From positions 1,127,029 to 1,191,028 of the forward strand of contig JADGEX010000001.1 of assembly GCA_016744135.1 (NCBI GenBank): 64,000 nt of DNA. Reading direction: 5' to 3'. Below the pieces are notes generated by a model, which saw nothing but the letters and a program-made list of their open reading frames with translations, was not told the DNA's origin and ran no database searches. Positions 1 to 64,000 of this stretch are shown piece by piece. Numbering within the stretch: the first letter of the stretch is position 1; every line of letters starts with the position of its first letter. Both the position numbers and the translations under genes were made by a program. Source of the DNA: Pseudodesulfovibrio sp. GTDB lineage: Bacteria; Desulfobacterota; Desulfovibrionia; Desulfovibrionales; Desulfovibrionaceae.

Positions 1-1
1 C

Positions 2-2437
2 ATGGAACCATCTGTTGCCAGAGAATTATTCGCTTCAGCCCAGATTCTGGGCATTACCGTCTCAGTGGGCATTGAATACAAGGCTCGATTCGGCGACCGA
101 TTCGTCAAGATTGTTTGGGGACCTGAAGGATTGCAGGACAATGCAGACATTGAAGGCTTTTTCAAACGTGAATCCGTTCTTGAATTAATGCAGCAGGGAC
201 GCGAAGTTCAGGCATACAGGACATGGTATGTTCAATCTGCCACAGAAGCATTCAACGACGTTCACAGAAAATCGATCCGCCAAGAATTCGGTATTAACCT
301 TCCCCGCATCGAATACAAGGATGTCGCCAAAACCATTGGCACAGGCCAGCCGTCCATTTTTCACCTCGGTAATCATATCCATGAAATAGCGCTGCCCTTA
401 TTCGCTGACCGTGTTATTGAATTAAAGGCGGAATATGCAAATGCGGACTATGACACACGGGCTTCCATTGCTATGCATCTGGAATCACTCGATTCCCTCG
501 ACGCAGACACTATTATTGCGCGGTATCTCGTTCCAGAGGAAAATCCAGAAATTTCCGATCCCGACACCCCCTCTGCTGACGGGTCCGGCCCAAAATTGTT
601 GCAACTCTCTCCGGCAGAACTAACAACCCGACTCCGCCGCGTCAGTTATACGAGCCAATTAACGCTGATTCTTTCGGAGCTTGATCTGTCCGATGCCATT
701 GAGCTGTTGTACGATTGCAAAGGTCGAATTTCACACTTTGAAGTCTTTAATACCAAAAGTCTGACGGAATTCATTGTCCGTCATCGTAAACCCTTCAGCC
801 TGTTGCAACGATCATTAAACGAACAGAACGCTGTCACGCTCAAACGAACAATTCGTCAATGTATCGAACAGCTTCAAGAAGAGAACTCGACCAAATCAAA
901 AGAAAAGGCAGAACGACTCTTAGCCATTCTTTCCGACTTCAGTGCGCTTCTGGATTACTACAAACGCTCACCGCTCAGAGCCAAAATCGGCAGTGGGTCG
1001 ACTGGTCGTTCTACCCGATCCCATGGCATGGGATTCGCCGTAATAGATACACTTCCGCTCAGATCACAGCAGGAAATCCGCAACAGGACGACGTCAAACT
1101 GCATCCCGGTATCAGGCATCGCAACCCAATCCATAGAATTCATCCCGCCACGCAATAAAATCATCCGCTCCGGGGGTATTGCCAAAGCCCTTTGCCATAT
1201 GCCGGGTTTACGAAGCCTGATGTGCAAAACTAAGCATAGTTGGCACATTGCCGGATACCATGTTGACGATGCGGGATGCGGCAATGTCGTTTCTCTGGGT
1301 GGCATGAATCAGGAAGGAAATGGATTGAGTCTTTATGATGATGAAAAATCTCCGCATCGGCCATCAACGGGGACACTCAACACCGTACTAAAAAACGCTG
1401 CAAAAATCGTCATTGGCTTCATCCCTGCATTCCTGACATTCTCATTGACCAAAGACTGGTGGATACTGGCATATCTTGGCGGCGTGATCTGGTTTTCCAT
1501 TACAGGCTTGCGAAACGTTATCCAGTCCATCCTCGGAGGAGGAGGATTGCGACGCTCGCCATATCTGACCTGGAACGATTATATCGACTGGGAACGCATA
1601 TCTGACTCTCTGCTCTACACCGGATTTTCCGTGCCGCTGCTGGATTGGCTTTGCAAAACAGTTGTCCTTGATCAAAACTTCGGCATCACGACCATGACCA
1701 GCCCGCTCTTGCTATACTCCATCATGGCCATCACCAATGGCGTATATATTTCCAGTCATAATATCATCAGGGGATTACCTCGAAAAGCCGCCATCGGAAA
1801 CTTCTTCAGAAGTGTTTTATCCATTCCCGTAGCCATGCTCTTCAACTGGGGCGTTGGTCTTATTTTGATAGCTTCGGGAAACACAGATACTGCTGCGGTT
1901 CTTCAACTCTGGGCAGCGGTCATATCCAAGCTGGCATCAGACTGCGTAGCCGGTGTTATCGAAGGGCTTGCGGACAGAGGGCGAAACATTGCCATGCGGC
2001 ATTGGGATTACTCTGAAAAAATCAAACAAATCATCGAAATATTTTCACGACTGGAAATTGAATTTCCGACTCGAGACATGCTCAAGACATTGAATTCTCC
2101 AGATGATTTCATTGAGCTGTCCAAGAACACAACGCCAAACCATGTCCCGGAAGTTATCGCCAACGCGCTAGATCTCCTCTACATCCGCACCTACAAACCG
2201 CGCGCAAGAGAAGCTCTTCGGCAAGCATTGGAAAGCATGAACCGAGATGAACTCGAAGTGTTCATGGCGTCCCAACAAATCCTTTCTCAGGAAAAGACTA
2301 TTGCACGTCTGTTTGTTGATGGTTTAGTCGGCCGAAATTTCCCCAAGGCATTGGCCTTTTATTTACTGCGATATCCCGACTACCTGCATGAACTGGACTC
2401 TCTAGCAACCCATTATAGAAGACAACCGGACATTTAA
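2..2437 (+). CDS. Large membrane protein of unknown function (5' end probably outside window)
   Basis: I do not recognise a named family with confidence. The first in-frame ATG is at base 2, so the real start may lie upstream. The N-terminal part (about residues 1-130) reads HPSVA-like: an 'A..LGI.V..GIEYKARFGDR' stretch then 'IFHLGNHIHEIALPLF', which loosely recalls the C-terminal part of PHP-type metal-dependent domains. The middle is helical and hydrophilic. From about residue 465 several membrane segments appear (GFIPAFLTFSL, WWILAYLGGVIWFSI, LLLYSIMAITNGVYI, SIPVAMLFNWGVGLILI), then a soluble helical tail. It ends 5 bases before the convergent histidine kinase gene. Function unknown; coding status is clear from 811 uninterrupted codons. 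Confidence 0.75.
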   Translation: MEPSVARELFASAQILGITVSVGIEYKARFGDRFVKIVWGPEGLQDNADIEGFFKRESVLELMQQGREVQAYRTWYVQSATEAFNDVHRKSIRQEFGINLPRIEYKDVAKTIGTGQPSIFHLGNHIHEIALPLFADRVIELKAEYANADYDTRASIAMHLESLDSLDADTIIARYLVPEENPEISDPDTPSADGSGPKLLQLSPAELTTRLRRVSYTSQLTLILSELDLSDAIELLYDCKGRISHFEVFNTKSLTEFIVRHRKPFSLLQRSLNEQNAVTLKRTIRQCIEQLQEENSTKSKEKAERLLAILSDFSALLDYYKRSPLRAKIGSGSTGRSTRSHGMGFAVIDTLPLRSQQEIRNRTTSNCIPVSGIATQSIEFIPPRNKIIRSGGIAKALCHMPGLRSLMCKTKHSWHIAGYHVDDAGCGNVVSLGGMNQEGNGLSLYDDEKSPHRPSTGTLNTVLKNAAKIVIGFIPAFLTFSLTKDWWILAYLGGVIWFSITGLRNVIQSILGGGGLRRSPYLTWNDYIDWERISDSLLYTGFSVPLLDWLCKTVVLDQNFGITTMTSPLLLYSIMAITNGVYISSHNIIRGLPRKAAIGNFFRSVLSIPVAMLFNWGVGLILIASGNTDTAAVLQLWAAVISKLASDCVAGVIEGLADRGRNIAMRHWDYSEKIKQIIEIFSRLEIEFPTRDMLKTLNSPDDFIELSKNTTPNHVPEVIANALDLLYIRTYKPRAREALRQALESMNRDELEVFMASQQILSQEKTIARLFVDGLVGRNFPKALAFYLLRYPDYLHELDSLATHYRRQPDI

Positions 2438-2442
2438 GACCA

Positions 2443-4122
2443 CTAACGCCGATTCGACAGACCTGGCAATGTAATAACAAACGTGGTTCCTTCACCCCGA
2501 ACGCTTTCAACATTCAATTCGCCACCAAGCGAATCAATAATGGTGTGACTGACTGGAAGTCCCATGCCCGTGCCTTGCCCCGGAGGTTTTGTCGTATAAA
2601 ATGGAAGGAATATTTTATTCTGGATATCCTTTGACATACCAGTGCCATTGTCAGCGACACGAATAACAGCGCTCCCCTGAATATTCTTCACGGAAACGCA
2701 AATTTCACCACCTTCCGTCCCGTGCCTGTCCACCACTGCATAAATGGCGTTGTTCAGCAAATTAATCATGACCTGCTGTAACTGTCCGGGATCGGCTGCA
2801 ATGGTTGGAGATTTATCATCAACTTCAAATTGCAAACGAATACCATGAACCTCTGCCTTGGCCTGAATCATTGCCCCGACTTCAGGAATATATGTTGTCA
2901 AAACCACAGGCTGTAATTCCGGCGCATCATGTCTACCGAAACGCAAAATTTCACGGGTTATTGCGGCGCATCGTCCAATCTGAATGGAGAACTGATCGAC
3001 AACCTCCTGAGCTTCTGCACACAAATCAGCATCAGTCCCCTTTTCAACCAAATCACTCAAAGTTAATTCCAACAAAGCGGTATCGGTCTTCATGACCTGC
3101 AAGGGATTGTTGATTTCATGAGCAAACCCCGCCGCCATTTCACCAAGTTCAGCCAGACGGGCTGCTTGAAGCAATTGATTCTCCAAAATATCAACCTCTT
3201 CAGCCTGCCGTTGTAATGTATCCAAAACCCGACGACTAACGATCACGGCCAAAAAGATTATAACACCACCACCGCACACCAATATCAACAGAACCGTATA
3301 CGACGCAGCCATGGTAGACTGAAACGCTTCTTCCTTCTTTTGACGAACAATCAAACGCCATTTCCCATCATTCATGGTCGCAGAGGCGAACAGATATTCC
3401 ACCTCCTGCTCTTTGCCGGTAAACGCCATGACTGATTCATCATGCGTTGGGTAGCTAAAGGCATCACGTTCCAATAATTCACCATAAGACCGGCGGTCTG
3501 TCTGAAAAATACCATCCCTGTTCAAAATATATGCTTCACCGGAATCTCCGATACTGACCTGCTCGACAAGTCGGCCAAACTGATTCGAATCGATGGAGGC
3601 TCGCAACACCCACACCTGTCCCTGAATACGACGAGCAACTGCCACAACAAAATGTGGAACATTCCTATAACCGAGGAACACATCGCTGACATAGTACCCC
3701 TGTTTAACGGCCTCACGATACCATGCAGTGTCCGAATAAAACTTACCGACTAAGTCATAAGGACCACTGTAAGCTGTTTGTCTCCCCTCCGGATCAATAA
3801 CACCCATATCCTGAAACACATTCCCCGAAGCATGAAGTATTCGGCTGATTTCAGCCTGTCCAGCAGCACCGGACAAAGCATCGACCGAGGTGAGTGCCAG
3901 AATTGTTTCAAGGTCTGCCCGCCGCTCATCCAAAAAACCCACAATCATATTTCTATGGTCGATTGCCACTTGTTCAATGGCATTGGTCGCAAAATTCTTT
4001 GTGGTTTCAACATATGAATAAAATCCTATGACAGCTGCCAAAAACAACGGAACAGCCGGAACAATTATCATGGAGATAAAAAGCAGTCTGTGAACTCCGG
4101 TAAACATCGCGTTCTTATTCAT
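2443..4122 (-). CDS. Membrane sensor histidine kinase, Cache type
   Basis: Two-component sensor kinase at the inner membrane. A first membrane helix (about residues 8-30) is followed by an extracytoplasmic Cache-like sensor region, a second helix near residues 276-297, a HisKA domain with the phospho-acceptor in FAHEINNPLQVMK, and a HATPase_c domain with N-box (LLNNAIYAV), DNGTGM and a GQGTGMGLP ATP lid. It belongs to the kinase group that lacks a HAMP domain and usually pairs with NtrC-type regulators. No response regulator is adjacent; the nearest candidate is the membrane AAA+ protein starting at 4353, transcribed divergently. The ATG at 4122 was preferred to an in-frame TTG at 4149. The signal sensed is unknown. 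Confidence 0.88.
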   Translation of the reverse strand: MNKNAMFTGVHRLLFISMIIVPAVPLFLAAVIGFYSYVETTKNFATNAIEQVAIDHRNMIVGFLDERRADLETILALTSVDALSGAAGQAEISRILHASGNVFQDMGVIDPEGRQTAYSGPYDLVGKFYSDTAWYREAVKQGYYVSDVFLGYRNVPHFVVAVARRIQGQVWVLRASIDSNQFGRLVEQVSIGDSGEAYILNRDGIFQTDRRSYGELLERDAFSYPTHDESVMAFTGKEQEVEYLFASATMNDGKWRLIVRQKKEEAFQSTMAASYTVLLILVCGGGVIIFLAVIVSRRVLDTLQRQAEEVDILENQLLQAARLAELGEMAAGFAHEINNPLQVMKTDTALLELTLSDLVEKGTDADLCAEAQEVVDQFSIQIGRCAAITREILRFGRHDAPELQPVVLTTYIPEVGAMIQAKAEVHGIRLQFEVDDKSPTIAADPGQLQQVMINLLNNAIYAVVDRHGTEGGEICVSVKNIQGSAVIRVADNGTGMSKDIQNKIFLPFYTTKPPGQGTGMGLPVSHTIIDSLGGELNVESVRGEGTTFVITLPGLSNRR

Positions 4123-4262
4123 AAAATTTCGCTGCCTGATTTTGCGCAAAACACTGCGAGTTAATTCTCAAATAATTACAAATATTTAACAAATCGCGCA
4201 AAGTAATATCGCGTGATTGAAAAACCTCACACCTAATTAAGCAACCGTTATGCCAAAAATGA

Positions 4263-4291
4263 TTGACACCGACAAAAGAGAAGAATAATCG
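4263..4291 (+). promoter_or_regulatory. Possible sigma70 promoter for the membrane AAA+ gene
   Basis: TTGACA at 4263-4268 and TAATCG at 4286-4291 are separated by 17 bases, about 60 bases before the ATG at 4353. The -10 match is imperfect, so this is a weak call. Confidence 0.3.
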
Positions 4292-4352
4292 CAGAAATAG
4301 AGATTGTAATTTCGCCTCATAACGTTACTGTTTTCCATAACGGGAGGATGTC

Positions 4353-6860
4353 ATGACCGAGACTCGCACGACCGATCAATCCACGCAATCACGCCGGACC
4401 AAGATGGGATCATCCATCATACGTAGGCTGGGATTGCGAGGAAAACTCCTCCTTGCTTTGCTCCCCCCCATTGTCGCCATTTTGCTTGTGACCGGATATG
4501 CTTCGTATACCGTTTCCGAAGACTTCATAGACATTGCCCTTGAGCGATCCGTAAAAATGCATACCCTAGCCATGGCGCATGAAGTTGAGGAACTCCTCGA
4601 ACAATGCCGGATCGACCTTCTTTTCTTTGCGCAAGGCAAAATGGAACCAAAAGCCCTACGTTCCATGCTGGAAAAACGTCTGCGTTCAGGTGGCAACCAG
4701 TATTTCGAACTCTCCTTTATTCCGGCTTCAGGCGGCCAACCGTTTGCACTCATTCAGCAAGATGGCATAATACAAGAAATTCACGCCGACGCATTTGATA
4801 CTATATACCCGAACCCTTTCGAAGAGTTGAACAAAATTGATTTTCTCAAAGTCGGACAGGTGCTGCCTTCAGATATTATCGAAACGGTTTACCCCATGCC
4901 CAGTCACACGGCCTCGAACAGACACATCAAAACACGCATTCTCCGTTTTTACACATACTTCCCAGGTGATGAAATTTCGCCCCCCGGCATCCTGTTCCTC
5001 TCCGTAAAAGCTACCGATATTCGCAATATTCTTTCCTGGTATAATTCGGAAGAATCACCATTGTGGGCATTTCCACGGAGTGATGAACTTCGGTTCAGCT
5101 ACTTCCTCAACAATGATGGCTGGATGCTCTTTCAATCCGAAGCATTTAACGAAACCAACAAAGAGCTGACCACCTATCTTGCCAGAGAAAACTTCAGCGG
5201 CACACTGGGGAAAGACGGTCATGCTGCGGCATTTCGCCCTAATGAGAATCATGTCCGATATTGGGCAGCTGTCAACGACATCAACAAAGGGGAAAACGGT
5301 CTTACTCAGGTTGCTGAAGAACGCATCGGTGATTCAGCCGTAAATTCATTCTATTTCAGTTATGCCCCAGTTCGCTTTTGGGGCGACAGTAAAGATAAAC
5401 CAACATCATTCGGCGGTGTTGTCTTCGTTGACAGAACCCAACTTCCCATCATTGCAGGTTACAAGAATCTGGATGTGATGCTTTTTGTCACAGCCGGAGC
5501 AATTCTCTTGATATCCTGCCTCGTCTTCTGGTTTGGCCGCATCCTCACACGCCCAATTCACGCCTTGGCAACCAAACTTGATTCATTGAATTCATTGGAA
5601 GAAATGGAAGAGATCAACCTCCCGTACAGCGGAGCAGACATCACCCAACTTCAAAAAGCAATCAACGTCATTATTCGCAAGGTCAAACAGCAAGTGGTTG
5701 AGATTCAAGTCAAGGATGAAGCCATTCTTAACGTGAACAAACGGGAACGCGCCCCGCTAAAACGGGAACGAGAAACCCTTGCAGAAGCCGAATTGAGCCG
5801 TATCCCGGAAATCATTGGCATTGGCCCGGTCATTTCAAATATGAAAGTAAACATCCTGAAAGCCGCCCAGGTGGAAGTCGACGTCCTCATCTCCGGCGAA
5901 ACCGGCACCGGCAAGCAACTAGTTGCCGAAGCCATTCATTCCCACAGCAATCGCGCAGACAACCCGTTTATCTCCATCAACTGCGGTGCCTTAGATGAAA
6001 ACCTTTTGCTCGACGCCTTGTTCGGACATATCAAAGGCGCATTTTCGGAAGCCAAAGAAGACCGTAACGGCGCATTTATCGAAGCTGATGGCGGCACTCT
6101 CTTTCTGGACGAAATCCAATCAGCCTCACCCAAGGTGCAACAATCTCTGCTCAGGGCCATTGCATCACGCAAAATAAAATCACTGGGAAGTGACAAGGAG
6201 TGTGCCGTAAACGTACGCATCGTCGCGGCAACCAATGTGGATATCCCTGACCTGATCGAACGAAGAACATTCAGAGAAGACCTGTATTACCGACTCAAAG
6301 TTGTTTCCATCGCAACCCCGGCTCTTCGTGAACACCGAGAAAACATCCCGATGCTCGCAGTCTATTATCTCAACCAGGCGGAACAACTCGCCGGACGAGA
6401 AAGCCTTGACCTGAGCAAAGGGGCACTTGCGAAGCTCGTCAACTACCAGTGGCCCGGCAATGTTCGCGAATTGGTCAACTGCATTACCAGAGCCGCTGTC
6501 ATGGCAGAGAATGATATCATTCAGGCCGAAGAAATCCGCTTGGAAAACGAAACGCCTCAGCCCGTAACAGAGCAAAACGATACTCCTCCGATCACACCGA
6601 AAGAAGAGAGTGATCCCTCGGTGAATCGAGTTGAGCCAACGCCACCCCCGGCAATGGCTTCCCCGCTGAACGCTCGCCAAAAAGAAGCGTGGCCGCATAT
6701 ACAAAAAAAGAAATCAGTGACGCGCAAGGAATACCAGGAACTGGTGAGCGGCACACTGCCCACACGAACGGCAATTTACGACCTACAGGACTTCGTCAAA
6801 CGAGGGCTCCTTATCAAACAAGGGAAAGGTCCTTCTACAAGATATGAAGTCGTCAAATAA
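4353..6860 (+). CDS. Membrane-bound sensor fused to a sigma54-activator-like AAA+ domain with altered GAFTGA loop
   Basis: 835 aa. Order: short cytoplasmic start, membrane helix about 31-52, large periplasmic sensor region (Cache-like, inferred), membrane helix about 374-395, HAMP-like linker, then an AAA+ domain with Walker A GETGTGK near 515 and Walker B GGTLFLDEI near 583. Known sigma54 activators carry GAFTGA in loop 1; here the same place reads GAFSEA, so sigma54 contact may be lost or changed. The C-terminus has no Fis-type helix. Instead, about residues 770-835 look like a winged helix (RTAIYDLQDFVKRGLLIKQG). A strong GGGAGG ribosome site lies just before the ATG at 4353. It may be a one-component membrane regulator that binds DNA without acting on sigma54; that role is inferred. 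Confidence 0.8.
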   Translation: MTETRTTDQSTQSRRTKMGSSIIRRLGLRGKLLLALLPPIVAILLVTGYASYTVSEDFIDIALERSVKMHTLAMAHEVEELLEQCRIDLLFFAQGKMEPKALRSMLEKRLRSGGNQYFELSFIPASGGQPFALIQQDGIIQEIHADAFDTIYPNPFEELNKIDFLKVGQVLPSDIIETVYPMPSHTASNRHIKTRILRFYTYFPGDEISPPGILFLSVKATDIRNILSWYNSEESPLWAFPRSDELRFSYFLNNDGWMLFQSEAFNETNKELTTYLARENFSGTLGKDGHAAAFRPNENHVRYWAAVNDINKGENGLTQVAEERIGDSAVNSFYFSYAPVRFWGDSKDKPTSFGGVVFVDRTQLPIIAGYKNLDVMLFVTAGAILLISCLVFWFGRILTRPIHALATKLDSLNSLEEMEEINLPYSGADITQLQKAINVIIRKVKQQVVEIQVKDEAILNVNKRERAPLKRERETLAEAELSRIPEIIGIGPVISNMKVNILKAAQVEVDVLISGETGTGKQLVAEAIHSHSNRADNPFISINCGALDENLLLDALFGHIKGAFSEAKEDRNGAFIEADGGTLFLDEIQSASPKVQQSLLRAIASRKIKSLGSDKECAVNVRIVAATNVDIPDLIERRTFREDLYYRLKVVSIATPALREHRENIPMLAVYYLNQAEQLAGRESLDLSKGALAKLVNYQWPGNVRELVNCITRAAVMAENDIIQAEEIRLENETPQPVTEQNDTPPITPKEESDPSVNRVEPTPPPAMASPLNARQKEAWPHIQKKKSVTRKEYQELVSGTLPTRTAIYDLQDFVKRGLLIKQGKGPSTRYEVVK

Positions 6861-6963
6861 CGATTTCAGCGTCCCAATTTTACGCTGTGGCAACAACAAT
6901 TCATAAGGGGAATGACGGGCTTCGTTGGTGACAAATGACGGCACTCTAAGGTATTCATGCACC

Positions 6964-8901
6964 ATGAAAGTAACCTTCCTGCTCCGTATTCATTTATTGC
7001 TCTTTATTGTCCTCGCAACATCTCCAGCCCTTGCGGCGGAGTCCTTACGCATAAGTATTTTCCCTTTTTCACCACCATTTTCGTATTATGCAGTCCAAAA
7101 CGGCAATAAATACTTACAAGGATACACGATCGACGAGAGTCTGGCTGTAGGAAAAGAGCTCAAACAAGATATTGAATTCATTGCAGTAAGCGCCATCGAT
7201 AGACAAATAGGAATTCTCAAAAAAGGCGACATAGCGCTCATTGCTCATGATTCCGCTTCCTATGCGAAAACACATGGGCTAACCTTTATCCCCGTGGGAG
7301 TCAGCCTACAACACCACTTGTATATCCATGAGGCATGCGCCCCCTGTATTGATCTGCATAGCCCTGAAACTCTTCGGAATAAACGCGTTGTCACGGTCAA
7401 AGGCGCCCCTTATGTCATGGATATTTCGAAGGTTCCCAACATCATCGAAGCGCCTTCAGCTCTTGAAGCCCTGAATCTCCTCAACCAGGGAATTGCCGAC
7501 ATTTATATAGCCCCGTCCGAACGAGTGGCAGATTATCTAATCGTTGCCAACGGCTTTGACGCTGTCCTCAAGGACGGTGACTTTATCGGTGAAGCCCCAT
7601 TAGGATTCATCGTCAATCCCGATGACACGGAACTCATCAGTCGCCTCAAAACCGCCATCAAAACATTGGAACGACAAGGCACACTTGCAAGCATCCGAGA
7701 CAAATGGTTCGACCAACCACATGAGTTCTCCCTCTCAAAATACTCCAAACAGATCGCCCTCACAGCGCTGGGTATAGCCACCCTGTTCGTAATGTTCGGT
7801 GTGTGGAATCTTTCCCTGAAGCGACGGGTAGCTCAAGTGGCGCGAGACTTGCGCCAGACTGAACAACGATATCGAGATCTCATCGAGTCATCACCCGATA
7901 TGATTTTTTTGGTGACTGAGGACGGCGAAATCCTCCACGCCAATGAACGAGCATGCACCAATCTCCGCTTGAAGACACCGTTTAAAGGGTTAAACCTGCA
8001 GAACCTGATCGCACCGGAAGACAAAGAAGAAGTCGCCCCCTTTCTGGACAAGGTGTTCAACGACGGATGCGATAAATTCGAATTCAGGATGGACGAAAAG
8101 ACAAGGCAGGACATGGAAGTTGAAATCGCAGGACGTATTCTGCAAGGCCCCATTCAACCGGGACTGCTGGCCTGCCTGTTCGCACGTAACGTCACGGACA
8201 GAAATCGTATGGAAGAAGAGCTCATCCAGTCAGAACGACTCGGCATCATAGGGAAAATGGCCGCAGGAGTAGCTCATGAAATCAACAACCCGCTGGGCAT
8301 CATCCAATTCAACGCAGAAGATATGCTCTATGCGGAAGAAATGAGCACCGAAGCCAGAGAAGGACTTACTGCCATCTCCCGCAATGCGGCACGGGCTGCG
8401 GACACGATCACTCATCTGCTGGATCTGGCATCGCCTAAACCAATGGCAAACGACATCCTCCATCTGGACGAAGCGGTCAAGGACTGTATCGCTCTGCTAG
8501 GGCCCAAAATCAAAAAGACTACGCTCACACTGGATATTCAAAACGAACCACTGAGCATGCGCGGAGACTCCAGAGCCATCCAGCAAGTTCTGGTCAACCT
8601 TCTGCTCAATGCCTTGAGCAGTATGCAGGGCAAGAGAAGCATCTCCATTTTCGGCGACAGGTCCCACGAAAGCATTCGGCTTGTCATCGAGGACAAAGGG
8701 AAAGGCATTGTGCGAAAAGATCTCCCTCATATTTTTGATCCATTCTTCACATCCAGAGAAAACGGATTTGGACTGGGATTATTTATCACACGACGCATTG
8801 TGGAACGTCATGGAGGCATCATTTTTGCTGAGTCCGAGCCAGATAAAGGAACGCGAATGATTTTGGAATTTCCCCTGCACGAAGATGAAGAGAGCGTATA
8901 A
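6964..8901 (+). CDS. Periplasmic-binding-domain histidine kinase (SBP_bac_3 - PAS - HisKA - HATPase)
   Basis: 645 aa from the ATG at 6964, which gives a clean signal peptide ending LALAA; an in-frame TTG at 6925 would spoil it. Residues about 25-250 form a solute-binding domain of the amino-acid-binding type (SLRISIFPFSPPFSYYAV, ...GYTIDESLAV), a membrane helix lies near 263-283, a PAS domain at about 300-410, then HisKA with VAHEINNPLG and HATPase with DKGKGI and GFGLGLF. The stop overlaps the start of the response regulator by one base (TAATG), so the pair is translationally coupled. It is paralogous throughout to the kinase at 19120-21072. By position it likely regulates the neighbouring ASST genes in response to a periplasmic ligand (inference). 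Confidence 0.92.
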   Translation: MKVTFLLRIHLLLFIVLATSPALAAESLRISIFPFSPPFSYYAVQNGNKYLQGYTIDESLAVGKELKQDIEFIAVSAIDRQIGILKKGDIALIAHDSASYAKTHGLTFIPVGVSLQHHLYIHEACAPCIDLHSPETLRNKRVVTVKGAPYVMDISKVPNIIEAPSALEALNLLNQGIADIYIAPSERVADYLIVANGFDAVLKDGDFIGEAPLGFIVNPDDTELISRLKTAIKTLERQGTLASIRDKWFDQPHEFSLSKYSKQIALTALGIATLFVMFGVWNLSLKRRVAQVARDLRQTEQRYRDLIESSPDMIFLVTEDGEILHANERACTNLRLKTPFKGLNLQNLIAPEDKEEVAPFLDKVFNDGCDKFEFRMDEKTRQDMEVEIAGRILQGPIQPGLLACLFARNVTDRNRMEEELIQSERLGIIGKMAAGVAHEINNPLGIIQFNAEDMLYAEEMSTEAREGLTAISRNAARAADTITHLLDLASPKPMANDILHLDEAVKDCIALLGPKIKKTTLTLDIQNEPLSMRGDSRAIQQVLVNLLLNALSSMQGKRSISIFGDRSHESIRLVIEDKGKGIVRKDLPHIFDPFFTSRENGFGLGLFITRRIVERHGGIIFAESEPDKGTRMILEFPLHEDEESV

Positions 8902-10253
8902 TGACCGACAAAATATTACTGGTCGATGACGAACTGGACTTGCTATCAACGGTTTCACGCGCCTTAAAACGACAGGGGTACACTGTCCACACGGCTACTT
9001 CTGGCGCAGAAGCTCTGGAAGCCTTGTCAGAAACCATATATGACCTCGTCATCAGCGACCTTGCCATGGAACCCATCGACGGCATGGAACTACTCAAACG
9101 GGTCCGTTCCATTGACACCCTCTTACCGATAATCATGATGACCGGCGTCGGGAGCATCGAAACCGCTGTGGAATCCATCAAACTCGGTGCCTATCATTAT
9201 ATCACCAAACCATTCACCCCGCAGGAGTTGTTGCTCCTCGTCCACCGAGCCATCGAGCATGGACAACTCAATCGCAAGCTCGAATCCATTCAGGCTCGTG
9301 ACGACAATAAAGAAAGTGATTTCATGGTCATCGGCAACAACGCCATGATCCAGCAAATGATGACAACCATGGACAAAGTGTCTGAATCGGATGCTCCCAT
9401 TCTCATTCAGGGGGAAACCGGTACTGGCAAGTCCCTATTTGCCAAGCGCATTCACACGATCAGTTCACGATCGAACAAACCTTTTTTCACCATTGATTGT
9501 GGCGCACTCACCGAAACCCTGCTGGAAAGTGAACTCTTCGGCCACGTTAAAGGAGCATTTACCGGAGCAACACGAACCAAACGCGGCCTACTCGAAGAAG
9601 CACAGGGCGGCACTATCTTTCTGGACGAAATCGGCGATTTGTCGCCTTCAACACAGGTTAAACTTCTGCGAGCCATTCAGGAAAAAGAAATCAAGCCTGT
9701 GGGCAGCAACACATCAAGCATCATTGATGTCCGATTTCTCGCTGCCACCAGTCGCGACCTTGAATCAGGGGTGGAGACCGGCGAATTCCGCAAGGACCTC
9801 TATTACCGCCTTGCAGTCATTCCCGTTCGTCTGCCGCCACTGCGTGAACGTCAGGATGACATCGTCCTGTTCGTCGATTTCTTTGTGCGCAAATTCAACA
9901 AGCGCTATAACAAAGCCGTGACAGCCATTGACCCCAGTGCCATGCAGGTCATTCTCGATTCTCCATGGCCGGGAAATATCCGAGAACTGGAAAATGTCAT
10001 TGAACGCGCCGTCCTTCTCGCAAATGGTGAAACCATTGCCCTAAACAGCCTCAACACCTGCCCACAGTCCTTTGCTACAATGCAAACTCATAATGCCCCT
10101 CTCCCACTCAAGACCGCAGTCTCGAAAGCTGAAGCAACCGCTATTCGCACGGCCTTGAAAGCGACCAATGGCAACAGGTCAAAAGCAGCGCAAATTTTGG
10201 GCATCGGCAGAACGACCCTGTATGAAAAAATTGATGCTTACCGCATAGACTGA
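8901..10253 (+). CDS. NtrC-family sigma54-dependent response regulator
   Basis: 450 aa. Receiver domain with acidic pocket VDDE, phospho-acceptor Asp53 (ISDLAMEP) and the conserved Lys in ITKPF; AAA+ domain with GETGTGKS, intact GAFTGA near residue 220 and [11 protein letters not shown]-terminal Fis-type helix-turn-helix ([20 protein letters not shown]). All parts needed to activate sigma54-RNA polymerase from an enhancer are present. It is co-translated with the kinase before it and closely resembles the regulator at 17775-19130. The -24/-12-like promoters and GCACA-rich sites in front of the ASST genes are its most likely targets, though either paralog could bind them. Confidence 0.95.
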
Positions 10254-10285
10254 CAATTAAAATCAACACAACAACAGCCAAAAAA

Positions 10286-10318
10286 GGGGCGCCCAACACC
10301 CGATGTGTTGGACGCCCC
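10286..10318 (-). terminator. Rho-independent terminator of the first ASST gene (possibly bidirectional)
   Basis: Stem GGGGCG.CCAACAC with its complement around a 5-base loop, one mismatch. On the minus strand it is followed by a run of six T. It separates the convergent response regulator and ASST gene and may stop both. Confidence 0.85.
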
Positions 10319-10343
10319 ATATCTATTGAGGAGGTTAAACTCT

Positions 10344-11867
10344 TTAGTAAACCGGCATGGTGTTAGGACCATCGTCGGTATCAACTTCGACCTCTTCTCC
10401 CTCATCAGTCATGGAAACATTGGAGAGAAGACCGCCGCCGGTCATTTCTCCGACTCTGGGCTTTTGTCCCTTGACATTCGGAAGCTGAAAACTGTTGTTT
10501 GCCGGGGGCACAACAGCAACTTCTTCAGCGTGTTTACCCTGCGGTGCCCACTCGTAGGGGACACGATAGGCGCGGTACACGTAATTGGTGCCGGGGATAT
10601 TGCCGGGATAAGGAGAGATATATTCCCAGACAACCTCGCCTTCATGGGTCACTTCAATGAAGCGGCCATTGGAACCTTCGCAAATCAAAGTATTACCGTT
10701 GGGCAAACGCTGTGCGGAACTAATAAAGGGGCTGAACTCTTCATAGCCAAAGAGCTTCCAGGGCTTCTTGCGGGACTTGATGGAATATTCCCACACAACT
10801 TCCTTGGTCACAGGATCGATTTCCAATACGCGGGAGTAGAAACGATGGATTATTGCCAGTCCATTGGGGGACATAGAATTTGGTGCACCGTAGCCAGCCT
10901 GACCACCGTTGTCATAGACCATCACGTTGCTTCCACCGGGCAAGCCATTGGGAATCATATGTGTATGGTGGGGTCCAAGAATCTGACCAATCTTTGCTTC
11001 TGCACCCTGAGTATAGTCCGGGCCAAGACGCCAGACGACCTTGCCGGTCTCGTGGCTGATAATACACAGAATATTGGCTTCACGAGAGTCAAAAATGATG
11101 TTGTCAGGATGAAAACGCTTGTCGCCTGCATCGTACCATCTGTTGGGCCCGAGGTAGGATGCACAGTTCTGATGCCACCAGTCAAAGCCGTTCTTTTCGG
11201 CACCGGCCTTGGGGCTCCAGCCTTTGATGGCCTTGATGGCATCCTTATCGAAGCCATATTCCTTGAAATGCTCAGAAGCGACCCATTCCCAAATGACCTT
11301 ACCGTTTGCATCCACTTCGTACACGGTGTCGTCCATCAGCACATGGTCGCTGACATCCTTGTTCACGTGCCACTTATGCCCCAGAATCAGGGTCTTGCCC
11401 TTCATCTTGTAGCTATGGCCCGGCACATAATAAACTGGGTTACCTGCATGTTGCAGGTCATGATGCTGTGTGGAAATCCACATATCGCCTGCAGCTGGAT
11501 TCTTGGGGTCTTTGACAACCTTGGCGTACTTACCGAATTCCCAAACGGTCTTGCCATTCCAGTCGAGCTGCTTCACGGTTATGGCATCATCAATGTACCC
11601 CTTCCAACGCTCGCCGGTGGAAAGGAGCTGGCCGCCGGGCAGCATCTTTGCGGGGAAACCGTTCACGCCTTCCCATTCATTGACGAGATTGCCATTCATA
11701 TCCACAAGGCGGGCTTTACCACCTGCAATCAGCGTGTAGCCATTAAACGTCTTGTCCGGGGAATACTTTACAGTACCAGTCGGAAACACCGAGGTGGTAG
11801 CATAGGCTGCTGTAGCGACGAGAACCATCGCAAAAGCCAGCAAGGCCTGTCGTGTTAACCTTTTCAT
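10344..11867 (-). CDS. Secreted arylsulfotransferase-like protein (ASST paralog 1)
   Basis: 507 aa with a Sec signal peptide (cleavage after AAYA). The body is a beta-propeller-like repeat series typical of PQQ-like/ASST proteins: VDMNGNLVNEW, ...VYEVDANGKVIWEW, ...GKVVWRLG, ...RLPNGNTLICEGSNGR. Histidine-rich loops QHHDLQHAGNP and GPHHTHMIPNG match the positions where known ASSTs place active-site histidines. Characterised enterobacterial ASST moves sulfate from one phenolic compound to another in the periplasm without PAPS; the substrate here is unknown. The C-terminus is acidic and ends DDGPNTMPVY, resembling the tails of paralogs 3 and 4. Own promoter and terminator suggest a single-gene unit. 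Confidence 0.85.
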   Translation of the reverse strand: MKRLTRQALLAFAMVLVATAAYATTSVFPTGTVKYSPDKTFNGYTLIAGGKARLVDMNGNLVNEWEGVNGFPAKMLPGGQLLSTGERWKGYIDDAITVKQLDWNGKTVWEFGKYAKVVKDPKNPAAGDMWISTQHHDLQHAGNPVYYVPGHSYKMKGKTLILGHKWHVNKDVSDHVLMDDTVYEVDANGKVIWEWVASEHFKEYGFDKDAIKAIKGWSPKAGAEKNGFDWWHQNCASYLGPNRWYDAGDKRFHPDNIIFDSREANILCIISHETGKVVWRLGPDYTQGAEAKIGQILGPHHTHMIPNGLPGGSNVMVYDNGGQAGYGAPNSMSPNGLAIIHRFYSRVLEIDPVTKEVVWEYSIKSRKKPWKLFGYEEFSPFISSAQRLPNGNTLICEGSNGRFIEVTHEGEVVWEYISPYPGNIPGTNYVYRAYRVPYEWAPQGKHAEEVAVVPPANNSFQLPNVKGQKPRVGEMTGGGLLSNVSMTDEGEEVEVDTDDGPNTMPVY

Positions 11868-11948
11868 TCAATCACTCCATTCTGCTATGAGTCATCCGAT
11901 TATTAAAGCAATCCAAATGGATCGCTCTCCTCTTCTTCCGGCTTACAT

Positions 11949-11964
11949 TTCAAGGAGTGTTCCA
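11949..11964 (-). promoter_or_regulatory. Possible -24/-12 promoter of ASST paralog 1
   Basis: Minus strand TGGAACACTCCTTGAA has GG and the TTG of the -12 box at sigma54 spacing, but the usual GC at -12 is GA. GCACA/TGTGC words occur upstream near 12126-12170. Weak alone; supported by similar sites before the other ASST genes. Confidence 0.4.
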
Positions 11965-12192
11965 ATCATGACTTCATGAAACGACAAGGTGATACAAAAT
12001 TCACATTCAACTTAAAGCCTTAAATTACAAGCTAATAGAACTTCTCAAGCTTGTTATCAATCGCTCAGATTTCCACCCAAGACAACATGGTGTTATTTTC
12101 GTCACAGCTGGTTGTCCGGCTGACCGAACACTTGTGCGCGGCATCGGACGAAACGACTGAACGCACTGTTGTCTCAACCTACAAGACACAAA

Positions 12193-12225
12193 AAGGGCTC
12201 CAAGCTATTCGCTTGAAGCCCTTTG
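12193..12225 (-). terminator. Rho-independent terminator of HhH gene 1
   Basis: AAAGGGCT.CAAGC pairs with GCTTG.AGCCCTTT; on the minus strand a run of five T's ends the stem and continues past it. It ends the ASST2-HhH unit. Confidence 0.8.
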
Positions 12226-12252
12226 CCTTTTCTCGCTAACAGGAGAAATCTT

Positions 12253-12582
12253 CTAACACTTGGATGGAGCCAATGCAGGCTCTGCATCCGGGTCAAAAAC
12301 GACATCACCGTCATCAGTAACCTGCGGATTCAATTCTTCCAGAAAATCCTGTGTCATACCGGGAACCTTAACCATGTCGTCAGCCTTTTTGAACGGTCCG
12401 TTGACGGTACGATATTCAACAATGGCCTTGGCAATGTCCTCGGGGACATCTACGTCTTCGATGGACATAAGCTCTTCCACGCTGGCCTTATTGAAGCTGA
12501 CAATATCATCCTGAGCAAAGGCCGCTGTGGCAAACAACATGCACAGTGCAGCCAGACAGATGGTTATGATAAGTTTGTTCAT
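12253..12582 (-). CDS. Small secreted helix-hairpin-helix (ComEA-like) protein 1
   Basis: 109 aa with signal peptide (cleavage near AAFA) and one HhH-type domain: SFNKASVEELMSIEDVDVPE..AKAIVEYR and DDMVKVPGM. Such domains bind DNA in ComEA but also act as protein interaction modules. Here there is no membrane anchor and a C-terminal Cys. It lies 79 bases after ASST paralog 2 in the same direction. A second HhH protein of the same plan (22397-22699) sits in the selenoprotein operon, so the family seems tied to this periplasmic system rather than to DNA uptake (inference). Confidence 0.75.
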   Translation of the reverse strand: MNKLIITICLAALCMLFATAAFAQDDIVSFNKASVEELMSIEDVDVPEDIAKAIVEYRTVNGPFKKADDMVKVPGMTQDFLEELNPQVTDDGDVVFDPDAEPALAPSKC

Positions 12583-12609
12583 ACTATTTCCTTATACTTT
12601 TTATAAAGC

Positions 12610-12644
12610 GGACAGGGCGACGCGGAGGGGGCATCACCCTGTCC
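12610..12644. other. Intergenic hairpin between ASST paralog 2 and HhH gene 1
   Basis: GGACAGGG pairs with CCCTGTCC around a 19-base loop. No good T-run follows on the minus strand, so it may be an RNA processing or stability element inside the operon rather than a terminator. Confidence 0.5.
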
Positions 12645-12661
12645 AAAGAGAAGTTCTGTTA

Positions 12662-14101
12662 TTAATCAGCCTTGATACGGAATGTGGTATTTTCCGGCGG
12701 AGTGACGGCCTTCTCCTTGGGCTGTTTCAATTGGGGAACATAGTCATACGGTACGCGCATGGCGCGATAGACCAGATTGTAATTGCCCTTTTTGGTGTAA
12801 TACGGGCTGATGTATTCCCAAACGATTTCATGATCCGGGGTCACTTCTTGGAACTGACCAACTGCGCCGTTGGTAATCATCGTGTTGCCATTGGGCAAAC
12901 GCTGTGCAGAGGACACGTAATCGGAGTAGAACTGGTACTTGTTACGCATACCCATCTGCTTGGCGGAATGTTCCCACACGATTTTCAGAGTACGAGGATC
13001 GAACTCGATAACGCGGGAATAGTCACGACGAGCATTTGACCAGCCATAAGGGGCACCGGGGTTGCGCGGGCCGTAACCAGCATAACCGCCATTGTCGTAA
13101 ACCATGATATTACCTTCACCCGGCAATCCCTTGGGAATCATGTGGGTGTGGTGCTGACCAATGATCTGACCAAGCTTCTTGTAAGCCTTCTTGTACTTCT
13201 TGCCGTTAAATTCCCAGACGGAATCCTTGTAGTAATAGGGACCAATCTGCCAAACAAGCTTGCCTGTCTTCTTGTCGATGATGCAGGACGTGTTGGTCTG
13301 ACGATTGGAAATAATGATATTATCCGGGTTGAACATGGAATACGTCTTCGGATCTTCATCGTACCACTTGTTGGGGCCGAGATAGGAAGCCGCGTTGACA
13401 TGAATCCAGTCGCCACCCTTCTTGCCCGGAGTACGGGTCATGGAGAAAGTGGGGTACTTGCGCAGAGTCTTCTTGAATTCCGGGGGGAAATTCATTTCGT
13501 CAAAATGGTCGGAAGCGAGCCATTCCCAAATGATCTTGCCGTTCTTATCCACTTCCACGATATAATCGTCGTACAATTCTTTTTTCGTAATCTTATCATT
13601 GTGTACGAACTTGTGGGACAAAATCAACATCTTGCCCTTACGGTTGTCCACAGGCATGCCGGGAGCGTGGTAGCCGACCGGATTGCCTTCAAACTGATAA
13701 TCATGGTGCATACCGGCGCGGGGAATCTTACGAACGACCTTATCGTTCCAGTCTACGACCACGAGATCAGTCGAAGATTCGTCGCCCCAAGTCCGACCCT
13801 TTTTCTCAGGCGAAGGACGCTTGGCACCAGCCAGATAGCCACCCTTCAACAACTTGGGAGGATGCTCTGCCTGACAAATATCCGTCCACTGTTTGACCAC
13901 GTTACCGTTCATGTCGATAAGCACGGTGCCTTCAGCTTCAACTTCGGTACCGAACACGGTAAAGCCATTCCAGCACTTCGAAGGCTTATAAATGGTCGTG
14001 CCATGAGGAAATACGGTGGGAAAGCTCATGGCCTCCATGGGATTGACCAAGGCGGTAGCGGCAATGGCTGCGCACCCAGTCAAAAACTGACGTCTTTTCA
14101 T
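12662..14101 (-). CDS. Secreted arylsulfotransferase-like protein, Tat-type signal (ASST paralog 2)
   Basis: 479 aa. The N-terminus KRRQFLTG followed by an alanine-rich stretch matches a twin-arginine signal, unlike the Sec signals of the other three paralogs; export of a folded protein is implied. The propeller motifs (IDMNGNVVKQW, VDKNGKIIWEW, RLPNGNTMITNGAVG) and the loops GMHHDYQFEGNP and GQHHTHMIPKGLPG are shared with paralog 1. It lacks the acidic DGP tail and ends FRIKAD. It heads a unit with HhH gene 1 and has the best -24/-12 promoter of the set upstream. Substrate unknown. Confidence 0.85.
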   Translation of the reverse strand: MKRRQFLTGCAAIAATALVNPMEAMSFPTVFPHGTTIYKPSKCWNGFTVFGTEVEAEGTVLIDMNGNVVKQWTDICQAEHPPKLLKGGYLAGAKRPSPEKKGRTWGDESSTDLVVVDWNDKVVRKIPRAGMHHDYQFEGNPVGYHAPGMPVDNRKGKMLILSHKFVHNDKITKKELYDDYIVEVDKNGKIIWEWLASDHFDEMNFPPEFKKTLRKYPTFSMTRTPGKKGGDWIHVNAASYLGPNKWYDEDPKTYSMFNPDNIIISNRQTNTSCIIDKKTGKLVWQIGPYYYKDSVWEFNGKKYKKAYKKLGQIIGQHHTHMIPKGLPGEGNIMVYDNGGYAGYGPRNPGAPYGWSNARRDYSRVIEFDPRTLKIVWEHSAKQMGMRNKYQFYSDYVSSAQRLPNGNTMITNGAVGQFQEVTPDHEIVWEYISPYYTKKGNYNLVYRAMRVPYDYVPQLKQPKEKAVTPPENTTFRIKAD

Positions 14102-14173
14102 GTCCTCTCCTTAAAGTTCACTTCCAAGGCATTGACTGCCACGGATAAGATTATGCATTTTCACACCCCATAA

Positions 14174-14189
14174 AGCACAGACCGTGCCG
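14174..14189 (-). promoter_or_regulatory. Sigma54-type -24/-12 promoter of ASST paralog 2
   Basis: Minus strand CGGCACGGTCTGTGCT has GG, ten bases, GC: the canonical spacing, with GGCACG matching the -24 consensus. It lies about 75 bases before the gene start. Confidence 0.65.
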
Positions 14190-14240
14190 AAAAGAATTTT
14201 CATAGTATTTTAATGAGATAGAGAACAAAGCAACATCTTT

Positions 14241-14292
14241 TGAGTGCGTCCTCATGCACACTCGCCCGAACAGTGTACGGACTGACGCACAC
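14241..14292. promoter_or_regulatory. Putative enhancer region upstream of ASST paralog 2
   Basis: Contains an imperfect dyad GAGTGCG...GCACACTC at 14242-14262, then AGTGTACGGACTGACGCACA. It lies 50-100 bases upstream of the -24/-12 site, where NtrC-type regulators bind. Confidence 0.45.
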
Positions 14293-14310
14293 CCGGAGAT
14301 TCAAAAGAAA

Positions 14311-14341
14311 GGCCCCCTGCACACAAAGGGTGCAGGGGGCC
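14311..14341 (-). terminator. Rho-independent terminator of ASST paralog 3
   Basis: Perfect 12-bp stem GGCCCCCTGCAC with a 7-base loop, followed on the minus strand by TTTCTTTT. Confidence 0.9.
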
Positions 14342-14366
14342 TGTTATTCTTTGTAATCAGATAGAC

Positions 14367-15848
14367 CTAGTATGCATGCATGGCAGGGCCATCCTCTTCT
14401 TCGGTATCATCATTTTCATTAGCGAATCCTTCGCTTGTTCCACCGTCAAGGATTGCACCACGCTTATAGTCTTTGTAAAAACGCGGACAGTCATCGCCAC
14501 AAATATATCCCTGCGGAGTCATATCCTTACCCTTGAAGGCAGGATAATCCTTGCTGTAACGATAAGCGCGATGAATGTAGTTGTTTGCGATATCATACGG
14601 GGTCATCCCTTTCTTGGCCGTATATTTTTTGCTTTCATCAAACATACAATGCGCTTCTTCACCGAATATGGGATTCACAAATTCCCAAACAACCTTGGGA
14701 TTCTTGCCGCCAGTTACTTCGATCAGATGTCCCTGACCGGTTGAAGTGATAAAAGTATTACCATTTTCCAAGCGTTGTGCGCCACCTTGGTACATGGAAT
14801 AAAAACTGTTAGTCAGCTTACTTGTATACTCCCAAACAACTTTGCCGGTTTTGGGATCCATTTCCACTGCGCGGGAACGGTTTCCTTCAGGACGATACCA
14901 ACCATTGTCAAAAATCAAAAAATGACCATTTTGCAACCAAGTAACATGGTGATTACCAAACAGTTGTTGATCACCGTTATCGATAAAGGCAGGGGCCTTT
15001 CCGGCATCATGTGTACTCGGATTACCCCATCGGTATTCGATTTTTCCAGTCTTACGATCAATTACGTAAAATTCACCAAAGTTACGAGAATTCAGGACAA
15101 TTTTTTTACCGTCTGGAGATACATCAACGGAGTTGCAATGCGTCCAATCAACAACGTCCATTAATTCGACGATGTTACGATCACCCCTGAGATACCAGTT
15201 GATATCAATCTTATCCGGTCCGGTTCCAATATGGTCCCAAATATGCCATTCCCAAACAACCTTGCCATTCTGATCAACCTCTTGGACATAATCAGCCCAA
15301 GTGTACTTGAATTGCATCCCCCACAGCTTCAAACCGCCCTTGGGCATAGCCTTGGGATCACGGCCTTTTGCAATGGCTTCTTCATTCGTTTTTCTTTCCC
15401 AGCACAACACAAGAGTATTGCCGTTAGGAAGTCTGCGAAAAGAATGATGCTGAAGAGACGTATCGCTAAAATTCTTATACTTCCATACGAGTTTGCCATC
15501 CCAATCAAACTCTTCCAAAAGCCCACCCTCTCCGCCGAAACCGACAGTGGCAGGCTTATCCAGATGGCTGGCTCGAAGCAGATGCCCATTGGGAAGCAAC
15601 TGGGAGTGGGCTCCGGCTTTAAACTTGTGCTTCCACGTATGAACAATATTGCCTTCCATATCTATCAGATAAGTAGACGTTCCCATGCCAGGATCAAATA
15701 GTGTATACCCTTCAAGAGCCTTGCCTTCTTCATACTTCAAAACACCGGTGGGCCCGGTCAATGCCTCATAAGCCTGTGCCGGAACAGCCAACACAACTGC
15801 TAACAGCGCGGCCAGTGCAAATGTGTAAAAATTGGATTGCTTGCGCAT
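14367..15848 (-). CDS. Secreted arylsulfotransferase-like protein (ASST paralog 3)
   Basis: 493 aa with Sec signal peptide (cleavage near PAQA). Propeller motifs include IDMEGNIVHTW, VDQNGKVVWEW, IDRKTGKIEYRWG and RLENGNTFITSTGQGH; histidine loops include LQHHSFRRLPNGNT and FGNHHVTWLQNGH. Very similar to paralog 4 in signal peptide, promoter, leader (GAGGAGGAC ribosome site) and tail, which points to a tandem duplication. The C-terminus is acidic and ends EEDGPAMHAY. It has its own promoter and terminator. Cys pair CGDDC near the end is shared with paralog 4. Confidence 0.86.
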   Translation of the reverse strand: MRKQSNFYTFALAALLAVVLAVPAQAYEALTGPTGVLKYEEGKALEGYTLFDPGMGTSTYLIDMEGNIVHTWKHKFKAGAHSQLLPNGHLLRASHLDKPATVGFGGEGGLLEEFDWDGKLVWKYKNFSDTSLQHHSFRRLPNGNTLVLCWERKTNEEAIAKGRDPKAMPKGGLKLWGMQFKYTWADYVQEVDQNGKVVWEWHIWDHIGTGPDKIDINWYLRGDRNIVELMDVVDWTHCNSVDVSPDGKKIVLNSRNFGEFYVIDRKTGKIEYRWGNPSTHDAGKAPAFIDNGDQQLFGNHHVTWLQNGHFLIFDNGWYRPEGNRSRAVEMDPKTGKVVWEYTSKLTNSFYSMYQGGAQRLENGNTFITSTGQGHLIEVTGGKNPKVVWEFVNPIFGEEAHCMFDESKKYTAKKGMTPYDIANNYIHRAYRYSKDYPAFKGKDMTPQGYICGDDCPRFYKDYKRGAILDGGTSEGFANENDDTEEEDGPAMHAY

Positions 15849-15889
15849 TTGTCCTCCTCAAAATGATTGTTACAGTAGATACACCTACA

Positions 15890-15906
15890 ATCCAACTTCC
15901 GTGCCA
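15890..15906 (-). promoter_or_regulatory. Sigma54-like promoter of ASST paralog 3
   Basis: Minus strand TGGCACGGAAGTTGGAT: perfect -24 box, TTG of the -12 box at right spacing, but GG in place of the usual GC. The same change occurs in front of paralog 4, which argues it is functional. Confidence 0.6.
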
Positions 15907-15976
15907 TTATTCTATTTTTTATTACTCAATATATTCAGACACTTAAACTCAATTTAAAAATCATTCATGCCAAGTT

Positions 15977-16016
15977 CCGCACACCACACAAAGCGACTGT
16001 GTTAACGCCCGCACAG
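15977..16016. promoter_or_regulatory. Putative enhancer sites upstream of ASST paralog 3
   Basis: CCGCACA at 15977-15983 and again at 16009-16015, with ACTGTGTT between them. Position 70-110 bases upstream of the -24/-12 site fits an NtrC-type binding region. Confidence 0.45.
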
Positions 16017-16031
16017 AAGTCCATAAAAAAA

Positions 16032-16051
16032 GACGACCCCGAAGGGCCGCC
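16032..16051 (-). terminator. Rho-independent terminator of ASST paralog 4
   Basis: On the minus strand GGCGGCCC-TTCG-GGGTCGTC forms an 8-bp stem (two G-U pairs) capped by a UUCG tetraloop and followed by seven T's. Confidence 0.9.
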
Positions 16052-16081
16052 CTGTTTGAATTCATATAATATCGTAAGGAC

Positions 16082-17596
16082 CTAGTATGCATGCATGGCG
16101 GGGCCATCTTCTTCCATGCTGTCGTCTTCCTCATCAGCGTATTCTTCAGTATCGCCGCCCAAGGTTGCACCCTTTTTAAAGTCACGGAAGAAACGCGGAC
16201 AATCATCGCCACAAACATATTCTTGTGGAGTAAGGTCTCTCCCTTTCAGACCAGGGTAGTCCGGGCCGTAACGGAACGCACGATGAATCATGCCCCACAT
16301 GGAATCATCATGACCATCATAGATAGCATCTTCGTCACCCAATACGCACTTAGCCTTACCAAAGACGAAGGGATTAACAAATTCCCACACGATTTTCTTA
16401 TCGTTTGTTACTTCCATGACGTGACCACCATGGGTGGAACAAATCAAGGTGTTGCCATTGGGCAGACGCTGCACTCCACCCTGACGATGAGAGGAAAAGC
16501 TGTTGCTGTGCTGTGTATGAAATTCCCAAACGACCTTACTCGTCTTAGGATTGACTTCAACTGCACGAGAAAGTCGCTTCTCCGGTGCTTCAGAACCGTT
16601 ATCAAAAAGGAGAACGTTACCATTCTCCAATGGAACCGCGCAATGCTGGCCCCATATTTTCTGATCGCCATTGTTGTACCAACTTGGCTTTTGGGCCTTG
16701 GGATTCCAAGCGGTATCGTTACCCCAGCGATACTCAATTTCACCGGTCTTGTGATTAACAAAATAAAACTCGGACAAGTTACGGGAGTTCAACACGATGG
16801 TATCAGTTTCCGGGATATAACTGACCGTATTGAAATGAGACCAATCGTATGATGAATAAATGGAACCAACCGGTTTCGGAAGAACATAATTAAAATCGAG
16901 TTTTTTTGGTCCCTTACCCATATGATCGGCTGTATGCCATTCCCAGACAGTCTTTCCTTTGGAATCAACTTCACGAACGAAATCATTCCAAAAACCTTCA
17001 TGACTAGCCCCTTGATACACAACAGGCTCGGAAGGGATAGTCTTGGGATCACGACCCTTTTTTATGGCCTCTTCCTTGGTCATGTATTCCCAGCCAAGGA
17101 TCAGGGTGTTGCCATTGGGCATACGATGGAAAGTATGGTGATGGATCTCCTTGTACGGCTCGGCCATCTCATATTCCCAAACGACATTGCCGTCCCAGTC
17201 TATTTCTTGAACGATGCCACAAGCACCTCCAACACCGACATATTTTTTGAGATCTTTTTTACCCAGTTTCTTCCCATATTTCTTCTCCAGCTGCTTCTGC
17301 TGATTAACACGTCCACCACGAAGAAGATTTCCATTAGGCAACAGTTCAGCATACAAACCAGGACCAGTTTCGCAATCCCACGTGTGAACAATATTACCTT
17401 CCATATCAATCAGGTAAGTAGTCTTGCTCCCAACTTGGGGCGAAAACAGGGTATAACCTTCGTAGGCTTTTCCTTTTTCATATTTCAGGACGCCGGTGGG
17501 TCCTGTAGCAGCCTCATAAGCCTGTGCCGGTACAGTGAGCACAACCGCCAGCATAGCGGCCAGTGCAAATGTGTAAAAATAGGATTGCTTGCGCAT
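16082..17596 (-). CDS. Secreted arylsulfotransferase-like protein (ASST paralog 4)
   Basis: 504 aa, Sec signal peptide ending VPAQA. Same layout as paralog 3 with an extra lysine-rich insert near residues 105-125 (QQKQLEKKYGKKLGKKDLKK). Motifs: IDMEGNIVHTW, VDSKGKTVWEW, VNHKTGEIEYRWG, HHHTFHRMPNGNTLILGWE, GQHCAVPLENGN, RLPNGNTLICSTHGGH. C-terminus ends EEDGPAMHAY exactly as paralog 3, and the CGDDC pair is kept. It lies next to the second response regulator gene on the same strand, with promoter and enhancer-like sites in the 178-base gap. Confidence 0.86.
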   Translation of the reverse strand: MRKQSYFYTFALAAMLAVVLTVPAQAYEAATGPTGVLKYEKGKAYEGYTLFSPQVGSKTTYLIDMEGNIVHTWDCETGPGLYAELLPNGNLLRGGRVNQQKQLEKKYGKKLGKKDLKKYVGVGGACGIVQEIDWDGNVVWEYEMAEPYKEIHHHTFHRMPNGNTLILGWEYMTKEEAIKKGRDPKTIPSEPVVYQGASHEGFWNDFVREVDSKGKTVWEWHTADHMGKGPKKLDFNYVLPKPVGSIYSSYDWSHFNTVSYIPETDTIVLNSRNLSEFYFVNHKTGEIEYRWGNDTAWNPKAQKPSWYNNGDQKIWGQHCAVPLENGNVLLFDNGSEAPEKRLSRAVEVNPKTSKVVWEFHTQHSNSFSSHRQGGVQRLPNGNTLICSTHGGHVMEVTNDKKIVWEFVNPFVFGKAKCVLGDEDAIYDGHDDSMWGMIHRAFRYGPDYPGLKGRDLTPQEYVCGDDCPRFFRDFKKGATLGGDTEEYADEEDDSMEEDGPAMHAY

Positions 17597-17637
17597 TTGT
17601 CCTCCTCAAAAAATTTGTTACAATAGATGCGCTTCTA

Positions 17638-17654
17638 ATCCAACAATCATGCCA
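17638..17654 (-). promoter_or_regulatory. Sigma54-like promoter of ASST paralog 4
   Basis: Minus strand TGGCATGATTGTTGGAT has the same architecture and the same GC-to-GG change at -12 as the paralog 3 promoter. Confidence 0.6.
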
Positions 17655-17711
17655 GCACACAAAATGAAAAATTTCACAATATTATAAGCTATTACGGCAC
17701 CACAAAAGGCC

Positions 17712-17765
17712 ACATGTGCAGAACATCGCGCGGTTTTACCGCACACTGTATAGAGCGCCGCACAG
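17712..17765. promoter_or_regulatory. Putative enhancer sites upstream of ASST paralog 4
   Basis: CCGCACA at 17739-17745 and 17758-17764 (19 bases apart) plus ATGTGCAGAACATCGCGCGG before them, 60-125 bases upstream of the -24/-12 site. Confidence 0.5.
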
Positions 17766-17774
17766 GTTGAAATA

Positions 17775-19130
17775 TCAAAGATTATAGGTATCGATTTTAT
17801 CGTAGAGCGTCCGCCGACCAATGCCGAGGATCTTGGCAGCCTTGGAACGGTTGCCTTCTGCAACGGCAAGAGCCTGCCGAATAGCGGAAATTTCAGCCTT
17901 TTCAACGGCACTTTTCAACTCAACTGCCTGACTGGGATTTTCGTACTTGTTTTGAGCACATGTTCTCGCATTGGTACACAAGGAATCAAGCGTAATGATA
18001 TTATCGTCTGAAAGCAGCACAGCACGCTCAATAACATTCTCCAGCTCACGAATATTCCCCTTCCACGGTGAATCCATAAGCATTTGTAAAGCACTCGGAG
18101 ACAATTCTGTAACATCCTTGTTGTACCGGGTGTTGAACTTGCGCACAAAGTGATCGACAAACAACAGAAGATCATCCTGTCGTTCTCGCAAAGGAGGCAA
18201 TCGCAACGGGATAACAGCCAAACGGTAATAAAGATCCTTACGGAACTCGCCTGTTTCCACCCCTTCGTCCAGGTTCCGACTCGTGGCAGAAAGAAAACGA
18301 ACATCGATATTGATAGGAGTGTTGCCACCCACTGGCTTAATCTCCAGCTCCTGAATTGCCCGAAGGAGTTTCACCTGCGTAGACGGTGACAATTCACCTA
18401 TTTCATCCAAAAATATCGTGCCACCTTGCGCTTCTTCAAGCAGGCCACGTTTGGCACGCGTGGCCCCGGTGAAGGCTCCCTTAACATGACCAAACAACTC
18501 ACTTTCCAACAGATTTTCAGTGAGCGCACCGCAATCAATAGTGAAAAAAGGTTTGTCTGCACGAGAACTTGCCAAATGAATCCGCTTGGCAAACATGGAC
18601 TTGCCAGTTCCGGTCTCGCCCTGAATGAGTATGGGGGCATCTGAACCGGATACCTTATCCACAGTGTTCATCATCTGCTGGATAACCGCGTTGTTACCAA
18701 CGACCATGGCACCTGTCTGATCGTCTTCTTCCTGGGCATTGAAAGATTCCAGTTTGCGATGCAACTCACCGTGTTCGATGGCCCGGCGGGCGAGTAAAGC
18801 CAACTCCTGAGTCTTAAACGGCTTGGTAATATAATGGTAGGCACCAAGCTTGATGGCATCCACCGCCGTCTCAATAGACCCCGCTCCGGTCATAATTATA
18901 AAGGGCAAAATGCTATCAATAGTCCGCACCTGCTTGAGCAATTCAAGTCCGCCCATAGGCTCCATGGCAAGATCACTGACAATCAGATCATACATGGTTT
19001 CAGAGAGAGCCTTCCACGCTTCCTCACCGGACGAAGCTGTATGCACCACATATCCCTGACGGCTCAAAGATCGCTTCAGGATGGAAAGCAATTCCTGTTC
19101 ATCATCTACGAGCAGTATTTTATGAAGCAT
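17775..19130 (-). CDS. NtrC-family sigma54-dependent response regulator (second copy)
   Basis: 451 aa with receiver (VDDE, Asp53 in [13 protein letters not shown]), AAA+ domain ([24 protein letters not shown]) and Fis-type helix-turn-helix (NRSKAAKILGIGRRTLYDKI). Colinear with the regulator at 8901-10253 along nearly its whole length, so the two kinase/regulator pairs arose by duplication. Its start overlaps the kinase end by 11 bases. Both regulators bracket the ASST cluster; DNA-binding helices are close enough that cross-binding is plausible. Confidence 0.95.
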   Translation of the reverse strand: MLHKILLVDDEQELLSILKRSLSRQGYVVHTASSGEEAWKALSETMYDLIVSDLAMEPMGGLELLKQVRTIDSILPFIIMTGAGSIETAVDAIKLGAYHYITKPFKTQELALLARRAIEHGELHRKLESFNAQEEDDQTGAMVVGNNAVIQQMMNTVDKVSGSDAPILIQGETGTGKSMFAKRIHLASSRADKPFFTIDCGALTENLLESELFGHVKGAFTGATRAKRGLLEEAQGGTIFLDEIGELSPSTQVKLLRAIQELEIKPVGGNTPINIDVRFLSATSRNLDEGVETGEFRKDLYYRLAVIPLRLPPLRERQDDLLLFVDHFVRKFNTRYNKDVTELSPSALQMLMDSPWKGNIRELENVIERAVLLSDDNIITLDSLCTNARTCAQNKYENPSQAVELKSAVEKAEISAIRQALAVAEGNRSKAAKILGIGRRTLYDKIDTYNL

Positions 19131-21072
19131 CAGTCTTATCCTTATGTCGATATGCGGGAAATTCCAAAATCATACGAGTGCCGTCCCCAGCTTCCGACTC
19201 AGCGAAGATCAAGCCGTCATGACGCTCAACCATACGACGGGTAATAAACAGGCCCAAACCGAACCCGCCCTTGCGAGAAGTAAAAAAAGGCTCAAAAATA
19301 CGTGGCAAATTCTTACGAGGAATTCCTTTCCCCTCATCTTTGACCTCCAGTCGCACAGTCTGAAGATCATGTTCTCCCTGCCGCCAAACCAAAATCTCAA
19401 TAAACCCAACCCCGTCCATACTCGCCAAGGAATTAAACAGCAGATTCACTATAACCTGTTGCAAGACACGATTATCGCCTCGAATAAAGAGAGGGCCGTC
19501 CTCCACACGCACTTCAATTCTGCTCTTTTTCGCCTTGGGACCAAGCAGGGAAAGCGACTCATAAATCATGTCGCCTACATTGATTTTTTTCAAAGAAATG
19601 GGTTTAGGGGAAGCCGCTTCAAGCAGGCCTTTGGTTATCTCACCCGCACGGATGGCATTCCGCTGAATGGCAGACAATCCTTCCTTCACATCCTTGTCAA
19701 CATTAGCTTCACACAAAAGCTCTTCGGCGTTGGCCTGAATAATGCCCAACGGGTTGTTGACTTCATGGGCTATACTTGCCGCCATCTTCCCGATAATTCC
19801 AAGTCGCTCAGATTGAATGAGTTCCTCTTCCATACGATTACGTTCCATCACATTTCGCGCAAAGAGACAGGCAAGGAGCTCTGTATGCAACGGCCCCTGT
19901 ATAACGCGACCGGCAATCTCCACTTCCATCGGGTTGCCTGACACACTCTGCATGCTGAATTCATGCTTGTCGCACCCGTCATTAAAAACTTTGGTCAAAA
20001 ACGCCGCGATTTCATCAACATCATCAGGGACCATGATCTGCCCAAGATTCACAATATCATCCTGATCCGGAAACAAAAGAAATGATTGAGCGCGCTCGTT
20101 GGCGTGCAAGATATCGCCAGCCTCGTTGACCAAAAAAATCACATCCGGGGAAGACTCGATCAAATCACGATACCGTTGTTCTGTCCGACGTAAATCGCTG
20201 GCAGCTTTGTCCACTCGACGTTTGAGCGAAACATTCCACAAAACAATACCGATAAAAATCAAGCCGACTATCGCCACAGCAATGGCAATATGTTTGGCAT
20301 AGTAAGTGAGGCCGTCCCTTCGCGAATGCTCACCAAACCATTTATCTCGCAATTGAGCCAAATGTCCGGTTTCCCGCAAGTGCCGCACGGCAGACATCAG
20401 GTCAGCGGCAAACTGCCTGTCGTGCCGAGAAACAGACAGTCCAAGAGGCACTTCACCCAAGACCTTCCCTTTTTTCTCAATATTCGAAAAACCATTCTGA
20501 TCGATCAGGTAATCCGCCACCCTCTCGGACGGCGCCACAAAAATTTCAACAACACCCTGATCAAGCATACTCAAGGCTTCAAGCGGAGAGGTCACTCTGA
20601 TCACATCATCGCCGAACTCGACTTCCGGGCTATAGGGAGCCCCGGTAATAGCCACCACACGCTTGCCAGCGAGTTTATTTGAATTATTAACCACTGGACT
20701 ATTCGTGTTGACGAAAAGATGATTACGCAGACTGTATCCCAGCGGAATAAAAACAAATGAAGAACGGGAAGATGGACGTGATCCGTGTGCCATGAGGTCA
20801 AGTTGCCCGTCTGCATACATGCGAGGGTAGTCAACCAGACTATCTACAAGGACAAATTCGATATCCGCATCAAGCAGTTCACCAAGCAAAACCCATTCAT
20901 CGATGGAATAACCACGAACCCCTTGTTCGCCATCCTGCATGGCAAGAAACGAAAATGGTGGAGATATAGCCCGAATACCAACTTTGCAAGTCTCACGACA
21001 CCACGCATTGCCAGCGGAAAAGAAAAGAACAAACGCCATAAGAATCAGGCTGAGGTAAACGGAGCGTCGCAT
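19120..21072 (-). CDS. Periplasmic-binding-domain histidine kinase (second copy)
   Basis: 650 aa from the ATG at 21072, giving a signal peptide MRRSVYLSLILMAFVLFFSA; an open frame continues upstream to 21237 but crosses a strong hairpin at 21143-21167 and has no typical leader. Domains: SBP_bac_3-like sensor with two extra Cys near the N-terminus (WCRETC), membrane helix, PAS, HisKA (IAHEVNNPLG), HATPase (DEGKGI, GFGLGLF). Paralog of the kinase at 6964-8901. The sensor halves are much more different than the kinase halves, which suggests different ligands feeding one set of promoters. Confidence 0.92.
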   Translation of the reverse strand: MRRSVYLSLILMAFVLFFSAGNAWCRETCKVGIRAISPPFSFLAMQDGEQGVRGYSIDEWVLLGELLDADIEFVLVDSLVDYPRMYADGQLDLMAHGSRPSSRSSFVFIPLGYSLRNHLFVNTNSPVVNNSNKLAGKRVVAITGAPYSPEVEFGDDVIRVTSPLEALSMLDQGVVEIFVAPSERVADYLIDQNGFSNIEKKGKVLGEVPLGLSVSRHDRQFAADLMSAVRHLRETGHLAQLRDKWFGEHSRRDGLTYYAKHIAIAVAIVGLIFIGIVLWNVSLKRRVDKAASDLRRTEQRYRDLIESSPDVIFLVNEAGDILHANERAQSFLLFPDQDDIVNLGQIMVPDDVDEIAAFLTKVFNDGCDKHEFSMQSVSGNPMEVEIAGRVIQGPLHTELLACLFARNVMERNRMEEELIQSERLGIIGKMAASIAHEVNNPLGIIQANAEELLCEANVDKDVKEGLSAIQRNAIRAGEITKGLLEAASPKPISLKKINVGDMIYESLSLLGPKAKKSRIEVRVEDGPLFIRGDNRVLQQVIVNLLFNSLASMDGVGFIEILVWRQGEHDLQTVRLEVKDEGKGIPRKNLPRIFEPFFTSRKGGFGLGLFITRRMVERHDGLIFAESEAGDGTRMILEFPAYRHKDKTDAS

Positions 21073-21142
21073 GCCGGTCCCATAACGCAAAGAGCCACTA
21101 TGCACCAGCCCGTACAACGTCCATTTCCCCAAAACAGGGACT

Positions 21143-21167
21143 GCCCCCGGCATGTCTATGCCGGGGG
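21143..21167 (-). terminator. Strong hairpin ending the selenoprotein operon
   Basis: CCCCCGGCAT pairs with ATGCCGGGGG around a 4-base loop. No T-run directly follows on the minus strand, but it lies between the last operon gene (ending 21221) and the kinase start (21072), so termination is its likely role. Confidence 0.6.
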
Positions 21168-21220
21168 AAATCTCAGGGAGGAGGTATGATGAATTTATAC
21201 TATTCATCTGGTTATGATAA

Positions 21221-21919
21221 CTATTTGGTCTCGCCAATCAACACGGCTTTGTACCCTTTTCCTATGTCATTTCTGGCATCGGAATACACCATGATGATAT
21301 CCATGAACCGGCCGAGCTTGTTTGGTGTGACTAAAAACTCAATGGGTGCGGTCTGCCCGGCTTCGAGTTTCAGTGCGCCCTGCCAGTAAGTCGTCTTGAA
21401 CTTGCGCGACTTGACGGCCGTCACGGTCATAGAGGCGTCACCAGAATTCTTGATCATGATTTTAGTCGGAGTAGCCTTGCCATTGACCAAACCTTCCACC
21501 GTGGTCTTGCGCGGGGTTACAACCATAACACCCATAGGGATCGGATCGACATAACCGACGATATGAATGGTCTGTTGGCTTTCCTTGCCTTCACCCGTGC
21601 TGACCGTCACGGTCTTGTCGAATTTACCAGGATACTTGAACGTGTTGTAGCTGATGACCATTTCAACAGATTCACCAGGATTGATGCTGCTCTGTCCCAG
21701 AGCAGTTGTGGTGCAACTTCACGAAGTCGTCACGTTCTTAATCGTGACAACCTCCTTGCTGACATTGGTGAGCATTACCATTTTGCTGGCAACAGGCCCT
21801 TCGGTCATGGAACCAAAATCAACCTTTATATCGCTGATGGAAATAGGCTGAGCCGCCATTGCCGAGGAGGCAAACAGCAAACCGAACACCAAAACCATGA
21901 GCTGAACTTTCTTGAACAT
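21221..21919 (-). CDS. DUF1573-type periplasmic protein with in-frame UGA (probable selenoprotein)
   Basis: 232 aa if the TGA at 21721-21719 is read as selenocysteine. Upstream part: signal peptide ending AMAAQ, then a beta-rich domain VDFGSMTEGPVASKMVMLTN. Downstream part continues in the same frame: SCTTTALGQSS.NPGESVEMVIS, and then a second Ig-like domain. DUF1573 proteins normally carry TSCGCT followed by PGES; here the same place reads TS-U-SC-T, so Sec67 replaces the first Cys of the CxC motif. There is no codon loss or frameshift on either side. A hairpin suitable as a SECIS follows (21687-21705). Without readthrough the product would be a 66-residue fragment. Last gene of a seven-gene operon; a redox role beside the tetraheme cytochrome is inferred. 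Confidence 0.8.
21687..21705 (-). promoter_or_regulatory. Candidate bacterial SECIS element
   Basis: Minus strand CTGCTCTGGGACAGAGCAG folds into a perfect stem with an apical GGGAC/GGA loop. The stem starts 13 bases after the UGA and the loop guanines are at bases 21-23 after it; in E. coli fdhF the loop guanines lie at about 19-20. A smaller hairpin AGTTG/CAACT lies just before it. Confidence 0.7.
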
Positions 21920-21928
21920 AGTAAGTCC

Positions 21929-22387
21929 TTACTTTTTCCCGTGAACAAACCGAGATTTCAAACTGTAGTCGAAGTTCTTGTCCTGCCCCTCGGTATGACA
22001 GGTGCGACAATTGTCCTCACCGGGCTTCCCGATAATATCCTTGGGGTCCTCGGACTCGGTATGAGCCAACCCCGGACCATGGCAGGATTCACACTGAACA
22101 TCCTTGAGTTCAGGGGTCAGTTCCATGTCAATGAAGCCGCCGTCCGCATCCATTGCCACCACGTGACATTGGACACAGCCCTGCACCTGTTGCTTTTCCT
22201 CGCCCTGCTCCTTGAGGGTCTCGAAAGCGTGCGCATGCGGGGTCGTCTTCCACCCCTCCACGATCTCAGCGTGGCAGTCCGCACACGCTGTGTACCCCAC
22301 GTAATCGCCAAAAAGTTCGGCATTGGCAGCCGAAACCAGCGACAAGACAAAGAAAATGGCAACGATGCTGAGCACAAGGCGATTCAT
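21929..22387 (-). CDS. Periplasmic tetraheme cytochrome c (c554-like)
   Basis: 152 aa with signal peptide (cleavage near ANA). Four CxxCH heme-binding motifs at about residues 35 (CADCH), 71 (CVQCH), 99 (CESCH) and 127 (CRTCH), each covalently binding one heme c after export. The CESCHGPG sequence and spacing resemble the cytochrome c554/NapC-like multiheme group rather than the cytochrome c3 of sulfate reducers. The gene sits 9 bases upstream of the DUF1573 selenoprotein and is surely co-transcribed. It is a natural electron partner for a periplasmic redox enzyme; direct partner unproven. Confidence 0.9.
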   Translation of the reverse strand: MNRLVLSIVAIFFVLSLVSAANAELFGDYVGYTACADCHAEIVEGWKTTPHAHAFETLKEQGEEKQQVQGCVQCHVVAMDADGGFIDMELTPELKDVQCESCHGPGLAHTESEDPKDIIGKPGEDNCRTCHTEGQDKNFDYSLKSRFVHGKK

Positions 22388-22396
22388 GATATATCC

Positions 22397-22699
22397 CTAA
22401 CAGTTACAAGATGATGCAGGTTCCAAGAACAAGAACTTGCTCAGTTTACGCAATAAGGTGGAATCAATGCCGTCCACATCAAGCAATTCATCCATATCCA
22501 CGAACTCTTCATTTTCAGTACGCAACTCGATAATTGCCTCGGCCATGGGCTGATCAATGCCGTCGATGGCAACCAACTGCTCCACGGTTGCGGTATTAAG
22601 ATTAAGCTTGCCATCATTGTCACCGGCAAAAGCGGGAACAGAGGCTATGGCAATGGTCAACAGAAGGGTCAATGCGATGATGATATTTTTCATTTTCAT
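22397..22699 (-). CDS. Small secreted helix-hairpin-helix protein 2
   Basis: 100 aa, signal peptide ending AFA, HhH domain (LNLNTATVEQLVAIDGIDQPMAEAI and MDELLDVDGI), ending SSCNC. Same plan as the 109-aa protein at 12253-12582: secreted, HhH, Cys at the extreme C-terminus. Located 9 bases before the cytochrome gene. Function unknown; a protein-docking role in the periplasm is as plausible as DNA binding. Confidence 0.75.
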   Translation of the reverse strand: MKMKNIIIALTLLLTIAIASVPAFAGDNDGKLNLNTATVEQLVAIDGIDQPMAEAIIELRTENEEFVDMDELLDVDGIDSTLLRKLSKFLFLEPASSCNC

Positions 22700-22710
22700 A
22701 CTCCTAAAGA

Positions 22711-22914
22711 TTACCAGCCGAGATAGTGATGGCTGTACAAAACGGACCAGACCAGACAGGAAACAGTTCCGCTGGCTATTCCGGAAAACACTTTTTTTGC
22801 GAATGATGTGGTGCTCCTATGAGCCTTAAACGCGCCCATATACAAGGCTGCGGAAGACATAAGGACCAACAAAACAGCGACCAATGGCAGAATGACGTAG
22901 TAGATGCCATGCAT
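22711..22914 (-). CDS. Small membrane protein, 67 aa
   Basis: Start ATG at 22914 has an AGGAGG ribosome site. One clear N-terminal membrane helix (YYVILPLVAVLLVLMSSAALYMG) and a second weaker hydrophobic stretch (VFSGIASGTVSCLVWSVLY). Unrecognised. Tight spacing (12 bases) to both neighbours supports a real operon member, perhaps a subunit or chaperone of the PSE transporter. Confidence 0.65.
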   Translation of the reverse strand: MHGIYYVILPLVAVLLVLMSSAALYMGAFKAHRSTTSFAKKVFSGIASGTVSCLVWSVLYSHHYLGW

Positions 22915-22926
22915 TGTGAAGCCCTC

Positions 22927-23079
22927 CTAGAGCATACCCATGTATTGGCTGATGGTGATAATGGCCATAATTGCCAAGGCAAAGATCACGCCGAGGCTAT
23001 CCCGGTCCTGTTCTTCCTGTCCTTTATTGTCCATGTAATTGAACCCGGTTTCATCAGTGGTGTGCATATGTCTTTTCAT
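22927..23079 (-). CDS. Small membrane protein, 50 aa
   Basis: ATG at 23079 is preceded by TAAGGAG at ideal distance; an earlier in-frame start at 23121 would overlap the transporter gene and lacks this site. Acidic N-terminal half (DNKGQEEQDRD) and one C-terminal membrane helix (LGVIFALAIMAIITISQYMGML). Unrecognised. Follows the PSE transporter by 12 bases. Confidence 0.65.
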   Translation of the reverse strand: MKRHMHTTDETGFNYMDNKGQEEQDRDSLGVIFALAIMAIITISQYMGML

Positions 23080-23090
23080 TGTCAGACTCC

Positions 23091-24251
23091 TTAGGCCGGA
23101 AGCAGGCCGGTTTTGACGCAAAGCAGGATCACTGCCAGCAACAGCGCGATACGAATGAATCCGGCAATACAGGTGACCAGAAATCCTTTGAAGCCATGCT
23201 CACCTATGTCACGGAAGGAAAGGGAAAGCCCAAGAGCACCCGCTGCCAGCGAGAAATCCCACCTGACCATTTCAAAAATGGCATGATGTGCAGGCTCCTT
23301 AAAGACATGCAGGCAGGCCAGCACCCAGAAGAAAATGAACACGCCAAGCCACAACGGAAAAGTCTTGATGCCACGGGTGGCACGGACTTCCTCATTATTC
23401 CTGTTCCGCAATTTGCGAATGAACATGACGATAAAGACGTACAGGAAGCCGGCGGGCATAATCACATGGCGACCAACATCAAACCAGCTTGCCCAACGCC
23501 CAGCCTCGTAACTATTGCCAAAGGCGGCATAAAGGCCTTGTGTGCCGTTACCGACACCGACAACGGATGCCAGCCCGAAATATTTGGCCGGAATACCAAC
23601 CAGATCACCCAGAACTGGCAGAAGCTGCATGGCAATTAGGCCAAAGACAATGACACAGACAAAGGCGTTGACGACCTGACCGCCCTTGGCTTTGATCAGC
23701 GGCATGAGAATGGCGCAGACATGAGGATCACCTGTAGAAAGGCCACCCGCGATGATGGAGCCATGCCGGTCATCCAACTTGAGCAGTCGGGAGACCCCCA
23801 ATGTCACAGAGGCTGTGACAAACAAGGAGCCGGTACAAATCAAGATGGGGATCAGGCCTATCTTGAAAGCATGACCGATCATGAAATGAGGGGCCAGCAT
23901 GATGATACCCAACGGCATCAACATATGAATGTAGGACAGTCCACGCTTCCAGCTATCCGGCACACCGAAGATGTTCCCAATAAGCAAACCGAGCAGCAGC
24001 GGATTCCAGACAAAGTTAGAGTTCAATATCTGAAAGAAAGGCTGATGGTTCAGCGGACCGATAACTCCGTCAAGCCATGCAAACAGATTCTGGAGCGTGA
24101 ACGGATTCGGCACGCCCGCCAAATTGTTACTGAAGATGGCGACAAAGAACATTGCCAGCAGACCGGGCAGCACTTCCTTGAGGCTGTAAAGCGAACTGAA
24201 CCAGGATTTCCTGTTCAGATCGTAGTTCAATGTTGCACTCGAAGTATTCAT
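23091..24251 (-). CDS. PSE-family membrane transporter (YeiH-like, 'putative sulfate exporter')
   Basis: 386 aa from ATG 24251, which has GAGGA six bases upstream; the ATG 12 bases earlier overlaps that site. About ten hydrophobic helices and the family features (GLLIGNIFGVP, GLSTGDPHVCAI, VVGVGNGTQGLYAAFG, DIGEHGFKGF). Members of this family (PF03601) are annotated as sulfate exporters but few are characterised; some belong to sulfonate or taurine utilisation loci. Here it sits in an operon with periplasmic redox proteins and near ASST genes, so an anionic sulfur compound is the natural guess. Direction of transport unknown. Confidence 0.8.
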   Translation of the reverse strand: MNTSSATLNYDLNRKSWFSSLYSLKEVLPGLLAMFFVAIFSNNLAGVPNPFTLQNLFAWLDGVIGPLNHQPFFQILNSNFVWNPLLLGLLIGNIFGVPDSWKRGLSYIHMLMPLGIIMLAPHFMIGHAFKIGLIPILICTGSLFVTASVTLGVSRLLKLDDRHGSIIAGGLSTGDPHVCAILMPLIKAKGGQVVNAFVCVIVFGLIAMQLLPVLGDLVGIPAKYFGLASVVGVGNGTQGLYAAFGNSYEAGRWASWFDVGRHVIMPAGFLYVFIVMFIRKLRNRNNEEVRATRGIKTFPLWLGVFIFFWVLACLHVFKEPAHHAIFEMVRWDFSLAAGALGLSLSFRDIGEHGFKGFLVTCIAGFIRIALLLAVILLCVKTGLLPA

Positions 24252-24281
24252 TGTATTCCTCATATTTCTTATAAATAGCCG

Positions 24282-27188
24282 CTAGCGACGGATATGGGCG
24301 GAACCGCCGGTATTCACCGAGCCACTCAACTTTTCATGTGGAGCATGCTGTCCGATACGCCAGTAATCCTTGAAGGCGAGACGGGGCAGCATTGAAAGGC
24401 GCAGGAAACCTTCGATAGTCCCGTTAACTCCCACCAGCACGTCGACGTTGTTCCTCGGACGGAAGGCAAGATTCTCAGTGGAATAGTGCTTTTTCCTGTA
24501 CTCGGTCTCGATGTGCCATGCGTGAACCATTTCACCGTCAAAGCTATCCACCACAATCGTAAACAACGGTTTACCATTCTCATCACGAGGGCCTTCGTAG
24601 ACAGGATGTTCCTTGTCCAGAATGATAGTCTCAGGGTTGTCCAAAAGGACTTCGTTGAGCTGATAGCAGTGACCACAAACGTCAGGGCGAACCATGAAGC
24701 GTGGATCATGTTCGAATGGTGTGTCTCGCTCCAATTCCTGAATGTCCGTAAAGAAGTAGAGATTGACCTTGCCGTCCTTGAAGGGCTTTTTCACATCCAG
24801 TTCGGCCATGACGGAACCATATTTGAGCTGCATGGTCTGGGCGACATCCTGATGCTGTGGCAGCAATTCTTTGGCGGCGGCGTTCAGCGGGCCAAGAATT
24901 TTGGAATCAACGTGATTGCCCTTGGCATCAAACAGGGTCAGGCCAACGGTTCCGGCGGTGGCATCAAAACTGTTGAGCTTCAATGTAAACTTCCCAAGCT
25001 TTGCCGTTTCTCCGACAGCCAGAGAATGCCCTTTCGGCTTGTTGAAAGAGTAGCTGATGGCCTGAATAGACGGCGTGCCGAATTCCTTGATCTTCACGTA
25101 ATTGGAACCGATGTACTCCGGTACAATGTAGGTAGCTCCTTCCGAAAAGACTTCTGGCATATAGTAGCGATTGCCCGCTTTTTCATCTTCATTGAAACCT
25201 TGCGCAAGGTAGAAATGTGCGCCCCAACGGTTACCGGAATATTTCATAAGAGAAAGCGAGGCCACAGGACGGTCATCCAGATAAGTATGGCCGGTATACC
25301 GAAGTGCCTTGTTGCGCACGCCGAGCATCTCATCCTGCCAGTACATCAGGTTACCGTCGCCCATCGGCTGGTTCTTCCAGAAATCCAAATCCAAATTTTT
25401 ACGGACAAACGTACCGGAGGTAAATGTCGCCAGATAGGCACGCTTGCCGAGCAAAAAGAAAGACTCGCCTGCCAGCGTGCGGATATTTCGCGCATTGCGG
25501 GAGGTGTAGCAGAGGCCAGCAGGCGGAATGACGATACGATTATTCTTGTAATCAACATAGCTGCCGCGAATGACGATGGCCTCGGCGGACAACAATTTTT
25601 CCCGTTTACGATTACGCGAGGTCTTGCGCATCAACCCTTTGAGGCGAGGCACAAAGGGCGCGGTGTGATCCGGCTCGTAAAAGGAAGAGTTGGGCACAAT
25701 CTTGGGGTAGGAAGTAAAACGGGATTCCTCGACCACGGTGCCGTATGAAGAATCGGCAAGACGTGTAAGAAAACTACCTTCGATCATCGGTTCAAGGACC
25801 GGAGAAGAACCAAGAAAGAAATCGAGGTTAGTACGCCCTTCGTCAGCCCACATAACCATATTATCCGTCCGCATCATATAATAGTCGCGAACATACAGAT
25901 TACGGACCACGTCGCCTTCAAATTTGTTGGCAACTACTTTGAACGCGGGACGATTCCAAATTTCAGAATATTTCACAGGTCCGTCAAAGCTGTCGTTGTC
26001 GTTGTCAAAAACCAACACGTCATTGTTCTCAATGAGCAAACGCTGCAACATCCCTGTCTTGAGATTCGGCTCAAGCACAACAGAATACCGAGAATCCAAA
26101 GGCCAGTCCTGACCGTTTTTCACGGTAACGAGATCACGATAAACAACAAAGGAAAAATGGCCGGTTGAATATCCATGAGACTTGCTGGTGGCCCAAGGCA
26201 CAAAGTCGGAATCCTTGAGAAAACTTGGATCCATGACAATCTCAACACGCATATCCAACTCGGGAATCGTCAGGTTGTACTTGTCCTTTTCCCCCATCCG
26301 TGACTTGTACTCCTGCGCAGATGTCGGCTTGACCAATTTCTCGGCCAGCACTTCGCTTCCAGTAAAGTTGGTGACCTTCACCATAAAACCATCAGGCTGG
26401 CGGTAAGCATAGATGCGCTTGTCACCATAGAAACGATAGTCTTCCTGGCGTACTTCCAGAATTATTGGACGCTGCATGGAAAAAGTCGCATCCGTGATTT
26501 CTGGAAATTCAATGGACTCAAACACGGCATCGTCAAAATCGATCTTGCTGGCCACATACTTGCTGGCACCGAAATAATAGGTGTTGTCCAGATAGAAATT
26601 CTCCAACTGGGAATTCAATCCTTCCTTGAGAGAAAGCTGACGGACCTCTTCACGCTTGGGAAACACGGTTGAAATAGGAAATTCAAGCGGCCATCCACCA
26701 GACGGGGACATCACAGCCAGTTCGGCATACGGCTTTTCATAATGGTCCGTGGAATAATCGAACCAGAGGCGGTACCCGGTGTCACCCAGCGGTTTCCGGT
26801 CACCCTTCTTGAGAGCGAAATCCTTAAAGACTCGCTTGGTAGAATTAAGGTCTACAAGATACGCGTGTTCGCCCAACACAAGAAATGGATCGCGCATGAA
26901 AGGACGAGCATCGTGGGATGTTTCGGAAAGATAGAACAACCCGCCGGGTTGAACTGTGGCTTTGCCATCCTTGATCTCGCTGCCGCGCATGATGATGGCT
27001 TCGGACAAATGTTTTTTCTGTCCGTACTGGTTCTTGAAAACCTTGTTTCTCAAGCCTGCCAAGTGCGGCAAAAAAGTCATATCCGCTGCCGGGGACAACC
27101 CGTGCGGATCGTTGGCGGCCAAACCTACTGTAGGTATGGCAAAAAGGATCGCCAACGCGATGGCCAGAAGTCGTACTGTGTTTTTCAT
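24282..27188 (-). CDS. Large secreted protein of unknown function with internal duplication
   Basis: 968 aa with signal peptide (cleavage near GLAA). I do not recognise the family. About residues 38-180 and 510-660 are clearly related: 'FLPHLAGLRNKVF..' / 'FVPRLKGLMRKTS..', 'LSEAIIMRGSEI' / 'LSAEAIVIRGSYV', 'PGGLFYLSETSHDAR' / 'PAGLCYTSRNARNIR', 'FLVLGEHAYLVDLNS' / 'FFLLGKRAYLATFTS'. The protein is beta-rich and has no membrane helix after the signal. A CGHC pair near residue 835 resembles a thioredoxin-type motif but the surrounding fold is not thioredoxin. First gene of the operon ending with the DUF1573 selenoprotein. It may be a large periplasmic enzyme or binding protein for the compound moved by the PSE transporter (inference). 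Confidence 0.8.
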   Translation of the reverse strand: MKNTVRLLAIALAILFAIPTVGLAANDPHGLSPAADMTFLPHLAGLRNKVFKNQYGQKKHLSEAIIMRGSEIKDGKATVQPGGLFYLSETSHDARPFMRDPFLVLGEHAYLVDLNSTKRVFKDFALKKGDRKPLGDTGYRLWFDYSTDHYEKPYAELAVMSPSGGWPLEFPISTVFPKREEVRQLSLKEGLNSQLENFYLDNTYYFGASKYVASKIDFDDAVFESIEFPEITDATFSMQRPIILEVRQEDYRFYGDKRIYAYRQPDGFMVKVTNFTGSEVLAEKLVKPTSAQEYKSRMGEKDKYNLTIPELDMRVEIVMDPSFLKDSDFVPWATSKSHGYSTGHFSFVVYRDLVTVKNGQDWPLDSRYSVVLEPNLKTGMLQRLLIENNDVLVFDNDNDSFDGPVKYSEIWNRPAFKVVANKFEGDVVRNLYVRDYYMMRTDNMVMWADEGRTNLDFFLGSSPVLEPMIEGSFLTRLADSSYGTVVEESRFTSYPKIVPNSSFYEPDHTAPFVPRLKGLMRKTSRNRKREKLLSAEAIVIRGSYVDYKNNRIVIPPAGLCYTSRNARNIRTLAGESFFLLGKRAYLATFTSGTFVRKNLDLDFWKNQPMGDGNLMYWQDEMLGVRNKALRYTGHTYLDDRPVASLSLMKYSGNRWGAHFYLAQGFNEDEKAGNRYYMPEVFSEGATYIVPEYIGSNYVKIKEFGTPSIQAISYSFNKPKGHSLAVGETAKLGKFTLKLNSFDATAGTVGLTLFDAKGNHVDSKILGPLNAAAKELLPQHQDVAQTMQLKYGSVMAELDVKKPFKDGKVNLYFFTDIQELERDTPFEHDPRFMVRPDVCGHCYQLNEVLLDNPETIILDKEHPVYEGPRDENGKPLFTIVVDSFDGEMVHAWHIETEYRKKHYSTENLAFRPRNNVDVLVGVNGTIEGFLRLSMLPRLAFKDYWRIGQHAPHEKLSGSVNTGGSAHIRR

Positions 27189-27245
27189 TCTCTTGTTCCT
27201 GAGTGTCTGAATTCAATGTCCGTGGACAAATGTCTTCCAACATAC

Positions 27246-27261
27246 AACAAGAACCGTACCA
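27246..27261 (-). promoter_or_regulatory. Sigma54-like promoter of the selenoprotein operon
   Basis: Minus strand TGGTACGGTTCTTGTT: GG at -24 and TTG at -12 with correct spacing, GT in place of GC. It is 58 bases before the first gene and shares the TGG...TTG pattern of the ASST promoters. Confidence 0.5.
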
Positions 27262-27336
27262 CTTCATTAAAAATTAATTAAACACTGTATTTACAGCGCT
27301 TTACAAAACAGACTTCTCTCATCTACTTTCCACAAC

Positions 27337-27384
27337 TGTGCAGGCCACCGCACACTCATTTCGTGAGTGTCCCTCCACACGCAC
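27337..27384. promoter_or_regulatory. Putative enhancer region of the selenoprotein operon
   Basis: TGTGCAGGCCACCGCACA at 27337-27354 is a dyad containing the CCGCACA word seen before ASST genes; an adjacent perfect inverted repeat ACACTCA...TGAGTGT spans 27352-27370. The rest of the 455-base gap (27189-27643) shows no gene. Confidence 0.45.
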
Positions 27385-27643
27385 AATACAGCCCGATCCC
27401 TATAAAGGGTTGCGAATAGAACAATTCATCAAGCCCTTTTTCGAAGGATCTGTCCTGCTTGAGGCTTGATAAATCCCCCAAGAAAGTACCCGAATTTCAG
27501 GTTTGATTCGAGATAAACCCCAGTTGTTATGAATAAAAACAAAAAAACAACGGCCTTTCACAACCGCTGTTTTCAAATTTCAAACAGATACAAATAATTT
27601 GCTATAAAAACCATCCGTACTCAGGCTTCAGCTATAATTACGT

Positions 27644-28429
27644 TCACCCAATAGGAGGATAACTGCTCGCACCCAGCCGAATCGACAATTGTTCTGCGGC
27701 TTTATAAAGCTCAAGACTGACCGTCTCACGAACACCAGAAGAGAACCGTACGCTGGGCACGGAAACACCGATGGTTGCGACCAATTCATCGTTGTAATCA
27801 AACACTGGGACTGCGGCACAACAAACGCCATGGTATATTTCTTCATTGTCATACGAGACGACATTTTTTCGCACTTCTTCAATTTCCTTGATAAAATCAG
27901 CCAGTTCAGGTGGTCTGATCTTTCCTTCTGATTCTCTCCGGATAACCTCCAACAAAGCTCCTGACTTCGCGGAATCCATAAAGGCAAGATATGCTTTTCC
28001 AGAAGCCGATTGGTACAATGGGAATGAACGACCAACAATTGAATCCTGGCGCAACACCTGCGTTGTCACTTGCCTATCGACAACAACCATTTCAATGCCG
28101 GAGGGGACACAAAGGTTAATTGTTTCACCGACCACCTCAAGCAGCCGTTTGCAATATGGCCGAGCTGCTTCCTGAATACTCATATGCTCAGTGACCATGC
28201 TTCCCATTTGAAAAAGCTTGAAGGTCAAGGCATACGCACTCTCCTCTTCTCCTTGCGAAACATATCCAAGATCCTGCAAAGTCAACAAAAAGCGATGAAC
28301 CGTTGTTTTGGGAAGACCAACAGATCTACTCAGTTCTGCCAGTTCCCACTTATGCTGTTTCGTCATCTGTTCTATGACAGAAAACACCTTCACCACAGAT
28401 CCAATCGTATAATACGCGTCTTTCGCCAT
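27644..28429 (-). CDS. IclR-family transcriptional regulator 1
   Basis: 261 aa from ATG 28429 (GGAG six bases upstream). N-terminal winged helix-turn-helix (LAELSRSVGLPKTTVHRFLLTLQDLGYV) and C-terminal effector domain with IclR-type features (GRSFPLYQSASGKAYLAF, GVCCAAVPVFDYNDELVATIGVSVPSVR). IclR proteins are usually dimeric or tetrameric repressors or activators released by small carboxylates. No enzyme gene lies directly beside it; the nearest metabolic genes are BCCT and proC 1.5-3.5 kb away. About 35-40 percent alike by eye to the second IclR gene. Confidence 0.9.
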   Translation of the reverse strand: MAKDAYYTIGSVVKVFSVIEQMTKQHKWELAELSRSVGLPKTTVHRFLLTLQDLGYVSQGEEESAYALTFKLFQMGSMVTEHMSIQEAARPYCKRLLEVVGETINLCVPSGIEMVVVDRQVTTQVLRQDSIVGRSFPLYQSASGKAYLAFMDSAKSGALLEVIRRESEGKIRPPELADFIKEIEEVRKNVVSYDNEEIYHGVCCAAVPVFDYNDELVATIGVSVPSVRFSSGVRETVSLELYKAAEQLSIRLGASSYPPIG

Positions 28430-28960
28430 ACTTTCTCCACTCACAACTTCTCAGCCTTGCCAAACGGGGGGACCTACAGGATTTTCCAACAACAGTATCA
28501 GCTCCGTCAATCCGACAGTCACTCTTGACTCTCACACTTTAAGACTTCAGCAAAATAGACGATCATACAACAAAATGCCATCTCTCTTTTTGAGGAATTC
28601 ACGTCCTTCCCAATTCTTTATACAACCAATTCAGCCCGCACTCAGGGAAAACGCTTCATAACCTGTAGAAGCCATTTCATTAAAACTCATCAAAATACCT
28701 AAACACCAACCAACAATCTCACAAAGATATTCATGATATCAAATCATTCAAACAAACCTGCCGAGTAAACAAATTAAAAAACAGTGTTTACAGCGCACGA
28801 CAATAAAAACCGTATCCCGATTTCAAAAACGGAACACAAAAGACCGTATCAATGTGTTGAAATATAGAATGAAGAGATGGACTTAACAGCCAGATTTCCC
28901 TGCAATTTCTAAGATATGCAGACAACAGAAAAAGACTTTATCGATCAGGTATACGCCCTT
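28430..28960. other. Intergenic stretch between the two IclR genes
   Basis: About 530 AT-rich bases. I see no gene, terminator or RNA I can support. The word AGTGTTTACAGCGC near 28783 resembles ACTGTATTTACAGCGC near 27284, of unknown meaning. Confidence 0.5.
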
Positions 28961-29791
28961 TTATGCAACTGATGATGCTGCAAGAAGTTCAGCAATCGCA
29001 GAGACCTCTAGATTAAAAGAGTGGTCAGGTGCTTGAAAAAGTTTGGAAGCTTCTGATGCAGCCATTGGTATTTCCTGAAGAAGCTTGTACGATAAGGATC
29101 GGTCCAGACGCACTGTGGGAACAGAGCAACTTATTGTTGCGACAACTTTCCCTAAATCATCAAAAATGGGGGCGGCCACACAGCGTATTCCCCTAAACAA
29201 CTCTTCAAAATCCAAACCAATGCCTTTTTCGCGGACAGATTCAAGTCTTGTATAGAGCGAGTTTATTTTATCGATATTCATCGCGGTATCACTGCGTCTT
29301 AATTCCTTGATAAATACACGCAGATCATCCTCGGGCAAAAAGGCCAAAAAGACCTTTCCTGATGCGGACGCATAGGCAGGGAAAGATGTTCCTACAATTG
29401 AATCCATTCGCAAGGCATGCCGGGATGTTGTTTGGTGGACAACCACCATGTCTACACCAGACAAAATACTCAAATTAACGGTTTCGTTCACTTCATCACG
29501 CAAATGATGAAGGACGGGCTGCACCAAAGACGCTATATTACTTTGTGAAAAAACCTGATTGCCCAATTTATGGAATTTTAGCGTCAACGTGTACGCCCCG
29601 CCACGTTGGACTTGCCGAACATATCCCAGATCTTCCAAAGTTCGCAAAATGCGCTGCAACGTCCCTTTGGGGATACAGCAAGCCTCATTAAGACTCTTAA
29701 GCTTCCAATTCTTTCTAGTCGCCATGGTTTCTATGACAAAAAGAGCTTTTTCCAAAGAACGCATCATATAATATTTATCGGCCTGTGGCAT
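28961..29791 (-). CDS. IclR-family transcriptional regulator 2
   Basis: 276 aa from ATG 29791, chosen because GGGGAAAT lies just upstream; an in-frame ATG at 29809 has no such site. Winged helix (LNEACCIPKGTLQRILRTLEDLGYV) and effector domain (GTSFPAYASASGKVFLAFL, GIRCVAAPIFDDLGKVVATISCSVPTVR). It follows the BCCT transporter on the same strand, 98 bases away with a terminator between, and is the best candidate to bind the GGTAC operators between BCCT and proC. Confidence 0.9.
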   Translation of the reverse strand: MPQADKYYMMRSLEKALFVIETMATRKNWKLKSLNEACCIPKGTLQRILRTLEDLGYVRQVQRGGAYTLTLKFHKLGNQVFSQSNIASLVQPVLHHLRDEVNETVNLSILSGVDMVVVHQTTSRHALRMDSIVGTSFPAYASASGKVFLAFLPEDDLRVFIKELRRSDTAMNIDKINSLYTRLESVREKGIGLDFEELFRGIRCVAAPIFDDLGKVVATISCSVPTVRLDRSLSYKLLQEIPMAASEASKLFQAPDHSFNLEVSAIAELLAASSVA

Positions 29792-29840
29792 TATTTCCCC
29801 GGCAAACATGGTCTTTGGTTTTGCGCATAGTAAAATACAA

Positions 29841-29879
29841 TTTCAAAGGCCCTTCAAAACACTTGAAAGGCCTTTGAAA
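29841..29879 (-). terminator. Terminator after the BCCT gene
   Basis: TTTCAAAGGCC.TTCAA pairs with TTGAA.GGCCTTTGAAA around a 5-base loop, long and nearly perfect; T-rich sequence on both sides makes it potentially bidirectional. Confidence 0.8.
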
Positions 29880-29889
29880 ATTATTGTTT

Positions 29890-31446
29890 TTATGTATCTT
29901 TGTCTAGCCAATTTGGTTTTTCCAATAAATACATACCCTCCTTTACAAGGGAAATGCACATGGCGAACGTAAATATCATCATGGGGAATGCTGCAAGTGA
30001 TATCAGCCCTCGGACAGGTTCAATTCCGCCGCATATACACAACACATAAGCGATAAGTCCGGTAACTAAACCCCAGATAATCTTCAAACTCTTGGGAGGT
30101 TCCTCACTTGCCCGAACACCTTTGGTCGATATAATTGCCAGTGTTGCGACTAATGAATCTGTCATTGTGGCAAATGAAAATACAATCGTGACGACAAAGA
30201 GTCCCATCAAAATCTTGCTGAAGGGGAACTGGGAAAGAAGGATGTATACCATCGATTCCATCCCATGCTGATGTATGCCAGCCCAGACATCGACTAAGCC
30301 TGTCCATTGAAAATACACGGCTGTTCCACCAAACGTCGCGATCCAAAAGTGACAAAAGATTGTCGGAGGGATGATATTGACCAGAATAAACTGACGAACA
30401 GTTCTTCCCTTAGCCATACGAGCCAGAAAATGTCCCAATAGCGGAGCAAAAATAAAAAAGATCTCCATATATGGAACAAGCCACTGCATGGGCCACTTGT
30501 CACTTATCTGCATGGTGTTGAGTAAGGTGCTATTGCGGAAAAAATTATTTGCAAAATACCCAAAGGATTCAACGCCAATCCCAAGAATGAACAGCGTAGG
30601 TCCCACAAAAAGGACAACTGCCATAAGCAGGAAAAACGCTCTTGTGGTTCCCGTGGAAAGGATACGCATGCCCTTCTTTAGACCGGAATAGGACGACAAT
30701 ACGTAAATTGGAATAATGATCGCTGCAGCAGCGGCCCAGGTCCAAGGACCTGGAGTATAATCAAAAATAGTTCCTGTTCCGCTGCCTATCTGCATAAGGC
30801 CGGCCCCCATGCTGGTAGCAATTGCACAGCAAAGAGAAAAAAGACAGATCGCGTGAACAGTGGAAGACAAAAACGGACGCATTTTCACAGGGAACAGGGC
30901 ATACATGCCAGCAGCTATTGAAAGTGGATAGTCACGGTTAAAACTTACCAGGGCAATAGCTACTCCGCAGATGGTATAAAAACAGTATTGCGCGATAGTC
31001 CAATGCAGCGTTGTTTGAGCTATGGCAAAGACTCCGGCATCCTTTGATCCGGGTTCAATATGCAAACTCAATGGCGGTTGCATCATATGAAAAATTGGCT
31101 CTCCCATTGCCCAAAAAAGTATTCCGATCCCGATACAGCCACAAAGAGAGAGAGCAAACCACTGCCAGAAGGAAAACTCGGGCTTGGCATCCTTACCTCC
31201 AAACCTAATATTTCCAATAGGAGAAAAAGCGATCGCCACGGTAAACATCACAATAATGATGGCCAAAGAAACTTCCAGCCATCCGAAATTGATATGAATC
31301 CACTCCATCGTCGTGCTCAAAATTGCCGCGAGACCTTCTTGATATGACAGCCCTAAGGTAATTCCGGCGAGTAAGAGTATGAATCCAGGCCAAAAAGTAT
31401 AGTGATTGAGTTTTCTGTGTTCATCCGTTTTCCCTGCCTCTGACAT
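29890..31446 (-). CDS. BCCT-family transporter (betaine/carnitine/choline type)
   Basis: 518 aa from ATG 31446 (GAGAGAGG upstream); a longer open frame to 31575 lacks a start signal. Twelve hydrophobic segments, with typical family stretches GKDAKPEFSFWQWFALSLCGCIGIGILFWAMGEP, the tryptophan-poor core MQWLVPYMEIFFIFAPLLGHFLARMAKGRTVRQF and the late TDSLVATLA. The usual family sequence is richer in Trp in the substrate site (WWISW.PFVG), so the substrate may be unusual. BCCT proteins import quaternary amines by Na+ or H+ symport or by antiport. Divergent from proC with shared operators; a proline-betaine or related substrate is a reasonable guess but not shown. Confidence 0.88.
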   Translation of the reverse strand: MSEAGKTDEHRKLNHYTFWPGFILLLAGITLGLSYQEGLAAILSTTMEWIHINFGWLEVSLAIIIVMFTVAIAFSPIGNIRFGGKDAKPEFSFWQWFALSLCGCIGIGILFWAMGEPIFHMMQPPLSLHIEPGSKDAGVFAIAQTTLHWTIAQYCFYTICGVAIALVSFNRDYPLSIAAGMYALFPVKMRPFLSSTVHAICLFSLCCAIATSMGAGLMQIGSGTGTIFDYTPGPWTWAAAAAIIIPIYVLSSYSGLKKGMRILSTGTTRAFFLLMAVVLFVGPTLFILGIGVESFGYFANNFFRNSTLLNTMQISDKWPMQWLVPYMEIFFIFAPLLGHFLARMAKGRTVRQFILVNIIPPTIFCHFWIATFGGTAVYFQWTGLVDVWAGIHQHGMESMVYILLSQFPFSKILMGLFVVTIVFSFATMTDSLVATLAIISTKGVRASEEPPKSLKIIWGLVTGLIAYVLCICGGIEPVRGLISLAAFPMMIFTFAMCISLVKEGMYLLEKPNWLDKDT

Positions 31447-31595
31447 AATGCCTCTCTCGCTGGTTTGTCCGATAATTGTTTTTTTTAATCGCCGAGTCTC
31501 ATACCGCGATGCAATATTGATTAACTCTTTAAGCGGGTCAACAACCCTGTCGGAACGTTTTGGGTATAACAGCATCCATTGAAAAAGCGCCTTTT

Positions 31596-31610
31596 CGGTA
31601 CAGTGTACCG
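31596..31610. promoter_or_regulatory. Palindromic operator CGGTACAGTGTACCG
   Basis: Perfect odd-length palindrome 150 bases upstream of the BCCT start. IclR-family operators are typically short palindromes of this size. Confidence 0.55.
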
Positions 31611-31778
31611 TTTGGTGGTAAGATTAAAAAAACTACAAATTCATGTCAATAAGCGTTTTATTTTTTTTAGGGATCTGCTCATATTCAATAATAGTCTCAT
31701 TTTCTTTGAGAAAATAATTTTACAAACACATCGGTAAAAGGATGACGTAAACTTTCGCCTCAGTTATAGTAAACAAAT

Positions 31779-31848
31779 CGGTATGGCTTACCACTATATG
31801 GTACGGCATTCAACCTCAGATCGTATGCTTTCTCACACGAAATGGTAC
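31779..31848. promoter_or_regulatory. Cluster of GGTA/TACC operator half-sites
   Basis: GGTATGGCTTACC (31780-31792), then TATGGTACGG (31797-31806) and AATGGTACG (31841-31849) repeat the half-site of the palindrome at 31596. They lie 130-200 bases before proC. The rest of the 530-base BCCT-proC gap (31447-31978) is AT-rich with no gene. Confidence 0.45.
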
Positions 31849-31978
31849 GTCGTCCCAAATTAGAATAACTTTCATTCTTCAGAACAGTTTTTTTACTCAA
31901 TAAAACAAAGAATCTTTTCAACAAATATTCTCAAACTATGGCTGTTTTTTAAACCAACACAAACAATGGAGGCTTGAA

Positions 31979-32770
31979 ATGAATATCGGTTTTATCGGGA
32001 CAGGCAACATGGGAGGGGCCATTATCAGAACGCTTTCTGAAGTGGAGAACCTTACAGTGTATGGATTGAACCAAACCAGAAAAAAACTGGAAGAATTGGC
32101 GAAAGAAACCGGCCTTATTCCTTGTGATTCCATTGAGGAATTAACCACAAAATCAGATTTTATTGTTCTGGCGGTCAAACCGCAGCAGGTAAAGGGGATA
32201 TGGTCTAAGATGGTCCCGGCTTTAACGAAAGACAAATGCTTGGTGTCGATCGCAGCCGGTTTGACGTTAAATTCATTAAAAACCAATGTTCACAATATTT
32301 GTCCGGTCATTCGAGTTATGCCAAACACTCCGGTTTTGATCAAAGAAGGAGTAACCGCTATTTGTCTGGATGATGAAACCATTTCAGAGCCACAAAAAGC
32401 ATTTATTCAAACCATTTTCCAAAACTCAGGCGACGTACACATCTTGGCTGAAGATCAATTCGATGTGTTTACAGCGCTCATTGGATCCGGGCCAGCTTTT
32501 ATCTTTTACCTCATTGAAACCATGATCGAATCAGGAGTGGAGTTGGGGTTGCACCGGGACATCTCGTCAAGCATGGTCAAAAAACTTTTCAGTGGGTCCA
32601 GTCTTATGGCGGAACACTCAAAAGAACATGTCAGCATGCTCAAGGAGATGTCGATTGCTCCCGCCGGAACAACAATTGCTGCCTTAACGCATTTTGAAAG
32701 AACTGCCCTGCGCGGAAATATCATGGATGCAATCCGCATGGCCTATAACCGCAGCGTAGAATTGGGCTAA
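31979..32770 (+). CDS. proC: Pyrroline-5-carboxylate reductase
   Basis: 263 aa, usual length. NAD(P)-binding Rossmann start MNIGFIGTGNMGGAIIRTL, substrate-binding helices with the family signature near the end (EMSIAPAGTTIAALTHFE...GNIMDAIRMAYNRSVELG), and VMPNTP in the middle. Catalyses the last step of proline synthesis, 1-pyrroline-5-carboxylate to proline, in the cytoplasm; some paralogs act on other cyclic imines. GGAGG precedes the ATG. Divergent from a BCCT transporter with shared operators, which is unusual for a biosynthetic proC and hints at a catabolic paralog. Confidence 0.92.
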   Translation: MNIGFIGTGNMGGAIIRTLSEVENLTVYGLNQTRKKLEELAKETGLIPCDSIEELTTKSDFIVLAVKPQQVKGIWSKMVPALTKDKCLVSIAAGLTLNSLKTNVHNICPVIRVMPNTPVLIKEGVTAICLDDETISEPQKAFIQTIFQNSGDVHILAEDQFDVFTALIGSGPAFIFYLIETMIESGVELGLHRDISSSMVKKLFSGSSLMAEHSKEHVSMLKEMSIAPAGTTIAALTHFERTALRGNIMDAIRMAYNRSVELG

Positions 32771-32807
32771 TAGAAAAATTAGTCCTGTCGATTGCTCGTT
32801 AGAAGAA

Positions 32808-32846
32808 AGCACACAGGCCTCCGTAATAAACGAAGGCTTGTGTGCT
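32808..32846 (+). terminator. Hairpin after proC
   Basis: AGCACACAGGCCT pairs with AGGCTTGTGTGCT (one G-U). No strong T-run follows. Confidence 0.55.
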
Positions 32847-33134
32847 CCTCATAAATATCTCGTGGTCCCATCTTGAATGACACAATTTCAAATATATTCA
32901 TAAGAATCATTTGAACCTGTAACCAACTCTATAAATTCGCTCTAGTTCAAACGCACAGCAAATTACAAGCGGTTAGCCACAAAGACACCGTACAGATTCG
33001 ATTGAATTATTCAATTTAAAACTTTAAGCACAAACGCAACAAAAAAAATGCAACTACTTAGGCAGCTTGCACCTCTTTTCTTTGTCATGCAAAAGGAGTT
33101 GACCCAAATAGTTAAGCTGGTTTACCATCTGTGC

Positions 33135-33605
33135 ATGGATAGTCAGACAAAAACACAAATGAACATATATAATCAATTGCGCCGAATCATCGAAAACCAT
33201 ACGCACATGGATGAACAACCGTTTATGCTGAATGAATCCATGTCACTCTCTCCGCGAGAGGTACGAACTATCGATTTTTTGGGTCAAAACAAAAATAAAA
33301 ATGTGACCAACGTGGCTACACATTTCAACTTCACCAAAAGTGCTGGCTCACAATTGATAAACAGACTGGTTAAACGCAAACTCGTCAGCAAAAAAATTTC
33401 GAAACACAGCGACAAAGAATTTCACCTTTCCTTGTCACCGGAAGGCAAGAAGGCCCATCAACTCATCCAAATTATGACAAACCAACGTCTGGAAATGTTT
33501 CTGAAAATGACGGAACGCTTCTCCGCACAACAGATCGCCACGACCTCCAAGGTGCTTGAACAAGTTGAGACTATGGTGAACGAACGACTCAAACGATTCA
33601 AATAA
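33135..33605 (+). CDS. MarR-like transcriptional regulator
   Basis: 156 aa from ATG 33135, giving the usual MarR length; earlier in-frame starts at 33087 and 33048 are possible and none has a convincing ribosome site. Winged helix seen in LSPREVRTIDFLGQ..NKNVTNVATHFNFTKSAGSQLINRLVKRKLV and a wing with SDKEFHLSLSPEGKKAHQL. MarR proteins are dimeric repressors of nearby genes, here perhaps the methyltransferase 128 bases downstream. Confidence 0.72.
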   Translation: MDSQTKTQMNIYNQLRRIIENHTHMDEQPFMLNESMSLSPREVRTIDFLGQNKNKNVTNVATHFNFTKSAGSQLINRLVKRKLVSKKISKHSDKEFHLSLSPEGKKAHQLIQIMTNQRLEMFLKMTERFSAQQIATTSKVLEQVETMVNERLKRFK

Positions 33606-33733
33606 TTTTTTTACTACAATAGTTAAGTTTATTAACCTTTATAAATCCATACTCTTCGACTCACGACACTGGATGGCAATAAAAAAAAGACGCTTCAAAT
33701 TTCCCCAAATACACATTGAGGAGAAAATGCTTT

Positions 33734-34327
33734 ATGCCTGAAAGACATAAGACACATTGTCCCGAGGAACGTATCAATGCCAAAGGATATGGACCAACTA
33801 GCTTCTGGCTTCATGAACCGGAAGCATTGATCAAACAGCTCGACCTTTATCAGGGAATGGTCCTGCTGGACGCCGGATGCGGAGCTGGAGAATACTCTCT
33901 GCTGGCAGCGCAGCAAGTGGGAGACAAAGGTCAAGTCATCGCTTTGGATACCACCCCCCTTTCCATAAAAAAACTTGCTAAGACATCCAAAAGAGAAGGT
34001 CTGACCAATATCCAAGGTCATGTCTGCGACATAACAGGCCACCTTCCAATAGCCTCCCGAAGTGTGGACCTGATATTATTAAGCACCGTGCTTCATATTC
34101 GCGCGGTACGGAATCGAGCCTCGGACATATTTCACGAATTTCGACGCGTGCTGCGCCCCGAGGGGAAAGTAGCCATTATCGAATGCAAAAAAGAAAAAGC
34201 CGACTTTGGCCCTCCCCTGCACTCACGACTTGCTCCAGAAGAAATCGAATCCATGGCGGCCTCAAGCGGTCTGCAAAAGACTTCATTAATCTTGTTCGAC
34301 TACACATATCTCCTCAACCTGGCATAA
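33734..34327 (+). CDS. Class I SAM-dependent methyltransferase
   Basis: 197 aa from ATG 33734, ten bases after GAGGAG; the TTG at 33716 is inside that site. Motif I LLDAGCGAGEYSLLAA, motif II acidic residue in QVIALD, motif IV SVDLILLSTVLH, and late VLRPEGKVAIIECKK mark a UbiE/Methyltransf_11-type enzyme that methylates a small molecule using S-adenosylmethionine in the cytoplasm. Substrate unknown. Lies downstream of the MarR-like gene; possibly a two-gene unit. Confidence 0.85.
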   Translation: MPERHKTHCPEERINAKGYGPTSFWLHEPEALIKQLDLYQGMVLLDAGCGAGEYSLLAAQQVGDKGQVIALDTTPLSIKKLAKTSKREGLTNIQGHVCDITGHLPIASRSVDLILLSTVLHIRAVRNRASDIFHEFRRVLRPEGKVAIIECKKEKADFGPPLHSRLAPEEIESMAASSGLQKTSLILFDYTYLLNLA

Positions 34328-34641
34328 ATTCGAACACCTTTCATTTGATTGCCCCTTGCCTCAGCATTGACCAAGAACTTCAAGCCTTCCATATCAAACA
34401 CGCCTTCACGCCCGAAAGCATGCGGACTTCTATCCACCATGGAAGGGATAATAATCCATCACTGTTCCACTCAATATATAATGCTTCATCCCTTTGTAAA
34501 ATTCGTCAGGATCTATCAACGCCACATCTTAAAATTAATAGGTGTTTTTATCAGAATAGAACGTACAAGTTTTTATGTCTCACGACAGACAAAAAACATC
34601 GTGTTCTGTTCTTGCCAAAGTAAAGTCAATCATATGAATTA
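34328..34641. other. Intergenic stretch before the IS3 element
   Basis: About 310 bases without a supported gene or structure. It is the left flank of an insertion and possible deletion. Confidence 0.5.
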
Positions 34642-34702
34642 AGAGGTGGCCTCGGTTCTTCGGGCCACTGAGCAGCGAATTTAAGATGGACGAGTTTACG
34701 GG

Positions 34703-35472
34703 TTACGCTGCCTTTTGATTCCAAGCCAATGCCTCACGCAGTTCACTTCCTGTGCTTAGCTCACGCAAATACACGCATTCATATTTCAACGAACGCCATA
34801 GCCGTTCGATCATGCCGTATCCATCCTACGCCCCCGTCCATCCATTGAAATGTGTATACCAGCATCCCTGAGAGTCTTCGTGAATTCATAACTGGTAAAC
34901 TGTGAGCCTTGATCAGTATTGAATATCTCTGGCGCGCCATAGCAATTTATGGCTTCTCCCAAAGCTGCTACACAGAAATCCGTATCCATCGTATTCGACA
35001 ATCGCCAAGAGAGAACTGCGCGACTGTGCCAGTCCATGACAGCTACGAGATACAGGAATCCACGTTTCATGGGGATATACGTAATGTCCGTGCACCAAAC
35101 TTGGTTCGGCTTTGTGATCGGCAAATTCCGAAGCAAGTATGGATAAACCTTATGCCCAGGATGAGGCTGGCTCGTTCGAGGCTTTTGATAGACAGCCATC
35201 AAACCCATTTTACGCATCAGCCTTCTCACCCGTTCTCGACCGACGGAATACCCCGTATCTCGCAGGATATTCCGCATCTGCCTTGAGCCGAAAAACGGCA
35301 GTTCCATAAACAGCTCATCGATTTTACGCATCAATTCCAGATTGAGCGGAGACTCGCCGATAGGCTGGTAGTAATATGTTGATCGTTGCAATTGCAGAAC
35401 TTTGCATTGTCGCCGAATGCTGAAACTAGGATATCCGCTGTCGACGATTTTGCGCCTTCGTCCGCAGTTCAT
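34703..35472 (-). pseudogene. IS3 transposase OrfB, frameshifted
   Basis: Reads as an IS3 OrfB with HTH_21-like start (YPSFSIRRQCKVLQLQRSTYYY) and DDE integrase core: CTDITYIPM and FNTDQGSQFTS supply the two Asp. The open frame ends at 34810 after MDGRGRRMDTA; the missing part (MIERLWRSLKYECVYLRE... to a stop at 34703) continues in another frame. One lost base just before the catalytic Glu explains this. The start overlaps the orfA stop (ATGA). Product would lack the third catalytic residue. Confidence 0.85.
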
Positions 35473-35753
35473 ATTTGGGCGAAGGCTTGTTGCAAAAAAT
35501 CCTTCTCCACAGTCAACTGGCCGATCTTTGCATGAAGATCCTTGATCTGCGCTTCGTTGTTTTGTGGGATATTCTTGGTCTTGCCGGAAAAGGATTCGAC
35601 GATCTCTTCCTTAGCTTGTTTCTTCCACGTGGAAATCTGGTTGGGATGAACGCCATGTTTGCTGGCCAATTCTGAAATAGTGTGCTCACCGGACAATGCA
35701 TCAAGTGCAACTCGGGCTTTGAACTCTGCTGAAAAACGTCTTCTCTTGGACAT
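35469..35753 (-). CDS. IS3 transposase OrfA
   Basis: 94 aa. HTH_Tnp_1-type DNA-binding domain (RRRFSAEFKARVALDAL, ISELASKHGVHPNQISTWKKQA) then a leucine-zipper-like helix (IKDLHAKIGQLTVEKDFLQQAF) used for assembly with OrfB. Intact, but its partner is broken, so the element cannot move by itself. Confidence 0.9.
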   Translation of the reverse strand: MSKRRRFSAEFKARVALDALSGEHTISELASKHGVHPNQISTWKKQAKEEIVESFSGKTKNIPQNNEAQIKDLHAKIGQLTVEKDFLQQAFAQI

Positions 35754-35819
35754 GATTGAGCCTCCTTGGGCTACTTATGTCCACCTAAACAAGTGGTCCA
35801 GTTTTCTGAGGCCACCTCT

Positions 35820-36244
35820 CATATACCGGCTCGTTGGTTGCCCATGGCAAAAACGGTGATGATTTCGGTGGTCCCGGTGGCAATGCTCTTGTCAATTCAT
35901 CATGGAAAGCCGGTGGCGGTGCAGGCAACCCACCGGGGACAAGTATTGGTGTCACGGCTGCACTTGTTGGGACTGGTGGTTTGCTCATCTTATGTTTTGG
36001 GGGAGATATAAAAGGAACAGAAAAGCTGGAATCCAAGGGACGCAAGGGCGGCGGAAACGCAAGCACTGGATATGCCGGTGGCGGCGGCAGTGGCGGCGGA
36101 CGAATTGTCGTCGTCTACGCTGGCCTTTGGTTATTCAGTGGCACGGTGAATGTTTCCGGCGGTGACAGAGGGGACCACAATATCAGGTGGGGCGGCAAAG
36201 GTGCGCCCGGTTTCTGGTCAAAACACAAAGTCGATCCAGCATAA
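35820..36244 (+). pseudogene. C-terminal fragment of a glycine-rich phage tail protein
   Basis: An open frame enters from the IS3 end without a start and ends at 36244. It is rich in Gly (GGPGGNAL, GGGAGNPPG, GYAGGGGSGGGRIVVVYAG), the pattern of phage tail fibre or collar proteins with a terminal glycine-rich domain. The N-terminal part is missing on the other side of the IS, so insertion was followed by deletion or came with it. Confidence 0.65.
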
Positions 36245-36254
36245 GGAGCAGGTC

Positions 36255-36629
36255 ATGATTCATTTTAAATATACAGACGGTACCATCGGCGCGGCCCGGC
36301 AGGTTGCAAGTAACGAGCAGGTTTATCCGGCTTCCTATCTCGTCAAACGTGACGACGAAACAGAGGACGAATGGATCGGGCGTATAGCAACCATCGGCGT
36401 GACGCCTGTCGAATACGAGGCATGGACCGGCGACCTGAATATTCAGGACAAAGGCGCGCCCGTTGAAACCATGACAGACGGCTGGCTGGTCATCAGTTAC
36501 CCCAACCCCGTGGACAAGGTGCCGGTGTGGCACACGTCTACGCGGGAGCAAATGTTCATTATGCCCGACTCCCCCTTGCCCCCCGGTTATACTAATCTGG
36601 AACCCGAGGACGGGGAATATTCCCGGTAG
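36255..36629 (+). CDS. Phage tail-associated protein of unknown function
   Basis: 124 aa from ATG 36255 with AAGGAG upstream, 11 bases after the tail fragment. Contents: MIHFKYTDGTIGAARQ, then an unremarkable alpha/beta chain ending TNLEPEDGEYSR. Likely a small protein encoded after a tail fibre (assembly or chaperone class) by position; I do not recognise the family. May be the N-terminal half of a protein continued in the next feature. Confidence 0.6.
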   Translation: MIHFKYTDGTIGAARQVASNEQVYPASYLVKRDDETEDEWIGRIATIGVTPVEYEAWTGDLNIQDKGAPVETMTDGWLVISYPNPVDKVPVWHTSTREQMFIMPDSPLPPGYTNLEPEDGEYSR

Positions 36630-36630
36630 G

Positions 36631-36867
36631 ACGAGCGAGGCTTGGGAGTACGACATCGAGCGCAAGGGAGTTTCAATTCGCGATGAACGGGACAAGGCCA
36701 TTGAAGATATTATGTGGCGCATCCAGCGTCACGAATCCGAAACCCGACTCGGACTGGACCCTACGGACGACATATCAAGTCTGGATAACTACATCCAGCA
36801 GTTGCGAGACATGACGAAACAAGCCGGTTTTCCGACAGATGTTAAGTGGCCGGTTCTGACGGTATAA
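36631..36867 (+). pseudogene. Continuation of tail protein in a shifted frame (no start codon)
   Basis: About 78 codons reading TSEAWEYDIERKGVSIRDE..., rich in charged residues and ending VKWPVLTV, a composition usual for phage tail-assembly proteins (compare DUF4376-like C-termini). No ATG, GTG or TTG fits upstream in this frame, and it begins exactly where the previous frame stops, so a frameshift splitting one gene of about 200 aa is the simplest explanation. Confidence 0.5.
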
Positions 36868-36919
36868 CTTCCATTTCTTAAGTTCTTTGACAATCGAATA
36901 GGCCAAGAAACGATTCAGA

Positions 36920-36942
36920 CCCGCCGGCCCAATACCGGCGGG
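36920..36942 (+). terminator. GC-rich hairpin after the tail genes
   Basis: CCCGCCGG pairs with CCGGCGGG around a 7-base loop; no clear T-run follows. Confidence 0.45.
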
Positions 36943-37121
36943 CCGTTCTCAAGAGGAACAGGCGGGGACGAGCAAACGCCCCCACCGGCGCGGTGAACCA
37001 ACACCGCACCACGGCCCCACGGATGGCAGCAACCATTCCGCAAAGTATTCGCTATTCCATGTACCTGTACAGGCACGGAAGAAATAGCAGACCCATGGGG
37101 CAACCGTAAAGAAGTAGAAAA

Positions 37122-37283
37122 ATGAAGGAATTCCGTTGCTGGAATTGCAACAGATTACTGGCCAAAGAAAACATTGAAGGCGAAATTAGAATCAAATGTC
37201 CAAAATGTAAGAGAATGAATAATCTGAGGATCAAGAATCCCTGCCTAAAAGTCCCTAGAGACTCACAGGATGAGCATATTTAA
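37122..37283 (+). CDS. Com-like zinc finger protein
   Basis: 53 aa. Four cysteines in two pairs (FRCWNCNRLL and IKCPKCKRMN) match the phage Mu Com family (PF10122), a small zinc-binding RNA-binding protein that switches on translation of the phage DNA-modification gene after it. The stop overlaps the methylase ATG (TAATG), exactly the com-mom type of arrangement, but here the target gene is a cytosine methylase. Confidence 0.8.
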   Translation: MKEFRCWNCNRLLAKENIEGEIRIKCPKCKRMNNLRIKNPCLKVPRDSQDEHI

Positions 37284-38065
37284 TGAATTCAACCCCTACA
37301 GTTGGAAGTCTATTCAGTGGCGCCGGTCTTTGCGATCTTGGATTGCATAGGGCCGGTTTTGCTCATGAATGGTTTTGCGAGATTGAAGATTACCCCCGGC
37401 AGGTCCTCGCAGCACGTTGGCCGGGAAAACCTATCTATCAAGACATAAGAGAGATCAATGCACACTCCATCAAACAGGTCCACGTCCTCTCCGGCGGATT
37501 TCCCTGCCAAGACGTATCCTCCGCAGGCAAAAGGCAAGGCGTCAAACAAGGGACGCGATCAGGGCTTTGGTTTGAATACCTACGAATTATTCGCGACATC
37601 CGTCCGAAATTCGTCGTCATTGAGAATGTTAAAGGGCTGCTCTCGAAAGGCATCGACCAGGTGTGTCAAGGGCTGGCCGAAATCGGGTATGATGCTGAAT
37701 GGGAAGTGCTACCGGCGGCCCTCTTCGGTGCCCCGCATCTCCGCGAGAGGGTTTTCATTGTTGCCTACCCCCACAGTGACAGGAGTGGCCAATCGCCTCG
37801 GGTCTTTGTTGAGGATCCCGGAGACATGGGAGTCAACCTCCAACCTGACGGCACGGCTCTATGGAATGGAATACGGATTGACAGGGCGGGACCAGTATCC
37901 CGCTGGCTGGAATCATCCGGCCCCCGAGTTCATAGAGTGGATGATGGGAGTGCCGACGCATTGGACCGACTCAAATGCCTCGGTAACGGTATAACCCCAC
38001 AACAGTCACAATACGTCGGCGAGCTGATCATGGCCACCATGCGTCGGGAAGGCTCACTCACGTAA
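37283..38065 (+). CDS. Phage-type C5-cytosine DNA methyltransferase
   Basis: 260 aa. Motif I VGSLFSGAGLCDLGLHRAGF, catalytic PCQDVSSAGKRQG (motif IV), ENVKGLL (motif VI), RERVFIVAY (motif VIII) and a final LKCLGNGITPQQ (motif X). It transfers a methyl group from SAM to C5 of cytosine; phages use this to escape restriction. The target-recognition part is very short. Between 37761 and 37994 a second frame also reads like a methylase C-terminus (see findings), so indels may have altered this region. Co-translated with the Com-like protein. Confidence 0.82.
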   Translation: MNSTPTVGSLFSGAGLCDLGLHRAGFAHEWFCEIEDYPRQVLAARWPGKPIYQDIREINAHSIKQVHVLSGGFPCQDVSSAGKRQGVKQGTRSGLWFEYLRIIRDIRPKFVVIENVKGLLSKGIDQVCQGLAEIGYDAEWEVLPAALFGAPHLRERVFIVAYPHSDRSGQSPRVFVEDPGDMGVNLQPDGTALWNGIRIDRAGPVSRWLESSGPRVHRVDDGSADALDRLKCLGNGITPQQSQYVGELIMATMRREGSLT

Positions 38066-38124
38066 ACCAAGGGACTCTTAAACAGCACTCATAGCACCCA
38101 CCGTGCCAAACAAAAAAAATGGGC

Positions 38125-38148
38125 CACCCAAGTTTCTCAACTTAGGTG
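38125..38148 (-). terminator. Hairpin with T-run on the minus strand
   Basis: CACC.AAGTT-TCTC-AACTT.GGTG; on the minus strand it is followed by ATTTTTTTTG. No minus-strand gene now ends here, so it may be left from a deleted gene, or serve the methylase in the other direction. Confidence 0.5.
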
Positions 38149-38264
38149 TCAGCTTACAACAGACAACAAGGCGCAGGAACGTTTGGCTGCACGCTACGCA
38201 ATGGCGAGCAACGACGAATAACAGCCTGCACACCATGCACGTCCGAAACACCCCGTCGGAAGCG

Positions 38265-38282
38265 GCGGACACATAGCGGACA
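38265..38282. repeat. Integrase arm-type repeat 1 (GCGGACACATAGCGGACA)
   Basis: One of five near-identical 17-18-base words found only next to the three att copies. This one lies left of att copy A, where the other elements have the end of their integrase gene. Confidence 0.6.
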
Positions 38283-38313
38283 TTTTCCCGAAATCATCCA
38301 TCAGGAAAGAAAA

Positions 38314-38343
38314 AAGGACCTCGGATAATTATCCGAAGTCCTT
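38314..38343 (-). terminator. Terminator hairpin joined to att copy A
   Basis: Minus strand AAGGAC.TCGGAT-AATT-ATCCGA.GTCCTT followed by T's. Same fold and place as the hairpins at 48354 and 55535, but loop-side bases differ with pairing kept. Confidence 0.75.
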
Positions 38344-38406
38344 AACTTTCTTGTGGTGGAGCTGGAGGGAATCGAACCCACGACCTCTTGAATGCCATTC
38401 AATGGC
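38339..38406 (-). repeat. att copy A (3' part of tRNA-Ala plus flank)
   Basis: Matches 48379-48446 over its whole length and 55560-55623 up to the anticodon arm. It holds only the 3' half of the tRNA, so it is not a tRNA gene. Left boundary of integrated element 1. Confidence 0.85.
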
Positions 38407-38543
38407 TGATTCGTTACATGCAACACGCTAACCACTTATAATCAATACGAGTATTCGTCTAGCTTCACCCGATTAGCCATAATGTGCACCGTGTGCATGT
38501 GGCGAATCATTCCAGAGGGTTATGCAGAGAGTGGAAATGAAAA

Positions 38544-38560
38544 GGAACAAATAGCGGACA
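38544..38560. repeat. Integrase arm-type repeat 2 (GGAACAAATAGCGGACA)
   Basis: Right of att copy A, inside the left end of element 1. The stretch 38407-38841 otherwise holds no gene I can support. Confidence 0.55.
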
Positions 38561-38841
38561 TATATTCAAAGCATAAGATCTAATTACGCAACAAGACATT
38601 GAGTTCCGTGCTTTTCGTTCGGGACGCAAAAATCGGAGGTTCACTCCGCTCACCCACCTCTGAAACTTCTCCAATTTGAAATGTCTTGCCAGCCTCTGGT
38701 CGGCTCATGTGTCAGCAGGAAGTGAGGCGGGAGAATCGTCAAAAGGGGCACCTGCATCAAGTTGGATGCGAGTCCTTTTATGTTCGACTTCGACGCAGCT
38801 TCAGCCAATTTCGTCGGCACCTCTGTGAATGGTTATTCTCA

Positions 38842-39710
38842 TTAGCACTTTCCATTAAAAAGCAGAATTTTCTCCATGTGAACAAATTGGGCCCCAAAGG
38901 CGTTTAGCAACTTCGCAAGGTGAGGGGAGTTTCTCCAATCATTCTTTTGGGGAGCATCAAATCCGACAAAGACAAGGTGTGGCTGGTAGCATAGTGTCAA
39001 CCGATCCACATTTATATTTGTAAAAGCCTTTCTACGGGGTTCAGACAGCCCTCGAAGCGACTGTAGGTTCGCAATGACGGTTCGGTATGAATCAAGAATT
39101 GCCTCTCCATTTTTTTTCAAAGCCGTTGCATACTTCTCCATCTGCGCCAACACTTTAGGCGCTTTCTAACCGACGGATCGCACTCGCCCATCAAAAATGG
39201 TCTTAGCTTCAAAAAAAACTAATTCATGCTCCGAACCGGTCTGCATGGCGAGCAAAAGGTCAATCCGTGTTTTCTCGCCGGGGAAAGCAACCTCTACATC
39301 AACCACGTTCGGATTAGTTTTCAGTAATGGTGTTATACCCTCCTTTTCGGAACCTGCAAATTTTTGCATGGTAGCGAGCACACTGGTTCTGGATTCCATG
39401 TTTTTGAGGTCAGTGTGCATTTCCAAAGAGCCAAGTTCAAATTGCCCATTAACGGATTTCACTTGTCCAGATCGAGTCAGATACTTGCTCGCAGTAACGC
39501 ATTCCAGCATATCCTTATGGGGCTTGGGCGATATCTCCACTAGGCTGCATCCATGATGATATGCATTGATTTTGTCGTTGCGGACAGCCATAAACAGCCT
39601 ATTGTCATCCATATGGATCTCCAAAAGCTGTCTGGCTTGTCGTATTCACTGTTGAGAAATGCCATATTGGCAGGACTAAGGCCCCGGTTGATCTTTGTTG
39701 TCTTGCTCAT
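38842..39710 (-). pseudogene. Broken PD-(D/E)XK nuclease-like gene
   Basis: Begins at ATG 39710 (GGAGAAAAATT before it) as MSKTTKINRGLSPANMAFLNSEYDKP, shifts frame near 39635, continues LLEIHMDDNRLFMAVRNDKINAYHHG... to VRSVG, meets an in-frame TAG at 39168-39166, and continues in the same frame KAPKVLAQMEKYATALKK... to 38842. RIDLLLAMQTG..HELVFFEAKT resembles the catalytic D...ExK of PD-(D/E)XK nucleases. Combined length about 290 aa. A frameshift plus a nonsense codon mean it is dead. Confidence 0.65.
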
Positions 39711-39729
39711 AATTTTTCTCCAAATCCAA

Positions 39730-39845
39730 AGAGAACCTCGGTTCTTCGGACCACTGAGCGGCGAATTAAAGGTGGATATAGTATGGCCCAAGGAGGCTTT
39801 CCTATGTCCACTTTAAGCTGTGGTCCAATCTTTTAGACCCACTTT
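39730..39845. mobile_element. IS-end remnant or MITE related to the IS3 element
   Basis: Only about 115 bases: a left end CTCGGTTCTTCGGACCACTG, nearly the same as the left end of the IS3 element at 34654, joined to a right-end-like sequence (TATGTCCAC...GTGGTCCA...CCCAC). The two ends are imperfect inverted repeats of each other (GGACCAC...TAAAG.TGGA.ATAG). No transposase remains. Confidence 0.65.
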
Positions 39846-39893
39846 TTTCTTCTAATCCCACGCTTTGTCCTTTGATTAGTTGAGTTGTTCGAC

Positions 39894-42800
39894 TTATACG
39901 AAGTCTTCAATCAGTTCTAAAATATCCCCTAAATATTGCGTTCCACCCTTGATGGTATCGCGTAACTCAAGTGGGAATATAAAGAATTCTCCTGGAGTTG
40001 TTGGTTTACTCGTAATGAAACGTTCAATCCATTCGTCTGAAAGAATTGTAATATTTAAATCAGAGTATCGAGGTTCAATTTTCTCTCTTCTAAATTCCAG
40101 TAGAGCCTCACGCAGTTCGTCAATTTCTTCCTTGTGGGAGGCTGACTCTAAAACGAATTCAGGTTTATAATCTGTTTTTAGATCTTCTTTTGTTGTAGCA
40201 GGTTTTTCTCTAACAGAAGTTGCAGCTACTAACTTGTCGAGCACTTGTAGTACTCTCACAATTTCATTGTCTCTGCCTTTAAACCAATCTGTTGACCAGA
40301 TTCGGTGTATATTCCAGCCCTTTGACTCGAGAATAGATTGGCGGAGGATATCTCTATCCCGTACGCTCTTAGCCGAGTGATAGGTTGCACCATCGCATTC
40401 TATGCCGAGCAGGAATTCTCCCTCATGGTCTGGGTGATATACTCCAATATCTATAAAGAAACCGGCAACCCCCACTTGGTATGCTGTTTTGTAGCCCCTT
40501 TGATTTAAGGCATGCACTACAGCTATTTCAAAACTGCTATCAGGACCTCTTTCTGGATTGACAGCTCCCCACTCAGGAATTTTCCCAGTTTCAAGATATT
40601 CAAGATAGTTCTTAAGTGCGATAACACCTTGCTGTGAACCTGGAGTTATCCTTATCTCCGAGGACCTGAGAGACGTGAAAAGATGAACTTGTTTTTTGGC
40701 TCGCGTGACGATGACGTTGAGTCTTCTCCATCCCGTTTCACTGTTGATCGGACCAAATCGTTGATATACTTGTCCGCTTTCTTTGTCTGGGCCGTAGGTT
40801 GTTGAGATGAACATCACATCTCGCTCGTCACCCTGAACATTCTCAAGGTTTTTGATAAAGAAAGAATCAGGGGTGTCGTCCCATTGTTTGATCTTGTCTT
40901 CTAACCATTTGTCTTCTCTGCATAGGCGATCTAGCTCATCTTGAATAAGCTCGCTCTGGTTAACATTGAAAGTAGCCACACCTAAACTTAGGTCACTATA
41001 GCGTTTAAAATGCTTCTTGATAGCTTCAGCAACGTTGGTGGCTTCCTGTCTGTTGACCACGCCTCCTTTCTTTCCCTTTTGGGAGTATGAGTTTTCAATA
41101 TAGTGGTGAAATACTCCTGTGTCGTTTCCATTTTTAACAGGTGTTGGAAACACGACCAGTTCTCCACCATAGAATTGAGCATTTGAGAAAGCTATTAAAC
41201 GCTCATCTTCAGAGCGGTAGTGCCAACGAAGTCTACTGTTTGGAAAGCAATTTTGGGCAACATCTAGAATTGACTCTGCATTGTCTGCAATCGTTCCACC
41301 GTCATTGCCTATGTTTATATATCTATCGAAGAATGAGGTGGGAGGTAGCTGCTTAGGGTCACCCACGATAACGGCCTGTTTGCCTCTGAGAACGACTCCT
41401 AACGCGTCTTCGAGTTTTAGCTGTGAAGCTTCGTCCATGATGACTAAATCGAAGGAAGCCGATCCTGGTGCGAGGTATTGGGCAACAGACATAGGACTCA
41501 TCATGAAGCAAGGTTTTAAAGCTTGAAGTGCACGAACAGAGCGTTTGACAAGCTGGCGGACAGGGATATGTGCCCTTTGCTTACCAATTTCATGTTCAAT
41601 CAAACTGAGTTCTGTGTAATCCCGAACACGCCCAAAGCTGATGCCTATAGGGGGGGTATGTCGAGAGGCTGCCCAAGCAATTTTGCTTTGAGAAAGTTGC
41701 TCAAGCTCCTCTTCCAACTTCTTGAGACTGCCTCTAACTTGCTCGATGACAGGCCCTTGAAAATCTCTGAATTCAGGGTTGTTGCGTACAAGGTCTCTCG
41801 CCATGCTATTGAACATCGCGAATTTGTATAGAGAGCTTGCCTTAGCCGGGGAAGTTATCTTTGTCTCAATCTCATTTACTATGCTTGATAGGCCACGACT
41901 TGCTAACTTGTGTTTTAAGTTTTGATATGAGCTCCAACGTTGGAGAGAGGGAATCTTCTCAATGCAGAGAGCTAGTTTTTTTCCTGCATTATCTAATGTG
42001 CAGGTATCCATACACCCTCTGAACCATGCGTTTTTATCAAGATCACCAAGTGATTCAATGGTGCCTAGATTGTGTGAGAGAGATTTTAGGGAAGTGTCAG
42101 CTGCTTTCGTCAGTCCCTCTAACTTGGTAATTCGTACTCCCGTTTGATCTTCGAGAAGCCAATGGAGTATGTCTTCATCGCAGTTCTGCTTTTCCGCGAG
42201 GGAAACCACCCAGTTGTTCATTTCTCCAAGCAAATGAATGTCTGTGTTTCCTCCCAAAAACAGTTCCCCAAGTAGTTCCTTTTGTGCTTGATTGCGCTTG
42301 AGGCTTTGAGCCAGCTCTAAGCTCTTTATTGCCTTGCTTGATGCTCTTTTAATTCCAGACACGTCTATATCATTATTGTCATGGAGTCTGGTGAGTGCTG
42401 GTAGCCAGAGCTCAGCATCTTTGACCGTTTTCTCAACGCGCTGCTCCACATCAAATAAAGCAGTCGCTTTCAAATTCTGATGCTCTAGAAAGTGTCCAAG
42501 GAGAGAGTCCAGTTCTCTTTTTTGGATTCGAGTATTCTCTGCTGCTCTCGAGATACTTTCTTTGTTGAGTTCATAGTTTCTCAAGAAGTCTTTGCCTGAG
42601 GGGTCTGAACCAAGCAGGGTTGCAATCTTGCGGGATGAGATTACAAGTTCCCTTAGCATATCCCACTCTGTTTCTATCCCTTTGAACAGAGGACCAAATA
42701 CAGTTGTGTAATTCTGATTATTTTCAAATTTTTTTGCTAGTTCAAGCGTATGAACTAACTGGGTAAGAGACTCAATGCTTTCGGCTGGTTTGGTTTTGTT

Positions 42801-45653
42801 GTTCTTCTTGCAAAGAGCGAGGTAGTCTCTTTTTGCCTCTTTATATTGTGATGAAAAAAGTCTTCCCAAAAAGCCTGGTTGTTCAGAAAAGATATCAATT
42901 ATCTCTCTAACCCTTCCAATGCTAGGGAGTTTTGTGGTGGAGAAACTCAGGGATAGTTCTTCAATCTGTTTCGTAATCGTTATTGATGTCGCTGTGGCCT
43001 CGTCGAGGTATTGGCGTGCAAGCTGTGAAGCATGTTCAGGGTAAGCATGTAGTTGTATGATGGGGGGAAGATATTCAAGATGGTCTGACAGCTCACAAAT
43101 TCGTTCGCAGCTTTCTAGGCAAAGAACAAAACCGGGGAAGAAACCAGATATACTTGTTGTAACTTCTTGAAGGTTTTTAATCGCCTGATTTAGTTGAGTA
43201 AGAGTTGGCTTCATGGCTTTAAGCTTTCTGACCGTCCACAGGTCAAAACCTTCTGCTTGGAGCTGGGTTGCCGCTTTGAATGTGTCCGCAAGTTCTTCTT
43301 TGCTTAAGGAAGAGATATCGCTGAATAGTTCGTCAGACTCTTTCTTCAACTTTGAGTATTCTGCTACTTCAGAAATGATTGTTTGTATGGATTGTCTGGC
43401 TTCATCTTGTGCGAAAATCGGGGCAAGACTCTGTTCCCAGGAATTGGGGATCTGGGGGAGGGCCTCAAAATTCGTCTTCACCAAACTGCTGACTGCTCCA
43501 ATGGAGAAACTTTGGTTTAATCCTGCTGAGGCTACTTGCGAAGCAATGCTGTTGATGTCGTTGAAAGCATAATCAAGAGCGTCTCGGACTTTATTTTCAT
43601 CTCCAGGGAGGATCGTTTTTGGGAAGAAACCTGTCCACGCATCTATGGTGTCGTTGTCAAAGTCTGCTAAAAGGCTAGCATATTCTTTAATTTCTTCTGC
43701 AATAACGTTAATTTCTGTTTGATCTAATTGTAGGCAGTTCTCAAATTCGTGTTCAAAGCTAATGTCGCTTAGTTCAGTTCTCCATTTTTCAGCCTCTCCA
43801 AAGATTTCATAAGCAGACAGGTCAATTCTGCCTCTCTTTTGGATTAGGGCATCATAGTAATCGATAAGACGTTTTCTGTGGTGCTTCCTCTCCGCAACTT
43901 TTTGGGGGTAGTTGTATACTTCACGGTATTGTTTTCTCAGTCTTCTATCTAGATCTCGATGTAGTTGACCTTTTCTTGTCAAATGGCTGTGAAGTTCTAA
44001 ACAAAAGTCCCCAAGGTTCACGCTGTCCAAACGTTTTCTAACGACATCCAATGCCGCCTTTTTTTCAGAAACAAAAAGAACGGTTTTAGATTGATTCAAA
44101 GCCGCCGCCACAAGGTTTGCAATAGTCTGAGATTTACCTGTGCCAGGGGGACCGTGGACAACAACGTTGTCAGAACCATTGAGCACATTCTGGATTGTTT
44201 CTAACTGGGACCCATCTGCTTTCATTACAAGTGGGATTTGATCCACTTCGGGAGAGTCATCCAGGTTGATATCTTCACCGAAATTCAAACATGGTTGATC
44301 TCGTTGATCTCTGCCAACTAAAAGCTCTGCGACGGAGGGATGGTCGAGTGGTCCACTCCCCTCAGGCCAGATGCTTTCGTCTAGATCTTTATAAATTCTC
44401 AGTTTTGCAAAGCTGAAAAACCCAATAACCATCTCTCGATGAATGCTCCAATCCTGCTTGTCAGAAACAACTTCAGCGACTTTAGTAAAGTATTCTTCAG
44501 GCTTTGTCTCCTCACCCCATTCAGGAAGTTTGAAGCCGAAATTCCTATCCAGCATTTCAGCAAGTGAAAGGTTGGCTTCAATGTACTCGGTACTAAATGA
44601 GACTTCGAATGCGTATAGTTTGTCGGGACGATTTACCCGTTTCTTTTCTATATTGATGGGTATTAAAACTAGAGGAGCTCTAAACTTTCTGTCTGAGTCG
44701 TCAGCTTGAGTCCATTCAAGAAAACCAATCGCTAAATAGAGTAGGTTGGCTCCAGTTTCATTGATGGCAGATTTGTAGTCTCTAGTTACAGCAATACTTT
44801 TCTTTTCTAATTGCTTCGATATAAATGGAGTTTGTAAATATTTATCTATGTGTTTGTCTGCTAGATCTCCAATTTCTTGAGGAAGCTCCTTATTAAGATC
44901 AATTGCAGCTTGCTTTTTCTCTTCGGCAGTCTCTTTTACTGAGGTGTTGCTAGATGCAAATTCTTCACTAAAAAACCTAGAGGCATAGTCTACAGCGTAT
45001 TTACAATTGTTTTTTTCACCTGGATAAGCCTCCTGTGCGGCTGCAACACTGCCTAACATCTCGACCTTGCCTCGAATGTAGGAAGCTTGAGATACTTTTA
45101 GTCCATATTTTTGAGCATCGCCTTCGACGCTGGTATCTTCGGATGTCTCACTTGCTGGGGGTATAGATGTCTCAACGGCGAACAGCCTAGCAGCATAGTC
45201 TTTGGCAAAGGTGCTAGTTTTTGAAGAGTTGTCGTATATTCTGGTTACAGCTTCAATGCTCCCTAGTTTTTTAACTTTGCCTATAATAAAAGCAACTTGA
45301 TCGGATTCAAGGCCGTATCCTTTTGACAGCTTTTCAAGAATCTCTGAGTTGTTCCCATCGAGTTTGTTACTTGCCTCTGATTTTTGGGGTTCCTCAATGG
45401 TTACTTCTGCAAGGTCTTCTTCCTCTTCTTTTGGAGGCTCATAGGCTAAGATTTCCATCGATACGCTTTTATGAACAAGCATATCGAATACTTGATTTGG
45501 AAGCTCATCGACAATCCTGATTGTCTTTGCAGTTTCCTTAAAATTGAGCAGCTTGTTTCTTGCAGTCAAATCCAGGAGTTTTTTCCTGACATTCTCAAGT
45601 GTTTTGCGTGCTAAATCCTGAAGATTATTTTGTTCTATGAAGCTGGCTGGCAT
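39894..45653 (-). CDS. hheA: Hhe-type anti-phage defence protein: DUF4011 - SF1 helicase - Vsr-like nuclease - DUF3320
   Basis: 1919 aa from ATG 45653. Order: DUF4011-like N-terminus (TLENVRKKLLDLTARNKLLNF), a split with two related repeats of about 48 aa, SF1 helicase with Walker A GPPGTGKSQTIANLVA near 500 and Walker B MDEASQ near 1400, GDPKQLPP, and VIVTRAKKQVHLF; then a Vsr/MTES_1575-type PD-(D/E)XK nuclease (DIGVYHPD...GIECDGATYHSAKSVRDRD...W.IHRIWSTDWF) and a C-terminal DUF3320 (PGEFFIFPLELRDTI). This architecture matches the single-gene Hhe defence system described from defence-island screens. It likely cuts or unwinds invading DNA. It is the main cargo of element 1. Confidence 0.85.
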   Translation of the reverse strand: MPASFIEQNNLQDLARKTLENVRKKLLDLTARNKLLNFKETAKTIRIVDELPNQVFDMLVHKSVSMEILAYEPPKEEEEDLAEVTIEEPQKSEASNKLDGNNSEILEKLSKGYGLESDQVAFIIGKVKKLGSIEAVTRIYDNSSKTSTFAKDYAARLFAVETSIPPASETSEDTSVEGDAQKYGLKVSQASYIRGKVEMLGSVAAAQEAYPGEKNNCKYAVDYASRFFSEEFASSNTSVKETAEEKKQAAIDLNKELPQEIGDLADKHIDKYLQTPFISKQLEKKSIAVTRDYKSAINETGANLLYLAIGFLEWTQADDSDRKFRAPLVLIPINIEKKRVNRPDKLYAFEVSFSTEYIEANLSLAEMLDRNFGFKLPEWGEETKPEEYFTKVAEVVSDKQDWSIHREMVIGFFSFAKLRIYKDLDESIWPEGSGPLDHPSVAELLVGRDQRDQPCLNFGEDINLDDSPEVDQIPLVMKADGSQLETIQNVLNGSDNVVVHGPPGTGKSQTIANLVAAALNQSKTVLFVSEKKAALDVVRKRLDSVNLGDFCLELHSHLTRKGQLHRDLDRRLRKQYREVYNYPQKVAERKHHRKRLIDYYDALIQKRGRIDLSAYEIFGEAEKWRTELSDISFEHEFENCLQLDQTEINVIAEEIKEYASLLADFDNDTIDAWTGFFPKTILPGDENKVRDALDYAFNDINSIASQVASAGLNQSFSIGAVSSLVKTNFEALPQIPNSWEQSLAPIFAQDEARQSIQTIISEVAEYSKLKKESDELFSDISSLSKEELADTFKAATQLQAEGFDLWTVRKLKAMKPTLTQLNQAIKNLQEVTTSISGFFPGFVLCLESCERICELSDHLEYLPPIIQLHAYPEHASQLARQYLDEATATSITITKQIEELSLSFSTTKLPSIGRVREIIDIFSEQPGFLGRLFSSQYKEAKRDYLALCKKNNKTKPAESIESLTQLVHTLELAKKFENNQNYTTVFGPLFKGIETEWDMLRELVISSRKIATLLGSDPSGKDFLRNYELNKESISRAAENTRIQKRELDSLLGHFLEHQNLKATALFDVEQRVEKTVKDAELWLPALTRLHDNNDIDVSGIKRASSKAIKSLELAQSLKRNQAQKELLGELFLGGNTDIHLLGEMNNWVVSLAEKQNCDEDILHWLLEDQTGVRITKLEGLTKAADTSLKSLSHNLGTIESLGDLDKNAWFRGCMDTCTLDNAGKKLALCIEKIPSLQRWSSYQNLKHKLASRGLSSIVNEIETKITSPAKASSLYKFAMFNSMARDLVRNNPEFRDFQGPVIEQVRGSLKKLEEELEQLSQSKIAWAASRHTPPIGISFGRVRDYTELSLIEHEIGKQRAHIPVRQLVKRSVRALQALKPCFMMSPMSVAQYLAPGSASFDLVIMDEASQLKLEDALGVVLRGKQAVIVGDPKQLPPTSFFDRYINIGNDGGTIADNAESILDVAQNCFPNSRLRWHYRSEDERLIAFSNAQFYGGELVVFPTPVKNGNDTGVFHHYIENSYSQKGKKGGVVNRQEATNVAEAIKKHFKRYSDLSLGVATFNVNQSELIQDELDRLCREDKWLEDKIKQWDDTPDSFFIKNLENVQGDERDVMFISTTYGPDKESGQVYQRFGPINSETGWRRLNVIVTRAKKQVHLFTSLRSSEIRITPGSQQGVIALKNYLEYLETGKIPEWGAVNPERGPDSSFEIAVVHALNQRGYKTAYQVGVAGFFIDIGVYHPDHEGEFLLGIECDGATYHSAKSVRDRDILRQSILESKGWNIHRIWSTDWFKGRDNEIVRVLQVLDKLVAATSVREKPATTKEDLKTDYKPEFVLESASHKEEIDELREALLEFRREKIEPRYSDLNITILSDEWIERFITSKPTTPGEFFIFPLELRDTIKGGTQYLGDILELIEDFV

Positions 45654-46042
45654 ATACAATCTCTTTATTTTAAAAAGCTATATTTTAGTACCGCCATCTG
45701 AGAAGATGTTCAAGCGTTCGTTTGAAATTTATAACGACATCACTTAGTTAAGCAGTAATGCTCAAAGGAGATAGTCAGGACATAATTCAAGATGTAAATT
45801 GACCTACGAATAGGCTCTTTGAGATGTAGTGAGATACGGTGTGCGGGTTAGAACGTGGATTGCGCATACTGCAATGTCCTGTCACGCCGAAGGCCGTGAG
45901 TTCGAGTCTCGTCCGCTTAGCCCGAAAATCAGGATGCCCTAAAATCTAGTAACTCGTTTACAGGATGGGACAATCTAATCCTTGCACTTGAAAATAAGAG
46001 AAGCGCACGATGGATTATCCTAACCGATAAGAATATAATCCC
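45654..46042. other. Divergent intergenic region with tRNA-like fragment
   Basis: About 390 bases between hheA and the 269-aa gene. GGCCGTGAGTTCGAGTCTCG near 45890 resembles the T-arm of a tRNA and is followed by an acceptor-like tail CCGCTTAGCCC, but no full cloverleaf is found. Presumably holds both promoters. Confidence 0.4.
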
Positions 46043-46852
46043 ATGATTCCACTCCTCAAAGCCTTCGCCACTCCCGACATCGCACTAGTGGCAGAAAGCC
46101 TTCATCAAACACTGGTATCCACCCAAAATGTACAAGATGAATTCCAAATCGAAATTGATTTACTCAAATGGCTAAAATATTATCGATCACATCGAAAAGT
46201 TTTGGACACTTCGCTGGATAATATTTTTCTGGTTTTGCCCGATTTATCCGACAAACTCGAAATCGAAAACGGACAAATCGTAACCAGCTTAAATAATGAT
46301 AATATTTCAGAATCCGAACATCCGGTCGGAATCTTGATTTCGGAAATACTCTTTTCGGGGAATTACCCAAAACCCGAAAATCTGAATCTCTCGGACGAAG
46401 GCTTTTTCTCTTTCCGAATATTCCTCCCCTGCTGGCTGCATTATTTTGAAACTCCAACCGGGTTATATCGAAAAGCGCGGCTCGGGGATTTGGATGCTCT
46501 GGATAAACTACTCCGAATTGACAAACGAGTTGTTGGAGACACAAAAATTTCACGCCACATAGCCCGCCATGGAGGCAATCCGACGAACTCCGAATTCAAA
46601 CGACTCATCAAAGCTCTTGAAGGCGCACCTCGAAAGCTAAGTGTCACGAAAGTGAAAACCTTCCTTGCAGCCTTCCTGTATGGTTTGTCCAAGCACCTCG
46701 GCTCACCTCTCACATACCCGCAAGTCCAAGACCTCTTCGACCAATCTGCCAAAGAAAGAGGGTTGGGACTCACCGATCCAGACTTGGAAATGGCACCTCA
46801 TTCATTTGAGAAAGCTGTTCGGCGCAATCTTACATTCTGGGGTCTTGGCTAA
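46043..46852 (+). CDS. Unknown protein, family shared by both elements (copy 1)
   Basis: 269 aa, not recognised. The second half reads FFSFRIFLPCWLHYFETPTG, LYRKARLGDLDALDKLLRID, then HIARHGG.P, and ends SFEKAVRRNLTFWGLG. The protein at 51640-52461 in element 2 shares the core (PCW.HY.E.P.G.YRKAR.GDL..LLK.DK), the later YPQVQDLFDQSAKERGLGLTD pattern, and the tail. Soluble, no signal. Being kept in two elements at the same att site suggests a role in element maintenance rather than cargo. Confidence 0.7.
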   Translation: MIPLLKAFATPDIALVAESLHQTLVSTQNVQDEFQIEIDLLKWLKYYRSHRKVLDTSLDNIFLVLPDLSDKLEIENGQIVTSLNNDNISESEHPVGILISEILFSGNYPKPENLNLSDEGFFSFRIFLPCWLHYFETPTGLYRKARLGDLDALDKLLRIDKRVVGDTKISRHIARHGGNPTNSEFKRLIKALEGAPRKLSVTKVKTFLAAFLYGLSKHLGSPLTYPQVQDLFDQSAKERGLGLTDPDLEMAPHSFEKAVRRNLTFWGLG

Positions 46853-46959
46853 ACCGGACAAAAAGAAAAAAAGGACTGTCCGAGACTCATCGATCTCTCC
46901 TCGTTAGTTACTATGCACACCCTGCATATCAGGGTGACTGAAACAACTTGGAGAAGATT

Positions 46960-47163
46960 ATGGCGACTCAAATACTGCTCAACATTCAGGAAACCGCCGA
47001 CATACTACGCGTACATAGATCAACGGTTTCACGCATGCTCGACTGTGGCGAACTCCCCTCAATTTTGGTACGCTCTCGAAAGCTCATCCGTTATGCCGAT
47101 GTGCTTGAGTTCATTGAAAACCAAATAGGGAGAAGCAAGGGCGGATACTCGTGGGAGGACTAA
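46960..47163 (+). CDS. Excisionase-like helix-turn-helix protein (element 1)
   Basis: 67 aa from ATG 46960 (GGAGAAGATT upstream). MerR/HTH_17-type DNA-binding fold: LLNIQETADILRVHRSTVSRMLDCGELPSILVRSRKLIRYADVLEFIENQ. Such proteins steer integrase towards excision and may repress nearby promoters. It ends 3 bases before the integrase start, so the two are co-translated. Close relative at 54152-54331. Confidence 0.85.
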   Translation: MATQILLNIQETADILRVHRSTVSRMLDCGELPSILVRSRKLIRYADVLEFIENQIGRSKGGYSWED

Positions 47164-47166
47164 GCT

Positions 47167-48315
47167 ATGGCTACAGTCACCATCACCACACGCCCACGTA
47201 AGAAAGGCAAAAGCTACGTTATTCAATACCTAGAACCTGAGTCTGGGAAAAAGCACCATCATGCAACGTTCAGACGGAAGTCTCTTGCGATGCAGGAAGC
47301 CGACAAGCTCCGCTCGTTATTGGATGAGGGGAAACTCCCCAAGCCAAGAAGGAATAAGAAAAATGAGCTGGCGCAAACATTCGGGAATATTGCATCCAAA
47401 TGCGTTCACGAATGGCAGCGCAGGCACAAGGAAAGCGATCTAAGCACGGCCACCTTGAAAGGGTACATCAGTTTCCTCAAGCCTCTGCTCAAAAAATGGG
47501 ACAAGAATGTTGCGGGAACGATTACCAAAGAGGACTTGTTGGAATACAGGGCCAAAATTGCCGCAAGCCGATCAATGGCACTGGCAAATCGCCAAATGTT
47601 CATACTCAAGCAGGTCTTTGCCAAGGCGATAGAATGCAAGGCGATCAAGGAAGACCCCACCATTGGCATCCGATACTTGAGTGAAAAGGTCCATGAGCGA
47701 AAGCAATTCATGCAACCTAAGATGTTTGAAAAGCTCTTGAAGGAAGCTACCAAAGGCCGCGCAAGACACTATCTGCCTCTGGCGATCCTGTTAGCTGTCG
47801 AGCACGGCTTGAGCAAACAGGAAGTCTTGGATTTGCGCTGGTCAGACATCACCTTTGACTATGGTGAAACCGGTATCATCCGGTTTTACAGAACCAAAAC
47901 CAAAGTGGAACGAGTTCACCGGATCATGCCCAGAACCAGAAAGGCTCTGCTGGCTCGAAAAGCCCACATCAACAAAATGCGTAAGCTCAGAGGAATTCCC
48001 AACAAAGGGGATTACGTTGTCGGCCATCTGGACGGCAGCAAAATAAGTGAGTTCAAGTCAGCATGGACAAGTGTATGCAAGTCACTCGGCCTCAATGACT
48101 TCCACTTCCATGACAACAGGCACACGTACTGCTCTAACATTATTATGGCAGGCGGAACGCTCAAACATGCCAAGGAGATGATCGGACACAAAACGCTCCG
48201 CATGGCGGACCGATATTCCCACCTTGAAGCCGCTAGAGAAAACGTCATTCAAGACAACTTGGCTGCTCATTACGAAGACTCAAAAAATAGTGTTTCGAAA
48301 AAAAGGAACACATAG
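47167..48315 (+). CDS. int: Tyrosine recombinase integrase (element 1)
   Basis: 382 aa. N-terminal arm-binding domain (VTITTRPRKKGKSYVIQYLEP), SAM-like core-binding domain, and catalytic domain with HDNRHTYCSNIIMAGG (His-x-x-Arg), GHKTLRMADRYSHL (His and the nucleophile Tyr). The first catalytic Arg, normally in TG.R..E, is not there: the sequence is HGLSKQEVLDL, with Ser in that place and Lys next to it. It lies at the right end of the element, 64 bases before att copy B. Intact, so it may move both elements. Confidence 0.9.
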   Translation: MATVTITTRPRKKGKSYVIQYLEPESGKKHHHATFRRKSLAMQEADKLRSLLDEGKLPKPRRNKKNELAQTFGNIASKCVHEWQRRHKESDLSTATLKGYISFLKPLLKKWDKNVAGTITKEDLLEYRAKIAASRSMALANRQMFILKQVFAKAIECKAIKEDPTIGIRYLSEKVHERKQFMQPKMFEKLLKEATKGRARHYLPLAILLAVEHGLSKQEVLDLRWSDITFDYGETGIIRFYRTKTKVERVHRIMPRTRKALLARKAHINKMRKLRGIPNKGDYVVGHLDGSKISEFKSAWTSVCKSLGLNDFHFHDNRHTYCSNIIMAGGTLKHAKEMIGHKTLRMADRYSHLEAARENVIQDNLAAHYEDSKNSVSKKRNT

Positions 48316-48321
48316 CGGACA
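48305..48321. repeat. Integrase arm-type repeat 3 (GGAACACATAGCGGACA)
   Basis: Overlaps the 3' end of the element 1 integrase gene, left of att copy B. Confidence 0.6.
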
Positions 48322-48353
48322 TATTCTCAAAACAGCCCCCAAAGACACGAAAA

Positions 48354-48383
48354 AAGGATTCCAAGTATTAACTTGAAATCCTT
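48354..48383 (-). terminator. Terminator hairpin joined to att copy B
   Basis: Minus strand AAGGATTTCAAGT-TAAT-ACTTGGAATCCTT followed by six T's. Equivalent of the tRNA-Ala terminator. Confidence 0.75.
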
Positions 48384-48446
48384 AACTTTCTTGTGGTGGA
48401 GCTGGAGGGAATCGAACCCACGACCTCTTGAATGCCATTCAATGGC
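48379..48446 (-). repeat. att copy B (3' part of tRNA-Ala plus flank)
   Basis: Identical to copy A over 68 bases; junction between elements 1 and 2. It lacks the D-arm and 5' acceptor strand of the tRNA. Confidence 0.85.
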
Positions 48447-48580
48447 ATAGGGGTAACACACAAACAACTAACAACTTAAAATCAAAGAGTTTTTATCCGT
48501 CATACCGCGTATCAAAATCTTGCATCTTTCGTGCATAATGTTCCTATTTTCAAGAAGTTACAACCAGCAAAAAAATAAAA

Positions 48581-48598
48581 GCGGACACATAGCGGACA
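48581..48598. repeat. Integrase arm-type repeat 4 (GCGGACACATAGCGGACA)
   Basis: Right of att copy B, inside the left end of element 2. Same word as repeats 1 and 5. The 321-base gap around it holds no gene. Confidence 0.6.
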
Positions 48599-48636
48599 CA
48601 GATAAATCAAAACAACCGACTAACAAACAAATACTA

Positions 48637-49644
48637 CTATTGAGGGATACCAAAAACATTATGGGGTACTACTACCGCAAACTCAATCTCATTCCCATTT
48701 TTCCAGTAATGAAGATGGTATTCATAATCGATATCACGGCGCCAAGCTCCACTTCCATCTTTTACACGTCTAAGTTGCGGTTCACCACCAGATTGTCCCT
48801 CACGTAAATGGTGAGTTTTGTCTAACTGCTGCTCCCTTATCGTCAAAAGAAGAGATCTAATTACTCTCTTTGGGAATTCCGCTGACTCATTTCTTGCAAT
48901 ATCCAAAAACGAATCCGTAAAATCGGGATGAAAACTCCAACTACAGACAGCTGGGTCTCTATTAGTAAGCTCAACCGCTAATAAGTCTTTGAGAAAGGCT
49001 ACATTCTTGTGCCTCAAAAGACACTGCAACCAATCAATCGTACTAAAGATTGAATTTACTGTTTTATGTATATAGAAAGAGGCGCTCAATCGACATGGTG
49101 GAGATACCTTAGACAAGACCGGATCTACGGCTTCAATTAGACTATCAATTGAAACCAGCTCTCTATCACCATGCAATTTTGTTCCAAAGAGGATATGATC
49201 ATCTACGGGATACCCTTCTTTGCAGTGTATCAACATCAAATTTAACAAGTGATCATGAACAGAGACAAGCCTTGAGCTACGCCCAAACAAATAATAGTTT
49301 GGCGTGATATAATAACTCTCAGTAAGATATTCTTTACATTTAAGAAATTCTTCTGCAATAGACGCTGTTTTCAAAATATAATCAGCTACAACCATCACGT
49401 CATATGTTTGTATATGGCGAATACCAGCTTCTTTGATCAAATCGTCAAGGCGTTGATAAATTGGGTATGAATCAGTTTGAGCTAACGCCTCCTGAGTATA
49501 TTTTGACAGCAGCACGTGGCACAACTCGCCACTATCCAATAAACTTATCTCATTAATAGCATTAACGAATTCTTCAATTTCTGAAACAACTGGCTCAACA
49601 GGTATAGAGAAAACTGAGGGATCAAGAAAGACGCTAAGCATCAT
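48637..49644 (-). CDS. Unknown partner protein of the DUF3696-like ATPase
   Basis: 335 aa, start overlaps the ATPase gene by 11 bases, so the two are made together. I do not recognise it. The N-terminal part is helical and acidic; residues about 180-240 hold a C/H-containing stretch (SPPCRLSASFYIHKTVNSIF); the C-terminus (GAWRRDIDYEYHLHYWKNGNEIEFAVVVPHNVF) has the alternating charged-hydrophobic look of a small nuclease or toxin domain, but no named catalytic motif is visible. Low GC and location inside a mobile element with another defence gene next door suggest an effector (inference). Confidence 0.7.
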   Translation of the reverse strand: MMLSVFLDPSVFSIPVEPVVSEIEEFVNAINEISLLDSGELCHVLLSKYTQEALAQTDSYPIYQRLDDLIKEAGIRHIQTYDVMVVADYILKTASIAEEFLKCKEYLTESYYITPNYYLFGRSSRLVSVHDHLLNLMLIHCKEGYPVDDHILFGTKLHGDRELVSIDSLIEAVDPVLSKVSPPCRLSASFYIHKTVNSIFSTIDWLQCLLRHKNVAFLKDLLAVELTNRDPAVCSWSFHPDFTDSFLDIARNESAEFPKRVIRSLLLTIREQQLDKTHHLREGQSGGEPQLRRVKDGSGAWRRDIDYEYHLHYWKNGNEIEFAVVVPHNVFGIPQ

Positions 49645-51487
49645 TAGCCTCTTCTCTTTTCCTTTTTCTCATACCAGCCATTAATATTTCTGAAGCTTTT
49701 TTCTTATTCTCATCGAAAAAACCGGCCGGCCAATCCTCAATCACTCCATACTTATTTATTTTAATTTGCCTATACACTGACTCATTATGTTCCTTCTCCA
49801 CAAAGTACATCAGTATATTATCCAATATTTTGTCATCCGTAGATATCGCCGATAAATATCGAAGCTGATCAATCATGTATTCACTGTGAGTCTCTACAAC
49901 ACACTGCTTTTCCAACAGAACCATTGAGTAAAAAAAATCGGCTAGCCGAGTTTGCACCCTCGGGTGTAAATGCAACTCTGGTTGCTCAAAAATTAGAGTT
50001 GCCCCCTTATCAGCAAGGAGAGACATGACAACGACAGGTAGGACCTGACTAACACCAACGCCGACATGTGTAATATCATGAAAGTCAGCTTTATTATCAG
50101 TCGAAATCTGAATAGCCTGACCATATTTCTCTAAATCTTTGGTGCTATAATTAGTCGCGACTCCTAAATATATTAACCAATCCAATACGGCTTGAGCTAA
50201 AGTCCCGCGAACAATCTTCCCACTTAAGACAGATCCTTCTTGTTGCGATGGTGGCTTAATGTATATGATCTTTGTATCTCTATGAACATCGAGAATAAAA
50301 GCAGTATGTTCCCCTTTCGAACCAACATCCTTTGAATAAGATACATCTGAACTTGTATACACGATTCTCGGTTCCTCTCGAAGAGGTCCCAAGTATTTCA
50401 CTTTTGTCGTAAAAAAATTAATAGGAAGATCTACAACTTCTTCAATGTTATTCTGTTCAACAGCCGTCCTGTCATCAAGCAATTCGTACAAAATTTTATT
50501 GATCTCTGGTGATCTATTCTGCATTGCAGATTTAATCTCACCCTGTTCTTTCACATAACACACCCGATAAAATTCATTCACCGCATAAAGAGGAAAATTT
50601 TTTTTCAGCTCTTTAAAAGCTGAATTTATGTTCGCATATTTAGGTCGTTTTTTAGAAATCGAACTCACCACAGGTTGAATGCAGGAGATAACGACCTTCG
50701 ACAATTCCTCACTACGCGCTATTTTATCTATAGACTCATCATCTACATATTGTGCGATTATGCCTTTAGGAAAAGAATATCTTTCAGTTAAAAATAAATA
50801 AATATATGTGATTCTTTTTCTTGTTATACTTTTAACGCTATATATTTTATTTGGCAAAAAATGATATAATGATGCTCCCACATGCTTACCTTCAAGATTA
50901 GATAATCCCAATGAAGATTTTTCATGTATTTCTACATCATATCTTAAAGATTTTTTTTCAGTAGAGCCAAGGTCCGAAGGGTCAAAACCATGCAGTGATC
51001 CTTTTTCATGCAGATCATGTGCTGACAATCTTACGGTTATATTTTCAACGAAAGAACCTGAGTACTTAGATTTGATCCGACAAGATTCAAGTACGACCTT
51101 TCTATTCGAGCCTTTCCCAACCAATTTGAATTTAAAACCACACCCAACACTATCCCTAATGGAAGTACCTGTCGGCACTCCCTGAAACGCTAATTGTTTT
51201 TTCTTGTATCCAGTACCATCTATTAAAAATCCCAAAGACATTGAATAATTCACTTCATGTTGAAAAACAATATCTTCGAAAGAGCCTAAATTGAGGATTT
51301 CGCCATTGATAATAACTGGTTTAGAACTATTTTGATTTTTGAGAGTTTGAGCAACAAGTAAAATTGATTGAATAATAGTACTCTTTCCAGAACTATTTGC
51401 TCCAGCAAAGAGTGTCAGTGGAGCCATCTCAAACTGCTGCATTTTGCTAATAGATTTAAAGTTTTCTAAGGCCCATGTTTTCAACAT
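49634..51487 (-). CDS. AAA ATPase of the OLD/SMC-like class (DUF3696-like)
   Basis: 617 aa. Walker A GANSSGKST at about residues 29-37, long insert of beta and helical sequence, ABC-type late motifs: SQVLPVVVMSLLADKG, Walker B ATLIFEQPELHLHPRVQ near 494, and a switch His in VETHSEYMIDQL near 530. This arrangement matches the single-protein AAA_15/AAA_21 ATPases used as sensors in many bacterial defence systems (OLD, Gabija GajA, Septu PtuA, PARIS AriA), but there is no TOPRIM domain at the C-terminus. ATG 51487 has GGAG upstream. With its partner it forms a two-gene operon. Confidence 0.88.
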   Translation of the reverse strand: MLKTWALENFKSISKMQQFEMAPLTLFAGANSSGKSTIIQSILLVAQTLKNQNSSKPVIINGEILNLGSFEDIVFQHEVNYSMSLGFLIDGTGYKKKQLAFQGVPTGTSIRDSVGCGFKFKLVGKGSNRKVVLESCRIKSKYSGSFVENITVRLSAHDLHEKGSLHGFDPSDLGSTEKKSLRYDVEIHEKSSLGLSNLEGKHVGASLYHFLPNKIYSVKSITRKRITYIYLFLTERYSFPKGIIAQYVDDESIDKIARSEELSKVVISCIQPVVSSISKKRPKYANINSAFKELKKNFPLYAVNEFYRVCYVKEQGEIKSAMQNRSPEINKILYELLDDRTAVEQNNIEEVVDLPINFFTTKVKYLGPLREEPRIVYTSSDVSYSKDVGSKGEHTAFILDVHRDTKIIYIKPPSQQEGSVLSGKIVRGTLAQAVLDWLIYLGVATNYSTKDLEKYGQAIQISTDNKADFHDITHVGVGVSQVLPVVVMSLLADKGATLIFEQPELHLHPRVQTRLADFFYSMVLLEKQCVVETHSEYMIDQLRYLSAISTDDKILDNILMYFVEKEHNESVYRQIKINKYGVIEDWPAGFFDENKKKASEILMAGMRKRKREEANDA

Positions 51488-51639
51488 AACAACTCCAGAA
51501 CCATCAATACGGATTCACGAATAGATTCAAACATCTTATTTTTTTAAAAACATATTCCTATAAAGGACAACCTGCAACCCCATAAAAAGGAATCACATTG
51601 GAAGCATATACACCGTACAAGAGTGCAGCCAGTCCAACA

Positions 51640-52461
51640 CTAGAATTCCCAAAAAGTTTCTGCCCTTTTCAAAGCTTTTGCAAAAGCTTCATCAGATTCT
51701 TGCAAATCAGTATCGATCACTCCTAATCCCATATCCTTTGCACACTCATCAAAAATTTTCCTCAACTCAGGATATGACAACGGCTGCTCAATAACCTGAG
51801 CAAAACGATATATTAATGCGCCAATTAGAATTTTAACCTTTCTAATTGTTATTGCTTTCGGCTCACTTCCCATAGCCAGTAAAATCCCCTGATAGGTGTC
51901 AGAATTGACTTCTTTTTCAGTCCTTCGAGTCTTTCTCGACAACATCCGATCATAGAATAAATTTTTATCTAGCTTGAGCAAATTCAAGAATGACTGCAAA
52001 TCTCCCCGCCTCGCTTTGCGGTACATAGCCCCTGGGGACTCTCCATAATGAATCCAGCAAGGAATAATTATTTGCATTACGAATCGCATTCCCAAAGACA
52101 ACTTTGGAAGCACCCTCCCATTGCCCTTTACAATGAAAGATAAATATTTTTGAGCAAATTCACTCAACCCTCCTCTAAATTGATTGCTCCTGCTAAAAAT
52201 CAACTTTACCCCCGGATGAATCTTAACCTCGGTCATCAATGGATTGGCTTTCTCGAAGCTTACCAAAAAATCTTGATATACTTTTCGTCTATTCCGATAA
52301 AACTCGTACCAGCGTTCGCAATCATCATCTTCCATAGGCATTGCGTGAAAATCTTGCCAAAAGTCATTGACCACTTCATGAATTTTCCCAGCATTCAGAA
52401 CAAGCGGACTGGCCCCGATTGCTATAACCGCATTTGATTCATCAATCCAATCCCAACTCAA
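51640..52461 (-). CDS. Unknown protein, family shared by both elements (copy 2)
   Basis: 273 aa starting at a TTG (AGGAG six bases upstream). Related to the 269-aa protein of element 1 through IIPCWIHYGESPGAMYRKAR, RGDLQSFLNLLKLDKNL and ELRKIFDECAKDMGLGVIDTD. The first 110 residues differ. No known domain; soluble. Confidence 0.7.
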   Translation of the reverse strand: MSWDWIDESNAVIAIGASPLVLNAGKIHEVVNDFWQDFHAMPMEDDDCERWYEFYRNRRKVYQDFLVSFEKANPLMTEVKIHPGVKLIFSRSNQFRGGLSEFAQKYLSFIVKGNGRVLPKLSLGMRFVMQIIIPCWIHYGESPGAMYRKARRGDLQSFLNLLKLDKNLFYDRMLSRKTRRTEKEVNSDTYQGILLAMGSEPKAITIRKVKILIGALIYRFAQVIEQPLSYPELRKIFDECAKDMGLGVIDTDLQESDEAFAKALKRAETFWEF

Positions 52462-52644
52462 AGCCGACTCCTAGAACAAATATTAATTGAACTGAATGTT
52501 CAAATCACAACTACTGCTAGCAGAGAGTGCTAATGAAATACAAGAATGCATTGAGCGAACGAAGCGAAGCGTTCCCCCTGAGAAATCCCTTGAGTCAAAG
52601 CTGAAAAGAGCCATCCCTCTCGCCGTCGCCTGACTACTACACAG

Positions 52645-52725
52645 CATGAGTAAAGCCATGGTGTCAGGGCCGAGCAACCGAAGGGAGCGAGCCGAAGGGG
52701 AGCCTTGACTCCATGGCTGCTCATG
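52645..52725. repeat. Long imperfect inverted repeat, candidate replication origin
   Basis: CATGAG..AGCCATGG.GTCA.GG.C on the left pairs with its complement at 52702-52725; between them the words CGAGC.ACCGAAGGG and CGAGCCGAAGGGG repeat. It lies 125 bases before the Rep-like gene in a 389-base gene-free gap, as expected of a double-strand origin. A small hairpin GAACG...CGTTC lies at 52557-52574. Confidence 0.5.
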
Positions 52726-52850
52726 CTCTGCTATCTTGGTGAGGGTGAGAGAAAACCCACCATTGTAGCAAAATATTTAATAGGCCACTTGGACAAAAGT
52801 TTTTTTTCCTTGTCCAAGTGTTCTATTTTCCCTTCTCATAGATTGAACGC

Positions 52851-54143
52851 ATGAAAAAACATGCATACACCACACAAAGCGTCATAGGCTCCTCGGGGGG
52901 GCACACGACTATCAGCCCCCCCAGTAAGGTGAAATCACCAGATTCATTTACACCCAAGGTACTCGCTTCCGGTGTAGACACCCTCTATCTTGCTTTGGAC
53001 ATACGCTGGAAAAGTGATGTCCTATTCAAGCTACTCGACAAGGGAAAAGAGATGGCTCGTGAAGTAGAACAGCCATTTCCATTCTATCTGTTTATCGAAT
53101 CCCAAAAACAGGAACTTTATTTCAACATCTTACCCAATGGCTCGAAGGGATATAATTGGATTCTTGTTGGCGCTGAGTATTCACTCCGCATCGGCAACTG
53201 GCTAGATCCAAAATCACGTCCCAGCGTCATGCTTGAAATCAGGTCTGAAACAATTTGGACTCGCGGTCTCCCTGAGTCGCTTGAGCGAATCCTAACCGCT
53301 CTTGAAGAAAACCATGCAATATTGAAATCCATTAAACCAAGCAGACTTGATCTCTGCATGGACATCCTTGTTCCCAATGAATTTTGGAACATGGAGTTAT
53401 TCAATTCCATGAACACCAGAGCACACCATTTTAGTCCCTTTTTCAAAAACCAAAAATTAACAGGTGCACAAATTGGAAAAGGGAAAATTGTTTGTCGCCT
53501 ATATGACAAGCCGCTCGAAATAAAAATTAAATCAAATAAGAAATGGATGTATTTAATTTGGGGAATATCTGAAGTCTCTGAAGACATGAAAGTTATTAGA
53601 ATTGAATTTCAAATTAGACGGGAATTAATTAAATCACTTGGAATTAATATTATTAAAGAGGCTTTCCCATATCTGGATAATATTTGGGCTTATTGCACAC
53701 AGAATTGGCTCAAATTTCAAACCAACCCCGGAAAGCATCACACACAAAGAAAAACGCTTGAATGGTGGAAGGTAATACAGAATTCATTTCAAGGTATCTC
53801 CAACCCTAGACCTGCAATTAGAGCCAAAGTTGTCAACACCAGTCAGGAACAGCTTGCCTATCAACTCGCGGGCATACTCAATTCATTTGCTGCCACAAAA
53901 GGCTATACCCCATCGGGAAAAAATCCTCTCCGAGAAAGACTTCTCGAATTTTGCTCAACTGCACTCGACCTGACCCAAAAGACAGACTCCGATCTTGAAA
54001 AAGGAATCAAACAAAAGAAAGCCAAATACTTTCGCGACAAGAAAAAATACAGATCTGCAACACAAAAGCGGATTGAGCTTGGATTACCAACCGAAAATCA
54101 GATCATAGAAATCAAGAAACAAACCACCAAAAAGAAGAACTAG
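52851..54143 (+). CDS. Rep_trans-like replication initiator / relaxase
   Basis: 430 aa. Motifs typical of rolling-circle replication initiators of the Rep_trans class: GVDTLYLALDIRWK near the start, SRLDLCMDI in the middle, CRLYDKPLEI and VIRIEFQIRRE later. In this class a Tyr nicks the origin and stays bound to the 5' end. The C-terminal 60 residues are Lys-rich (DNA-binding tail). The gene probably lets the excised element replicate as a circle or be mobilised. No conjugation genes are present, so transfer would need a helper. Precedes the excisionase by 8 bases. Confidence 0.72.
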   Translation: MKKHAYTTQSVIGSSGGHTTISPPSKVKSPDSFTPKVLASGVDTLYLALDIRWKSDVLFKLLDKGKEMAREVEQPFPFYLFIESQKQELYFNILPNGSKGYNWILVGAEYSLRIGNWLDPKSRPSVMLEIRSETIWTRGLPESLERILTALEENHAILKSIKPSRLDLCMDILVPNEFWNMELFNSMNTRAHHFSPFFKNQKLTGAQIGKGKIVCRLYDKPLEIKIKSNKKWMYLIWGISEVSEDMKVIRIEFQIRRELIKSLGINIIKEAFPYLDNIWAYCTQNWLKFQTNPGKHHTQRKTLEWWKVIQNSFQGISNPRPAIRAKVVNTSQEQLAYQLAGILNSFAATKGYTPSGKNPLRERLLEFCSTALDLTQKTDSDLEKGIKQKKAKYFRDKKKYRSATQKRIELGLPTENQIIEIKKQTTKKKN

Positions 54144-54151
54144 GAGGGAAT

Positions 54152-54331
54152 ATGTTTACTCAAAAGATGCTGCTTACCATTCAAGAAGTTGCTGACATTC
54201 TGAGAGTCCATCGGGCTACAGTTTCCCGCATGCTTGAACGTGGCGAATTGCCCTGTATTTTGGTACGCTCTCGCAAGCTTATCCGTTCCAAGGATTTGCT
54301 TGGGTTCATTGACAGTCAAATAGGTGAATGA
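54152..54331 (+). CDS. Excisionase-like helix-turn-helix protein (element 2)
   Basis: 59 aa with GGAGGG before the ATG. LLTIQEVADILRVHRATVSRMLERGELPCILVRSRKLIRSKDLLGFI is nearly the same as the element 1 protein, so the two elements share their integration module. Followed by the broken integrase after 29 bases. Confidence 0.85.
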   Translation: MFTQKMLLTIQEVADILRVHRATVSRMLERGELPCILVRSRKLIRSKDLLGFIDSQIGE

Positions 54332-54360
54332 CGGATAAGAACTCGCGGGAGTACTAGCTT

Positions 54361-55496
54361 ATGGCTACAGTAACAATCGCGACACGTACGCGCAAAAATG
54401 GGAAACGATACATCGTCCAGTACAAAGATCCTGAAACTGGCAAAAAGAAGTATCACTCTTCGTTTCGGCGCAAAGATATGGCACAGCAGGAAGCCAATAA
54501 ACTGAGGACCATTCTTGATGATGGTTCTCTTCCTGCGAGCAAGCAAAAGAGCAAGACAAACAGAGGCAAAACCTTTCGCGAGGTTGCTGAACTATGTAGG
54601 CAGGATTGGCTTCGCAGACAGCAAGAAGGCGATCTCAGTTCCACAACCGTGGCAGGCTACAACACGTTCCTCAAACCTCTTGAAAAGCAATGGGGCCGAA
54701 AGCTCATTGCAGCAATTACCTTTGATGAAATATTGGAATACCGGGCAGCACTGGCAGAAAGGAAATCACAAATCCTTTCCAACAGACGCTTATTCATTCT
54801 CAAGCAGATCTTTGCGAAAGCCAAAATCCTTGGCGCAATCAGAGATGATGAAATCGTTGGAATCAAATACTTGAGCGAAAAGGCCATGAACGGAAATCGT
54901 TCATGTATCCACGCAAGGTTGACAGGCTACTTGAAAAAGCAGCCGCCTCAAGAGCAAAGCACTACCTCCCCCTAGCCATACTCCTCGCAGTTGAGCATGG
55001 AGCAAGCAAACAGGAAGTCCTTGATCTCAAATGGTCGGATATCACACTCGACTATGGGGAAACGGGAGTAATCAGATTCTACCGGACCAAAACGGGAGTA
55101 GAGAGAGTTCATCAACTCATGCCTAGGACAAGAGAAGCCTTGCTCAAGCGCAAAGCACACTTGGACAAGGCTCGAAATAACCGGGGAATCAAAAACCGTG
55201 GAGACTACGTTGTAGGTCATATGGACGGGAGCCGAATGGGTGACTTCAAGACAGCTTGGAAACGAGTTTGTGGCGAACTGGATCTCCATGACTTCCACTT
55301 CCACGACAACCGACATACGTTCTGCTCAAATATCATTATGGCAGGCGGCACACTCAAACATGCCAAGGAAATGATTGGTCACAAAACCTTGAGAATGACC
55401 GATCGCTATTCCCATCTCGAAGCAGCCAGAGAAAACATAATTCAATCAGCTCTGGCCTCTCATTATGCAGGCCCGTCGGAAGCGGCGGACACATAG
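54361..55496 (+). pseudogene. Tyrosine recombinase integrase (element 2), frameshifted
   Basis: Two pieces of one gene: 54361 to about 54895 (VTIATRTRKNGKRYIVQY... IVGIKYLSEKAMN) and about 54895 to 55496 (KSFMYPRKVDRLLEKAAASRAKHYLPLAI ... HDNRHTFCSNIIMAGG ... RYSHL). Compared with the intact integrase of element 1, one base has been lost near 54897. The catalytic domain has HGASKQEVLDL where TG.R..E is normal, as in the first integrase. If not rescued by slippage, element 2 depends on the integrase of element 1. Confidence 0.85.
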
Positions 55497-55502
55497 CGGA
55501 CA
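55485..55502. repeat. Integrase arm-type repeat 5 (GCGGACACATAGCGGACA)
   Basis: At the 3' end of the element 2 integrase, left of att copy C. Confidence 0.6.
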
Positions 55503-55534
55503 CAAAACCACTTTTCAGCCCAAAACAAAGAAAA

Positions 55535-55559
55535 AAGGATTCCAAGTATACACTTGAAA

Positions 55560-55564
<5 letters not shown>
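55535..55564 (-). terminator. Rho-independent terminator of tRNA-Ala (att copy C)
   Basis: Minus strand AAGGATTTCAAGT-GTAT-ACTTGGAATCCTT then six T's, ten bases after the tRNA CCA end. Confidence 0.85.
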
Positions 55565-55650
<86 letters not shown>

Positions 55651-55825
55651 ACGCTGTTGGGAAAGTCAATTTGCTCAAAGTGTCGATGGTTGTCAACAGA
55701 GAAAACGGTTTTGATTGCAACCAATGAGACCATGTTTGTATAGATGGATATAAACAATATATTGGACGTATTAATCAATGGATAATAGAGTCTTTTCAAT
55801 CAAAATGAAAAAGAAAGGACTCGTT

Positions 55826-56227
55826 ATGTATGAATACAAAACAACAAAAAAACTGAATATGAATGAGCTGCAGGATTTGTTTCTCGCGTTGGACTGGGAC
55901 TCTGGCAATCATCCTGAAAAACTGACCGGGGCGATTCACGCATCAACATCCGTTTTCACGGCATGGGACGGCGACAGGCTTGTGGGCTTGGTTAATGTCT
56001 TATCCGATGGTCACATGGCCGCCTACATTCATTATATGTTGGTTAGACCTGAATGTCAGGGACATGGCATCGGCAGGCGACTTATGGACATGGTCGCAGA
56101 CGAATATGCCGATGTTCCACATAAAGTTCTTGTGGCTTACGGCCAAGCTGTCGGATTCTATAAACAGTGTGGCTATCATTGCGCTGACGGGACCTCTCCC
56201 ATGTTCATGACGACATTGAGAGTCTAG
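55826..56227 (+). CDS. GNAT-family N-acetyltransferase
   Basis: 133 aa from ATG 55826, with AAAGGA upstream; earlier in-frame ATGs at 55778 and 55805 lack a site. Acetyl-CoA-binding motif MLVRPECQGHGIGRRLMDMV and final VGFYKQCGY are standard for the fold. Transfers acetyl from acetyl-CoA to an unknown amine. First gene on the chromosomal side of the tRNA. Confidence 0.88.
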   Translation: MYEYKTTKKLNMNELQDLFLALDWDSGNHPEKLTGAIHASTSVFTAWDGDRLVGLVNVLSDGHMAAYIHYMLVRPECQGHGIGRRLMDMVADEYADVPHKVLVAYGQAVGFYKQCGYHCADGTSPMFMTTLRV

Positions 56228-56240
56228 TAACGTTCCTGCG

Positions 56241-56270
56241 TTGCGCATTTTCCTCATTTTTTGCTATGCT
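56241..56270 (+). promoter_or_regulatory. Possible promoter of the SH3-protease-cyclase genes
   Basis: TTGCGC and TATGCT 18 bases apart, with an overlapping small dyad CTATGC/GCATAG (56264-56279). Weak. Confidence 0.3.
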
Positions 56271-56318
56271 TCCGCATAGTACAAAAAACAACGGCGTTAA
56301 GTCGACGAGGAAACACCC

Positions 56319-56807
56319 ATGACAGGTTCAATTAGAAAAGGCCTTGGGGTCTGCGGATGCCTACTCTTTATAGCAAGCATTGCTGTTGCAGCTCAGTTAA
56401 TGAGCGTTCAGGTTCGCTCGGGCCAACTCCGCGATAATCCAGGATTTCTGAGCAAAGTCGTCGCGAAATTGCCCTACGGTGACCGCGTCAATTTAAAATC
56501 GGAAAAAGGGGACTGGAGGCATGTTTCATCCGTCAAACTCGGCAAATCAGGCTGGATTCACATCTCAGCCCTTTCCGAACAGGAAATCGTTCTCAACCCC
56601 ACGAACAAAGACGTTCAGGCAGCAGCCAAGTCAGACGAGCTGGCTCTGGCCGGTAAAGGGTTCAACAAACAAGTCGAACAACAATACCGCAAACAAAGCA
56701 AATTGAATTACGCCAAAGTGGATGAAATGGAAAAACTGACTGTTTCCCAAACCACCATAGCCAAATTCATCTCGACAGGCGCACTCGGGAAAGGATACGC
56801 CCAATGA
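56319..56807 (+). CDS. Secreted SH3-domain protein
   Basis: 162 aa. N-terminal signal (LFIASIAVAAQ) then a bacterial SH3 domain about residues 28-90 (VQVRSGQLRDNPGFLSKVVAKLPYGDRV...GDWRHVSS...GWIHISAL), which often binds peptidoglycan or proteins in the envelope; the rest is a polar helical tail. It overlaps the protease start by 4 bases (ATGA), so the two are translated together and probably act together in the periplasm. Confidence 0.85.
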   Translation: MTGSIRKGLGVCGCLLFIASIAVAAQLMSVQVRSGQLRDNPGFLSKVVAKLPYGDRVNLKSEKGDWRHVSSVKLGKSGWIHISALSEQEIVLNPTNKDVQAAAKSDELALAGKGFNKQVEQQYRKQSKLNYAKVDEMEKLTVSQTTIAKFISTGALGKGYAQ

Positions 56808-57703
56808 ACCGTCGACAATTTCTGAATGCACTGGCTATGGCAACCCCTGCAATCTTCACTCTCGGGGCCATCCCCGCCTCCGCATCCTTCCTTGATGATC
56901 TAACCGACATAGTTCCTGACGAAGTGACCACTATCTTTGAAAGCGGCAAGAAAATAGCAGCCGGCTTTGAGGATATCACACCGGAGCAAGAGTATTACCT
57001 TGGCCGTTCTGTCGCGGCCGTTATCCTGTCACGCTATACACCTCTAAATCACCCACACAGTTTGGCTTATGTCAATGTAATGGGACAAACTCTGGCCCAG
57101 GCCTCTGACCGCCCGGAGACCTTTGGCGGATACCATTTCATGGTCCTCGACGCAGACGAAATAAACGCCTTGTCCGCACCCGGCGGATTCGTCTTTGTCA
57201 CCAAAGGACTCCTCAAATGTTGTACATCCGAAGACGCCATTGCTGCCGTACTCGCGCATGAAATCGGACACGTCCAACGTCAGCATGGTCTTCAGGCCAT
57301 ACAGGAATCCCGCATCACTGATGGCGTGACCACTCTGGCCATAACCGGCACATCCACCTTGTCCGGCGGTACGTTGAAAGAACTCACTACGACCTTTGAC
57401 GATTCCATCAAAGACATCACCACAACCATGATCGACAGCGGTTATTCCCGTGCAGCCGAAGACGAAGCTGACGAGGATGCCGTCACTATCATGCAACGAT
57501 TGGGATACGATCCTAACGCCATCATCGATATGCTCAATCAAATGCGCAAACGAATGTCTCCGGGTAGTGAAGGCTTCGCCCGAACACATCCGACACCAAC
57601 CCAACGAATTGAGGAAATTACTGAAATTATAGGGATTTACAAACGCCCACAGACTTGCACTCCTCGCGCCGCCCGATTTTCACGTATGACCAAGGGGCTA
57701 TAA
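56804..57703 (+). CDS. M48-family metalloprotease with Tat-like signal
   Basis: 299 aa. N-terminal NRRQFLNALAMATPAIFTLGAIPASAS fits a twin-arginine signal. Zinc-binding HEIGH near residues 152-156 and the downstream Glu in EDEADEDAV are the metal ligands of M48 (HtpX/BepA/LoiP-type) peptidases. SAPGGFVFVTKGLL before the active site is typical of the YcaL/BepA group. Likely a periplasmic protease acting on envelope proteins. Sits between the SH3 protein and the cyclase with 1-4 base spacing. Confidence 0.92.
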   Translation: MNRRQFLNALAMATPAIFTLGAIPASASFLDDLTDIVPDEVTTIFESGKKIAAGFEDITPEQEYYLGRSVAAVILSRYTPLNHPHSLAYVNVMGQTLAQASDRPETFGGYHFMVLDADEINALSAPGGFVFVTKGLLKCCTSEDAIAAVLAHEIGHVQRQHGLQAIQESRITDGVTTLAITGTSTLSGGTLKELTTTFDDSIKDITTTMIDSGYSRAAEDEADEDAVTIMQRLGYDPNAIIDMLNQMRKRMSPGSEGFARTHPTPTQRIEEITEIIGIYKRPQTCTPRAARFSRMTKGL

Positions 57704-57704
57704 G

Positions 57705-59810
57705 GTGTCACGCAGGCTGAAAAAGATCTTGGCAGGCATCACGGTTGGTTTCATAGGAACCCTTTTGGCCGTTGGTGCATTGACAACTGGCCTGCTCGAT
57801 TCTCTGGAAAATGTCACTTTTGACCTACGTGCGCGTGTGTTGGCACGACCTGGCACAGCCACAGACAAAATTGCCGTCATTCTACTCGATCAAAAATCAT
57901 TGGATTGGGCGAAAGAATCCTTTGGACTGGGATGGCCATGGCCACGACAGGCCTACGTTCCACTGGTCAACTTCTGCCGAGATGCGGGTGTTGCATCACT
58001 CGCCTTTGACGTGGTTTTCACAGAGCCTTCAGTCTATGGTGTGAACGACGACAAAGCATTGGGAGAAAGCTTTGCGAACCTTGGCCGGGTAGCACTGGCT
58101 GCCGATTTTGCCCGACATGACGGGACGACAACGGCATGGCCCAGACACATCCCCACCCCGATCTTCCCGTTATCAGGGACTGCCAATCTCCCTTTGGCTT
58201 CCGTAGCAACATTCCCAATCGCGGACCTGACTGCGGGCATAGCCAGTGTCGGAAACGTCAATGTTTCCCCTGACTCGGACACCATCTATCGCCGTTTTCC
58301 ACTCCTGATACGATTTGCTGACAAATTTGTCCCCTCCCTCCCACTCGCCGCATCTCTTGTGGCAGAACCTACTTCCATCAGCCTGAGTCGCCATACGCTT
58401 ACTTTCGGTTCGACGCCTGTCCCAATTACAACTAAAGGACAAGCAATTCTCAACTACAGAGGAAAAACCGCCTATTCGACCTATAGTGCGGCAGCCTTTA
58501 TGGAGAGCGGCATGCGCATGGCCGAAGGCCAAAAACCAATCATCAACCCCATGGAGCTTGAGGGGAAGCACGTACTTTTCGGTTTTTCTGCCACCGGCCT
58601 TTACGACCTTCGCCCCACTCCACTCGGAGGGGTCACCCCTGGGGTCATGGTTAATGCGACTGCTTTGGACAATCTCTTATCCGGTGACTTCATGCGTATG
58701 GCCGGGGTCAAAACAGACATTGCCATCACTTTGATTTTTGCCATTTTGGCAGGACTCAGTGTCACGATCTTCAGCAGCCTCTGGTTGACTGTCACGACTT
58801 CAGCCCTGGCTCTCATTGCACCCATTGGGCTTGCCCTCGCGTCATACTCCATTGGTATATGGTCCAACCTGGCTGTGCCACTTGCAGCTTGCATGACCTC
58901 CATGTTTCTAGCCGGGGCCTTCAAATACGCAACCGAAGGTCGCCAAAAGCAATTCATCAAATCAGCATTCAAGCAATACCTCAGTCCACAAGTCATCGAC
59001 CAGCTTTTACAAAACCCGGATAAACTGACTCTGGGAGGCGAACGACGCGAATTGACCATCTTCTTCTCGGACCTTGAAGGATTCACGTCCATATCCGAAG
59101 GCTTGACCCCGGAAGAATTGACCAGCGTATTAAATGACTATCTGACCGCCATGACCGACATCATTCAGGAAACCGGCGGCACTGTGGACAAATATGAAGG
59201 GGATGCCATCATCGCTTTCTGGAATGCGCCCGTGGATCAACCCGATCATGCCAAACGAGGCGTTCGAGCCGCCCTTATGTGTCAGGAGAAGCTGACGCAA
59301 ATGCGGCCGAAACTCCGAGAACGAACAGGGAAAGATTTTCGTATGCGCATAGGCCTGAATACTGGCCCCGCTGTTGTCGGAAACCTCGGTTCTCACAACC
59401 GATTCGACTATACCATGCTCGGCGACTCGGTAAATCTAGCCGCCCGCTTGGAATCCATCAATAAACAGTTCGATACGTACACCATGATCTCACGCGCCAC
59501 CCTGGAACAACTGAATGAGGAAACACCTATCCGAGAACTCTCCAGTCTTCGAGTTGTCGGCAAAAAAGAAGCTGTGACAGTCTACGAACCTTTTACGCCA
59601 CAAGAATATTTATCCAAACAACGAATATTGCAAAAATTCTCGTTGGGACTGGAACAATTCTATGCTGGGAACTTCGACACGGCAGCAACGCATTTCAAAA
59701 CCATTGCCACTGACGATCCTCCGGCAGCCCGATACCTGACACAATGCCACGAATTAAAAAACACGCCGCCAGACAACTGGGATGGTGTCTGGACTATGAA
59801 AACCAAATAA
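57705..59810 (+). CDS. CHASE2-domain class III adenylate/guanylate cyclase
   Basis: 701 aa starting at GTG 57705, one base after the protease stop. Membrane helix about 8-30, extracytoplasmic CHASE2 domain to about 330 (PGTATDKIAVILLDQKSLDWA..., LAFDVVFTEPS), three membrane helices to about 405, then the catalytic domain with FSDLEGFTSISE (metal-binding Asp), KYEGDAIIAFWNAP (second Asp), and LGDSVNLAARLE; ends with a TPR-like helical tail. Makes cyclic nucleotide in the cytoplasm in response to an envelope signal; the SH3 protein and protease upstream may belong to that signal path. Confidence 0.93.
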   Translation: MSRRLKKILAGITVGFIGTLLAVGALTTGLLDSLENVTFDLRARVLARPGTATDKIAVILLDQKSLDWAKESFGLGWPWPRQAYVPLVNFCRDAGVASLAFDVVFTEPSVYGVNDDKALGESFANLGRVALAADFARHDGTTTAWPRHIPTPIFPLSGTANLPLASVATFPIADLTAGIASVGNVNVSPDSDTIYRRFPLLIRFADKFVPSLPLAASLVAEPTSISLSRHTLTFGSTPVPITTKGQAILNYRGKTAYSTYSAAAFMESGMRMAEGQKPIINPMELEGKHVLFGFSATGLYDLRPTPLGGVTPGVMVNATALDNLLSGDFMRMAGVKTDIAITLIFAILAGLSVTIFSSLWLTVTTSALALIAPIGLALASYSIGIWSNLAVPLAACMTSMFLAGAFKYATEGRQKQFIKSAFKQYLSPQVIDQLLQNPDKLTLGGERRELTIFFSDLEGFTSISEGLTPEELTSVLNDYLTAMTDIIQETGGTVDKYEGDAIIAFWNAPVDQPDHAKRGVRAALMCQEKLTQMRPKLRERTGKDFRMRIGLNTGPAVVGNLGSHNRFDYTMLGDSVNLAARLESINKQFDTYTMISRATLEQLNEETPIRELSSLRVVGKKEAVTVYEPFTPQEYLSKQRILQKFSLGLEQFYAGNFDTAATHFKTIATDDPPAARYLTQCHELKNTPPDNWDGVWTMKTK

Positions 59811-60396
59811 TTCTTTCACTGCACTTTTTCCTACCAGTTGCTCCACAAATCGTCAGCGAAAATATTGTTTCTATAGTCCTTTCCACTGCGTAACATCCCG
59901 GCGGAACTGTATTAAGAATCATCAAGGGCACGAACCCACTGTCATTCCACACCTTTTCTGACAACACCCTAAAATAACAGCACTTATGAGAACAAACATC
60001 ATGTGCCCGTTTTGAACACTTCTTCTCACAACAATATAGTATCCAATATTTTTTTCAAAAAAAGTTTTGGAGCTCTTTTTTTACATTTTTGGACACAAAA
60101 ACAGACTGTTATTCAACAATCTGTACCGGGGATAACTTGAGTCTAGACAATCTTTTTTTAAACATATACCTGTTTAAAACTTTTAATAAAATTATAAAAA
60201 CACGTATAAATACGTTTTCGACAATCCCGCACCCCCTAAGGAATACAGCGTCCGTGCACAAGCTTCTCCACATGCTAAATGCATGGTTTATAGAACCTTT
60301 CCTACGTTGACTACAAACCGTTTCATCAGTATATAATAAAGTAACCAGTAGGATTTAATTTTTCGCTGCTCATACAAATTATTTTAGGAGGACATT
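59811..60396 (+). promoter_or_regulatory. AT-rich leader of the adhesin gene with a candidate sigma70 promoter
   Basis: 586 bases without a gene. TTGACT at 60307-60312 and TATAAT at 60332-60337 (19-base spacer, slightly long) place a start about 55 bases before the ATG at 60397, which has AGGAGG at 60387-60392. Confidence 0.5.
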
Positions 60397-63300
60397 ATGG
60401 CTGATCCCAAGACCCAAATGCTGCAGGTTTCATTACCTGGTGCAGGCAAGACCCAGACGTATCAATTGACACCTGATACACCGGTAAAGTTCGACTTCGA
60501 CATAGCCGAAGCCGTTTTTACCGGCAACAATGGCAACCTTGAAATCGCTCTTGAGGGCGGTGGAACGGTCATCCTCCAAAACTATCAGGCGCTCGCAGAC
60601 GCTGGCACGCTGTCTACCTTCGAAATGATGGATGGTGAACAAGTGGCTGGCGATGTCTATTTGTTTGCTTTTGCAGACACGGGCGACGGAGAAGAAACAG
60701 AACTGGAAACCGCGGGCGATGGTGCCACAGGTGGTTCCGGTGCAGGCGCGTATTCAGATGACGCAGGCCAACTGGGAGACGGCATTAATGCTCTCGGTGG
60801 GCAGGACGATGCTTACGATGCACGCACACTAGCCGCAATTCCTGAAGTCGAAGGTAATAATCCTCCTATTGCCAATGACGACTTCAATGAAATCACTGAA
60901 ATTGGTGATCCTGATTTTGATCCAGCCGTACATGTCACTCCAGTACGTGGAGAAGAAGAATATCTGGAAGACGGCCCACGCGCCCCTGGTGATACTCCCG
61001 AAGGCGACTTCTTTGCTCTGGGCACACAGGGCGATGGATTCTATATCAACTATCCCAACGAACTTCCCCAGATTCAAGACCCGGTCGGCGGCAATGTTAT
61101 TGCCAATGACCTTGATCCCGATCCAGGGCAGGGTATTGAATCGCTGCTCATGAACTCCATTGATTATGACGGCGTGGATTCTGCTGGACTGAACCCCGGT
61201 CCGGTTGACATCCCTCCGGCCGGCCAAACAGTCGAAGGTCGTTACGGAACGCTATTCATTGAACCGAATGGCGATTATACATATACATTAAATGAAGACC
61301 TCGCAGATGAGCTCGAAGAAGGCCAGACCTTCGACGAGATTTTTGACTACACCATAGTCGACTCACTCAGCGCAGTCAGTAATACGGCCCAGCTGACAAT
61401 CACAGTCTACGGCAGCAATGATGCTCCCTATGCGGTAGCAGACACCAATGTTCAAGCTATTGAGCATGGCGACTCCACGGCATATCAGTATCCTGACGGC
61501 TACCCAACTTCCGGCGAAGGAAGTGAAAGCTCTACTTCACAGATGGTTCTTGAGCCCGGCAGCGACCTTGTTGACCCGACTCCCGGCGTGGATGGCTATG
61601 GTACGGCTATAATGGCTGGCTCAGATGATAACTCTTTCCAACTTGATATGTCTTCGGTCTTCACAAATGGATTGAACTTCTACGGCACCAATTATGATGC
61701 TGCTTCCGACATCTACATCTCCACCAACGGCCTGATCTCTTTCGGTCACTCAAATACATCCTATGATCCTGAAGGAATTGTTACATATACAGACGGACCT
61801 CTCATTGCCATTCAGTATGATGACTATGACCTTGGGACAGGTGTTCCTCCCACAGGAGAACAGGGCAACTTATATTATCATGTCGACGACACAAATGGCA
61901 TTGTCACCATCACTTGGGAAGCCGTGGGACCATATCAACCTGCGGAAGACACACAAGGTTCTGGCGGCAATTTTGTCCAAATCAGACTGCACGACCTTGG
62001 CAACGGCGACTTTGGCATAGAATACCGCTATGACGACGTTTCCTGGACTCGTGGACAGCCAGGTGATGGCGAGCCATATCCCACCGGCGGTTGGACTGCA
62101 GGTGATGGTTCTCATTTCGGTCTGGTCATGGGATCTGGCACTGGTGACTTCATTAATGTTGAAGACACTTCGAATGTCGGCCAAAGCGGCGTCTACGCAT
62201 GGGAAGTGCGTGATGGTCAAGTCAGCGGCGAACTGCACGATTATACTGTTGCAGTCGGTGCTTCTGGCAACGTCCTGCTCAACGACTCTGACGTTGATGA
62301 CAACGACATGGTCAACGAACCCGGTGAAGAGACCGATCTCTTTGTCATGGGTCTCTATTCCGCATATCCTTCAGACAACATTGACGACCAACTCGATTAC
62401 GCCATGCCTACCGTTGAAGACGATCTGGGCGGCACCATCGAGTATCCGCAGGTCTCCCCCGCACAAAACTCCTTCACAGTTCAGGGACACTACGGTGAAC
62501 TGACCGTCAACGCTGACGGCTCGTATGTCTATACTCTGGACGACGACAATGAAAACTCCGACCTTGAAGGGCTCAACTACGACCGTCCCGGAACCGATTC
62601 CTTTACCTATGCGACCATGGACGATTCCGGTGCCATGGATTACGCCAACCTCACCTTCACGGTGAATGGGGCGAATGATGCACCTGTGGCATATGACGAT
62701 GCGAACTCCATCATCGAATGGGGTGCAGGTCTCACTGACATGAATGATTTCTTGGCGGCTCGCTTCAGCGAAGGCCAGGAACCGATAGAACAGACCGACA
62801 CCATCCACGGCAACGTCATCGACGGCGATGCCTTCGGCGGCGTGGCTGACACTGATGTTGATGATACGGAAATATTCGTCTCACGCATCTATACCAAGGG
62901 TGAAGAAGAACAGGATATTCCTGACAGCGGCGATGGACAACCCACACTGACAGCCAGTGGCCTCGTTATTACCAATGAAGCCGATGTCTATAATGACGGC
63001 GACCAGGAAGTGACCATTGATGGTCAGTACGGTACTCTGACCATCAGAGCCGACGGCAGTTATGACTACGTCTTGAACAACGAAAACCCGAATGTTGATG
63101 CTCTGAATGTAGAAGATAGTCTCGTCGAGACATTCTACTACACCGCTCGCAACTCATATGACGACGGCGTAGAAAGCAATGAAGCCGAACTGAACATCAC
63201 CATCTACGGCAACAATGACAATCCCGAAGTCTCCATCACCCGCCCCGCTCGTTTCGACGGTGAATTCGTCGAAGACGGCGCTCACGCGGTTGGCTCTGGT

Positions 63301-64000
63301 GCTACGGACATTCTCGGTGGACATGGCATCCAAATATCTGACGTAGATAACGTCGGCGCTGAACTGACCGTAACCGTTACTCAGGATGTCCGCCATGAAG
63401 GCGATATCCTCAGCTTCGACGTCCTGCGGGCTAACGGGAATCCACACCCCCGCATTCAGACCATCGACGGCGACGACTTTGACGGCATTACTGTCTTCCA
63501 GTTCAAGGGCGTCCTTGTTACCATTGATAACAATACCGGCACCATCTTCATGGAAGCTGCGACCGGCAGAACTCCCGGATTCAATCAGTTCGAACAGGCC
63601 ATGAAGCGCCTCACTTTCGAAATCGATAGTGAAGACGATACTCCGAACACTGCTGATCGCGGCTTTACTGTCACGGTCAGAGACGACAATTCCGACCCGG
63701 TCGACCCGGCCGAAATTGACGGTCAAGGCGTCTACAGCGTGGATGGCGTAGCTTCTACTTCATTTACTCTGCATGTAATCGCGGCCAATGACACTCCTGT
63801 CGCAGAAGACGACGGCATCTATCAGGTCACCGAACTGAGTGACGTGACCGATGGCGGCTGCCATCTCTTTGACGGCCCCCTTGGTGTCCTTCTGGCTGAC
63901 CTCCTTGGCGTCCCAACCAGCGAACTGCCCGAAAACGTTGCTGAAGGAAATGTCCTGGCCAACGACTGGGATCCCGATCAGTTTGCTTATGGTGATGGAG
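60397..64000 (+). CDS. Giant VCBS-repeat adhesin with NIDO-like domain (3' end outside window)
   Basis: At least 1201 codons, open to the window end. The N-terminus (MADPKTQMLQVSLPGAGKT) is like the retention modules of LapA/BapA type-I-secreted adhesins. It then has VCBS-type units with the signature 'G.YG.L....G.Y.Y.L' at about residues 278, 695 and 876, each preceded by 'NDxD' and followed by 'ND.P'. A NIDO-like (nidogen) domain lies at about 410-600 (FTNGLNFYGTNYDAASDIYISTNGLISF). The chain is very acidic, typical of calcium-binding secreted adhesins. Likely exported by a type I system and used in surface attachment or biofilm; the export genes are not in view. Confidence 0.85.
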   Translation, partial: MADPKTQMLQVSLPGAGKTQTYQLTPDTPVKFDFDIAEAVFTGNNGNLEIALEGGGTVILQNYQALADAGTLSTFEMMDGEQVAGDVYLFAFADTGDGEETELETAGDGATGGSGAGAYSDDAGQLGDGINALGGQDDAYDARTLAAIPEVEGNNPPIANDDFNEITEIGDPDFDPAVHVTPVRGEEEYLEDGPRAPGDTPEGDFFALGTQGDGFYINYPNELPQIQDPVGGNVIANDLDPDPGQGIESLLMNSIDYDGVDSAGLNPGPVDIPPAGQTVEGRYGTLFIEPNGDYTYTLNEDLADELEEGQTFDEIFDYTIVDSLSAVSNTAQLTITVYGSNDAPYAVADTNVQAIEHGDSTAYQYPDGYPTSGEGSESSTSQMVLEPGSDLVDPTPGVDGYGTAIMAGSDDNSFQLDMSSVFTNGLNFYGTNYDAASDIYISTNGLISFGHSNTSYDPEGIVTYTDGPLIAIQYDDYDLGTGVPPTGEQGNLYYHVDDTNGIVTITWEAVGPYQPAEDTQGSGGNFVQIRLHDLGNGDFGIEYRYDDVSWTRGQPGDGEPYPTGGWTAGDGSHFGLVMGSGTGDFINVEDTSNVGQSGVYAWEVRDGQVSGELHDYTVAVGASGNVLLNDSDVDDNDMVNEPGEETDLFVMGLYSAYPSDNIDDQLDYAMPTVEDDLGGTIEYPQVSPAQNSFTVQGHYGELTVNADGSYVYTLDDDNENSDLEGLNYDRPGTDSFTYATMDDSGAMDYANLTFTVNGANDAPVAYDDANSIIEWGAGLTDMNDFLAARFSEGQEPIEQTDTIHGNVIDGDAFGGVADTDVDDTEIFVSRIYTKGEEEQDIPDSGDGQPTLTASGLVITNEADVYNDGDQEVTIDGQYGTLTIRADGSYDYVLNNENPNVDALNVEDSLVETFYYTARNSYDDGVESNEAELNITIYGNNDNPEVSITRPARFDGEFVEDGAHAVGSGATDILGGHGIQISDVDNVGAELTVTVTQDVRHEGDILSFDVLRANGNPHPRIQTIDGDDFDGITVFQFKGVLVTIDNNTGTIFMEAATGRTPGFNQFEQAMKRLTFEIDSEDDTPNTADRGFTVTVRDDNSDPVDPAEIDGQGVYSVDGVASTSFTLHVIAANDTPVAEDDGIYQVTELSDVTDGGCHLFDGPLGVLLADLLGVPTSELPENVAEGNVLANDWDPDQFAYGDG

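Follow-up and report, generated by a model that had tools for sequence, protein, structure and literature searches.

The bacterial SECIS element is a hairpin that lies shortly downstream of the UGA and carries a G within its small apical loop. Selenoproteins of the DUF1573 kind have been in print since 2008, when OS_HP2 (pfam07610, motif UxC) was tabulated as a selenoprotein family (PMC2398784). DUF1573 with the motif UGC is also found in the tables of two reviews, of 2022 (PMC9312934) and 2026 (PMC13188914), the former of which credits the DUF1573 selenoprotein to a 2007 paper on the Olavius symbiont. The initial annotation of the locus described here, which knew of no DUF1573 selenoprotein, had overlooked this published record.

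The window analysed is a stretch of 64,000 nucleotides from Pseudodesulfovibrio sp., and the coordinates of its relevant features are collected in Table 1. As the initial annotation described, two minus-strand open frames share one frame, are parted only by the TGA at 21721-21719 and run to a TAG. DUF1573 was likewise confirmed on both sides of the UGA, given that the Pfam match of the read-through product (PF07610; E 1e-22, 80.4 bits against a gathering cut-off of 26.1) covers residues 28-124 and spans residue 67. The motif around the UGA is TS-U-S-C-T, which places USC within the DUF1573 domain, where published members read UxC or UGC. The protein was the sole DUF1573 match of the genome (E 0.001). 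It is most likely a two-domain Ig-like (DUF1573) protein; its N-terminus, judged by eye, looks like a signal peptide, and export is the most likely fate of the product. In the predicted structure (four input sequences; pLDDT 86.4, pTM 0.60) the fold is made of strands, and residue 67 would sit in the short turn that links strand 62-65 to strand 70-74. Annotation that treats the UGA as a stop splits the gene into two pieces, and the protein is therefore easily overlooked.

Table 1. Coordinates of the DUF1573 gene, its recoding signals and the surrounding gene cluster in the window.
Feature	Position	Strand	Details
Second small HHH protein, exported-looking	12253..12582	-	Ends PALAPSKC
Arylsulfotransferase-like protein	12662..14101	-	
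Arylsulfotransferase-like protein	14367..15848	-	
Arylsulfotransferase-like protein	16082..17596	-	
Sigma-54 response regulator	17775..19130	-	
Sensor histidine kinase	19120..21237	-	SBP_bac_3 and PAS domains
Predicted DUF1573 selenoprotein gene	21221..21919	-	232 aa read through; residue 67 = UGA; TAG end
SECIS-type hairpin	21687..21705	-	8 bp stem, GGA loop
In-frame UGA (predicted Sec codon)	21719..21721	-	Aligned UGA in 11 other genomes; Cys in 6 copies
Tetraheme cytochrome (Cytochrome_C554)	21929..22387	-	Pfam 1.3e-19; 4 CXXCH; signal-peptide-like N-terminus by eye
Small helix-hairpin-helix (ComEA-like, HHH) protein, exported-looking	22397..22699	-	HHH_3 7.1e-16; ends CNC
PF03601 (YeiH-type) membrane permease	23091..24263	-	
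968-aa exported-looking protein	24282..27188	-	C-terminal CGHC, codons 24677-24666

The aligned UGA recurs in a second assembly of the same species (G060), in G034, G011, G015, G010 and G007 of the same genus, and beyond the genus in G038 (same order), G107 and G384 (same phylum), a Desulfoluna MAG and an Acidobacteria MAG; the G384 sequence is a more distant UGA form within the DUF1573 branch. Homologs with Cys aligned to the UGA, for which the initial annotation had suggested a search, were found in G021, G026, G013 and G033 and as the second tandem copies of G010 and G007. Their alignment with the UGA agreed with its expectation; the CGC motif it had given for the family did not hold here, as the Cys copies of the branch read CSC or CAC, and CGC was found in the more distant DUF1573 proteins L072 and L073. 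Throughout the 16-row alignment, the residue in this one column was either U or C (L064, L070 and L071 were placed by their motif; L023, apparently the same contig as L016, was left out of the alignment and of the Cys set). With the own genome counted in each case, a DUF1573 match was present in 12 of the relatives' 60 genomes, among them a weak match of the UGC type in G046, and in 5 of the 395 genomes of the phylum sample, two of these being the distant Cys proteins L072 and L073. Within the genus, the DUF1573 branch occurred in 11 of 36 genomes, again including the own genome. A scan of contigs yielded three DUF1573 loci, of which one apparently duplicates a contig already counted as G026. 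Sec and Cys copies stand in tandem in G010 and G007 (L048, L049), and their second halves are very alike; gene conversion is a possible explanation of this similarity.

A genuine stop codon, arisen by a recent nonsense mutation or a sequencing error and followed by a decaying frame, would be in keeping with TGA being a stop in table 11 and with the ATG that the second half possesses. This explanation is extremely improbable, since the same UGA is present in the second assembly of the species and in ten other genomes, and selection is evident past it. The dN/dS ratio downstream of the UGA was 0.10-0.34 in seven of eight pairs, those with finite dS, and upstream, where dS was finite for five pairs, four of these gave 0.06-0.18 and the G010/G007 pair gave 1.10 (over 65 codons); many dS values exceeded 1, and the ratios are therefore rough. 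Both sides of the UGA thus appear to be mostly under purifying selection, and the covarying hairpin and the Sec machinery described below further oppose a real stop. The scenario against which the initial annotation had warned, a UGA private to the genome with a degenerate downstream part, was checked, and the UGA proved common to the relatives, with a downstream part that is conserved and selected. A private nonsense mutation was ruled out by these two observations.

A tree of 15 rows (L020, L064, L070 and L071 left out) joined the Cys copies in one group with a support of 100/100. Midpoint rooting set this group among the Sec rows, and only four of the 12 inner branches were starred. Because the Cys copies group together and tandem pairs exist in G010 and G007, we infer a single change from Sec to Cys in one DUF1573 copy, which would later have displaced the Sec copy in some species.

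Downstream of the UGA, positions 21705-21698 of the minus strand pair with 21694-21687 around a GGA loop (21697-21695), giving a hairpin of the SECIS type with G in a small apical loop. The stem begins at the 14th base from the UGA and the loop at the 22nd. The hairpin of 7-8 bp that the initial annotation placed 21-23 bases after the UGA can thus be specified further: the 8-bp stem is real, and the distance fits the loop. Across 11 distinct Sec sequences (alignment A5, gapless), the stem was paired in 96.6% of 88 cells and showed changes on both sides at six of its eight pairs; this count leaves out L064, which is from the same species and does not differ from the window over the 48 bases, and L020, which is of the UGC type and in another register. 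The covariation score was 0.461, compared with 0.153 in shuffles, and was reached by none of 500. Equally, none of the 500 shuffles was as high on both pairing and double-sided changes, and 46 of 500 reached the observed value of the measure of further pair types. Control stems slid along the alignment paired in 24-55% (maximum 54.5%). In the six Cys sequences, by contrast, the same columns were paired in 39.6%, with a double-sided change at one of eight pairs.

The hairpin was also compared with those of other candidate codons. The window has 18 in-frame TGAs that are flanked on either side by more than 60 open codons. Of these, the UGA at 21721-21719 was followed by the longest hairpin at this spacing, and no other had a stem of 8 or more pairs; the runner-up (plus strand, 13037) had 7 pairs and a folding energy of -12.3, against -12.0 for the DUF1573 hairpin. 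Random synonymous recoding of the window gene matched the stem length in 19 and the energy in 46 of 5000 cases. This test covered six of the 11 distinct Sec sequences, the window's among them, and for the five besides the window the observed stem and energy were reached, respectively, by 3 and 27 (L019), 355 and 74 (L025), 124 and 154 (L024), 150 and 813 (L071) and 138 and 2161 (L014) of 5000 recodings, the energy being therefore unremarkable for L071 and L014. The recoding test on single sequences is weak for some homologs, and the cross-species comparison is the decisive evidence for the predicted element. An Rfam scan of 21400-22000 returned one match, algC, at chance level (E 3.4). A chance hairpin was ruled out by the covariation among Sec copies, the contrast with the Cys copies and the comparison of the 18 TGAs.

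The genes selA, selB, selC and selD, which the initial annotation had thought worth seeking, were all found in the genome, so that its concern over a lack of selB or selC does not apply. The scores were 612.5 bits for selA, 398.8 for selB, 340.8 for selD and 78.7 for tRNA-Sec, each above its cut-off, and missing Sec machinery was thereby ruled out. The tRNA-Sec was present in 15 of 15 genomes checked, the own genome included, and selA in nine of ten other genomes, the exception being G461, a genome that is 70% complete. The selD gene (L027) carries an in-frame TGA of its own, and SelD of this genome is therefore likely a selenoprotein too.

Another amino acid, such as Trp or Cys inserted by near-cognate suppression, can be envisaged at residue 67. 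The probability of this is minimal, as homologs carry Cys at the site, the Sec machinery is complete, and a covarying hairpin stands at SECIS distance in the Sec copies and not in the Cys copies. The shared UGA, the Cys copies, the covarying hairpin and the Sec machinery together support the Sec reading of the initial annotation, and the DUF1573 gene almost certainly encodes a selenoprotein.

The gene lies in a conserved neighbourhood. Permease, HHH and cytochrome genes adjoined it in 13 of the 17 loci examined; of the remainder, G384 had the cytochrome only (3.6-kb locus), and no permease, HHH or cytochrome gene was found in the loci of G046, G347 and G123, the last two of which span only 3.6 kb. 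The 968-aa gene adjoined the permease in 12 of those 13 loci, and in G107, where the locus was short, it was located on the contig that carries the DUF1573 gene, in the same orientation and ending 2.4 kb ahead of it. Within the genus, the 968-aa gene and the DUF1573 branch co-occurred in the identical 11 of 36 genomes. In the nine same-genus loci among the 17, the DUF1573 gene was followed by the kinase, the sigma-54 regulator and an arylsulfotransferase-like (ASST-like) gene. In G038, the kinase and regulator followed DUF1573, and the ASST-like and second HHH genes lay beyond the 968-aa gene. The Desulfoluna MAG had the kinase and regulator and no ASST-like gene within 8.7 kb. In the Acidobacteria MAG neither the kinase nor the regulator was matched, and an ASST-like gene lay on the opposite strand; G107 had a regulator on the opposite strand. 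In the window, the listed TTG start of the kinase frame overlaps the end of the DUF1573 gene, and the true start is probably further in. ASST-like genes number four within ~7 kb of the window, the fourth, in addition to those of Table 1, lying at 10344-11867, also on the minus strand.

The cysteines of the neighbouring products were well conserved. The eight heme Cys of the cytochrome (four CXXCH) were kept in 14 of 14 sequences, as was the CNC tail of the first HHH protein (14/14), and both Cys of the CGHC in the 968-aa protein were present in 13 of 13. The PSKC tail of the second HHH protein was found in all nine rows, a count that leaves out two rows representing the first HHH protein and the G034 row, truncated where its locus ends. 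The tails CNC and PALAPSKC look like carrier arms.

The 968-aa protein had no Pfam or NCBIfam match above cut-off, and its relatives were found in two further settings. In G353 and G086 (L086, L087), the 968-aa gene (48-50% identity) and the permease (31-33%) occur with ASST-like genes and with an HHH protein whose tail is CTC, and no DUF1573 of the branch was detected in these 17-kb loci (E 1e-3) or among the matches listed in the phylum search. These clusters adjoin genes for a molybdopterin oxidoreductase and NrfD, accompanied by 4Fe-4S proteins that were recognised by Pfam (G353) or by eye (G086). Such an arrangement hints at one system that is served by several redox modules, the DUF1573-cytochrome pair perhaps among them.

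Half-length relatives of the 968-aa protein were found in another family of the phylum (loci L078-L081 and L088-L092), with matches in 6 of 21 genomes. In five of the six, the codon opposite the first Cys of the CGHC motif was an in-frame UGA, the sixth match ending short of the site; the site reads RPDT-U-STC in these relatives and RPDV-C-GHC in the 968-aa protein. The 29 bases starting at the UGA were identical in all five, and selA was present in four of the five genomes. No Pfam or NCBIfam match above cut-off was obtained for the members searched (three by NCBIfam, two by Pfam), and the UxxC region matched the copper protein NosL at 15 bits, below the cut-off of 24 (E 0.03). Single-sequence folding gave no clear stem after the UGA, the hairpin being weak, and the case therefore rests on the conserved UGA, the Cys alignment and the conserved nucleotides rather than on a SECIS. 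The half-length relatives can thus be put forward as a candidate second selenoprotein family with the motif UxxC. Of the nine selenoprotein families that the deep-Sep paper of 2025 reports as new (PMC12013277), three consist of hypothetical proteins, and the UxxC relatives could consequently be among these three.

On this basis, SelB and Sec-tRNA, guided by the hairpin after the UGA, would insert Sec at residue 67 to give a U-S-C redox pair. Once exported, the protein would carry out selenol/thiol redox chemistry outside the inner membrane, forming a selenenylsulfide at U67-C69 and exchanging electrons with the tetraheme cytochrome and the CNC-tailed HHH protein encoded alongside, with the 968-aa CGHC protein perhaps as a further partner. 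A redox role for the selenoprotein is highly probable, and a periplasmic selenol/thiol relay is the function that we would propose. The naming of the cytochrome, the HHH protein and perhaps the 968-aa protein as partners is tentative, and the two lineages G353 and G086, which keep the 968-aa gene, the permease and the HHH protein with its CxC tail where no DUF1573 of the branch was detected, count against it.

The UxC might instead bind or detoxify a metal or metalloid, such as Cu or Hg, rather than transfer electrons to its neighbours, and the below-cut-off NosL match among the UxxC relatives points in that direction. We regard this as unlikely, since the tetraheme cytochrome and the CxC-tail protein adjoin in the 13 of 17 loci noted above, and molybdopterin oxidoreductase and NrfD genes lie beside the cluster in two other lineages.

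DsbL and DsbI are disulfide catalysts for AssT of uropathogenic E. coli. By analogy, catalysing disulfide formation in the cluster's ASST-like proteins could be the dedicated task of the DUF1573 protein; in one of them, the 479-aa protein, C43 (11/12) and C76 (10/12) could pair. The Cys columns of the 504-aa group are patchy (V120 and H157 of the window protein sit at columns with Cys in 6 of 10; C319 occurs in 9/10 and C466 in 5/10), and therefore no Cys pair is common to all, which makes such a dedicated role quite improbable.

The redox relay could belong to a larger arrangement. The Cys-tailed HHH proteins and the CxxC/UxxC 968-aa protein suggest that a redox system operates in the periplasm, one for which no name was found in the libraries and literature searched. 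The two HHH proteins would serve as carriers, with flexible Cys arms at the C-terminus (CNC and PSKC) that shuttle electrons or sulfur among three proteins: the DUF1573 protein with its UxC, the 968-aa protein with its CGHC, and the tetraheme cytochrome, which the molybdopterin oxidoreductase would replace in other lineages. That the cluster is such an undescribed periplasmic selenol/thiol carrier system, including the second, UxxC selenoprotein family, is a possibility we hold as doubtful. The same conserved cluster occurs with the Sec form, with the Cys form or, in two species, with both in tandem; it is a natural experiment, and the value of Sec relative to Cys is therefore measurable in closely matched systems.

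Comparison with described proteins places the locus as follows. The window protein resembles the ASPM-SPD-2-Hydin (ASH) Ig-like domains, with matches to Pfam ASH (3.3e-07) and HYDIN/CFA65/VesB-like Ig (8.5e-17). The top Foldseek rows were chains of the cilium central apparatus and the SPD-2 domain of CEP192 (E down to 8.8e-13), and five weak matches, led by HYDIN (E 0.0031), came from a sequence search of the PDB. It differs from these domains in that the TM-scores by query length were just 0.28-0.41 and the identities 9-16% among the 50 rows listed. The best NCBIfam match of the window cytochrome was to positions 403-519 of the UshA-like (seleno)protein NF041198 (E 1.4e-34; 119.6 bits against a cut-off of 275), from which it differs in being free-standing, with 152 aa, no UshA part and no in-frame UGA.

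The closest described system is OS_HP2 (NF041425). No description of the branch or of its cluster was found in the family libraries and the literature searched, a search largely outside full texts. The window protein shares with OS_HP2 the DUF1573 domain and a Sec at the first position of U-x-C. All 15 members of set A1 matched the OS_HP2 model at E <= 0.001 (best 5.3e-16); the window protein scored 51.3 and L071 60.2 against a cut-off of 100, unlike the UGC-type protein L020 of G046, which scored 126.9, above the cut-off, and in whose 17.5-kb locus none of the cluster genes was matched (E 1e-6). The window branch differs in carrying U-S-C or U-A-C and in the position of its gene within a conserved cluster, whereas OS_HP2 is listed as UGC/UxC. 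Given its score below the OS_HP2 cut-off, the window protein therefore represents a further branch of an already known kind of DUF1573 selenoprotein: the gene is not the first of its family to be described as a selenoprotein, and it forms a branch of its own.
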